From: a virus
Direction: 5' to 3' (one strand)
DNA: 37,435 bases
IMG/VR virus record: IMGVR_UViG_3300040801_002304
Coordinates: 1 to 37,435 of that record
Below are positions 1-37,435 of this stretch, in pieces. The notes below the pieces were generated by a model. That model saw nothing but the letters and a program-made list of their open reading frames with translations. It searched no databases and was not told the origin of the DNA. The number at the start of each line of letters is the position of its first letter. Positions within the stretch are counted from its first letter, which is position 1. Both the position numbers and the translations under genes were made by a program.

Positions 1-584
1 GCCGTCAGCGACGTGATGGCGTTCGGCGCGGAGATCACCACGTCACCCGTACTGGTGCTGACGTTGATGTTGGTGCCGCCGGACACGGTGTTGACCAAGC
101 TGGGAATGCCAGTCAGGTCCGTCCAGGCCCAGGTCGTCGGGAAGTCCGTGATCTCCGTCACCACGTGCGTGTGGGCCTCTGGTGTGAACTCGGTCGGCAC
201 GTCCGTCAGGTCGGTGTACGACCACGTGGTGGGGAAGTCCGTGATCTCGGTGACGACGTGCGTATGATCATCCGGCGTAAACACCAGCGGCACGTCCGTA
301 AGATCGTCGTACGACCACGTAGCCGGGAAGTCGTTGATGTCGCTTACCACGTGGTCGTGTGCTTCTGGCGGGAACGTGGTGGGCACCCCAGTAAGAGATG
401 CCCAGTCCACATTTACTACACCACTGGCCGACAAGGTGGCCCACTTCACGGAGCCGCCGGTGTACACCAGTGCCTGGCCGTCCACGGCACCATCCGTCGG
501 CAAGTCGTTCAGCCACTTCCAGTTGAGTAGGCGTTGCCCGGCTAGATCGAAGTCGTCTAGGGCTAGAAACTTGCCTCTAATCAT
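1..584 (-). CDS. Tail fibre-like protein with tandem HxH repeats (C-terminus cut off by window edge)
   Basis: An open frame runs from ATG at 584, after a good AGGAG ribosome site, to the left edge without a stop (194 codons). Residues 61-161 hold repeats with a 31-residue period. Each pairs an HDH or HTH motif (residues 77-79, 108-110, 139-141) with a following TW(S/A)-x-x-DLT-x-(V/I)P segment. HxH motifs in repeats are common in trimeric phage fibres, where they can bind metal along the shaft; that role here is inference. The gene starts 8 bp after the beta-helix spike gene and is the last gene seen of the leftward tail module. A host-contact fibre or spike-attached protein is the best guess; the receptor-binding end is outside the window. 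Confidence 0.75.
   Translation of the reverse strand, partial: MIRGKFLALDDFDLAGQRLLNWKWLNDLPTDGAVDGQALVYTGGSVKWATLSASGVVNVDWASLTGVPTTFPPEAHDHVVSDINDFPATWSYDDLTDVPLVFTPDDHTHVVTEITDFPTTWSYTDLTDVPTEFTPEAHTHVVTEITDFPTTWAWTDLTGIPSLVNTVSGGTNINVSTSTGDVVISAPNAITSLT
142..408 (-). repeat. 93-bp tandem repeat encoding the fibre repeats
   Basis: Three in-frame units begin at 142, 235 and 328 on the plus strand, exactly 93 bp apart. The unit start AAGTCCGTGATCT is nearly unchanged between the first two copies and decays in the third. The copies have many third-position changes, so the protein repeat is better conserved than the DNA. This is a coding repeat, not a mobile element. Confidence 0.8.
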
Positions 585-592
585 GGATGCTC

Positions 593-2203
593 CTACTGCA
601 CTTCCGCGCGACTCAGCTCGGCCAGAAGGCCCTGCCGCGCCACGGTGGCACCTGCGTTGGTGGCGGTAATGATGATGTCGGACGTCAGGTCCAACCCAGT
701 CTGCTGGTACCTGCCGATGGCCAGGCCAGCACCAACTGACTCGCTGACAGCCGAGAACATCGAATCGAAGGACGTCGTGCCAGTGACCACCAGCTCCGCC
801 GTAACCTGCACTTGGCCAGGGTCCGTGCCATCAATGGCAATGACCGCTGCCGTTAGGCTGTCTACGGTAAGGATGAGGCTGGCCGGGTTGCCACCTGTCA
901 CGTCCAGATTGTGCATAATGCGCACATGATCGTTGACGTGTAGCAGGTCGGCTGGAATGGTCAGCGTGTTGGTGGTGGTGTAGAACGTGCGCGGAGGTCC
1001 TGGAGCCACGACGTCGCCGTTGTCGTAGTGATCGGTGCTTGCCGAGAACGCGATGTCCCCGGTGGTGGCACCAGCACAGTCGTTGGCTCGGATCACGCAG
1101 TCCGTGCAGTCACTGGCGTCGATGCCGTACTCCGTGGCATCCCGGAAGTTGTTGCCAACCACCAGGATGTCCTCGCTGCTGAGCAGGTCCAGCCCGTCTC
1201 CGCCAGCACCACGGGCCGTGTTGCCAGAGATCGTGCCGTAGCGCGCGTAGACCTTGATGCCGTCCAGACCTGGCGACGTGATCTGGTTGCCGCTGATGGT
1301 GATCTGCTGGATGCGGCCGGACGCGCTGCCCACCTCGATGCAGGGTACGCTGTCCACCATGCCACTGCCGTCGATCAGGTTGTCGGCAATCACGATCTCG
1401 CCAGCGGTAGCTGCGTAAGCTGCAGCGCCGCCCAGGACCTGGATGGCCTCTGCATCTGATGCGTAGAACACGTTGTCGCACACAGACAGGCGGTTGATAA
1501 CAGAGCCAGATGCCCGCACCGACGTGTCGTCCGCCTGGCCGAAGTAGCAGCCGCCGATCATCACGTCGCGGCATGCCTCGATCTCTGTGTGGATGGTGTT
1601 GTTGTTGAAGTGGCATCCCTCTACAGTAATGTGCTCGGGGTAGGTAGAGCCGTCGGCCGTCAATAGCAGGGCATTGCCGTCGAAGTTCTCAAAGTGCACA
1701 GCGTGCACCTTCGTGTACTGGGCTCCGCTTAGCTCCAGCCCGTCGCACGTCTCGTTGTTGCCGTTGATGCGCACGTTCATGATGGTCAGTCGGGACAGGG
1801 AACCAGAGCTGGCGTTCTTAAGCAGGCTTCCGCTGGCTCCGCTGCTGGCCCTGATCTCGCTGGTCTGGCCACAACCAAGGATGATGGTCTTGTTGCCAGG
1901 GATGCTGACGGCTGACGCCTCGATGGTGGTATCAGGCGGGATGAAGCAAACACCGCCGCTAGCCGCCGTCAGGGCAGCGTCCAGCGTGTCGTACTCAGCC
2001 GCGTTGATGATGCCCCAGATGGACCTGCCACCAATGATCTGGTGCACGTCCAGCTCCAGGTTGCCTTCGGCTAGCAGCGGCCACGTGATGTCGGCGGAGC
2101 CAATGCCAGCAGTGAACTTGTCCTGCAAGTCTTGCACGAAGTCATTCAGGTCCTCTGGCGTGAGGATCTGCTTGTCTTCGTAAGTAGGATAATCAATGCT
2201 CAT
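593..2203 (-). CDS. Right-handed beta-helix tail spike-like protein
   Basis: 536 residues. Residues 1-75 look like an adaptor region. From about residue 75 the chain has a pectate-lyase/tailspike pattern: a D(T)-x(4)-AL segment, then many short repeats rich in G, N and hydrophobics (for example NVRINGNN, VEGCHFNNN, ISGNQITSPG, VVGNNFRDA) typical of parallel beta-helix coils. The last 130 residues are non-repetitive and may be a trimerisation or binding tip. Phage spikes of this fold often bind or cleave surface polysaccharide; no catalytic residues can be assigned by eye. The start ATG overlaps the stop of the upstream tail gene (TAATG) and has an AGGAG site. Confidence 0.75.
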   Translation of the reverse strand: MSIDYPTYEDKQILTPEDLNDFVQDLQDKFTAGIGSADITWPLLAEGNLELDVHQIIGGRSIWGIINAAEYDTLDAALTAASGGVCFIPPDTTIEASAVSIPGNKTIILGCGQTSEIRASSGASGSLLKNASSGSLSRLTIMNVRINGNNETCDGLELSGAQYTKVHAVHFENFDGNALLLTADGSTYPEHITVEGCHFNNNTIHTEIEACRDVMIGGCYFGQADDTSVRASGSVINRLSVCDNVFYASDAEAIQVLGGAAAYAATAGEIVIADNLIDGSGMVDSVPCIEVGSASGRIQQITISGNQITSPGLDGIKVYARYGTISGNTARGAGGDGLDLLSSEDILVVGNNFRDATEYGIDASDCTDCVIRANDCAGATTGDIAFSASTDHYDNGDVVAPGPPRTFYTTTNTLTIPADLLHVNDHVRIMHNLDVTGGNPASLILTVDSLTAAVIAIDGTDPGQVQVTAELVVTGTTSFDSMFSAVSESVGAGLAIGRYQQTGLDLTSDIIITATNAGATVARQGLLAELSRAEVQ

Positions 2204-4440
2204 TACTGCTGCTCCTGGTCTGGGCCGTCGGCAAGGAATTCTACCTCATAGCCCTGGAAGATGAAGTCTTCACCGGCGACGTCGTCCGCCGTGCTGATGT
2301 CGAACTTGAAGTACCTGCCACGGCAGTCCAGCGGGATCTCCACGACGCCCACCATCTGGCCGCTATGCAGCCTGCCATCCGGATCCACTCCCAGCCGGAA
2401 GTCTACGCCCAGTACCGGCAGGTCGAATGTGTTCTGCGACACGGCGGCGGTCTGGTACGTGCCATCATCAGTCTGCCAGCGTACGTCCAGGTCCCAGGCA
2501 CCACGCGGCTGGATGTACAGGCGCAGGGCTTTCCAGGTCTTCATCTGGTGCTGCAGGCTTGGGTCCAGGCTGCGGCCGTTGATGTACGGCGACTCGATCA
2601 TCGACGTGTACCCGACACCGAAGTCGGTTTTGTTGCGGGTCCTGGTCAGGCCCACCTTGCCGACGCTGGTGCCGTGCATCACGGACTGCACCACCGGGTT
2701 GCCGATCTCCACGTTCTGCACGAACGTAGTGGAGGTGTCCCAGGGACCTAGCCAGCCCTGCGTAACAGGATTGTACACATAGATGCTGCTGACGTCGTTG
2801 GCACCGGCCGCCGCGAAGGCGAAGTACATCAGGGACAGCGTGGGGTTCCAGGCCATACTGGATTTGTACAGCTGGCTCTGGCTGACCTTCAGCTTGCTGT
2901 TGGATACGCCTGCTGCCCACAGGTCTGCGATGGGTGCGCTGGGCATGGCTGCCTGCATGTCGCCAAACTGCTGCACGGTCTGGATGGTCGTGACACCTTG
3001 TCGACCAACCATCCACAGGTCGTTGCCCATACGTTCCAGCCCGGCTTGTGCCGCCGCGCCCGTGTCCTGGGTGATGTTCTCTACGGTGTAGCTGAATGGG
3101 CTGGAGCCGGTGATGCGCCAGACGCCACGGTTCGTGCACGCAATGCAGCTGCCGTAGAACTCGCCATACACTGCCACGATCTCGTCGCCGCGCTTGCCGG
3201 GCAGGGTGATGTACCCAGCCTCCAGCACCTCATCCAGCTCCTCCTGGCCGTCTGCATCCGTCTCCGGCGCGAACCACACGTTGGGTTGGCGCGATGCCGT
3301 GAAGTACAGGCGCAGCGGGAACCTCTTGTCGCCAGCCGCGAAGATGCGCGTGCGGTGCTCTGTGCCGAAGCGCACGTTGGGTGCGTCGTCCAGCAGCTCG
3401 GGATCGGTCTTGCCGTCCCACCGGTACACACTGGAGTTGAAGGCGTTGTCCGCGATGAAGATAATCAAGTCGTCCTTGACCTGAGAGAACGTGACGTTGG
3501 GTCCCGTCAGCTCCAGCAGCGGCGACCAGAACTTCTTCAGGCCGCTGTCCCGATACAGGTACTTCTCTCCAGCCACAAGCAGGGAGCGTCGCACAGCGGC
3601 ACCGCCGACGATGGTCTTGAAGTCCGTGCCAGCACCAAGCCTCTCGGCCTCAAACGCATCTGCGGCTGCCCCATCGAACATGAGGTCTGCGATGTAGATG
3701 GTGTACTGGTTGGCCAGGCTGTCGCTGCTGGCGAAGTGGAACTCGATGTAGTCGCCCTGCGTGAACGCGCTGTACGCTGTCATGGCGCTTACTGCTTGCG
3801 TAGCCACCAGCACCTCGTCCAGCAGCACCGACATGTTACCGTCAGCGTCCAGGCGGATTTCGAAGGTGGTGGCTGCGGCGTCGTTGAATTCGAACGCGTA
3901 CCAATCGTTCCATGATCCATCGTAATACTGGATCTGAGTACCGGTCACACGCACGGCGTATGGGTCGTCCGCAACGCGAGCCTTGCACGACACGATGAAC
4001 TCACCTGCGTCTGGCATGTTGGAGGCCTGGGCCGTGAACCGCACCGACCAATCGGCGTCGTCACTATCGCCCTGTGTTCCCGTTACAGCGCGCCCGATGA
4101 CCTCGCTGGTAGCAGGATCACCAGTGGCCTCTGGGATCACGCTGACCACCATCTTGTTGCGGTCCGTGGAGAACCGGATGTTGGTGGTGGCCTCCTCCTC
4201 GTTCCACTTGGACAGGTCACCGAACATCTCGTAGAAGGACACGTCGTCCGTGCCCACGGGCTGCTTGATGACCTGTCCCCATTGCCCGATACCAGGCCGC
4301 TTGGAGATAGTGCCGTCAAGGGCTGACACGCAGTTCTCCGCCCGCCACAGCTGGTTCTCTGGGATGGTGCCCTGCTGGCCAGCCGTAGTAAGCGAGCCAC
4401 GCAGCGGCATGTTATTGATTGTATACCGCACCCTTGGCAT
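2203..4440 (-). CDS. Large tail protein, tail nozzle/stabilisation-like
   Basis: 745 residues, no signal peptide or membrane segment. The N-terminus has the pattern MPLRGS...ENQLWRAENC...DGTISKRPG, which resembles the opening of podovirus tail tube/nozzle and stabilisation proteins (T7 gp12-like, P22 gp10-like), where 'name list, then RPG' recurs. The middle has beta-rich segments such as KYLYRDSG, DDLIIFIADN and RNRGVWRITG-like strands, consistent with a beta-propeller-type tail protein. It follows the adaptor gene and precedes the spike gene, the usual order for a podovirus tail. The function is inferred from pattern and position; a structure-based search would decide between nozzle and other tail hub roles. 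Start ATG at 4440 follows an AGGTAGG site. Confidence 0.6.
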   Translation of the reverse strand: MPRVRYTINNMPLRGSLTTAGQQGTIPENQLWRAENCVSALDGTISKRPGIGQWGQVIKQPVGTDDVSFYEMFGDLSKWNEEEATTNIRFSTDRNKMVVSVIPEATGDPATSEVIGRAVTGTQGDSDDADWSVRFTAQASNMPDAGEFIVSCKARVADDPYAVRVTGTQIQYYDGSWNDWYAFEFNDAAATTFEIRLDADGNMSVLLDEVLVATQAVSAMTAYSAFTQGDYIEFHFASSDSLANQYTIYIADLMFDGAAADAFEAERLGAGTDFKTIVGGAAVRRSLLVAGEKYLYRDSGLKKFWSPLLELTGPNVTFSQVKDDLIIFIADNAFNSSVYRWDGKTDPELLDDAPNVRFGTEHRTRIFAAGDKRFPLRLYFTASRQPNVWFAPETDADGQEELDEVLEAGYITLPGKRGDEIVAVYGEFYGSCIACTNRGVWRITGSSPFSYTVENITQDTGAAAQAGLERMGNDLWMVGRQGVTTIQTVQQFGDMQAAMPSAPIADLWAAGVSNSKLKVSQSQLYKSSMAWNPTLSLMYFAFAAAGANDVSSIYVYNPVTQGWLGPWDTSTTFVQNVEIGNPVVQSVMHGTSVGKVGLTRTRNKTDFGVGYTSMIESPYINGRSLDPSLQHQMKTWKALRLYIQPRGAWDLDVRWQTDDGTYQTAAVSQNTFDLPVLGVDFRLGVDPDGRLHSGQMVGVVEIPLDCRGRYFKFDISTADDVAGEDFIFQGYEVEFLADGPDQEQQ

Positions 4441-4446
4441 AGCTAC

Positions 4447-5442
4447 CTACCTAAAGCGAATGTTCTCGATCTGGTCGAATGCGGCCCCATAGTCCACGCG
4501 GCTGCCGCCACGCCACCTACGGTGCTGCGCGATTCTGTGCTTGCCGCTAGGGCTGAACTGCATGCGGTCATGGGACACGTTGCCTGCGCCTTGCGCCTGG
4601 TTGATCGTGCGGATCATGTCCTGCAGCACCAGCTGCGTCTTCTGGGAGTCCTCGTAGTCACGGTTGGCCAGCTGGAGCATGCACTCGATGGCGATGCTCT
4701 CGTGCGACTTGGGCAGCAGAACCCGGTCCTCATCGGTCTCGATGGTGGGGTGGTTCTTCTGGTACGTGAACGACAGGATGCGCGCGTCGATGGGGTAAGG
4801 ATCGAAGTGGCACACCTGGAACGTCTCCGAGTCGTCCAGCCCGTACACCGTGAAGTAGTCCGGCTCAGCGATCAGCATGGTGTTGGCACGGTCCCGCCGC
4901 CTGGACAGCATGGCTTCCGGCCCGATGGCTTCGATCTCCGGGTTGCCGAAGAAGTTGGCCCAGTCGCCGGTGGGGCGGTCGAAGTCCTCTGGCAGCGCGT
5001 ACCGGTCCTGCACGATCTTGTACGCCAGCGTGCCGTCCGCATCCTCCCAATCGTCGCCCAGGTACGGGCGGTTCAGGGTGATGGCCGTGGTGCTGAGCAC
5101 CTTCTCGATGCGGTAGATGGTATCGTGGCTGCCCAGCTGGATGGCTCGGTTCTTGTACGAGTCATTGAACACTAGGTCAGTTTCGCTGGCACCCAGCGTG
5201 ACGTCGGCAGAGCCATTGGAAAGCTCAAAATACGCATCGCCCGTCAACGCTGGGACCAGCTGCAGCGTGCCGTCAGCACGCAGAAATGCCCAATCGTCCA
5301 GGGTTTGCATGCTGGCCAGCACACGGTTCAGCAGCCGGACCAGCTTGCGGGTCTCGGGGCGTTGCGTGCCCTCCAGCGTATCGGTCTGCCGCCACCCAAG
5401 GCGGTCTTCGACCTCGTTGATTAGGGCTAGTCCGGTAATCAT
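4447..5442 (-). CDS. Head-to-tail adaptor / tail tubular-like protein
   Basis: 331 residues from ATG 5442. That start is preferred because GGAGG lies 6-7 bp upstream and the upstream gene stops only 2 bp before; a longer frame to 5466 would sit inside that gene. The N-terminal half is helical (ALINEVEDRLGWRQ, LVRLLNRVLASMQ), followed by beta strands and a YxLPEDFDRP segment. This mix, along with an LPxDFxR-type motif, resembles adaptor proteins of the T7 gp11 and related families. Its place just before the large tail protein supports the call. No catalytic motif seen. Confidence 0.5.
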   Translation of the reverse strand: MITGLALINEVEDRLGWRQTDTLEGTQRPETRKLVRLLNRVLASMQTLDDWAFLRADGTLQLVPALTGDAYFELSNGSADVTLGASETDLVFNDSYKNRAIQLGSHDTIYRIEKVLSTTAITLNRPYLGDDWEDADGTLAYKIVQDRYALPEDFDRPTGDWANFFGNPEIEAIGPEAMLSRRRDRANTMLIAEPDYFTVYGLDDSETFQVCHFDPYPIDARILSFTYQKNHPTIETDEDRVLLPKSHESIAIECMLQLANRDYEDSQKTQLVLQDMIRTINQAQGAGNVSHDRMQFSPSGKHRIAQHRRWRGGSRVDYGAAFDQIENIRFR

Positions 5443-5443
5443 A

Positions 5444-5938
5444 TTACACCTCCGGGACGCAGACAAGTTCCCAGTCGTGAGTGCCAGTGGTGGTAATAGT
5501 ACCGGCCGACGTTACTACGACCTTCATGCCGTGGATAGGCGTGAGATTGTCGTATTGCTGTGTAGTGGCACCGCCGCCAGAGATACCACCAAGCACGTGG
5601 AATACGGCTCCAGCAGATCCTGTAGCGGTGGCAGCCAGAGTAATCACAGACGCGGCGGCAGTAGAGCCGGGTTGCGACAGGAAATAGGCAGGTCCACTGA
5701 TGGTCTGCGAATGGTCTACGTACGGAAAAATCTTGAGTGTAAGATTCTCGTCGAAGTTGTTGGCCCAAAACACGCCGTTGACTTGCCACGCGTTGTATGG
5801 CAAATTGACGTCTGCACTGACACCGGCCGTCAAGGCCGCAGTGTGCGCCACTCCTGTGCCGCTGTCCGTGCCCAGCTTGTGCAGTTCAATCTGGTCCTGG
5901 CCCTGGGCGCGGTTGCGGTGAGGATACGGATAAGACAT
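5444..5938 (-). CDS. Hypothetical virion-like protein, 164 residues
   Basis: Not recognised. The protein is rich in A, T, G and V with beta-strand character, with no membrane segment and no catalytic motif. It starts at ATG 5938 after a clear AGGAG site and ends 2 bp before the start of the adaptor gene, so it is cotranslated with the tail genes. A structural role (tail or head surface) fits its composition and place, but nothing specific can be said. Confidence 0.55.
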   Translation of the reverse strand: MSYPYPHRNRAQGQDQIELHKLGTDSGTGVAHTAALTAGVSADVNLPYNAWQVNGVFWANNFDENLTLKIFPYVDHSQTISGPAYFLSQPGSTAAASVITLAATATGSAGAVFHVLGGISGGGATTQQYDNLTPIHGMKVVVTSAGTITTTGTHDWELVCVPEV

Positions 5939-5947
5939 TTCTCGCTC

Positions 5948-7918
5948 CTAGTCCGAGACCGCCAGGATCACCTGGGCCTCGTTGGTTGTGCTCTCGTTCT
6001 GGATGTGCAGGCTGGTCACGGTGGTCAGCGCCAATGCGACCACACCACTTACCGGCCAGTAGTTGCTGTCGCCGTTCACCGACACGTTGATGGCATTGTC
6101 GGTTTCGACGATCAGGTACGCGGCTTCCTCCACGCCACCAAGCGTCACTTGCATGCTGGTGTTGGTCGCCAGGTTGATCACTCGGTGCATGGACTCATTC
6201 CACAACACGCGCTCGGTGTAGTTGGCTAGGTCGTGGTGCTTGCGCCGATTCTTCTTGGTCTTGAGGCGGAACTCCGTGGTGACCTCCAGCGTGGGCCGGA
6301 AGAACGGAGCAACATCCAGGTACTCCACTGGTACCGGGCTAGGGGCACCGGGCGGCACCACGGGGAACGGAAGCACAATGAAGCTGGCGTACGGCCTGTC
6401 CAGCGAATCCACGATGCGCGTGGTGCAGGTGGTGCCGTCGCACACGTTGTAGGTGAACCCGTCGTCGCCCTCGTAAGTGGCGTCCGGCGTGTAGTCGAAC
6501 GAACCGTCGGTAGTGTTCAGCGTCAGCGTGCCGTGGGTCACGTCGTCAACCAGGACGTACGTCATGGGGTCGCCGTCTGGGTCCTCGGCCGTGGTGACCA
6601 GGCCGCTGACGGCTGGCACGGACAGCAGGGAGCCTGCCGTAACTTCGCCTAGATCAATTGCGCCGGGCCATGGGTTGTTGACGACTGGCGGATCATTTAT
6701 TGAATCGTCGATGGCCCCTACCACACCGCCGTCCAGAGCAGACGTGCGCCCAATAATAGGCCGCAAGTCGTAAGGCAACGTGTGGTCGTAATCGCTTGGA
6801 GTCCAGGTCCAACTACCAGTGGAGACAAACACATCCGTTAGTCCAACACCTGTGTGCGCGCTAGATGTTGGATCCAGAATAGTGGCATTGTTAACGCCGC
6901 TAGTTCTGTACGTGTAATCGAATTGGTAGGACGTGTACCCAATATCGCTTGTCCAGTTCGCCTGCCTGGCGGTCAACTCGGGACCAATAGCGAATAGATC
7001 ATACCCAGATGTTTGCGCTGCCGTTTGTGACGCAGCTACGCCACCAGTCAAAATAGAGGACCCAAGTCCATTTACAGCCGGGGAAACTCCTGCGCCGCAT
7101 TCAGCGTAGAACAGGTTGCTATGCACACGCAAAAGATCAGTATTGTCACCACTAGCAGAAATGAGTGGCTCAGAGGCCTCAGATCCGTATCTTTTGCTTA
7201 TGAAGGTATTGTATGCCACCCTGTGGTATGTTCCACCGGCAGAAGTGCCGAACTGCAGCAGGGAATTTAACGCGCCAGAATCTGCGTCCCCAATAAACAC
7301 GCAATGGTGGATGTCCCAATGATGCCCGGCCTCCAGAAGTGGAGACTCTACCGTTACGTGCTGAAACACGCATCGCGCAACTTCAACCGTCTTATCGGTG
7401 GCTGACGGGAAATCAATGGCAACAAAAACCGCAGGGTTAGTTATATTAACAGACTCGCCTGTAGCATCATCATATAAAAATTCGCAGTCTAATATCCTCC
7501 AATCACCAAGCTGGAAGTAACAGTAGAATGGTTGAGGCGTTCCTGTTGCTGCGGCTATCGCACTATAATCAAACCTCAGACCTTGAAACGTAATGAACTC
7601 GCAGTATTCCATGCGGATCCAATACGTAAGTCCAACGGCTGCCGCTACAGTAGTAACGGCAGGATTTCCGCTGGAATCTGTGCCTCTAATCGTGAGCCCA
7701 GGATCTGTGTCAAAATCAGTTCCAGAGAAAACATTATCAATACGCCCGTTATTGGCGTCGGTGAGCGTACCACAAGGATGGTCGCCGTCATTCACCATGT
7801 TGATAACGTCGCCCTTGGCCGCCGCGTTAACGGCGGCCCACACGTCGGCCTTGGCCAGCGCATACGACGACCCGTCGTTGGCGTTGTTGCCAGCTGTGCT
7901 GACCCAGATCGTTGCCAT
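5948..7918 (-). CDS. Multidomain beta-helix surface protein with Ig/cadherin-like domain and shared C-terminal module
   Basis: 656 residues from ATG 7918; the upstream gene stop is 1 bp away and AGGAAG precedes it. The longer frame to 7933 would need a TTG inside that gene. Residues 1-390 read as a parallel beta-helix (IWVSTAGNNANDG opening, then short repeats such as RMEYCEFITFQG, WDIHHCVFIGD). Residues about 395-500 form a VCBS/cadherin-like repeat (PPVVNN, EDPDGDPMTY, GSFDYTPD, DDGFTYNV). Residues about 565-656 match the 120-residue protein encoded at 16246-16608. It is likely a decoration, spike or fibre carrying host- or glycan-binding domains. The first third (7000-7700) is visibly less GC-rich than the rest, which may mark a separate origin. 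Confidence 0.7.
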   Translation of the reverse strand: MATIWVSTAGNNANDGSSYALAKADVWAAVNAAAKGDVINMVNDGDHPCGTLTDANNGRIDNVFSGTDFDTDPGLTIRGTDSSGNPAVTTVAAAVGLTYWIRMEYCEFITFQGLRFDYSAIAAATGTPQPFYCYFQLGDWRILDCEFLYDDATGESVNITNPAVFVAIDFPSATDKTVEVARCVFQHVTVESPLLEAGHHWDIHHCVFIGDADSGALNSLLQFGTSAGGTYHRVAYNTFISKRYGSEASEPLISASGDNTDLLRVHSNLFYAECGAGVSPAVNGLGSSILTGGVAASQTAAQTSGYDLFAIGPELTARQANWTSDIGYTSYQFDYTYRTSGVNNATILDPTSSAHTGVGLTDVFVSTGSWTWTPSDYDHTLPYDLRPIIGRTSALDGGVVGAIDDSINDPPVVNNPWPGAIDLGEVTAGSLLSVPAVSGLVTTAEDPDGDPMTYVLVDDVTHGTLTLNTTDGSFDYTPDATYEGDDGFTYNVCDGTTCTTRIVDSLDRPYASFIVLPFPVVPPGAPSPVPVEYLDVAPFFRPTLEVTTEFRLKTKKNRRKHHDLANYTERVLWNESMHRVINLATNTSMQVTLGGVEEAAYLIVETDNAINVSVNGDSNYWPVSGVVALALTTVTSLHIQNESTTNEAQVILAVSD

Positions 7919-7919
7919 G

Positions 7920-9323
7920 TTACTTCCTCTCAACCACGCAGATCAGGTGGTACTTGTCGGCCTGGTCGAAGCTGATGTCCCACTGGTCGGTAGAGAACTC
8001 AGCGTCCACCAGCATGTCCACAATGTAATCCCGGTTGAACAGGGCCGTGTGCTCCGGCACCTCATTAGGCCCCATGCAGTTGTCTGGCGTGGTGATGATT
8101 AGCTTGTTGACTGAACTCTGGCGAATTGAGCCCAGCACCTGAACACCGATGGGCCGGTCCAAGTGCTCCAGAGTCTCGGACATCACGACGACGTCCAGCT
8201 CGGCCAGCTTCTTGGTGACGCCCAGATCGGCCAGGTCCAGCACGCTGGCGTTCAGGAACCGCGCCTTGCACATGTCCACGGCCGTAGGTGAGATGTCGAA
8301 GCCAGTCCACATCACGCGTCGTTGCGCGGTCAGCTTGCTGCCGAGGATACCAACGCCGCAGCCAAGCTCGGTTACCTGGCTGTATTCGGGCACCTCGTCC
8401 GCAATCTTCTGGAACATCTCCGGGTACTTGCGCCAAGTGTCCGCGCCCTCGCGGCCGTACACCTGGTCCCAGTAGTCGGGCGTGTTGATGTTGCGCACCT
8501 TCTTGAAGCCCGGTGCCGTCTCGGGCACGGTGAACGTCTGGCCAGTCTTGATGTCATAGTGGCCGCACAGCACCGCGCCGTGCACATACACGGGATGGCC
8601 GTGCAGATTCAGCATGCGGCAGAAGCGCACGTCATGGCCCCACATCACGCCGTTCTCGCCCTTCTCGCTGGGCAGGTCCTTCTCGTCGGCCCAGATGGGC
8701 ACATCCGGATTGGCCTCCATCCAGGACTTGATGGAGCTGACGCGAGCCAGCAAGCACCCAGCACCAGCACCGAAGATCAGCTCGGGCGTAGCTCCCTTGC
8801 CCATCTGGAAGTCCCAGGAAGCGCCCTCTCCGTGCTCCTTGTAGATCAGCGGCTCGTTGGGCGTCTCGCGCGTGGTGTACACGCCGCTGACTGCTCCAGC
8901 GTGCGGATTCTGCTCCATGAAGTTGTACAGCGTGTACAGCCCCAGCGGAGGGATAAGCGTGTCGTCGTCCACGTAGAAGATGTACTCCGCGCCCATGCGG
9001 ATGGCTTCCATCGTCATCACCTGGCGGGCGTGGCTGGACAGCATCCCGGTCTTCACCAGGTAGGACATGCTGACGTTCAGCGGCGGCACCCAATTCATGT
9101 GGCTCAGCATGAACTGCACGGGGATCAGGCTCTGGGCTCGGAAGCCACGCTGGTTCGCGTACTTGTTTCCGTGGGGATCTTCGAACACATCCACCACGGG
9201 CTTGCCACCAATCGGCATGGCCACGATGATCTTGGGGCGTTGGGCCAGCTTGATAGCCGTGCGGCGCGCAACTGCGATATCCGGATGGCCGTCCATGACG
9301 GCATCATTCTTCACGTGTTCCAT
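7920..9323 (-). CDS. Glycosyltransferase (GT-A) fused to class I SAM methyltransferase
   Basis: 467 residues. Residues 30-270 look like a family 2-type glycosyltransferase: KIIVAMPIGG beta strand, YVDDDT (D119-D121, the DXD metal/nucleotide-sugar site), FGAGAGCLL and a WGHDVRFC segment near residue 228 as in the acceptor-side ED-like motif. Residues 280-467 are a Rossmann methyltransferase: ELGCGVG (319-325), FDIS acidic loop (342-345), SETLEHLDRP, and ITTPDN. Both active-site signatures look intact. It lies between the terminator and the 656-residue spike-like gene, starts at ATG 9323 with GGGAGAG, and has a 1-bp gap to its neighbour. A role in modifying a virion protein or host glycan is inferred; DNA-base modification is less likely given the virion neighbours, but cannot be excluded. 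Confidence 0.8.
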   Translation of the reverse strand: MEHVKNDAVMDGHPDIAVARRTAIKLAQRPKIIVAMPIGGKPVVDVFEDPHGNKYANQRGFRAQSLIPVQFMLSHMNWVPPLNVSMSYLVKTGMLSSHARQVMTMEAIRMGAEYIFYVDDDTLIPPLGLYTLYNFMEQNPHAGAVSGVYTTRETPNEPLIYKEHGEGASWDFQMGKGATPELIFGAGAGCLLARVSSIKSWMEANPDVPIWADEKDLPSEKGENGVMWGHDVRFCRMLNLHGHPVYVHGAVLCGHYDIKTGQTFTVPETAPGFKKVRNINTPDYWDQVYGREGADTWRKYPEMFQKIADEVPEYSQVTELGCGVGILGSKLTAQRRVMWTGFDISPTAVDMCKARFLNASVLDLADLGVTKKLAELDVVVMSETLEHLDRPIGVQVLGSIRQSSVNKLIITTPDNCMGPNEVPEHTALFNRDYIVDMLVDAEFSTDQWDISFDQADKYHLICVVERK

Positions 9324-9359
9324 TGGTTCTCTCCCTGGAAAATGCTCAATATGCTGAGC

Positions 9360-9392
9360 AAAAAAGGGGCGGGCAGTTGAACCACCCGCCCC
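9360..9392 (-). terminator. Intrinsic terminator between head and tail parts of the late unit
   Basis: Read on the minus strand, an 8-bp perfect GC stem (GGGGCGGG at 9366-9373 pairing with CCCGCCCC at 9385-9392) with an 11-nt loop is followed by six T. It lies just after the 139-residue gene stop (9401). A second small dyad, TGCTCA/TGAGCA (9343-9360), follows it directly before the glycosyltransferase gene. The strong hairpin should reduce, perhaps not abolish, transcription into the tail genes. Confidence 0.85.
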
Positions 9393-9400
9393 GTTTGGTG

Positions 9401-9820
9401 CTAGCTGCGATAGGCCAACGTAGTCGGCGGGCTAGCCACGTGACCGGCAATGGTCACGCTGATGTTGTCAGCAGCATCGCCAGCATCGGCCACGACGCGA
9501 ACGTCGATGACACCTCCGGCGGCGATAGTGCCTTCCTTGATGGTCAGAGCACCCAGGTTGGTGGTGACGTTCACAGCGGCGACGATCTGAGTACCAGCAG
9601 CAGTGCTGCCGATAGTCAGAGCCGGATCGCTGGTGACCGAACCAGACACGACGCTGATGTCGGTAATTTCGAAGCCCATGCCCGCCGGGAACTTGACCTG
9701 GCGGTGCACGGTTTCGCTGTTTGCGACATCGTCGAATCCAACACTGATAACCTGGATCGCGCCGGAAACCGGCCCGTCCTGGTCGGTGTCGCGGTTATAG
9801 AACCTAGTCACTTCGCTCAT
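9401..9820 (-). CDS. Hypothetical virion-like protein, 139 residues
   Basis: Not recognised. An all-beta-looking protein, rich in V, T, A and G, with no membrane segment. ATG 9820 has a very strong AGGAGG site, and the gene is the last before an intrinsic terminator, in the capsid cluster. Highly translated small genes just after the major capsid gene are often decoration or minor head proteins; that is inference from position. A LAGLIDADG nuclease gene separates it from the capsid gene. Confidence 0.55.
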   Translation of the reverse strand: MSEVTRFYNRDTDQDGPVSGAIQVISVGFDDVANSETVHRQVKFPAGMGFEITDISVVSGSVTSDPALTIGSTAAGTQIVAAVNVTTNLGALTIKEGTIAAGGVIDVRVVADAGDAADNISVTIAGHVASPPTTLAYRS

Positions 9821-9823
9821 GGA

Positions 9824-10237
9824 TTATACCTCCTGGTGTGGGCGCGAAGCATGGAGTGCAATTAGGGCTTGACGAAAGGGCTCACGTACTGGGAACAGCC
9901 CCTCTTTGGTCCGCTGTCCTTTAGATCGGATAGTTTTGGCGTACTCGATGCCGATGTCTGCCTGGTCCTGCTTGACTACTAGGTATGGGCGCAATGCCTC
10001 AAGCACCTCGCCAGCCCTCTTGCCAGTAACAGCCCAGGAATGCCGCTGCTGCTTGTCAACCCACAGTGAACCACCGAAGATTTCGTGCAGCTTAGGACAC
10101 ATCTTATCATCTACACAGCACACTTTGACAACCAATTGGTGGACGCCGGGCTTCTTGCGGTAGCTGATTGTAATACAGCCCTCTCCGTCAATAATCCCAG
10201 CGGCCCACGCTAAGTTAGCAACGTCAGGATAGGCCAC
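9824..10237 (-). CDS. LAGLIDADG homing endonuclease (free-standing)
   Basis: 137 residues. The motif AGIIDGEGCITI (residues 13-24) is a clear LAGLIDADG helix and metal-binding acid. Downstream KxKQxxHSWAVTGKRA-like segments fit the beta-sheet DNA-binding face. Only one motif is present, so it should act as a homodimer, as known for single-motif members. The start is GTG at 10237, supported by AAGGAG 8 bp upstream and by its spacing to the capsid gene. It is inserted between the major capsid gene and the 139-residue gene, with 3 bp to the latter, so it is read with the late operon. Its selfish spread to the capsid locus is inferred. Confidence 0.8.
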   Translation of the reverse strand: MAYPDVANLAWAAGIIDGEGCITISYRKKPGVHQLVVKVCCVDDKMCPKLHEIFGGSLWVDKQQRHSWAVTGKRAGEVLEALRPYLVVKQDQADIGIEYAKTIRSKGQRTKEGLFPVREPFRQALIALHASRPHQEV

Positions 10238-10252
10238 TAGTTTTCTCCTTAA

Positions 10253-11167
10253 TTACGCCCCTTGGCCTCCGACCACATTTCGCCAGTCAGATGCACCACG
10301 AGACATCCTATAAGTCATTTTACTTTTCATATTTCCAGTGTCGAAGTCCATGGTGTGGTCGGTGACAGGCTCCTGCCGCCAGTACACCAGGCAGCGATGC
10401 TGGCTGGGCTCGGAGCAGATGAACCAGTCATCGTCACCGGTCAGGTACTTGGACATGACAACGCCCATGCTGAGCTGGTTCAGGGCGTTGATGGCGTTGG
10501 TCGCCGTGTCGCTCCGAAGCTGGCTCTTGAGAATCTCGAACGCGATCCAGCGCAGCTCGACAGGAATCACGAGCATGGTCGGGCTTGCCTCGATGGGCAG
10601 GTTCCGATCATCCACCATGTTGTCGAACAGGTTGATCGCGGTCTCGATGTTGGCCTGGGACAGGTCGCCGCTGACGATGTTGCTGTAGGTCCCGCCGCCC
10701 ACGAGGGGATGCGAGGCGTTGAACAGCGACACGCCATCGGGCGTGGTCTCGGTGGCGAAGCCCAGGTTGAACAGGTTCCAGATGTAGGTCTCGATGGAGA
10801 CACGGGCCGCACGAGCAAGCGACGGAGCAGCGTTGGTGATCGCGCCGTCGATGTCGTCGTCCATGGCCTCCATGGTGATCTGGTAGCCCTTGGCGAACGT
10901 CAGGTGGGTAAACCGCTTGTCGTACGCCTGGAGAATGGTGTCATAGTCCACCGCAGAACCCTCGGACTTCTGGGAGAAGGTCCCGAAGCCGGTCAGGCCC
11001 GTGGTCTCCTCGTACGCGCGACCGGAGTCACGGACGTTGAAGACCTGCGGATAGGTCAGGGAGGGAGCGTCGAAGTTCTCGTAGAGAATCTCGTCGATAT
11101 ACGCCAGCCGCGAAGCGAACAGGTCGGTATACCGCCCGCGCTGCATGATGTTACCAGCACTAGCCAT
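10253..11167 (-). CDS. Major capsid protein (HK97 fold inferred)
   Basis: 304 residues from ATG 11167, supported by AAAGGTAGG 8 bp upstream; the GTG at 11176 is too close to that site. The order of segments (FDAPSLTYPQVF, YDKRFTHLTFAKGYQITMEA, FNASHPLVGGGTYSN, NLFDNMVDDRN, LVIPVELRW near residue 200) matches Mu gpT-like/HK97-fold capsid proteins, in which a 'H-P-L' loop and a long helix follow an N-terminal arm. It sits downstream of portal, scaffold-like and putative decoration genes. No protease gene is seen, so a separate scaffold is likely. The call rests on pattern plus position. Confidence 0.8.
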   Translation of the reverse strand: MASAGNIMQRGRYTDLFASRLAYIDEILYENFDAPSLTYPQVFNVRDSGRAYEETTGLTGFGTFSQKSEGSAVDYDTILQAYDKRFTHLTFAKGYQITMEAMDDDIDGAITNAAPSLARAARVSIETYIWNLFNLGFATETTPDGVSLFNASHPLVGGGTYSNIVSGDLSQANIETAINLFDNMVDDRNLPIEASPTMLVIPVELRWIAFEILKSQLRSDTATNAINALNQLSMGVVMSKYLTGDDDWFICSEPSQHRCLVYWRQEPVTDHTMDFDTGNMKSKMTYRMSRGASDWRNVVGGQGA

Positions 11168-11185
11168 GTTGTACACCTACCTTTC

Positions 11186-11719
11186 TTACGCGGAGATGGT
11201 CCCGCCACTGGTGAAGACGTGGGAAGCCTCGCTGATCTTGACGATCCACTTGGCGTTAGCAGCGTCCTGGTCGTTGTTCTCTTCCTCCACTAGGCGCACG
11301 ATCTGGAAGATGTCGCCGTCGCCCTGCGCAGAAGTGCACTCGCTGGTGTCCAGCTCGCACTTGCTCTGCAGGGTGGTGGCGTTACCCGTGGTGGGGTTGA
11401 GAGGGTTGCAGTACTGGCCGATCACAGAGATAGGAGTGGCCACGGCGCTGTCGCCCTGGATCTCGTATTCCTGGTCCGGGTCGTCGTACACGAACACATC
11501 GGTCTCGTCAGAAGCGTGGTAGAAAGCCACAGCACCCAGGACCGCAGGGTCCATGATGGTCTGGGCCGCTACTGCGGGACCAGTGGCCGCGAGGTAACAC
11601 GGTGCGCCCTCATACAGGACGCCAGTGGAACTACGCGTATACTTGGTGAGACGCGGCGCGGTGCCTGCCTTACCATTGCGCACCGGGCGAAGCCCGGCAG
11701 GCCAATCAATGTTAGCCAT
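11186..11719 (-). CDS. Putative capsid-associated (decoration-like) protein, 177 residues
   Basis: The N-terminal segment IDWPAGLRPVRNGKAG is of a type often seen in small proteins next to phage major capsid genes. The rest is beta-rich, with four cysteines, and ends in SGGTISA. It has a good AGGAG site before ATG 11719 and lies 18 bp upstream of the capsid gene. Decoration or capsid-stabilising function is inferred from position and composition only. Confidence 0.55.
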   Translation of the reverse strand: MANIDWPAGLRPVRNGKAGTAPRLTKYTRSSTGVLYEGAPCYLAATGPAVAAQTIMDPAVLGAVAFYHASDETDVFVYDDPDQEYEIQGDSAVATPISVIGQYCNPLNPTTGNATTLQSKCELDTSECTSAQGDGDIFQIVRLVEEENNDQDAANAKWIVKISEASHVFTSGGTISA

Positions 11720-11725
11720 AGGTTG

Positions 11726-12373
11726 CTACTCCTTGTCGTCGAACATCGCCGTCCGGTGGGACGGCCCGTCGCCTCCAATAGGTGGTGCGTTCTCACGCAT
11801 CTTGAATCCACCGGCAGGTCGGTCCTCTCGCTGCACACCGTCACCCATAGTGGAGACGCCGGGACGAAGAACCTGGTTGCGACTGACGCTGGCGGCAAGC
11901 TGCTTGCTGAGAGCCTTGGTCTCCCGCTTCAGCTGGCGCGCCTTCCAGATTTCCTCATCGATTGTACAGAGGATAGAGTCCGTGCCTCGCCGGACATAGT
12001 TGTCCTGCTCAGCAATGCCAGCCATCTTCATCGGCGGACTGGACAGATACTCGTGGAGATTCTGCCCGATCTCGCTGTCGTAGGTGACCGGAATCCAACC
12101 GCGCCAGCCCTTAGCCTTGTCGTTGCGCAGGTTGGGGTTCTTCCAGCTGAGCACCATCCCATCGGGGTGCTTCTTGAAATGATGCGGATTGGTGTCCGTA
12201 TCAAATGGGTCGTTGTACACAACAGGCTGCGGTCCAGCGTACTCGCCTGTTTCCTGCTGCTGTGCTACCAGCCCTTCCATCCGCTGAAGACGGGCTTCGA
12301 ACTCGCTGTTCTGGGCCTTGAGCTGCTCATTCTCTTGCTGCAGCTCCGTCTTGGTCGGGTTAAGATCACTCAT
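11726..12373 (-). CDS. Hypothetical head-module protein with N-terminal coiled coil
   Basis: 215 residues. Residues 8-45 form a heptad-like helix (ELQQENEQLKAQNSEFEARLQRMEG is coiled coil in pattern). The remainder is polar with a WKNPNLRNDKAKGWRGW segment and a disordered-looking tail. No family recognised. It follows the scaffold-like gene directly (one-base gap from that stop to this ATG). It may be a second assembly factor or minor head protein. Confidence 0.5.
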   Translation of the reverse strand: MSDLNPTKTELQQENEQLKAQNSEFEARLQRMEGLVAQQQETGEYAGPQPVVYNDPFDTDTNPHHFKKHPDGMVLSWKNPNLRNDKAKGWRGWIPVTYDSEIGQNLHEYLSSPPMKMAGIAEQDNYVRRGTDSILCTIDEEIWKARQLKRETKALSKQLAASVSRNQVLRPGVSTMGDGVQREDRPAGGFKMRENAPPIGGDGPSHRTAMFDDKE

Positions 12374-12374
12374 G

Positions 12375-13250
12375 TTAGCCCCTCACTCGCGTGTTGATGG
12401 TATCCTTGTACTCCTGCGTACGCTCTGCGATACGCTTGAGCTGGTCCTTCGTGAACTTGCGGCCTGGAAGTGCGTTCTGAAGCCGCTTGGCGGTCTTCTC
12501 TACTTCTGCCATGTCCACGTCGGGCTTCTTCTTCGGAGCGCCAGCGGTGCTGCGTCCAGGTGCCACGCTGCCAGGAGTACGGCGAGACGTGGGGATCAGA
12601 CCGGTGCTGGGAGAGATACCCAGCTCCAGTCCGGCCTCGTTCGCTGCGTCCAGCACGGCGCGCGGATTGGAAGCTGCAGCCTCGCCCATGTCCGATAGGA
12701 TACGATCAGTGGCGCGATAGAACTCAGAAGTCTTGTCCTGCAGACTGGGCCACCGCATGACCGCTTGCTCGTTGAACTTGCGCTCCAACGCTGCGGTCTG
12801 CTGCGACATGGCCTGGGTCTGGTACTTGCGCTCGGCACGCTCTTCAGCCTTGCGAACGATCATGTACTCACGGAACTGTTCCTTCTGGTCATCGGGGATA
12901 TTCGATGCGAGCTGCTCTAGCTCCTGCACCGACATTTCATCGAGCGTCTTAGGCTGGTTGCTAGCAGGCGGTACGCCGTACTGGCTACTGGCCTGGCGCA
13001 GGTCATCGCGGAGTGCGTTCAACTCAGCGCGCAGCTCCTCGTTGGCCTTCTGCATCTTGCGAAGCACCTCACCTCGCACATTCTCAGCGGTTCGTGCTGA
13101 TCCGTCACCGTCCTGCTGGTCGCCATCGCCTTGATTACCCGTAGGCTCGGGAGTTTCGGCGTCCAGATCCTGGTCGGCTTCTTCAGTGTGATCGCTGGCC
13201 GGGGAGGTTCCGGCAGGTACGCTCCTGACAGCTTTGTCCAAACGAGACAT
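12375..13250 (-). CDS. Scaffold-like head assembly protein
   Basis: 291 residues from ATG 13250, chosen for GGAGG 8 bp upstream. It has a disordered acidic N-terminus (rich in D, G, Q, E to residue 55), a long helical coiled-coil centre (MQKANEELRAELNALRDD, then EERAERKYQTQAMSQQTA), and a basic helical C-terminus (KFTKDQLKRIAERTQEY). This architecture, and the place between portal and capsid genes, is that of phage scaffold proteins, whose basic C-terminus contacts capsid. The call is by architecture, not by sequence homology. Confidence 0.6.
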   Translation of the reverse strand: MSRLDKAVRSVPAGTSPASDHTEEADQDLDAETPEPTGNQGDGDQQDGDGSARTAENVRGEVLRKMQKANEELRAELNALRDDLRQASSQYGVPPASNQPKTLDEMSVQELEQLASNIPDDQKEQFREYMIVRKAEERAERKYQTQAMSQQTAALERKFNEQAVMRWPSLQDKTSEFYRATDRILSDMGEAAASNPRAVLDAANEAGLELGISPSTGLIPTSRRTPGSVAPGRSTAGAPKKKPDVDMAEVEKTAKRLQNALPGRKFTKDQLKRIAERTQEYKDTINTRVRG

Positions 13251-13312
13251 TCTAAATCCTCCGTCCGAATGACGCATCGGTAGCGAAAATCGGAGGTGTT
13301 GGTGTTACGCGC

Positions 13313-13498
13313 CTAATTCAGGCGCTTATCGGTTTCACGGATATGGTCTATTGCCAGCTCCAGGCCGACAGCCACTCCGCGAAGGTAACGAGCATAGCCG
13401 TAGTCTTGTCCATTAACCACGTAATCTAGGGTACGTGCATTAGCCCGCGCGAGAGCCTCGGCCAGGTTCTGCTGCAGGATTTCCAGTGTTGCGTCCAA
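13313..13498 (-). CDS. Small helical protein, 61 residues
   Basis: Not recognised. Mostly alpha-helical, with no membrane segment. The start is TTG 13498, supported by AAGGAG 8 bp upstream and no better ATG. It lies between the 89-residue basic protein and the scaffold-like gene, and its 3' end forms a small GC dyad (13309-13325) with no T tract. Confidence 0.5.
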   Translation of the reverse strand: MDATLEILQQNLAEALARANARTLDYVVNGQDYGYARYLRGVAVGLELAIDHIRETDKRLN

Positions 13499-13512
13499 GG
13501 AATTTCTCCTTC

Positions 13513-13782
13513 TTAGCGGGCGAACCTGTTGGTTTTTGGCATAGGGGATCGGGGCTTCTTCTTGCCGCTTGTGCTCTTGCGGATAGACTTGCCGATCTTC
13601 TGCCCAAGCTCCAGCACGTGCTCGGCAGGGAGCTTGTCAAAGAAGCCAGGCTTCTTGCCGCCAGAGCTTTTCCGGTGGTACGGCTTGGCCTTGATAGGTC
13701 CGCCAAAAGCCTGTCGCGGAGGATTGGACGGCACCTCTTTCCAATTCAGCTTAATGGGCCGTCCGTTGCTACCTTTTGCCAT
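13513..13782 (-). CDS. Small basic protein, 89 residues
   Basis: Not recognised. Strongly basic: it contains repeated K/R clusters (SGKKKPRSP, RKSSGGKKP) and a helix PAEHVLELGQKIGKSIRKS. Its ATG overlaps the stop of the 32-residue gene upstream (TAATG), so the two are translationally coupled. A nucleic-acid-contacting role in the head is a guess from charge and location. Confidence 0.5.
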   Translation of the reverse strand: MAKGSNGRPIKLNWKEVPSNPPRQAFGGPIKAKPYHRKSSGGKKPGFFDKLPAEHVLELGQKIGKSIRKSTSGKKKPRSPMPKTNRFAR

Positions 13783-13880
13783 TACTTACCCTTCTTGTTG
13801 CCCTTACGTGGCTTTTTGTAAGGCATGTTCTTGGGTTTCTCCTTGACCTTCTTGTCCTTGCGGGGCGGGACTTTGGGCAT
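13782..13880 (-). CDS. Very small Lys/Arg/Pro-rich protein, 32 residues
   Basis: ATG 13880 overlaps the stop of the portal gene (TAATG) and GGAGG lies inside the portal C-terminal codons 10 bp upstream. The protein opens MPKVPPRKDKKVKEK and ends NKKGK, with 14 Lys among 32 residues. Coupling at both ends and the good ribosome site argue that it is real. Function unknown. Confidence 0.55.
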   Translation of the reverse strand: MPKVPPRKDKKVKEKPKNMPYKKPRKGNKKGK

Positions 13881-16237
13881 TACTGTACGCCTCCTTCAAG
13901 TGCATCCATGTCTGTGCCGCCGCCCTGGGACATGCCGCTAGGCACGTTGTTTCCCTGGCCGGGAGCCACTGGGCTCTGTGCCATGCGCTGCTGCTGCATC
14001 AAGAACTCCTGGTGCTGCTTCATGTGCATGGCGAACAGGATCACGCGATCCTCGGACATCACTGCGAATGCCTCAGACCTCTGGAACCTCTCGATGGCTG
14101 CCAGGTGTCCGGCATGATCGTCAGTCGGCAAGGCGTCCAGCTGCACGCCGTGCAACATGGCCTGGTTCTCGCTGTCCTGCGACATGGGCGGATGCTGATA
14201 GCCTCCCTGGCCCGGCATGGCAGGCACCAGCCGGTCAATGTCCACGCCCTCCGAGTAGTGACGCAGGAAGTCCTTCAAGGCTTCGCGACGTACCACTGGA
14301 TCCTGGGCGTAGTCGGGATGGGTCATCACCGTGTTGTAGCGCACCTGGGCCAGCGTACGCAGCACCTCTCGGTTGGTGTTCACCGTGTTGCCAGTGAACT
14401 GGAAGGTGTGCCGTCCGCGAATGTCCTGCGGCGTGATGCGCGTGCGCTTCAGCTCTCCAGCAGAACCGGTGACCAGCACGTACTTCTCGTCTGGCATGTA
14501 GCTCTGGTACAGGCCCATCAGCTGGTGCATCAGCTCTTCCCAGCCGGTGCGCTGCCAGCGCGTGATGATGTTGTCCAGCTGGATGTTGCCCTCGCTGAGC
14601 AAGGCCAGTGTGCCGCGAGCAGTACGCGGCGCGTTTCGCACCTGGGGAGAGCCAGCGTTCATGGGGCTCATGGTGATGCGATCAGCGAACAGCAGCAGTG
14701 AGTCCATAGCCGATAGGTTGGCCAGAGGCTCCTGCTGGAACTTGGGGAAGCTGACACCGTTGATGTCACCAATGGGAATACCGTCGCCCGGCGAGATACC
14801 AGACAAGATGCCTGGGTCTGCCATGACGGCGGCTGGGATGTAGAAGAAGAATGGGTTGTTAATCAGCTCCTGGTTGTTGTTCACGAAGTTGATGATCGTG
14901 TTGACTTCCAGGTTGATCGGCACCAGCACTTCGCCCATGCCCGTGGCGTACCAACGATCAGAGATGGTCTTGTACTTGATGGTAGCGAACGGGCGACGGT
15001 TGTGCGGGAAAATCTCGCTCAGGTACTCGCACCCAACCACAGCGCGCAAGGCGTGGCAGATGTAGTAGATGACCTCGATAGGCTCGCCGTCGTCATCCAC
15101 GTCGTCAAGAACATACACCTCGTAGAACAGCATCTTGCGGTCGTCGGTAACAAGGTCCTCTTCGCCGTCGCGGCTTGCGCTCTGGCGGACTTGCTCCTTC
15201 TCACCTTCACCAATGACGCGGTCCTTCTGGCGCTTCAGCTCCTCGTTGGTTTCCAGCTCCTCCTGCGTCTCAGGGCTGCGGGACATGATCCGGTCCAGCT
15301 CTTCCTCAGACATGTTGAACGAGCCGTCGTCCACCTTGCGCTGCACCTCGTCACGGGTCAACCAGAATTGCTGAGCAACCCAGTCGGCCTCGTCTAGGTT
15401 CTGCGTGCGGAAGGGCACGATCAGATCCTCGTGCTCGATAACCTCTACGCGAGGACAGTCGTGCTTGAGGACCTCGCGGTACACGTGGATGTCGACTTCG
15501 TCAACGTACTCGCTGGGCTTGAACACAACCCTCGCACGATGTCGCCGCCGCTCCTCCACGAACTCCACGTAGAACTTGTGCCCAAGCAGCTCTGGCACCA
15601 AGCTGTCGTTCTCGTCGTACTCGTCTCGTCCCAGGTCCTCAACGGCGATCAGGCCGTGCCGCACCGTGGGCTTGCCGAACACTTCCTCCAGCACCTCGTC
15701 CGGCGTCTTGACGCGGTCCTCCATCTCGGCCACGCCCTGGAGATTGATCTGGCCCTTGGCCCACACAGCCTTCAGCTTGTGCACCTCGACCGTCTTCTCC
15801 CACTTGCGTTCCCAGTAGATTTTCAGCGTGCTCATGCCGTCGCGCAGGGCGTTACGGAACCAGCTCTCGGAGGTCTCGTAGAAGTTGGGGTAGATGTTCT
15901 CTTCCAGGCCCCAGTTCAGCACGCGCTCAGCTGCGTCCGTTTCCTCCGGGAGAAACTCCTCGGCAACGCGCCGCACATGCACGATAGGCTCCGTGCCCCA
16001 GAAGGCGTTGACCACCTTGGGCACCGAGTTCTCGATCTTCTCGTACACCACTGGCAGGTGGATGTCGGATGCGCCCGGCCACGGCGTGCGCGGCAGAGGA
16101 TCCTTGTCCATCCAGTAGAGGGAGCGGATCAGTTGCAGCTTGCCGTCAAGATCAGCGCGGTCCTCGATGGCCTGCTCGATCTCGCCAACTAGCCACGCGC
16201 CCCTCTCTTTGCGGAAACTGTCTTCCAAGTATGGCAT
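13880..16237 (-). CDS. Portal protein
   Basis: 785 residues from ATG 16237, chosen for an AGGAG site 7 bp upstream; a longer frame runs into the upstream 120-residue gene. It forms the dodecameric DNA gate at one capsid vertex. The N-terminal half has WPGASDIHLPVV and ERKWEKTVEVHK; residues 430-620 have the large-portal pattern of long helices (YATGMGEVLVPINLEVN, NNQELINNPFFFYI, APRTARGTLALLSEGNIQLD) and GDGIPIGD turns; the C-terminus is Q/M-rich and G/P-rich. Length is at the upper end, similar to podovirus portals. It lies between terminase and scaffold genes as expected. Confidence 0.85.
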   Translation of the reverse strand: MPYLEDSFRKERGAWLVGEIEQAIEDRADLDGKLQLIRSLYWMDKDPLPRTPWPGASDIHLPVVYEKIENSVPKVVNAFWGTEPIVHVRRVAEEFLPEETDAAERVLNWGLEENIYPNFYETSESWFRNALRDGMSTLKIYWERKWEKTVEVHKLKAVWAKGQINLQGVAEMEDRVKTPDEVLEEVFGKPTVRHGLIAVEDLGRDEYDENDSLVPELLGHKFYVEFVEERRRHRARVVFKPSEYVDEVDIHVYREVLKHDCPRVEVIEHEDLIVPFRTQNLDEADWVAQQFWLTRDEVQRKVDDGSFNMSEEELDRIMSRSPETQEELETNEELKRQKDRVIGEGEKEQVRQSASRDGEEDLVTDDRKMLFYEVYVLDDVDDDGEPIEVIYYICHALRAVVGCEYLSEIFPHNRRPFATIKYKTISDRWYATGMGEVLVPINLEVNTIINFVNNNQELINNPFFFYIPAAVMADPGILSGISPGDGIPIGDINGVSFPKFQQEPLANLSAMDSLLLFADRITMSPMNAGSPQVRNAPRTARGTLALLSEGNIQLDNIITRWQRTGWEELMHQLMGLYQSYMPDEKYVLVTGSAGELKRTRITPQDIRGRHTFQFTGNTVNTNREVLRTLAQVRYNTVMTHPDYAQDPVVRREALKDFLRHYSEGVDIDRLVPAMPGQGGYQHPPMSQDSENQAMLHGVQLDALPTDDHAGHLAAIERFQRSEAFAVMSEDRVILFAMHMKQHQEFLMQQQRMAQSPVAPGQGNNVPSGMSQGGGTDMDALEGGVQ

Positions 16238-16245
16238 CGTGGCTC

Positions 16246-16608
16246 CTAGTCGGTAACGACCAATTCTACTGTCGCCTGGTTGATGGTGCTCTCGTTCTGC
16301 AGGTACAGGTGCGTGATGCTGCCGGTAAGCAGCAAGGCCCCATTCTCCGCGACCGGCCACAGGCTGCTGGCGCTATTGACTGCCACGCTAATGGTGCGGT
16401 CAGTCTGGAGGAACAGAGTCCCTCCGGTCTCCACGCCAGCAAGGTCAACCTCAGACGGGCTGGCCATGTTGGTGGCAAGAACCACACGCTGGTGGGTGCT
16501 TTCGCTGTACGTGATATCCGGATCGTAGAACACCTGGTCGTACAGGTCGGCACCGTTACGAATCAATCGTACGCGGGCGCGCAGGGTTCTGGATAGACTG
16601 TCTGCCAT
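16246..16608 (-). CDS. Virion-like protein sharing a C-terminal module with the 656-residue spike
   Basis: 120 residues. The C-terminal 90 residues align with the last 90 of the protein at 5948-7918: LATNM..P.EVDLAGVE versus LATNTSMQVTLGGVE, then SVAVNS.S.LWPV versus SVNGDSNYWPV, then LYLQNESTINQATVELVV versus LHIQNESTTNEAQVILAV. ATG 16608 overlaps the large terminase stop (TAATG). Beta-rich, no membrane segment. The likely role is a small virion component that docks in the same way as the spike C-terminus, or a shared trimerisation/attachment domain; inferred. Confidence 0.65.
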   Translation of the reverse strand: MADSLSRTLRARVRLIRNGADLYDQVFYDPDITYSESTHQRVVLATNMASPSEVDLAGVETGGTLFLQTDRTISVAVNSASSLWPVAENGALLLTGSITHLYLQNESTINQATVELVVTD

Positions 16609-18200
16609 TAGTGTCCTCCGTATCCCGTGCGCAAGCCGGGCATGTGGATCGTGAACTTGTTTTCCATCTCACGAAGCTCTCCGTACTGGTCGCGCTTCTC
16701 CTGCTGGCGCATCAGGGACTTCAGTCGCCAGTAGTCCCATCGTCCCTGGAAGTAGTAGCGCAGACAGTCGATCAGGTCGTCGTAGACCTTGCGGATGGCG
16801 TCCTTCTCTCCCATGATGTCGCGCTGCTTGGTGGTCTGCCAATCGTCGAACGCGAAGTTCATGAAGTTGGACTTCATCTCTGGGCAGCAGTTGAACACCA
16901 CTAGCTGAGGTTCGTCCCATTCGTACTTGCCGCGTTTGAGTGCTTCGTGTATTGCGTCGTAACCGGCAGCCGCGTTCTTCTTCTGGGCCAGCAGACAGGT
17001 GATGCCCTGCTGGTGGAATGCCCATCGGACGCTCTCGCCGCTGGTGCGGTCCTGCTCCTGCGCGCTGTCGTCGATGATGCGCAGCACCACCGGCTCGGCC
17101 TCGTCTCCAGGAACCTTGGATCCGCTCCAGCCCTCTACCCTCTTGATATAATCCGATACGTCCTTGATGGTACGTAGGCTGGGGTCTTCCTTGGTGCGGT
17201 ACACGAAAATCTGGTTGTCCGGCGACACGGCCAGCCACAGCAGCGTAATCGGCTTGCGGTTGTGCGGGTCGATGAACAGCACCCTCGGCCAGCTGGGCGG
17301 GATGTCGAATGGGTCGATCCAGTAGGGCGGACGCGGCTCCCATTCCTTGTAGACGCGCCCAGCGAGCTGGATGAAGTTACCGTGCAGACGTGCTTCAAGC
17401 TCGTCCTCACGCAGGTCGGCCAGGAACTCCTCGATGGCTTCGCGCTTGAGGTAGCCGCCGTTCTCCGTGCAATTGTCCCAGATGCTGAATTTGAACAGCG
17501 ATACTCCGCTGCCTGGGATCTCGGCACGCTCGACAATCTTCTCGTTGATCCAGAATGCGCCCAGTGGAGTCATGCTAAACCACAAGTGCCCGTTGAAGTC
17601 TACCAAGCCGCGCTTGAGGCCGGTATACTTGCGGTAACCACACGGCTCGTCAATCCACGCCCAATGGCCGTGAGGCCCTTCAAATGCTAGGTCGTCCTGG
17701 TCATCTGACATGAAGTATGTCTTAGACCCATTGGCCCAGTCAATCTGCACTGGGATCTGTTGCGCGCTGGTGTGCACCTTCTTGATGAGGTGCATAGGTG
17801 CCCATTCCTGGAACTTGGGCCAGATGGTCTGATGAATGGCCTGGCGATAGTTCTGGGCCAACACGCGCCCGATGTTCGGAACCGGTATAGGATCGCCACC
17901 AGGTAGCCGCACAATGCGTAGCGGGTGGTCCTCCGGCAACCACGGACGGAATCCCAGAGAATGGGCGATGGCCTCCACAGCACCAGTCGCCGTCTTGCCG
18001 CTACGGTTGGAACCCAGCACCAACCTCACCGCGTCTTCTTGCCGTTCGAAGAACCTTCCTTGGTCTCCCTTGGGCAACGGACGATAGAAGACGATTTTGT
18101 TGGCGTTGTAGTGGGCCTCTATGGCCTGCAGCTCCACCAGAAGGTCTTGCAGCTCGCTAAGAGTCAGGTCCTCCGTCTTGATCGTCGGGTCGTGCTGCAT
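16608..18200 (-). CDS. terL: Terminase large subunit (packaging ATPase and nuclease)
   Basis: 530 residues. Walker A GSNRSGKT at 63-70, Walker B WAWIDEP at 180-186 with the catalytic E, and a C-terminal RNase H-like nuclease with acidic residues in VLFIDPH, LRIIDDS and YDDLIDCLRY. It powers DNA packaging and cuts concatemers through the portal. The start ATG 18200 has AGGAGCAG upstream and lies inside the end of the HNH gene (44-bp overlap). The unusual feature is separation from the small subunit gene by nrdJ and two HNH genes. Confidence 0.92.
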   Translation of the reverse strand: MQHDPTIKTEDLTLSELQDLLVELQAIEAHYNANKIVFYRPLPKGDQGRFFERQEDAVRLVLGSNRSGKTATGAVEAIAHSLGFRPWLPEDHPLRIVRLPGGDPIPVPNIGRVLAQNYRQAIHQTIWPKFQEWAPMHLIKKVHTSAQQIPVQIDWANGSKTYFMSDDQDDLAFEGPHGHWAWIDEPCGYRKYTGLKRGLVDFNGHLWFSMTPLGAFWINEKIVERAEIPGSGVSLFKFSIWDNCTENGGYLKREAIEEFLADLREDELEARLHGNFIQLAGRVYKEWEPRPPYWIDPFDIPPSWPRVLFIDPHNRKPITLLWLAVSPDNQIFVYRTKEDPSLRTIKDVSDYIKRVEGWSGSKVPGDEAEPVVLRIIDDSAQEQDRTSGESVRWAFHQQGITCLLAQKKNAAAGYDAIHEALKRGKYEWDEPQLVVFNCCPEMKSNFMNFAFDDWQTTKQRDIMGEKDAIRKVYDDLIDCLRYYFQGRWDYWRLKSLMRQQEKRDQYGELREMENKFTIHMPGLRTGYGGH

Positions 18201-18561
18201 TTAGCTGCTCCTGGAAATGGTGGTCCCTGTGACAATTGGCGCACAGGACATCACACTTTAGTAGCTCATCTACTACACGATCAACACCACAGCTGTGCAT
18301 CATGTCTGCAATATTGCGGTACTGACGATCTTTGGTTGCAGGATCGCGGTGGTGCAGGTCTAAGCACCAGTGCCTTCGTTCCCCGCAGTATTTGCATCCA
18401 GCTTCGGTCTTATACATGCACACCAGGTCGTTGTTCTTCTGGAATGACCTCTCTTTGTGCGCACGGTGTTTGGAGTACACCTTTTCCTTGTGTCTGGCCA
18501 CGTACGCCTTTTGGCGCTTTCTACCGGCCTCTCGTCGTTTTACCGGATCAGCATATGGCAC
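18157..18561 (-). CDS. HNH homing endonuclease, copy A
   Basis: 134 residues if started at GTG 18561, which overlaps the nrdJ stop (TAGTG). An in-frame ATG at 18606 inside nrdJ would add 15 residues, so the start is uncertain. Basic N-terminus (KRREAGRKRQKAY), then a zinc-bound HNH core: CKYCGERRHWCLDLHH, then LLKCDVLCANCHRDHH. It overlaps terL by 44 bp. It is paralogous to the HNH at 20684-21154 (same CxxCG...LxHH...LCANCH order) and both genes share the 17-bp string TGACAATTGGCGCACAG in the same codons. A free-standing selfish nuclease is the usual meaning. Confidence 0.8.
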   Translation of the reverse strand: MPYADPVKRREAGRKRQKAYVARHKEKVYSKHRAHKERSFQKNNDLVCMYKTEAGCKYCGERRHWCLDLHHRDPATKDRQYRNIADMMHSCGVDRVVDELLKCDVLCANCHRDHHFQEQLNAARPDDQDGGPDS

Positions 18562-20843
18562 TATCCACACCCACCATTTGCGCCGCACGTCGGGCAACTG
18601 TAGCACGTTCCCGTGCGCTGCATGATGCTACCGCATTCGTAGCAGATGTTCACTTCCGACTGCGCCGGTTGCTGTTGAGGCTCCATAGTGGTAAATTCTT
18701 TACCTGTTTCGTACCTCAACAGCAACCACCTAGCGATATAGTCGACGATGCTGTGGGCCATCGGAATTTCTGGATTGCCCGTCAAGCCCGCAGGCTCAAA
18801 CCTGGAGTACGCGTACTTCTCCATCAGGGCTTCCAGTGGCACGCCATGCTGCAGAGCGATAGACACTCCGATTGCCCAACTGTCGAGCAAACCCGAAATC
18901 GTCGACCCTTCCTTGGCAACGTGTACAAATAGTTCGCCGGGCGAACCATCATCGTACAGGCCTACAGTGAAGTATCCCGTATGACCAGCCACGGAGAACC
19001 TGTGAGTGATCGCGGAGCGTACGTCGGGGAGAGGTTGTCGTGCGCTGCGATGCTGCTGCAAGTTCTCCGTGGTGGCTCCAGTAGACAGCGGCTGGGACAG
19101 CTTGCAACCATCCCGGTAAATCGCCACCGCCTTGAGGTCCAATCCCCAAGCCTCGATGAACACGTCCTCGACGTCCTGCACCGTGGCAGAGCTGGGCATG
19201 TTGATAGTCTTGCTGATGGCTCCGCTCAGGAACGGCTGGCAGGCAGCCATCATGCGCAGGTGGTCGCTGGGCGACACCTCGTCGGCGGTCCGGATGTGCG
19301 GATCGTCGAAGTTCAGCTCGATGCTGCCTCCACCGGCCAGCTGCTTCACCATCTTCCTGGAGAACAGAGGCTCGATGCCCGTGGTGATGCAGTCCATGAT
19401 GAAGCTGATCGTGCCAGTAGGCGCGAGCACCGTGAGCTGGGCGTTGCGGAATCCGTACTTCTCCGCGCCGTCCAGTGCCTGGTGCGCCTGACGCCGAGCA
19501 CTCGCCCAGATGGGGTTGTACACGTCCATGCTTTCAGGAGGCAGGTGCGCCATGTGCATGCGATGCACCCTCAGCTGGTGCTCGGAGAAGCCCGCGTGCG
19601 CGCCACGTTCAATGGCCAAGTCCACGCTGGCGTTGGCCGCCGAGAAGTGCATCAGGGCCGTGATACTGGCCGCCATGGCGCGTGCCTCTGCCGAATCGTA
19701 CTTGAGGCCCATTTTCGCCAGCAGGTGCCCCAGGTTAGTGAAACCCAGACCCAGCGGACGATACAGCTCGGAGTTCTTGGCGATTTCCGGAGTAGGGTAG
19801 CCAGCGAGAGACACGATGTTGTCCATCGCCTCGATCAGGTAGTACACGTCAGTTACGAACAGGGCAGTGTTGAAGCCACCTTCGTCCGTGTAGTAGGCCA
19901 CCAGATTCAACGAAGCCAGGTTGCAGGCCGTCTCATCCAGGAACATGTATTCGCTGCACGGGTTGCTGGAGTTGATCGCACCGATGTGTGGGCAGGTGTG
20001 CCAGCGATTGATCTCGTCGTGGAATTGCATGCCAGGATCGCCGCATTCCCACGCCGCTTCCGCCACCATGCTCAGCAGGTCGCTGGCGAGGAGCGAATCG
20101 AAGGTCTCGCCGGTGGTACGGGCAGTGAGGTCCCAGGGCTGGCGATAGTTTGCCGCATCCATGAACTTGTCTGTAACCCGCACGGACAGATTGGCGTTCT
20201 GAAAGAACACAGAAGCGTATGCCTCTCCATCGAACGACGTATCGTACCCGGCCTTGGTGATGAGATCCTTTGCCTTCCGCTCCTCGCGAGCCTTGCACCA
20301 GATGAACTCCCGGATATCCGGATGGTCCGCGTCGAGGATCTGCATCTTGGCAGCCCGTCGCGTTTTCCCACCAGACTTCACGGTGCCCGCCACGGCGTCG
20401 TACACGCGCATGAAGGAGACCGGGCCGCTTGCCTTACCACCGCCAGCCAGTCCCTCCATGGATCCGCGAAGCGGGGAGAGGTTCGTCCCGGTCCCCGACC
20501 CGTACTTGAACAGCTGGCCCTCTTTCACGGCCAGGTTCAGAATGCTGTCCATGTCATCGGTGACGGACTGGATGAAGCACGCAGAGCACTGCGGTTGTTC
20601 TTCGATGCCGACATTAAAGAATACCGGAGAGTTGAATGCGAATCGCTGCTCCACGATTCCATCGTACAGGTGATCGGCAAGTTCTAGGTGTCCATTTGCC
20701 ACGCCTGTTGCAACACGGCGTATTGCGGCAAATATACTGGATCCATCGACGTGATGCAAGTATTTGTCCGCGAAGATGCGGACGGCGTTGTACGACCAGC
20801 CTTCTGGCGCTTCAATTTCTCGATCAAGCTCTTTGATGTACAA
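18561..20843 (-). CDS. nrdJ: Class II (adenosylcobalamin-dependent) ribonucleotide reductase
   Basis: 760 residues, converting ribonucleotides to deoxyribonucleotides for phage DNA synthesis. Visible catalytic elements: C89 in CSACFIQS, finger loop N294-P-C296-S-E298 (thiyl cysteine and its N/E partners), C307 in DETACNLASLNL, and APTGTISF. The C-terminal tail has two CxxC pairs and ends GGCG, like the reducing tail of class II enzymes; no nrdB-type radical subunit is nearby. The start is TTG 20843, supported by AGGGGAG 5-6 bp upstream. It overlaps the C-terminal codons of an HNH gene by 160 bp in another frame and couples to a second HNH gene at its 3' end. It depends on cobalamin supplied by the host. 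Confidence 0.92.
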   Translation of the reverse strand: MYIKELDREIEAPEGWSYNAVRIFADKYLHHVDGSSIFAAIRRVATGVANGHLELADHLYDGIVEQRFAFNSPVFFNVGIEEQPQCSACFIQSVTDDMDSILNLAVKEGQLFKYGSGTGTNLSPLRGSMEGLAGGGKASGPVSFMRVYDAVAGTVKSGGKTRRAAKMQILDADHPDIREFIWCKAREERKAKDLITKAGYDTSFDGEAYASVFFQNANLSVRVTDKFMDAANYRQPWDLTARTTGETFDSLLASDLLSMVAEAAWECGDPGMQFHDEINRWHTCPHIGAINSSNPCSEYMFLDETACNLASLNLVAYYTDEGGFNTALFVTDVYYLIEAMDNIVSLAGYPTPEIAKNSELYRPLGLGFTNLGHLLAKMGLKYDSAEARAMAASITALMHFSAANASVDLAIERGAHAGFSEHQLRVHRMHMAHLPPESMDVYNPIWASARRQAHQALDGAEKYGFRNAQLTVLAPTGTISFIMDCITTGIEPLFSRKMVKQLAGGGSIELNFDDPHIRTADEVSPSDHLRMMAACQPFLSGAISKTINMPSSATVQDVEDVFIEAWGLDLKAVAIYRDGCKLSQPLSTGATTENLQQHRSARQPLPDVRSAITHRFSVAGHTGYFTVGLYDDGSPGELFVHVAKEGSTISGLLDSWAIGVSIALQHGVPLEALMEKYAYSRFEPAGLTGNPEIPMAHSIVDYIARWLLLRYETGKEFTTMEPQQQPAQSEVNICYECGSIMQRTGTCYSCPTCGANGGCG

Positions 20844-21154
20844 GTCTCTCCCCTTGTCCTCAGTATGTGGTGCACGTCGTTATGACAATTGGCGCACAGC
20901 ACGACGCACTTCTTCAGTTCCCGCAGCATCTTTCCGTGGCCCACACTTGGGTTAGGATTGCACTCCTTGGTGCTCGGATCCCAGTGGTGGGGCTCCAGCC
21001 GCCAATGCTTGTCCTCTCCACAAACGGCACAGCCACGAACCGTCTTCCATGTCTGGTAGATTTCTACGTCTCGTTGTCGTCGTTCCTTGGCCTCAGCCAA
21101 ATATCGCTCCCGACGATCCAGGTAGTATTGCCTGTGGTATGCTTTGCTTCCCAC
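20684..21154 (-). CDS. HNH homing endonuclease, copy B, overlapping the nrdJ start
   Basis: 156 residues, start GTG 21154 with GGGGAAG. Helical, basic N-terminus (YYLDRRERYLAEAKERRQRD), then the core CAVCGEDKHWRLEPHH, then LKKCVVLCANCHNDVHH. The last 50 or so residues read out of frame over the first 160 bp of nrdJ; they are polar and unlike the nuclease, so they may be a tail created by insertion rather than a functional domain. Same family as the copy at the other end of nrdJ. Confidence 0.78.
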   Translation of the reverse strand: MGSKAYHRQYYLDRRERYLAEAKERRQRDVEIYQTWKTVRGCAVCGEDKHWRLEPHHWDPSTKECNPNPSVGHGKMLRELKKCVVLCANCHNDVHHILRTRGETCTSKSLIEKLKRQKAGRTTPSASSRTNTCITSMDPVYLPQYAVLQQAWQMDT

Positions 21155-21155
21155 G

Positions 21156-21335
21156 TTACTTCCCCAATTTCTTGAATCCAGCCTTCTCGCCCAGGATGCC
21201 GCGCTTGTGTTTGGGGCGGCCGATGGGCTTGACCTTGCTGCGTGCCTTGCTGCGTTTCTCCTGCATATCCGGATCGTAGAATCCGGCCGTCTTGCGGCTG
21301 GGATATTTGGGCATCTGTCGCCTGGTATAGCTCAC
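21156..21335 (-). CDS. Small Lys/Arg-rich protein, 59 residues
   Basis: GTG 21335 lies 1 bp after the terS stop with AGGAG 6 bp upstream; an ATG at 21314 is also possible but lacks a site. The protein carries MPKYPSRKTAGFYDP, then KARSKVKPIGRPKHKRG. Its opening MPK-x-P-x-RK resembles that of the 32-residue protein after the portal. Not recognised; a DNA-binding or packaging accessory role is a guess. Confidence 0.5.
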   Translation of the reverse strand: MSYTRRQMPKYPSRKTAGFYDPDMQEKRSKARSKVKPIGRPKHKRGILGEKAGFKKLGK

Positions 21336-21336
21336 C

Positions 21337-22002
21337 CTAGTCTCCTGGGTTGTCGAAGTCCAGCTCCTCGTAGGCAGCCTCTTCGATGCTCTCGTTCAGG
21401 GATGCGCGATGCGCGGCATCCTGGACCCTGGACATGACTTCAGGCGTTTTCTCGTGAAATTGCACATCCATCACCCGAAGCCGCTTCACCTTGTCGCCAA
21501 TCGCCAGCAGGGCGCTTTCGATGTCCTGGGGCATGGGCAACGCGTGCGCGCCGTCGCTGTTGTCCCTGGTGATGGCCTGTTTGGTCTCCTCGATGATCTT
21601 CAGCTTGTCGGTGAGGATAGCCGCGCTGGTGACCTTCTGCATGAGGCTTGGGCCATAGCTCTTGACGGTCTTCAGCTCGCCATTTTCGTCATAGGTCTTG
21701 ATCAGACCCGATTCGATGTCGTGTGGGGCGATACTTTCCAGAATTTCCACGGTTTTGCCGTGCACCTGGCCTGCTACGCTGTCCAGAGCGCGCACACGGG
21801 CCTTTTGCAGCTCCAGATTGGTCTCCGCATCGCGCACCACGCGGTGCACGGTCGGCCAGGACAGCCCCATTTCGCGCGCAACCTGGGTTTTGTTCCCAGT
21901 TACGGCGTATGCCTGGATAACCATCTCTTTCTGGGTGGGCGTGAGGGTTTTTCCCTGCCTGCTGCCCTTGACGCTCTTGCGTTTGGCTACTCTGGGCATC
22001 AT
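21337..22002 (-). CDS. terS: Terminase small subunit-like protein
   Basis: 221 residues (or 220 from the second ATG at 21999). Residues 19-60 form a helix-turn-helix: LTPTQKEMVIQAY, then GNKTQVAREMG, then SWPTVHRVVRDAE, as in small terminases that bind the packaging site. A long helical middle (oligomerisation, KVTSAAILTDKLKIIEETKQ) and acidic C-terminus follow. It is the second gene of the late unit. The ATG follows the stop of the 40-residue gene directly (TAA-ATG), so coupling is likely. The alternative is a transcription factor, but location favours TerS. Confidence 0.75.
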   Translation of the reverse strand: MMPRVAKRKSVKGSRQGKTLTPTQKEMVIQAYAVTGNKTQVAREMGLSWPTVHRVVRDAETNLELQKARVRALDSVAGQVHGKTVEILESIAPHDIESGLIKTYDENGELKTVKSYGPSLMQKVTSAAILTDKLKIIEETKQAITRDNSDGAHALPMPQDIESALLAIGDKVKRLRVMDVQFHEKTPEVMSRVQDAAHRASLNESIEEAAYEELDFDNPGD

Positions 22003-22125
22003 TTAGCTCTTTTCGATGCGCCCGGTCCCATTTGCAGCCCCACCAGTCTTCAGCGGGTAGCTGGGCTTGCTGTTCAGCAGCTTGTTCCATTTGCCGGTAC
22101 TGTCGCAGGATCGATTCTGGCCCAT
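22003..22125 (-). CDS. First gene of late unit: 40-residue unknown protein
   Basis: ATG 22125 is preceded by GGAGG with 7 bp spacing, about 60 bp below the late promoter transcription start. The protein opens MGQNRSCDSTGKWNKLLNSK and ends IEKS; polar, no motif. The stop touches the terS ATG. The strong ribosome site and operon position support that it is translated; it may act mainly as a leader peptide for terS. Confidence 0.55.
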   Translation of the reverse strand: MGQNRSCDSTGKWNKLLNSKPSYPLKTGGAANGTGRIEKS

Positions 22126-22190
22126 TGGGGTGCCTCCGGGTTGGGGTTTGAACGCACACACGCGGTGGTGTGTGGATTTTTACTACTATT

Positions 22191-22219
22191 AGTATACCAG
22201 ATTTTTCGGGAAATGTCAA
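22191..22219 (-). promoter_or_regulatory. Sigma-70 promoter of the leftward (late) unit
   Basis: On the minus strand: TTGACA (22214-22219), a 17-bp spacer and TATACT (22191-22196). This is a full -35 match and a one-off -10 at the best spacing. Expected start near 22184, about 60 bp before the first late ATG at 22125. Direct repeats lie 15-50 bp upstream of the -35 box. Confidence 0.88.
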
Positions 22220-22233
22220 GCATATTCTTCTAG

Positions 22234-22268
22234 CTGATGCCGAAATTTGGGCTATCTGATGCCGAAAA
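22234..22268. repeat. Direct repeats upstream of the late promoter
   Basis: CTGATGCCGAAA occurs at 22234-22245 and 22256-22267, 22 bp apart (two helical turns, same face). An inverted core TCGGCATC lies at 22316-22323. They sit at about -50 to -84 from the expected late start, where an activator or repressor could bind. Confidence 0.7.
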
Positions 22269-22509
22269 GTGGCGTAACTGCTTGTTTCCCAGCATGTTAG
22301 TAATGCAGCCAAATATCGGCATCTGATTACCTATATATCCCTATGGTGGCTACCGTCCAGTGGACTTACCATATAGGGGCTTGGGGTCTTTTTGCTAGGG
22401 GCTTGTTTTTTGTAGCCAGAAAATTTATACAGCTCATGGTTAGCGGGGAGCTTACTAGCACCAGGTCCCCGTGCGGGCTTACAGATTTCATCATAGGGCG
22501 TACGGCTTA

Positions 22510-22580
22510 CCCTATGCGTGCTAGCTTTATGCCCCATACAGCTAGCCCTATACGTGCTATCCTTATGCCCTATACGCGCT
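22510..22580. repeat. Three CCCTAT(A/G)CG(T/C)GCT repeats
   Basis: Copies at 22510-22522, 22546-22558 and 22568-22580; the first two extend over about 36 bp with ATGCCC(C)ATAC following. ATGCCCCATACAG recurs at 22529-22541 and 22884-22896. GCTAGCACG appears inverted at 22517-22525. No known iteron family is recognised. Confidence 0.55.
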
Positions 22581-22661
22581 GGCACGTAAGGGAAAGCCTT
22601 ATGGGGTATGCGGTTAGCACTATTAGGGTTTGCTGTATCCTTTTTAAAGATTACACGTACA

Positions 22662-22901
22662 CATACAGATATCATTAACAGGCATACAGCAAACCCTAAC
22701 ACCCAGCCCCTGGTACAGATATCCTTAGCCGCACTACGTGATTGCCGTATGTCCTAAATAGTGGACACAAGATATCCTTACAACCTATAAGGATGACACG
22801 TACCATACTTTGCGCAATTCTTTATGCGTTATGAACGGGTTGTTGGCACGATTCTTGCTACGTGGAACTACGGGCTAGCACGTATGCCCCATACAGATAT
22901 C
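22662..22901. repeat. Four ACA(A)GATATC sites
   Basis: ACAGATATC-type sites at 22662-22673, 22714-22727, 22767-22780 and 22890-22901. Two extend to GATATCCTTA, close to the palindrome AAGGATATCCTT; the third is followed by a dyad (ATCCTTA...TAAGGAT, to about 22794). The first three lie about 200, 150 and 95 bp upstream of the start expected from the first sigma-54 promoter. Confidence 0.55.
22844..22859 (+). promoter_or_regulatory. Sigma-54 (RpoN) promoter P1
   Basis: TGGCACG-ATTC-TTGCT matches the established -24/-12 consensus TGGCACG-N4-TTGC(A/T) at every fixed base, with T before it as preferred. GG and GC dinucleotides are correctly spaced. Expected start near 22870, toward the early genes. 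Sigma-54 holoenzyme needs an AAA+ activator bound upstream. Confidence 0.82.
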
Positions 22902-22994
22902 ACGCAATGCCCGCGTGTTGGCACGCTTCTTGCTTGCGCGTGCGCGCGCCCGCTGGTAAGGGTTTGCTGTATGCTGGCTACGGGCTAGCACGTA
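22868..22994 (+). repeat. 17-bp direct repeat downstream of P1 and P2
   Basis: CTACGGGCTAGCACGTA at 22868-22884 and 22978-22994. The first begins at the start expected from P1; the second is about 35 bp after that of P2. Identical 17-mers at matching downstream places suggest duplicated promoter blocks. Confidence 0.7.
22919..22934 (+). promoter_or_regulatory. Sigma-54 (RpoN) promoter P2
   Basis: TGGCACG-CTTC-TTGCT, again with no mismatch to the fixed consensus bases, 75 bp after P1 and in the same direction. Expected start near 22945. Followed by an alternating purine-pyrimidine GC tract (22932-22948). Confidence 0.82.
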
Positions 22995-23046
22995 CATTGC
23001 CAGGAATGGCTCCTATCATCATGAGCTGGCGAGGGCCAAACCGCGC

Positions 23047-23276
23047 AACCCGTTGCAAACAAACACGTTAGACCCTGTTCCTGTAAACCCTTGATTCTAA
23101 ACAACTTAAGATTGTGTACCGTTGGGTACAATGGCACGTTTCTAACCCCTTGCAATGCAACAAGTTACAAGCCCTGTGTACCTGCAAGGACACATTTTGC
23201 TCCTGTGGGTACACTTGGCACGGTCCTTGCATCCTCCCCGATCCTCGTAACCCGTTGCCAGCAAACAAGTTATAAG
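23047..23276 (+). repeat. Four long repeats around P3, candidate enhancer sites
   Basis: A 24-28-bp unit of pattern AACCC-(G/C)TTGC-N(4-6)-ACAA-GTTA appears at 23047-23070, 23086-23110, 23144-23170 and 23249-23276, with internal drift. Relative to the P3 start (about 23242), the first three centre at about -183, -144 and -85, the usual range for activator sites of sigma-54 promoters; the fourth overlaps the transcript start region. Confidence 0.6.
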
Positions 23277-23328
23277 TTTTTTCATGTTCTGGCACGGGTC
23301 TGGCTACTGTCCTGGCACGGGTCGGGAT
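23132..23328 (+). promoter_or_regulatory. Degenerate sigma-54-like elements
   Basis: TGGCACG also occurs at 23132 (then TTTC-TAAC), 23290 (GGTC-TGGC) and 23313 (GGTC-GGGA). The -24 half is perfect but the -12 half has one to several mismatches, so they may be decayed promoters or sigma-54 binding sites without activity. The element at 23132 and P3 share the preceding GGGTACA. Confidence 0.5.
23216..23231 (+). promoter_or_regulatory. Sigma-54 (RpoN) promoter P3, nearest to early genes
   Basis: TGGCACG-GTCC-TTGCA matches all fixed consensus bases. Expected start near 23242, leaving a leader of about 210 nt before the first early ATG at 23451. Repeats of a separate family lie upstream at enhancer distance. 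Confidence 0.84.
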
Positions 23329-23450
23329 GGACCGGCCCACCGCAGGACGCGGCTCACGGTACGGGTACCACGGGCCAGGGACATCAGGGCGCTACAGATG
23401 CGGGCACCGTCGGCCCTCTGCTGGACGCCAGAATACAGGGAGGGACCAGC

Positions 23451-23849
23451 ATGGAACGGACCATGCGCCTAGACTCCGACCTTGGCCGCGTGCTTGTGGC
23501 CGAGCAAGAGGACGGGTACCTTGTGACAAGGGACGGTCTGCCAATCTTCCGGACGCGCTTTCATGATGCGCTGGTAGCATGGCTCCAAGCCAAGCACGCC
23601 ACGCCGAAAGCCAAGACTGGCAAGCGTCAGCAGACCGCACCCAAGGCACAAGCGGAACCCTACGCGCCCACCATCCTGCCGACCCACGTGCTTGTCGATA
23701 TGGCAATGCCCGGTTGGGATGAGCGGGGATGGCACGGCGGCGGGCTGGTGCCCGTACGCAAGACACAGCGCACCGCGCCCAAAAAAGGCAACACGGCAAC
23801 GGGCCGACGCGCCCACCGCATGCCCTACGGGCCGGGCCGGACCTGGTAG
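23451..23849 (+). CDS. First early gene: unknown basic protein, 132 residues
   Basis: ATG 23451 has AGGGAGGG 7-11 bp upstream; the longer frame to 23091 runs through the promoter region and is discarded. Residues 1-45 look folded (LGRVLVAEQEDGYLVTRDG), the rest is rich in K, Q, P, R and probably disordered, with a PTHVLVDMAMPGWDERGWHGGG segment. Not recognised. First-expressed, host-directed function is a guess from position. Confidence 0.6.
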   Translation: MERTMRLDSDLGRVLVAEQEDGYLVTRDGLPIFRTRFHDALVAWLQAKHATPKAKTGKRQQTAPKAQAEPYAPTILPTHVLVDMAMPGWDERGWHGGGLVPVRKTQRTAPKKGNTATGRRAHRMPYGPGRTW

Positions 23850-23930
23850 CAGACGTTGCTGCCTCAAGGGGCAGCAGCGCCTGGCACCACAACGGGCCAG
23901 GGTACCACAACCCAATAAGGAGTGATTGAG

Positions 23931-24194
23931 ATGCAAATCAGTCACGAGACGCGAGAGGCGCTGCTGCGCGACCTCAGCGCCGAAGAGCTGGAGCTTGAGG
24001 CACAGCGGCGCAAGGTCAGGGCCACGGTCTACAGCAGCAGCAGCTTCAAAGAGGATTGCGTCGAGCTGCACGTCTGCGGACACTTGCTGCACGTGCGCGC
24101 CAAGGGCGAGGGCGGCGTCTGCTCCCTCCGCCGAGAGGACATCACCAACCTGATCGCGGAGCTGCAGGCAATGCGCGCCAAGATCAAGGAGTAA
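23931..24194 (+). CDS. Early family protein 1, 87 residues
   Basis: ATG 23931, with AAGGAG 8 bp upstream. It opens MQISHETREALLRDLSAEEL, followed by E/R-rich helix to RRKV, a beta segment (VELHVCGHLLHVRAKG) and a C-terminal helix (DITNLIAELQAMRAKI). Same plan and clear sequence match to the protein at 24472-24729, and the same plan as 26531-26809. Function unknown; a small protein binding a host or phage partner is likely. Confidence 0.65.
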   Translation: MQISHETREALLRDLSAEELELEAQRRKVRATVYSSSSFKEDCVELHVCGHLLHVRAKGEGGVCSLRREDITNLIAELQAMRAKIKE

Positions 24195-24199
24195 CAGAC

Positions 24200-24409
24200 A
24201 TGGGTCTGGACACACAGCTGGACGCCATCAACGGCGCGGGGACAGCCCTGCGCCAGCTTGACCGGCGGCAGCCCTTGAGGCCCCACCACGTGGCGGCCAT
24301 TGAGAAGGGGCTGGAGAAGGACGACGATAGCGGGACGGTCGCCAAGCAAGTGACCTCGCACACGATGCGCCACGGGACGGCGCTGGCCGACAAGCTGTAC
24401 CAGGACTAG
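24200..24409 (+). CDS. Unknown early protein, 69 residues
   Basis: ATG 24200 lies 5 bp after the previous stop, using an AAGGAG placed in that gene's last codons. Polar, probably helical (MGLDTQLDAINGAGTALRQL and HHVAAIEKGLEKDDD). No family recognised. Tight packing with strong ribosome sites is typical of this early block. Confidence 0.55.
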   Translation: MGLDTQLDAINGAGTALRQLDRRQPLRPHHVAAIEKGLEKDDDSGTVAKQVTSHTMRHGTALADKLYQD

Positions 24410-24415
24410 GACGGT

Positions 24416-24771
24416 CCTGGACAACGCTCGGACAACTCCTGGACACTAGATGGACGAAGGGAGGTGGAAAAATGGAGATCAGCAAGGAGACGCGGAAGGC
24501 GCTGTTGAGCGACCTGACCGACGGCGAACTGCAAGCCGAGCTGGAGAACCGCAAGGTGCCCCTGAGCTTCTTCGCGGACGGCGAGGGCAGCAAGCACGTG
24601 TACGTGCGCAAGCTGGAGCGCGGCGGCGACACGTACCACGTGATTGCCGGTAACGGCGGCGTGGTGTGGCTGAAGGAGGACGCGGTGCGCGGCATGGTCG
24701 CGGGCCTGGAGAAACTGCTGGAGGCCTAGAGCCCTCCTGGACAACACAAGACGGATGAAGGGAGGTGAAAC
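24416..24771 (+). repeat. Repeated leader with strong ribosome site
   Basis: The sequences before ATG 24472 and ATG 24773 share the elements CTCCTGGACA, then GGA(C/T)GAAGGGAGGTG(A/G)AA just before the start. A shorter version (CCTGGACGAAAGGTGGA) precedes ATG 27773. The shared leaders suggest that gene plus leader was duplicated together. Confidence 0.6.
24472..24729 (+). CDS. Early family protein 2, 85 residues
   Basis: Opens MEISKETRKALLSDLTDGEL with the helix going to NRKV, closely matching the protein at 23931-24194 (M-x-IS-x-ETR-x-ALL-x-DL). Then beta strands (HVYVRKLERGGDTYHVI) and a final helix (EDAVRGMVAGLEKLLE). GGGAGGTG ribosome site. A duplicated gene with a diverged centre, as expected if the centre decides the partner. 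Confidence 0.65.
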   Translation: MEISKETRKALLSDLTDGELQAELENRKVPLSFFADGEGSKHVYVRKLERGGDTYHVIAGNGGVVWLKEDAVRGMVAGLEKLLEA

Positions 24772-24772
24772 A

Positions 24773-25120
24773 ATGAACGAAGCGATCCAGCAACTGGCGG
24801 CCCTCACGCGAGAGGCGCACAACCTGGGCCACCCCATGATGGGCGGCATGCCCGAGGAGGTGCAGGAGGCGGTGCGCGCCGTGGTGCCGGACATGGTGTC
24901 GCACATCATGGACGTGGCCAGCAACCTGCCGGGCATCGGCAAGCTGCCCGAGGGCCAGATCATGTACGTGGCCACCCTGCTGAGCATCATGATGATGTTC
25001 GGATACGGTACCGAGTACGTGGAGCTGCACGCGGCCAAGGCCAGCGACAAGGATGAGATCGAGGCGCTGCTGCAGGAGATCCTGGGCATGGACCCGGACG
25101 ATAACAGCGACGTGAACTAG
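24773..25120 (+). CDS. Unknown early helical protein, 115 residues
   Basis: ATG 24773 has GGGAGGTG 7 bp upstream; an earlier in-frame start at 24755 lacks a site. Mostly helical, with an M-rich hydrophobic stretch (GQIMYVATLLSIMMMFGYG, residues 61-79) that could be a membrane segment or a buried helix, and an acidic C-terminus. Not recognised. Confidence 0.55.
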   Translation: MNEAIQQLAALTREAHNLGHPMMGGMPEEVQEAVRAVVPDMVSHIMDVASNLPGIGKLPEGQIMYVATLLSIMMMFGYGTEYVELHAAKASDKDEIEALLQEILGMDPDDNSDVN

Positions 25121-25159
25121 CAAGCCCGCAACACAAAAAACTAACAGTGGAGGTGCAAT

Positions 25160-25372
25160 ATGCACTTGAAGCGAGACAGCCGCGGCCGCCTGCGCGTCAC
25201 CTATGGTGGCGTCCGGGTTGAGGCCAACAGCAAGAACGTGGTCCGCGTGTACCACCGGTACAACCCGGCCCAGAACTGCGAACGCCGCACCGACACCTTC
25301 ACCCTGGGCGAGGTCACGCGCGTCGTGGCCGGGCTCCAGGACGTGCGAGACACCATCGCCTACGGAGGCTGA
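25160..25372 (+). CDS. Unknown early protein, 70 residues
   Basis: GGAGGTG 6 bp before ATG 25160. Basic beta-rich N-terminus (RDSRGRLRVTYGGVRVEAN) then a C-terminal helix (TRVVAGLQDVRDTI). The beta-then-helix end resembles the C-terminal half of the early family, without the N-terminal helix; distant kinship is only suggested. Confidence 0.55.
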   Translation: MHLKRDSRGRLRVTYGGVRVEANSKNVVRVYHRYNPAQNCERRTDTFTLGEVTRVVAGLQDVRDTIAYGG

Positions 25373-25376
25373 CACC

Positions 25377-25568
25377 ATGACGAAGCGGGAGCGCCAGCTC
25401 CGCGCTTTGGGCCGTCGGGAGGCTGACGTCAGGCACTGGAGAGGTCTGGCGTCGGCCGCCGACAATCCCGAGACGCGGGAGCATGCGGAGCGCAAGGAAC
25501 GCATCGCCCAGCGAGACATCGTTGCCTTGCGCACAAAACTAGGGCTTGACACAAGCCGGGAAGGATAG
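25377..25568 (+). CDS. Unknown early helical protein, 63 residues
   Basis: ATG 25377 uses a GGAGG lying across the upstream stop. Basic, helical, possibly coiled coil (TKRERQLRALGRREADVRHW, EHAERKERIAQRD). The 3' end overlaps the following sigma-70 promoter, so the promoter evolved within or beside the coding end. Confidence 0.5.
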   Translation: MTKRERQLRALGRREADVRHWRGLASAADNPETREHAERKERIAQRDIVALRTKLGLDTSREG

Positions 25569-25574
25569 TATATT
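25546..25574 (+). promoter_or_regulatory. Sigma-70 promoter before the gp88-like gene
   Basis: TTGACA (25546-25551), 17-bp spacer, TATATT (25569-25574). A full -35, a near-consensus -10 and ideal spacing. Start expected near 25581. It splits the rightward arm into a sigma-54-led block and a sigma-70-led block. Confidence 0.85.
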
Positions 25575-25605
25575 GCACTTCGACGCAGGAAGTGCAGCGT
25601 ACTGG

Positions 25606-26253
25606 ATGCACGCCATGCGCGGAGCGGCACCGCCCATCAAGGGGCTTGAGGACGCCGTAGGTGGCTTGAGCAAGCCCAGCAAAATGCCATGGTATTCGTA
25701 CAGTCTACCAGCAGCACGTTGCAACGTGGGAGGCAAGCTGCGCAAGCGCAAGGGCAGCGTATGCTCCAGCTGCTACGCGCACAAGGGACGCTATGTGTTC
25801 CCCAAGGTGCAAGAGGCACTGGAGCGTCGATACCAGCGATTGGTGCTGAGCCCTAACGCATGGGCTGGCACCATGGTGGAGCTGCTGAGGCGCAAGGCCA
25901 AGGGCCAGCCCCAGCACTTCCGCTGGCACGACAGCGGTGACCTGCAAGGCGACTGGCACCTGGACGCTATCATCTGGATAGCACGCCAGCTGCCGGGCAT
26001 CCAGTTCTGGCTGCCAACCAAGGAGTACGGACTGGTCAACGCCAACGTGGCCAAGATCCGGACAGCACCCAACCTGACGGTGCGCGTGAGCGCGCCACTG
26101 GTGGGCATGGCATTGACGCCAGCCCTGCTGCCGACAAGCAGTGTGGCCGCAGGCACAGGGCATCTGTGCCCAGCGTATGACAACGGAGGCAAGTGCGGAG
26201 AGTGCCGCGCATGCTGGAGCACCGAGGACAACGTGGACTATCCGCTGCACTAG
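25606..26253 (+). CDS. Mycobacteriophage gp88-like cysteine-rich protein
   Basis: 215 residues from ATG 25606. The longer open frame begins with the TTG of the promoter -35 box and cannot be used; ATG 25615 is another choice. The order S-K-MPWYSYSLPAARC, CSSCYAHKGRY, RWHDSGDLQGDWH, FWLPTKEYG and a C-terminal cluster (CPAY...CGECRACW) is the pattern I associate with the phage 'gene product 88' family. Conserved cysteines suggest a metal or Fe-S site; biochemical role unknown. The family call is from memory of motif order. Confidence 0.55.
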   Translation: MHAMRGAAPPIKGLEDAVGGLSKPSKMPWYSYSLPAARCNVGGKLRKRKGSVCSSCYAHKGRYVFPKVQEALERRYQRLVLSPNAWAGTMVELLRRKAKGQPQHFRWHDSGDLQGDWHLDAIIWIARQLPGIQFWLPTKEYGLVNANVAKIRTAPNLTVRVSAPLVGMALTPALLPTSSVAAGTGHLCPAYDNGGKCGECRACWSTEDNVDYPLH

Positions 26254-26263
26254 GGAGGTGCGA

Positions 26264-26338
26264 ATGGCTGTGGTCTTGTGGCTAGTCCTGCTGCTGCTGA
26301 TACTGGCAGTGGTGTGGATATTCTTCAAGGGAGAATGA
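26264..26338 (+). CDS. 24-residue single-pass membrane peptide
   Basis: MAVVLWLVLLLLILAVVWIF then FKGE, with GGGAGGTG 4-5 bp before ATG 26264. One membrane helix fills the peptide, with a basic C-terminal end. The very strong ribosome site argues that it is made. It could act on the host membrane or modulate lysis; no holin or endolysin gene is visible nearby, so the role is open. Confidence 0.6.
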   Translation: MAVVLWLVLLLLILAVVWIFFKGE

Positions 26339-26339
26339 C

Positions 26340-26531
26340 GTGGAAGGATTGCACATTGTGCAGCTGCTGACGAAGCTGCTGCGCTGCCAACACGTTGACG
26401 GGTACCACGTTGCAGCGGTCACTCACAACGGGTTGAACCGAGTGTACGTGGACATCGAGCGTCCGGGCAACCAAGGCGTGGAGTTCATCACGCTGGTTGT
26501 GGACGAGGAAGCAGGAAGGGTGGTATTTTGA
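26340..26531 (+). CDS. Unknown small protein, 63 residues
   Basis: GTG 26340 after AAGGGAG, 1 bp from the previous stop. Helix then beta strands (GYHVAAVTHNG, RVYVDIER, VEFITLVVD). Its stop overlaps the next ATG (TGATG), so it is coupled to the early-family gene downstream. Not recognised. Confidence 0.5.
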   Translation: MEGLHIVQLLTKLLRCQHVDGYHVAAVTHNGLNRVYVDIERPGNQGVEFITLVVDEEAGRVVF

Positions 26532-26809
26532 TGAGTGACAAGGAACAGCGTATCCTGGTTTCCGAGGCCAGCACCGAGGAGCTGGAGGCGGAGCTGGAGA
26601 AGCGCAAGCAGTCGGAAGACGAAAAGATCAACGACCTGGGTGACTTTGGAGACATCAACTTCACCAGCCTGAAGGTAGTGCGGGAATCCAAGCGGTCCGT
26701 GAAGTTTCACTGCAACGGCGTGAAGCTGGACGCCACGTGGTTCAACGCAGCCGAGCTGCGGGAGCTGGCCGAGAGGCTGGAGCAGATCGCTGACCTGCTG
26801 GAGGAGTAA
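26531..26809 (+). CDS. Early family protein 3, 92 residues
   Basis: ATG 26531 overlaps the previous stop. The N-terminal helix ILVSEASTEELEAELEKRKQ parallels the DLSAEEL...RRK segment of the two upstream paralogues. Then beta strands (SVKFHCNGVKLDATWF) and a C-terminal helix (AELRELAERLEQIADLL) follow. More diverged than the first two; paralogy is likely but not certain. Confidence 0.6.
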   Translation: MSDKEQRILVSEASTEELEAELEKRKQSEDEKINDLGDFGDINFTSLKVVRESKRSVKFHCNGVKLDATWFNAAELRELAERLEQIADLLEE

Positions 26810-26813
26810 TAAT

Positions 26814-27131
26814 ATGATTGGCTACAAACTTGTCCGCAAACTGAAAGACGGCAGCTACAGACCGCTCTTCATTGAGCGGGCACGTGAGTTGCCAATCAAC
26901 AAAGTGCTACGCGCAAACGACGTGCCCACAAGGGGTTATGCGCATCGCCCTGGCTGGCACATTCTTACTAAGCCAGAGGCACCACACCTGTCAACAGCTG
27001 GCCGCGTGTGGGTTGAGGTAGAGTTCCCGGTTCACGGAAGTAAGAAACACGAGCGCCCACCCTCCCAGGGCGGCACGTGGTATACCGCATGTGCGATGCG
27101 GATCATCAGGGAGGTAACGCCAGGAGCGTAA
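26814..27131 (+). CDS. Conserved-looking phage protein of unknown function, 105 residues
   Basis: Opens IGYKLVRKLKDGSYRPLFI with a RGYAHRPGWHI centre and ends SQGGTWYTACAMRIIREV. This plan (YKLFR...RPGWH...GGTWY-x(3)-MRIIREV) recurs in many phage hypothetical proteins, in my recollection; none has a known activity that I can state. Soluble, basic. Confidence 0.55.
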   Translation: MIGYKLVRKLKDGSYRPLFIERARELPINKVLRANDVPTRGYAHRPGWHILTKPEAPHLSTAGRVWVEVEFPVHGSKKHERPPSQGGTWYTACAMRIIREVTPGA

Positions 27132-27133
27132 CA

Positions 27134-27748
27134 ATGGACACGAGTAAGAACAACGAGAAGCCCGAGCGTGTGTACAAGGCCAACAACGTGCAGCGTCGGC
27201 GCTTCGAAAAGCTGAGCGAGGATCTCGCGGCGCGTGCCAAGACGGTGCAGCGCACGGTGGATCGCAACGAGCGGCAGGTCATCTACAAAGAGGCCATCAA
27301 GGAAGCTGCTGGTGACGACTACCACGCGCTGATGAAGCTGCGCTTCGAAATCATCAAGCTCAAGCGGCAGGTCAAGGCCCTGCAGGAGTCCGCTGCTCCG
27401 ACCATTGAGCGGCTGAAGGACAAGGGTATCCGTGGCCTGAACAGCTACCGCGACGAGACCGGCGGGTTCGGTTACTACCTGGACCCGGACACCGAGGAGA
27501 AGAAGAAGGATATCTGCAGCCAGGACGTGGGTGACATCACGGTCCAGCTCCAGATGTTTGAGTGCCCGCAGAACAAGCTGTACGCAAAGTACGTGGAGCA
27601 GTGCCAGCCCGTCGAGGACCGCAAGCAGGAGATGCTGCGCGACCACGAGGAGCTGGTGGCCAAAATCTGGACCCTCACCAGTGCCGAGGAGATTCTGGAG
27701 GAGCTGGATTCCTTCAAGAACAAGTGGAACTGCAACCACCAGGATTAA
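27134..27748 (+). CDS. Unknown coiled-coil protein, 204 residues
   Basis: ATG 27134, AGGAG 7 bp upstream, 2 bp after the previous stop. Highly charged and helical: residues 15-100 and 150-195 show long coiled-coil patterns (RRRFEKLSEDLAARAKTVQR, KLRFEIIKLKRQVKALQ). Three cysteines (EEKKKDICSQD, FECPQNK, EQCQP). No enzyme motif. A structural or partner-binding role in early infection is possible. Confidence 0.55.
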   Translation: MDTSKNNEKPERVYKANNVQRRRFEKLSEDLAARAKTVQRTVDRNERQVIYKEAIKEAAGDDYHALMKLRFEIIKLKRQVKALQESAAPTIERLKDKGIRGLNSYRDETGGFGYYLDPDTEEKKKDICSQDVGDITVQLQMFECPQNKLYAKYVEQCQPVEDRKQEMLRDHEELVAKIWTLTSAEEILEELDSFKNKWNCNHQD

Positions 27749-27772
27749 CCTGGACGAAAGGTGGACAAGAAC

Positions 27773-28060
27773 ATGACGGAACCTACACAGCAGGAGATCG
27801 ACACCACGGTCAAGGTGTTGGTGTACCTACGCGACACGCTCCTCGACCTGGAGAAGGAGGAGGGACGTGACTACGTGGCAGACGGGGATGACAGCACGCT
27901 GCTGCAACTGGTAATCCAGAAGCATCTGATTACCAAGACGTGGCTTGCGGAGCAGGGAATCGACATGGATGACCCGCAGGGCAAGGCAATCACGCTGATC
28001 GCCGGGCTGGCCGAGGGCTACGCAGCCGTGACGTGGTGCACAAATCCGCTTGACAAGTAG
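27773..28060 (+). CDS. Unknown early protein, 95 residues
   Basis: ATG 27773 with AAAGGTGG 8 bp upstream; GTG 27761 would add four residues without a site. Helical, acidic (VKVLVYLRDTLLDLEKEEGR). Ends with WCTNPLDK. Its stop lies in a small dyad. Not recognised. Confidence 0.5.
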   Translation: MTEPTQQEIDTTVKVLVYLRDTLLDLEKEEGRDYVADGDDSTLLQLVIQKHLITKTWLAEQGIDMDDPQGKAITLIAGLAEGYAAVTWCTNPLDK

Positions 28061-28075
28061 CACGTTCTGTGCTAC
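28057..28075 (+). other. Perfect 7-bp hairpin after a stop codon
   Basis: GTAGCAC, loop GTTCT, GTGCTAC. It includes the stop of the 95-residue gene. No T tract follows, so it is not an intrinsic terminator; it could be an mRNA processing or stability element. Confidence 0.4.
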
Positions 28076-28108
28076 GTGCGCGAGACCATAGGCAAAGGAG
28101 AGAGGATC

Positions 28109-28300
28109 ATGGCATGTGTTAGCTTACCTGTTGACATTGATGTTGACGAGGTATTGGATGCAGCAGACATCTATGAAGTGGTGGAATACTACTTCATGAA
28201 CTGCCTAATAGATGAACTGCTAGACGAGATCGGCACCGACAGCATTAAGGAATACCTGAATGCTAACCCCAAGCTGAAGGCCGAACTGCTGAGTGAGTAG
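28109..28300 (+). CDS. Small acidic protein, 63 residues
   Basis: ATG 28109 after AAAGGAGAG. Very acidic (VDIDVDEVLDAADIYEVVEY), with a helical C-terminus. The charge is like that of DNA-mimic or anti-host proteins, but this is composition only. The base composition is more AT-rich than in the flanking genes. Confidence 0.5.
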   Translation: MACVSLPVDIDVDEVLDAADIYEVVEYYFMNCLIDELLDEIGTDSIKEYLNANPKLKAELLSE

Positions 28301-28303
28301 ACC

Positions 28304-28618
28304 ATGAGCAACAAACGTACCAGCAGTGTATTGGATGAGTGTGTGGTAAGGCGTAATCCTCCTGGTTACAAACGGTTAACTGGGGAAGATAAGCACCCCA
28401 GACACCACACTACTACACTGTATAGCAACGGTAAGTTGGTTGATGATGGGGACTTACGCTTCATAGAGCGTACCTACTGGGAGCAGTTTGTGGACAGGGA
28501 CACGGCAGCTGAGCTGAAGCGTAGGCTGGAGCTGCTGGAGACTGACGACTACTTCCATCAGCCAGGTTACTTCGACCCGATGGAGGCAATCAGTGGCGAA
28601 GAAGATGACACAAGCTGA
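28304..28618 (+). CDS. Unknown protein, 104 residues
   Basis: ATG 28304 is 3 bp after the previous stop with only a weak ribosome site (GAGTGAG). Basic N-terminus (RRNPPGYKRLTGEDKHPRHH), a predicted helix (DTAAELKRRLELLE) and an acidic tail. It overlaps the next gene by 26 bp. AT-richer like its upstream neighbour. Confidence 0.5.
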   Translation: MSNKRTSSVLDECVVRRNPPGYKRLTGEDKHPRHHTTTLYSNGKLVDDGDLRFIERTYWEQFVDRDTAAELKRRLELLETDDYFHQPGYFDPMEAISGEEDDTS

Positions 28619-28799
28619 AGTCAGAGCCAAGGCCAGGGAGCGTGTGCTATTCTTCAATGCGGTCATGCGCATTGATGAGGATGCCAAGGTTCGGCGCGGC
28701 ACGTACAAGCACCTGGACCCAGACGTCGAGGACGACAAGGGCTGGTGGGTGGAGTGCCACGTGTTCGTGCAGGACGGCAACTCAGACGATAGGTTCTAG
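28593..28799 (+). CDS. Unknown protein, 68 residues
   Basis: GTG 28593 has GGAGG 7 bp upstream, which favours it over the ATG at 28605. Basic helix (TQAEVRAKARERVLFFNAV) then WWVECHVFVQDG. Not recognised. Confidence 0.5.
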   Translation: MAKKMTQAEVRAKARERVLFFNAVMRIDEDAKVRRGTYKHLDPDVEDDKGWWVECHVFVQDGNSDDRF

Positions 28800-28801
28800 C
28801 T

Positions 28802-28996
28802 ATGTGCCCGGTGCAAGTGATACATATCTGCGATGTCTGCGGTGCCAGTGGGCTGCGCCAGGACATGCGGATGGGAAAGCTGGCGATGTCCTACGATGGG
28901 CACCTCACACTGGAGGCGCAGCTGGTCTGCCCCGAATGCAACGCGGCCATCATGGAGGCAATCGACATGGCGTGGCGCGAAAGGAGCGCGAAATGA
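28802..28996 (+). CDS. Small zinc-ribbon-like protein, 64 residues
   Basis: Two cysteine pairs, CDVC (residues 10-13) and CPEC (43-46), about 30 residues apart, fit a zinc ribbon. The C-terminal helix is AAIMEAIDMAWRERSAK. It overlaps the next gene by ATGA. No ribosome site of note before ATG 28802. Role unknown; such small ribbons often bind RNA polymerase or nucleic acid. Confidence 0.55.
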   Translation: MCPVQVIHICDVCGASGLRQDMRMGKLAMSYDGHLTLEAQLVCPECNAAIMEAIDMAWRERSAK

Positions 28997-29205
28997 TAGT
29001 CGGCATCAAGGTGACAGGCGTGGAGATGGGACAGGAGTTCTATCACCACGGACGCACGTACACCTTGGCAAACGAGGAGGAGCGCAAGCGCCACCCCGGC
29101 AACATTCGGGAAGGTGTTCTGGCATACCAGCTTACGCCGTCCGAGCGTGTGCCGGTGGTGTTCAATGCGCTGGAGAAGGTGTACATCGACAGGCCACGAC
29201 GATAA
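28993..29205 (+). CDS. Unknown small protein, 70 residues
   Basis: ATG 28993 overlaps the previous stop (ATGA) and has AAGGAG 6 bp upstream. Beta-rich (IVGIKVTGVEMGQEFYHHG, RVPVVFNALEKVYID). Not recognised. Last gene before the third consensus sigma-70 promoter. Confidence 0.5.
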   Translation: MIVGIKVTGVEMGQEFYHHGRTYTLANEEERKRHPGNIREGVLAYQLTPSERVPVVFNALEKVYIDRPRR

Positions 29206-29212
29206 TTGGTGC

Positions 29213-29241
29213 TTGACACGCGCCAGAATCGGTGGTATACT
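29213..29241 (+). promoter_or_regulatory. Sigma-70 promoter before the replication genes
   Basis: TTGACA (29213-29218), 17-bp spacer, TATACT (29236-29241). The same boxes and spacing as the late promoter on the other strand. Start expected near 29248; it would drive the nuclease, primase, polymerase and following genes. Confidence 0.88.
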
Positions 29242-29256
29242 GGAAGGGTAGTTGAA

Positions 29257-29279
29257 GCCTCGCCCGTGGTGGGCGCGGC
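29257..29279 (+). promoter_or_regulatory. Hairpin in the leader after the sigma-70 promoter
   Basis: GCC-t-CGCCC, loop GTGGT, GGGCG-c-GGC, about 10 nt into the expected transcript and 10 nt before the ribosome site GGAGG. No T tract. A 5'-end stabilising or translation-control hairpin is possible. Confidence 0.5.
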
Positions 29280-29297
29280 CTAACGTATGGAGGAACG

Positions 29298-29576
29298 ATG
29301 AGCGACGACATCCAGAGAGAAGATCCCAACAAGGTGGTCGAGATGCCAGGCTTGGAGGAGCAGGAAGGCCCCAAGGCTGCGTTCGGCGTGCACGTGGTGC
29401 TGCTGGAGGACGGAGGGTTCGGCATCCAGGCTACCGGCGAGCCCAACCTGGGCGAGATGCAGATGCTGCTGGCCCGTGCCCTGAAGAGCGTGGAGTCACG
29501 CATGGTGGCCGAGACCGTGATCCAACTGCAGGAGCAGGCACGTGGAAACCAACGCATCATCACGCCGGGCCGGTAG
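29298..29576 (+). CDS. Unknown acidic protein, 92 residues
   Basis: ATG 29298 with GGAGG 5 bp upstream. Disordered acidic N-terminus, then beta hairpin (FGVHVVLLEDGGFGIQATG) and helix (LGEMQMLLARALKSVESRMV). First gene of the replication transcript and overlaps the nuclease gene by 35 bp. Not recognised. Confidence 0.5.
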   Translation: MSDDIQREDPNKVVEMPGLEEQEGPKAAFGVHVVLLEDGGFGIQATGEPNLGEMQMLLARALKSVESRMVAETVIQLQEQARGNQRIITPGR

Positions 29577-29946
29577 CACACGAGGTGCTGTTGCCGAGAG
29601 CATGGTGTGCACATGGGCGATGCGCAAGGGCTACGGCGTGCTGTTCCCAGCACGTGGGCTCAACCCAAGGTACGACATGGTGCTGGACACAGGCGACAAC
29701 CTGTATACGGTGCAGGTCAAGCGCGTGCACTCCAGGACCAGGAACGGCAGGGAGCACCTGCGTGTGAGCGTGGCCGACAGTCGAGGCCGCACCTACGAGG
29801 ACCTGCACTTCATGGCGCTGGTCCACGTGGGCACGGGCAGGATCTGGCTGATCCCCAGCTGGGTGCTGGCCGGGCAGAAGTCTGTTGGCCTGACGAGTGG
29901 CAACTACCGTGAATGGTTGGTGGCTGATGGAGCAGAAACCTACTAG
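29542..29946 (+). CDS. PD-(D/E)XK endonuclease-like protein
   Basis: 134 residues from GTG 29542 (AGGAG 7 bp upstream). The core fits a small PD-(D/E)XK fold: helix GAVAESMVCTWAMRKGYGVL with the conserved E, then RYDMVLDTGDNLYTVQVKRV giving D and the Q-V-K catalytic strand. Similar small nucleases are group I intron endonucleases or phage recombination nucleases. It is next to the primase in the replication module. The substrate is unknown. Confidence 0.65.
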   Translation: METNASSRRAGSTRGAVAESMVCTWAMRKGYGVLFPARGLNPRYDMVLDTGDNLYTVQVKRVHSRTRNGREHLRVSVADSRGRTYEDLHFMALVHVGTGRIWLIPSWVLAGQKSVGLTSGNYREWLVADGAETY

Positions 29947-30739
29947 CCTGTCCGATTTCACCGGACCTAGCAGGGAGAGCGGCGACCAGATTGTGTTCAT
30001 GCACTGTCCGGTGTGCGGCTCCCGCAAGTGGAAGTGCTACGTCAACCCAGCCAATGGCATGTGGTGGTGCCATGCGCCGGAACACAGTGGCGGAGGCAGG
30101 ATCGATACAGGTATGCCGCTGCACGGCAGAGGGTCGCTGATCCATGGCATGGGCCGTGGTCCAGAGCGCCCCAGGTGGAGCGAGGTGAACCTCCCAGAGT
30201 GGCAGCCACTAGGGTGGAGAGCCAAGCGTTACCTCAAGGAGCGAGGCATAGACGAGCAGCAAGCTGCCAGCCTGGGTATCGTGGAGATGGCTGATCGCAT
30301 GCGTGTGATCATCCCATACTTCGGCCCGGAAGGCGGCACCATCTACTGGACAGCGAGGTCGTACTCCGATCTGGAGGAGGGACCCAAGTACCTTGCTGCT
30401 AGTGGTAGGCATCCGCTGTACGTGCTGCCAAGCTGGGCTCCGCAATCCGAGGCCGTGCTGGTGGAAGGAGTGTTCGATGCAATCGCAGTATCTCAAAGAA
30501 CTGGGAAGATGGCTATCGCACTGGGCGGTAAAGCATGCCCACGCTATCTGCGCAGTGATGTTCTTGATCTTTGTACTGATGACCTGCTTGTTTGCCTCGA
30601 CGCAGACGCAATAGCAGATGCCCTCAAGCTGAAGAAGCAGCTGATGTTCCGGCGCAAGGTGCGAGTGGTACACCTGCCGGTAGGTGAGGACCCGTCCAGC
30701 TTAGGTGAGGACCTGGTTGGACTCCTGTGTAAGGAGTAG
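29927..30739 (+). CDS. DNA primase (zinc-binding plus TOPRIM)
   Basis: 270 residues from ATG 29927, overlapping the nuclease gene by 20 bp. Zinc site near the N-terminus (C27-x-x-C30, C37, then C48/H49), followed by TOPRIM: VLVEGVFDAIA with E180 and D184, and CLDADA with D225/D227. It is shorter than full DnaG-type primases but has the T7 gp4-like zinc and TOPRIM core without a fused helicase; the helicase is encoded separately at 35592. It makes RNA primers for lagging-strand synthesis. Confidence 0.85.
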   Translation: MEQKPTSLSDFTGPSRESGDQIVFMHCPVCGSRKWKCYVNPANGMWWCHAPEHSGGGRIDTGMPLHGRGSLIHGMGRGPERPRWSEVNLPEWQPLGWRAKRYLKERGIDEQQAASLGIVEMADRMRVIIPYFGPEGGTIYWTARSYSDLEEGPKYLAASGRHPLYVLPSWAPQSEAVLVEGVFDAIAVSQRTGKMAIALGGKACPRYLRSDVLDLCTDDLLVCLDADAIADALKLKKQLMFRRKVRVVHLPVGEDPSSLGEDLVGLLCKE

Positions 30740-30741
30740 AT

Positions 30742-30945
30742 GTGAATGGCACACTGATCTCGATCAGCAAGGACAGGTATCCTGCTGTGGCCGGAGAAAT
30801 GGACGAGGTGAGCTGCCGCCTGAGCAGCGATGCCACCTCCGACGAGGTGCTTGCCGCGTTCTGTGGCATGATGGTGGTGCTGGGATACCATCCTCAGTCG
30901 GTACAGGAATCGTTGGCAACACAATCAGAAAGCTGGGAAGGATGA
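30742..30945 (+). CDS. Unknown small protein, 67 residues
   Basis: GTG 30742 with AAGGAG 6 bp upstream in the primase 3' end. Mixed alpha/beta (GTLISISKDRYPAV, then SDEVLAAFCGMMVVLGYH). Its stop overlaps the polymerase ATG (ATGA), so the two are coupled. It may assist the primase or polymerase; no family seen. Confidence 0.55.
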   Translation: MNGTLISISKDRYPAVAGEMDEVSCRLSSDATSDEVLAAFCGMMVVLGYHPQSVQESLATQSESWEG

Positions 30946-33299
30946 AGAAGGTAGTCTTCTTGTTGGGCACCATGTCCAAGCATGCAAACCAGGGTGACGT
31001 CCTGTCGGCCGAGGATTTCCGCATCCTCGACAGGGTGGCAGAGAAGGCTGGTCTGGATGCTGAGGTGGTATTCGCAACGCACGACATGAAGGCAGCCAAG
31101 ACAGGTAAAGTGAGCATGGGTCTGCTACGTGGTGAGCGCGACCGTGTGCTGGAGGAAATCGCAGATCATCAGCCAGAGCTGGTGATAGCCTTCGGTCCGG
31201 TGGCGCTCAAGTGCTTGGCAAATAAGGGCAACGCAACCCTTTCAGAGCACTTGCGCCAGAAGCTGGAGATCGATGGCGTTGATGCTCCAGTGTACTGTAC
31301 CCACAGTCTGGACCACGTAGCAGCGAAGCCCGGCATGGAGAAGTGGCTTGTGCTTGACGCACGTGCCGCCGTTGAGGGCTTCGTCGATACCCGTTGGGGA
31401 GAGTACGTTGTACTTAGTCCTGATGATCCTGCTTGGGATATCTGTCCTAGCTGTTTTCGCACCGACGCACAGAAAAGCCTGGTCGGACTCGACCTTGAAA
31501 CCTACCCAGGACTCGACCCGTGGGCACCAGACGCCCGCATCCGGATGGCCATTATCAGCAACGCACCTCACACGGCGCACGTGGTACAACTAGGGCCAGA
31601 CTCGCGCTTGCCTGGGTGGTTGCAGGACATAGTGGAGGACCCTGCCTGTGTCAAGGCAGGATCAAACATCAAGTTCGATTACAAGTGGCTGCGCAGGTTC
31701 GGCGTGACCATGCGCAACATGCACGACACCAGCGTGGCCGAGCACATCCTAGACGAAACCAACCCGATGAAGGACCTCAAGTCGTTGACCTTCATCTACG
31801 CACCGTGGCTTGGGGACTACTCCAAGGGCCACAGGGCACTGGTCACGGAGCGTGGAGGCTGGGAATTTGTGGGAGATGACGAGCAGTACGAATACGCTGG
31901 TGCTGACGGGGAAGCCAGCTACTGTGCGGCCAAGTCACAGCTCAGGAAGCTGGCCGACAAGGGGCTGATGCGGGCGTACCGCCTGAGCCATGACCTGTAC
32001 GCCGTGCTGTGTGAGATGGAACACAACGGATGCGCCGTGGACATGGCAGTCAACGACGACCTGGGCCTCAAGTTCCAGGAGCACATGGCCAAGCTACGAG
32101 GGGAGATCACGAAGGAGCTAGGGCCTATCAACCCTGGCTCACACAGGCAGCTGGCTGACGCACTGGTTGCCACTGTCAAGGGCATCGACCTGGGCAAGCG
32201 CAAGCTGTACCGCATATTCCAGGAGCGACCGGGAGACGACGACGACGAGGATATCTCTACCGACCGTGCCACCTTGGAGAGGGAGGCTGGCAAGCACCCC
32301 ATCATCGAGACGGTGCTGCGGTGGCGGCGGCTGTCCAAGCTGTACAGCACGTACGTGGTTGGCATCCGTGACAAGTATGCCGTCAAGCGCCAGGCCAAGG
32401 ACTTCCTGTCTACGACGTTCAGGTCTGACGTGGTGGAAACCAACCGGCTGTCCAGTCAGGCACCCAACCTGCAGAACCAGCCGACCAAGCCTGATCCGGA
32501 TGACCCACATCCTATCCCGCTGGAGCTGAACACCAAGCGTCAGTTTGTGTCCAGGTTCCCAGGCGGCATGTTCATGGAAGCTGACCTGTCGCAGGCAGAG
32601 ATCCGAGTGGCGGCTATGCTGTCAGGGGATGCTAGCATGCTAGCGGCCATTGACTCAGGCGAGGACGTTCACACGGCCATGGCATCCACGCTGCTCGACA
32701 AGCCGCTGGACGAGGTGACCAAGCTGGAGCGCCACCAGTGCAAGCGGCTGACGTTCCTGATCCTGTATGGTGGTGGTGCCAACACGCTGAGCAAGCAGCT
32801 TGGCATCCACAAGGAAGAGGCCAAGGAGCTGATCGGGCAGTATTTCCGTGCGTTCGACCAGCTGAGCACATACATCAAGTCCAAGCACATGATAGTCAAG
32901 CGTGACTTGTACTTGCAGTCGGTGTTCGGGTATCGCCGCCGCTTCAAGAAGCCAGCCAACTGGAACTCATGGGATGGATGGCGCATTGAACGACAGGCCT
33001 GGAACTTCCTGGTCCAGAACACGGCGGCTTGCATCCTGTACTGCGCGCTGATCAAGCTGCACCGTCTGATGCAAGAGCGCGGCATGAAGAGTCTGCTGGT
33101 GCTTACTGTCCACGACAGCATCGGCATCGACTGTCACCCAGATGAAGTTGACGAAATGGCAGAGCTGGTCAAGCACTGCATGGAGAACCCAGACACACAT
33201 CATTACGGTGTCGAACTGACCGTCCCTATGGCGGCCGACGTTGAGGTCGGTCCCAGCTGGGGCGACAAGCAGCCTTACAAGGCAACCGGAGGCAACTAG
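30942..33299 (+). CDS. Family A DNA polymerase with UDG-like N-terminus and proofreading exonuclease
   Basis: 785 residues from ATG 30942; earlier in-frame starts lie in the upstream gene. Residues 1-145 resemble a uracil-DNA glycosylase-type fold (LVIAFGPVALKCL, THSLDHV...MEKWLVLDARA), but the usual glycosylase active-site motif is not apparent, so it may be a non-catalytic remnant. The exonuclease has DLE (184-186), N-x-KFD (242-246) and YAGAD (318-322), so it is probably active. The polymerase has motif A DLSQAEIR (D548), motif B R597-K601-F605-Y609-G, and motif C VHDS (723-726). Phe at the E. coli F762 position. Replicates the phage genome. Confidence 0.92.
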   Translation: MKKVVFLLGTMSKHANQGDVLSAEDFRILDRVAEKAGLDAEVVFATHDMKAAKTGKVSMGLLRGERDRVLEEIADHQPELVIAFGPVALKCLANKGNATLSEHLRQKLEIDGVDAPVYCTHSLDHVAAKPGMEKWLVLDARAAVEGFVDTRWGEYVVLSPDDPAWDICPSCFRTDAQKSLVGLDLETYPGLDPWAPDARIRMAIISNAPHTAHVVQLGPDSRLPGWLQDIVEDPACVKAGSNIKFDYKWLRRFGVTMRNMHDTSVAEHILDETNPMKDLKSLTFIYAPWLGDYSKGHRALVTERGGWEFVGDDEQYEYAGADGEASYCAAKSQLRKLADKGLMRAYRLSHDLYAVLCEMEHNGCAVDMAVNDDLGLKFQEHMAKLRGEITKELGPINPGSHRQLADALVATVKGIDLGKRKLYRIFQERPGDDDDEDISTDRATLEREAGKHPIIETVLRWRRLSKLYSTYVVGIRDKYAVKRQAKDFLSTTFRSDVVETNRLSSQAPNLQNQPTKPDPDDPHPIPLELNTKRQFVSRFPGGMFMEADLSQAEIRVAAMLSGDASMLAAIDSGEDVHTAMASTLLDKPLDEVTKLERHQCKRLTFLILYGGGANTLSKQLGIHKEEAKELIGQYFRAFDQLSTYIKSKHMIVKRDLYLQSVFGYRRRFKKPANWNSWDGWRIERQAWNFLVQNTAACILYCALIKLHRLMQERGMKSLLVLTVHDSIGIDCHPDEVDEMAELVKHCMENPDTHHYGVELTVPMAADVEVGPSWGDKQPYKATGGN

Positions 33300-33301
33300 C
33301 A

Positions 33302-34033
33302 ATGGCACTGAACCGACCGACTTTCAAGCCTAACATCAAGGCCAGCACCAAGAGTCTGGAACGCAAGTCTGTGTTCTTCGATCTCAAGCCGGACACGGTG
33401 ACTCGTGTTCGGGTGCTGCCGCCCGTGACGGAGGATGGCCTCATCTTCTACAAGGTGACCAACCACTTCCAGCTCAAGAACGAGGAGGACCAGGGCACTG
33501 CTCTGTCCTGCCTGGGCGAGCACGGCACCGATGAGACCGGCGACAACTGCTACCTCTGCGACCTGGTGAACCACCTCCGTCGCACTGGAGACAAGGGTGA
33601 CGACGCCATCGCCAGCAAGCTGCGATCCAGCCCTCGCTGGTACGTGCAGGCGTACATCTACGACAAGGACTCCGACGGGTACATCGGCCCCAAGCTGATC
33701 GGCCTCAGCAAGACCACCGCCGAGGCTCTGAACGACCTCATGGTGGCCCAGGACGACAGCGGTGACGGGCTGTTCTGCGATGCCGACGAGGGCCAGGACA
33801 TCACCATCACACGCAAGGGCTCCGGCCTCAAGACCAAGTACTCCATCGCCCCTACGGGCAAGGTGATCAGCCTGGACGAGGCCATCCCTGGCTGGGACAG
33901 CAAGATCATGACCGACGTGTGGGCTGCGTTCGACCTCAAGCTGGAGGATCGAGACGGCCAGCGCCGTGCGGTGCAGCGTACCTACGGCGACCAGTTGGAC
34001 TGGGACACTGTGAACGCAAAACTGGACGCTTAA
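33302..34033 (+). CDS. gp32-like single-stranded DNA-binding protein
   Basis: 243 residues, GGAGG 10 bp before ATG 33302. The pattern VTRVRVLPPVTEDGLIFYKV, then CLGEHG...NCYLCDLV with paired cysteines and a nearby H, and PRWYVQAYIYD fits T4 gp32-type phage SSBs (zinc-stabilised OB fold). The C-terminus is acidic (KLEDRD, WDTVNAKLDA), though less than in T4. Expected to coat replication and recombination intermediates beside the polymerase and helicase. Confidence 0.75.
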   Translation: MALNRPTFKPNIKASTKSLERKSVFFDLKPDTVTRVRVLPPVTEDGLIFYKVTNHFQLKNEEDQGTALSCLGEHGTDETGDNCYLCDLVNHLRRTGDKGDDAIASKLRSSPRWYVQAYIYDKDSDGYIGPKLIGLSKTTAEALNDLMVAQDDSGDGLFCDADEGQDITITRKGSGLKTKYSIAPTGKVISLDEAIPGWDSKIMTDVWAAFDLKLEDRDGQRRAVQRTYGDQLDWDTVNAKLDA

Positions 34034-34145
34034 CGGTAACTTCTGCATACGCAACGCAGGGTGGGCAATATGCCGCGCAAGCGGAGAGCATTCCTGCAGC
34101 CGGGGAAATGACGTTGCCCGATAACCGGCACTGAAAGGTCGTGAC

Positions 34146-35051
34146 ATGGATCCAATTGAACGGATTTACAAACAGCGAGACGAGCTAGGCAGGGAGGCGG
34201 CACGTAACTACCGCATCCCGACGCAGCGTTTCAGGGCCAGCGAGCTGGCTGACTGCAAGCGCCGCATGTGGTATCGGCGCATGGGCTACGTGCCTGCGCC
34301 TGACACTGGATTCAAGATGGACTGGTCCATCGACGGTGACCTGCACCACGACGTCATCAGGCAGATCATGCTGGATGGTGGCGTGGAGCTGGCAGGCATC
34401 ACGCAGAACGAGGACGGCACCACTGACGAGGACATGTTCCACAAGCACACGTTCGAACACGATGGGCTGGGCCTCACGGTGTCCACCCGGCAGGACGGGT
34501 GGGTGAAGCACGACGAGCACGGCTGGATGCTGATGGAGATCAAGACCGTGGGCCACTGGAAGCACAAGTACATGCACGATGCGTACGTGGCAGGTGGCCA
34601 CGACGGAGTGCTGGAGTACCTGAACGAGAAGTACCGCAGCTACATCTACCAGATCCACGCCGGGCTGGCCATTGCCAAGGCACGCGGCCCGAAGTACCTG
34701 CCGTTCGATCCCAGCGAGAAGCACACGCTGGACCTGGCGTACCTGATCATCAAGGATCGCAGCAACTGCCACATCGGATTCCACGACGACGAGCGTGGTG
34801 TGCTGGGCGGCGTGCTGGTGCCCTTCAACGACGATACGTGGAACGTGGTACTCAACCGCATGGCTGCCGTGCAACGAAAGTACGCAGAGAATGTCCCGCC
34901 ACGTCCTGAATATACCTCATCGTCCGCTCCCTGTTCCTACTGCCCGTATCGTTACGCTTGCCACGACGCTGAGAAGCGACGACGCAAAGGGCAGACCCCG
35001 GCCATCGTCTATCCAGACCCAGCCGTCGGCATCGAATTCTGCGAGGAGTAG
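34146..35051 (+). CDS. Cas4-like (RecB family) exonuclease with Fe-S cluster motif
   Basis: 301 residues. C37 in the ADCKRRMWYRRMGY segment plus C263, C266 and C272 (CSYCPYRYAC) give the four cysteines of the Cas4/AddB iron-sulfur cluster. The nuclease core is H67/68, D117, E131-I-K133 and YQIHAGLA. No CRISPR array or cas1/cas2 is in the window, so this is a phage recombination or DNA-end nuclease. A 112-bp gap precedes it without a credible gene. Confidence 0.82.
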   Translation: MDPIERIYKQRDELGREAARNYRIPTQRFRASELADCKRRMWYRRMGYVPAPDTGFKMDWSIDGDLHHDVIRQIMLDGGVELAGITQNEDGTTDEDMFHKHTFEHDGLGLTVSTRQDGWVKHDEHGWMLMEIKTVGHWKHKYMHDAYVAGGHDGVLEYLNEKYRSYIYQIHAGLAIAKARGPKYLPFDPSEKHTLDLAYLIIKDRSNCHIGFHDDERGVLGGVLVPFNDDTWNVVLNRMAAVQRKYAENVPPRPEYTSSSAPCSYCPYRYACHDAEKRRRKGQTPAIVYPDPAVGIEFCEE

Positions 35052-35055
35052 AACC

Positions 35056-35610
35056 ATGCACACAGGAGGGCCGATTAAAATTGTCGGGTTTTCCGGGAAG
35101 ATTGGGGCCGGAAAATCGTGGCTCACACGACAGCTGTGCTCCAAGTACGGGTACGCACCGGTGTCCTTCGCTAGCTCACTGAAGGAGGACCTGCTGAACA
35201 TGGGGTTCTCTTACGGTGACCTGTATGTCGAGAAGCCGGAGCCTATCCGCAAGCTCATGCAGGTGTACGGCCAGGCCCGCAGGTACCAGGACCCTAACTA
35301 CTGGCTGCATCGTGGCATGGGGCAAGCGCAAGCACTGCAGGCCATGATCCCTGGTGTGGTGGTGGTGTTCGACGACGTCCGGTTCATCAACGAGGCCGAT
35401 GCCATCCGGGATGCTGGCGGCGTGATCATCCGCGTGGTGCGGCTCGACAATCCCAACCCGCCCAGCAAGGACGTGTCGGAGATCGAGATGGACACCTACC
35501 CATACGACGGTCTGATCTCGGCCGGGAGTGGACAGCTGGAGCACCTGCTACTCAAAGCTGAGGAGCAGCTTGAGATTCTAGGGGTGAAGCCATGGGATTC
35601 GAAGAGCTAG
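35056..35610 (+). CDS. Deoxynucleoside monophosphate kinase-like protein
   Basis: 184 residues from ATG 35056 (AGGAG across the previous stop). P-loop GFSGKIGAGKSWL (residues 11-23), R-rich middle (LMQVYGQARRYQDPNYW), then VVVVFDDVRFINEADAIRDAGG, as in phage dNMP kinases (T4 gp1-like) that raise dNTP pools. It pairs with NrdJ for nucleotide supply. An adenylate-kinase-like or other P-loop kinase is the alternative; substrate not readable. Confidence 0.75.
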   Translation: MHTGGPIKIVGFSGKIGAGKSWLTRQLCSKYGYAPVSFASSLKEDLLNMGFSYGDLYVEKPEPIRKLMQVYGQARRYQDPNYWLHRGMGQAQALQAMIPGVVVVFDDVRFINEADAIRDAGGVIIRVVRLDNPNPPSKDVSEIEMDTYPYDGLISAGSGQLEHLLLKAEEQLEILGVKPWDSKS

Positions 35611-36881
35611 CACTGCTGACGTTGAAGTCCGTTCTGACCAGGACGTCCTGGGAAATGAACAAGCGTGCGCTGCAGGCCATCAAGCACAGCAGCAGTAGCA
35701 TGAACTCCATGGTACAGTACATCGGCAGCCTGCACGAGCAGCTGAACCGGGACCTGTGCGAGAACGACCTCAAGTTGTACGTGCAGAGCAGGTTCCGGTC
35801 GGCTGATCGAGTGGAGGAAATGCTGGAGCTGGTGGCCATGATCGAGCATCTCGACGCCATCCCTGTGGAGGAGTCGCAGCCGTTCGTGGCCGAGTACCTG
35901 GGCAGGGAGCTGGCATCGCAGGCAGCAACCTACGTGCAGCAGACGCTGGACGGTGACCGGTTCGACATGAGCAAGCTGGTGGACATGGTGTCCCTGGCTG
36001 TGGACCTGGCAGACCCGGTTGACCTGGACGTCATCGACTATGCGACGTCGCCACCTCCCAGCCCCAAGGAGCGCAGCGGGCTGTGTACCATCGGGCTGGG
36101 CGATGAGATGGACAAGCACCTGCGCGGTGGCATGGCCAACGGGGAGATGATGTTCTACCTGGCACCGTCAGGTGTGGGCAAGACGTCGTACCTCAAGCAC
36201 ACTGGCGTGTCCATGGCCAAGCAGGGCGAGCACGTGCTGGACATCACGCTGGAGATCAGCGGCAACAAGGTGCGTGCTCGCTGCGACCAGAGCCTGACTA
36301 AGCTGACCGCAGAGGAGAGGCTGAACTCTCCCAAGCTGGTGGCTGCCGAGCGCAAGAAGCTGAAGGGCAAGTACTACATCAAGGACTGGTGCTCGCGCAA
36401 CGTGTCGTGCGACGACATCCGAGCACTGGTTAAGTCTATGCGCGCCAAGGGGATGCAGGTTACCGCGCTGTGCGTGGACTACCTGGAACTCATGGAGCCT
36501 ACCAAGTTCAACCGGCACGGCGAGAGGTTCAACCACTCGCTGGTCGCCAAGGAAATGCGGCGCATGGCCAACGAGTTGGACGTCAAGCTGGTGTCAGCAT
36601 GGCAGACCAACCGCGCAGGATCCACCAAGCACGTGATCAACAAGGAGGACGTGAGCGAGTGCTGGGACATCGTCAAGCACGCGGACATTATCCTTGGGTT
36701 GAATCAGGGCGACGAGGAGCTGCGCAACGAGATCATGCGCATCAACATCATCAAGCAGCGAGAGTCCACGGCTAGGCCGATAGAGTATTACCACTCTGAC
36801 CTTGAGCGCATGGACATACGCCCAGGTGGTGAGAAAGGAGAGGACCATGAGTCACTGCCCCAAGACCTGGGCGGCGGCTGA
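35592..36881 (+). CDS. DnaB-type replicative helicase
   Basis: 429 residues. The N-terminal 160 residues are helical, as in the DnaB N domain. The RecA-like core has Walker A APSGVGKT (191-198), DITLEISG, Walker B TALCVDYLELM (291-301), and SAWQTNRAG with the sensor Gln. The last 20 residues are Gly/Glu-rich. ATG 35592 has AGGGG upstream and overlaps the kinase gene by 19 bp. Unwinds DNA for the polymerase; the separate primase acts with it. Confidence 0.88.
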   Translation: MGFEELALLTLKSVLTRTSWEMNKRALQAIKHSSSSMNSMVQYIGSLHEQLNRDLCENDLKLYVQSRFRSADRVEEMLELVAMIEHLDAIPVEESQPFVAEYLGRELASQAATYVQQTLDGDRFDMSKLVDMVSLAVDLADPVDLDVIDYATSPPPSPKERSGLCTIGLGDEMDKHLRGGMANGEMMFYLAPSGVGKTSYLKHTGVSMAKQGEHVLDITLEISGNKVRARCDQSLTKLTAEERLNSPKLVAAERKKLKGKYYIKDWCSRNVSCDDIRALVKSMRAKGMQVTALCVDYLELMEPTKFNRHGERFNHSLVAKEMRRMANELDVKLVSAWQTNRAGSTKHVINKEDVSECWDIVKHADIILGLNQGDEELRNEIMRINIIKQRESTARPIEYYHSDLERMDIRPGGEKGEDHESLPQDLGGG

Positions 36882-37260
36882 GCTGCTAGATAGGTGTCAG
36901 GATGACGCCATCACTGGCTGCTGGCTGTGGCCCAGTACCAGCTATGGTAGGGTTCGCCACGGCGGCAAGGTTCTGCCCGTGCACCGCCTGGTGTACGAAT
37001 TGATGATTGGTCCCATACCTGATGGGCTGGAGATAGATCACCTGTGCAGCACTCCGCAGTGCTGCAACCCAATGCACTTGGAGCCAGTGACGCATGCCGA
37101 AAACATCAGGCGCGGCACTAGGCACCTGGCGCAAGAACGTTGCAGCGTGTGCGGCGAAAAACTGCAAGACCTACCAGGACAAGGAGGACGCAAGAGGTGC
37201 CTGTCCTGCAAGCGAAGGAGGGCACGAGAATGGGCGCAGAAACAAAAGCGTGGTCGCTAG
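36847..37260 (+). CDS. HNH endonuclease overlapping the helicase 3' end
   Basis: 137 residues, ATG 36847 after AAAGGAGAG, 35-bp overlap with the helicase. HNH_3-type core: VHRLVYELMIGPIPDGLEID, then HLCSTPQCCNPMHLEPV with conserved H and N residues, then AENIRRG. A CxxC zinc pair follows (CSVC, CLSC). A different HNH subtype from the two around nrdJ. It overlaps the next gene by 31 bp. Likely a homing nuclease inserted between replication genes. Confidence 0.82.
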   Translation: MSHCPKTWAAAELLDRCQDDAITGCWLWPSTSYGRVRHGGKVLPVHRLVYELMIGPIPDGLEIDHLCSTPQCCNPMHLEPVTHAENIRRGTRHLAQERCSVCGEKLQDLPGQGGRKRCLSCKRRRAREWAQKQKRGR

Positions 37261-37435
37261 GCGTCGATCCTGGATTTGGGAATACTGGCGTGGTGTTGCG
37301 GCTGGCTGGAGACAACAAGGTCGTCGGTGAGGCGTGCTGGCTGAATGACCAGTCTAGTGATTGGGAGATCAGGCGAGCAGCCAGCATCTGCATCCCGATG
37401 ATGGAGACGGTGCTGGCATGGATCGACAAGCACGA
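37230..37435 (+). CDS. RuvC-like Holliday junction resolvase (cut by right window edge)
   Basis: 68 codons visible from ATG 37230, with AAGGAGG 8-9 bp upstream. WSLGVDPGFGNTGVVL matches the first catalytic strand of RuvC (D followed by PG and TG). The remainder, with the second and third acidic residues, lies beyond the edge. Expected to cut recombination junctions before packaging. The call rests on the N-terminal motif alone. Confidence 0.7.
   Translation, partial: MGAETKAWSLGVDPGFGNTGVVLRLAGDNKVVGEACWLNDQSSDWEIRRAASICIPMMETVLAWIDKH

Follow-up and report, generated by a model that had tools for sequence, protein, structure and literature searches.

The window (the whole stretch of DNA analyzed, a linear IMG/VR virus record of 37,435 bases) encodes, within its structural block, a single protein joining a GT-A glycosyltransferase (GT) to a class I SAM-dependent methyltransferase (MT). 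Neither fusions of GT with MT nor glycosylation of viral capsids are new in themselves. The novelty is that such a fusion is conserved throughout a clade within the structural operon of phages, that its methyl half can be removed, and that less related viruses have counterparts of it as gene pairs. We consider it reasonably probable that the protein attaches a sugar to a virion protein and methylates this sugar as a cap, as a phage analogue of the chlorovirus protein A064R. To our knowledge, virion glycosylation has been proven in few phages. For methyl-capped virion glycans, chloroviruses are the best-known case.

Position of the gene among virion genes

The reading frame occupies exactly positions 7920-9323, as an earlier note on this DNA had proposed, and lies on the minus strand, which that note left unstated. 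It begins with ATG, is preceded by a ribosome-binding-like stretch (GGGAGAG) and comprises 467 codons. The minus-strand structural block that contains it reads TerL, 120 aa, portal, 300 aa, 215 aa, 177 aa, capsid, a LAGLIDADG-like ORF, 139 aa (p139), GT-MT, 661 aa, 164 aa, SU10-like adaptor, 745 aa and a beta-helix tail-spike-like protein. The plus-strand early block encodes a primase, DNA polymerase A, a gp32-like SSB, a nuclease-like protein, a nucleotide kinase and a DnaB helicase. The features of the structural block are:

593-2203, minus strand: beta-helix tail-spike-like protein (Pfam beta-helix match)
4447-5466, minus strand: SU10-like adaptor (score slightly below cut-off)
5948-7933, minus strand: 661-aa virion-appendage-like protein with an Ig/cadherin-like domain (Big_9, 1.7e-13), candidate acceptor
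7920-9323, minus strand: GT-MT fusion protein, 467 aa (P0001 in the ORF list; full fusion also in 11 other viral contigs)
9366-9392, minus strand: 12-bp GC-rich hairpin followed by T6, terminator/attenuator-like, between p139 and GT-MT (z -3.9; conserved in the clade)
9401-9820, minus strand: p139, S/T-rich protein between capsid and GT-MT (syntenic in the clade), candidate acceptor
10253-11176, minus strand: major capsid protein (Phage_capsid_4, 9.7e-17; phrog_371), candidate acceptor
13880-16360, minus strand: portal (SU10_portal, 3.6e-26)
16608-18200, minus strand: TerL

Where the contig of a clade member is long enough to reveal the gene order, it reads capsid, p139-like, GT(-MT), appendage, a 164-aa protein (in some only), adaptor, 745 aa and beta-helix protein. 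The appendage-like protein (661 aa in the window, where its gene follows directly) is encoded behind GT in every clade member, and in L012 (related contigs are designated by L numbers) a different 146-aa ORF takes the place of p139, which is perhaps a head decoration protein. The earlier note had spoken of a "tail module". The gene does lie among virion genes and this placement is conserved across the clade, but the term is a loose one for a position directly behind the capsid gene. Similarly, of the beta-helix proteins said to stand beside it, one with a Pfam beta-helix match is found at 593-2203, whereas the adjacent 661-aa protein is cadherin/Ig-like and has no Pfam beta-helix match.

A GC-rich hairpin is present in the gap between p139 and GT in 14 of the 14 members examined (the window, L002, L004-L013, L024 and L028). 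Its stems vary by compensatory pairs, with up to four pair types per position as counted from the folded stems. The T run that follows, which gives the structure the appearance of an intrinsic terminator, occurs in the window and in L010 and is seen in some members only. The hairpin may lower GT-MT expression relative to that of the capsid, which would fit a catalyst.

Several small ORFs in the window resemble endonucleases. The LAGLIDADG-like ORF between capsid and p139 (9824-10237, minus strand; 20.2 bits, cut-off 23.1) looks like a free-standing homing endonuclease, since it is missing from L010 while the DNA is collinear on either side. Two further minus-strand ORFs (18157-18606 and 20684-21154), located on either side of a ribonucleotide reductase gene, show HNH endonuclease-like CxxC/HH patterns and neither has a Pfam match.

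The glycosyltransferase and methyltransferase halves

The full-chain model is of only moderate confidence (pTM 0.52) and the MT half dominated the fold search made with it; the GT half was modelled separately. Folded alone with 17 homologues, it gives a pLDDT of 78.7 and a pTM of 0.81. By sequence, residues 112-197 match Glycos_transf_2 (PF00535) with 20.7 bits, below the curated cut-off of 23.3 and thus outside the family as defined. This marginal match to a glycosyltransferase is settled by the fold model, which matches solved GT-A structures. The best solved-structure match among the Foldseek hits compared is STIV A197 (2c0n; VIA-align Z 16.9, 174 residues aligned, rmsd 2.9 A, 14% identity). 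Further matches include the protein glycosyltransferases LH3 (VIA Z 13.4-15.2) and COLGALT1, together with TarP, RmlT and SpsA (VIA Z 12.5-13.8). Both the Foldseek and VIA lists are filled by GT-A enzymes (Z 12.4-16.9), which identifies the fold.

Four motifs, DxD, G-loop, xED and C-His, make up the GT-A core (PMC7185993). All four are carried by the GT half. Their conservation was read from a 17-row alignment that takes in the distant L015 and reaches down to 25% identity:

8493-9323, minus strand: GT-A glycosyltransferase half, residues ~1-277 (fold model and structure matches)
8961-8969, minus strand: DXD motif DDD119-121 (metal / nucleotide-sugar); D120 and D121 invariant in the 17 rows, D119 present everywhere except in L015
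8757-8771, minus strand: G-loop GAGAG185-189; G187 invariant in the 17 rows
8631-8639, minus strand: xED-type motif GHD229-231; D231 invariant in the 17 rows and aligned in L035 and L038
8559-8561, minus strand: H255, at the C-His metal ligand position; invariant in the 17 rows
8494, no strand: end of the 80-82% DNA identity with L010, coinciding with the GT/MT domain boundary (blastn of the window against L010)
7923-8492, minus strand: class I SAM-dependent methyltransferase half, residues ~278-467 (Pfam over cut-off; structure matches)
8349-8369, minus strand: SAM motif I, ELGCGVG 319-325; invariant in the 6 aligned fusions

D231 is, from the alignment, a candidate catalytic base. Inverting enzymes typically carry Asp at the xED position, which suggests, but does not prove, an inverting mechanism.

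In the MT half, Pfam methyltransferase models exceed their cut-offs at residues 304-401 (Methyltransf_12, 4.7e-8; Methyltransf_25, 1.6e-7; MetW, 3.3e-7), and in structure comparison class I methyltransferases align with residues 275-467 of the full-chain model (VIA Z 14.8-16.8). The combination of a Rossmann-like fold with SAM motif I places it in class I. Both ELGCG and the acidic residue D343 are retained in every fusion. The families matched (UbiG, MetW, Hen1-like) are broad, leaving room for a non-sugar substrate. That both domains are intact is well supported. The earlier note had described a DXD glycosyltransferase and a class I MT (ELGCGVG), apparently intact, in one chain, and this description holds: the motifs are present and conserved in the fusion relatives. 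The fold prediction of both halves that it proposed as a check returned a GT-A fold for the GT half alone and a class I MT fold in the full-chain model, with the core motifs in place.

Relatives and loss of the methyltransferase half

The full fusion is found in 11 other viral contigs (L002-L009, L011, L024 and L028, with L003 and L006 being near-copies) at 48-73% identity. Both halves are under purifying selection, with dN/dS of 0.09-0.19 for GT and 0.12-0.41 for MT, rough values because several dS are near or above 1. The GT-MT frame is therefore no chance reading frame. In most pairs, MT is the faster-evolving half. A tblastn search of 50,697 phage records gave no match and none was confirmed in bacterial or archaeal genomes; we thus found no cultured representative. 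The capsid-related phages MW202601 and BK063670 have no GT or MT annotated beside the capsid gene, and a Pfam scan of four nearby proteins of unknown function gave no match to a GT or MT.

The GT half is present throughout the clade, with or without MT. It stands without MT in four contigs (L010, L012, L013 and L014). These are not truncated sequences: the GT frame ends in a stop codon and the appendage gene begins directly after it. In L012 and L013, the ORFs that separate appendage from adaptor show, on inspection by eye, no SAM motif that would indicate a separate MT nearby. The strongly supported GT tree, rooted at its midpoint, requires two changes of state. Since the sister clade L011/L024/L028 has fusions under this root, an ancestral fusion from which MT was lost twice is the simplest reading.

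The MT half is lacking in the contig most closely related to the window, L010, whose GT is 86% identical. From terminase and portal across capsid and p139 through GT, the DNA is collinear at 80-82% identity, and this homology ends within the final codon of the GT half. Past this breakpoint the L010 frame continues briefly to a stop codon, and the appendage gene that follows is a different one. Identity is 75-95% throughout before the boundary and falls to 32% in the appendage protein. The coincidence could mean that GT-MT acts only on the adjoining variable appendage and that MT is exchanged together with it, the effect being on adsorption and not on protection of the head. However, the appendage is variable clade-wide (28-46% identity) with or without MT, and the link comes down to this single breakpoint, so that we consider this explanation unlikely. 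L010 and the window nevertheless form a natural pair differing in the methyl half, useful for studying the role of a cap in adsorption, stability and recognition.

The last ~110 residues of the 661-aa appendage are homologous to the 120-aa protein encoded between TerL and portal (16246-16608, minus strand), with 28-41% identity across relatives. The domain common to both is perhaps a virion-attachment domain.

Proposed modification of the virion and counterparts in less related viruses

A profile of the clade GT detects glycosyltransferases in three less related viruses, L015 (7e-16), L038 (2e-8) and L035 (4e-6), for a nominal database of 100,000. The next gene after GT is a separate methyltransferase in all three. 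In L038, the order is a 349-aa protein, 150 aa, GT, MT (4-bp overlap) and SU10 adaptor; the first of these has no Pfam match and is called capsid by position alone. In L015 (7971-10167), GT and MT are followed by a second, different methyltransferase (RMNT_CmcI, Rhamnosyl O-methyltransferase/CmcI, E 4e-48). L035 has GT, MT, a weak sulfotransferase-like gene and the SU10 adaptor. The pairing thus occurs both fused and as neighboring genes, a usual sign that GT and MT serve one pathway. These pairs also bear on the status of the MT half, which might be a decayed or hitch-hiking passenger beside a GT that works alone, as its two losses and its faster evolution would allow. Its motifs are however intact in all fusions, its dN/dS is that of a constrained sequence and the less related viruses pair GT with other methyltransferases. 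A passenger role is therefore very unlikely.

We infer the following scheme. Expressed late, the GT-A half would draw on a host-made activated sugar, a source proposed because the phage has no recognizable sugar-nucleotide genes. The acceptor of this sugar would be a virion protein or a sugar that such a protein already carries, and transfer would probably proceed by inversion with D231 as base. The fused MT half would then O-methylate the transferred sugar, forming a cap. The likely acceptors would be abundant outer proteins encoded on either side, namely the capsid protein, p139 and the 661-aa appendage. The cap may be an optional module, the clade retaining the sugar step while the methyl step was dropped twice, and the modification would presumably bring some benefit to the phage. 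The synteny with virion genes is only suggestive of virion decoration. Such decoration, which the earlier note had raised as a possibility, is the best explanation, but the Thr/Ser-rich beta-helix target which that note gave as an example is not favored over others. S+T content is 16.0% in the capsid and 19.4% in p139, similar to the 18.2% of the 661-aa neighbor (7.9-8.6% in terminase and portal), and singles out no acceptor among the three.

The closest functional parallel is A064R of PBCV-1, which has two rhamnosyltransferase domains and an MT domain, the latter methylating O-2 of the terminal rhamnose added by the second domain (PMC9614988). A064R methylates the glycan of the capsid protein, and a natural variant with truncated MT exists (PMC9614988). 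The two proteins share GT and SAM MT in one viral chain with both motifs intact, a GT-A-type first domain with DXD, and the same working, a sugar being added and then O-methylated, which for the window protein is a prediction. A064R differs in belonging to a eukaryotic algal virus and in its proven action on capsid-protein N-glycans. Having one GT domain and not two, the window protein is not classed as an A064R-like member. STIV A197, the viral GT-A enzyme that the GT half resembles best among those compared, is essential for its virus, and its presumed target is the glycosylated capsid protein, although its substrates are unproven (PMC10551542). It comes from an archaeal virus, however, and is a GT domain alone, without MT. 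In mycobacteriophage Che8, capsid proteins carry covalent glycans and glycosyltransferases are phage-encoded (as cited in PMC11256854). Unlike in the window, the GT genes of the relative described in that source lie near the genome 3' end, and the part of it drawn on here describes no fusion. Finally, the uncultured Caudovirales proteins A0A6J5M7M7 and A0A6J5LLV3 (BFVD; 788 and 1443 aa) match over the model length, with 13-14% identity and a poor superposition (rmsd 15-16 A). As they are annotated as methyltransferase FkbM or GTA-type, chains combining GT and MT are probably not unique to the clade.

Alternatively, GT-MT could modify a host surface glycan (LPS, capsule, S-layer) late in infection, the methylated sugar blocking re-adsorption of progeny or competing phages. 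Glycosyltransferase genes that pelagimyophages carry near tail fibers have been interpreted as modifying the O-chain of the host (PMC7029224), and TarP, RmlT and SpsA, among the structure matches, are surface-polymer enzymes. However, GT-MT appears soluble, with no membrane segment predicted (maximum 19-aa hydropathy 1.23), and no flippase-like or polyprenyl-sugar partner was recognized among the neighboring proteins scanned. GT adjoins virion genes in divergent lineages rather than lying in an accessory region, and expression is presumably late, when altering the cell surface would help less. We regard this alternative as rather doubtful. Since phage glycosyltransferases often act on DNA, a glucosylated or hypermodified base protecting against restriction may also be considered, and the distant L038 GT does show a weak, sub-threshold match to TET-associated glycosyltransferases (17.3 bits, cut-off 27.5). 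No TET/JBP or dCMP-hydroxymethylase is found among the window proteins scanned, though, and the gene is placed with virion genes and not with nucleotide metabolism, which makes DNA modification extremely improbable.

Beyond the virion glycosylation and capping favored here for the clade, methyl-capped virion glycans might represent a widespread, unrecognized phage trait. Several phage lineages would have independently joined the same GT type with different MTs, fused in one clade and as coupled genes in others, among virion genes, and the cap would come and go as a surface trait that can be switched. We advance this broader view tentatively, as possible rather than probable.

The sulfotransferase-like gene of L035 (2388-2984), located beside the GT-MT gene pair, is a weak match (13.5 bits, cut-off 22). 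If real, it would suggest glycans sulfated as well as methylated.
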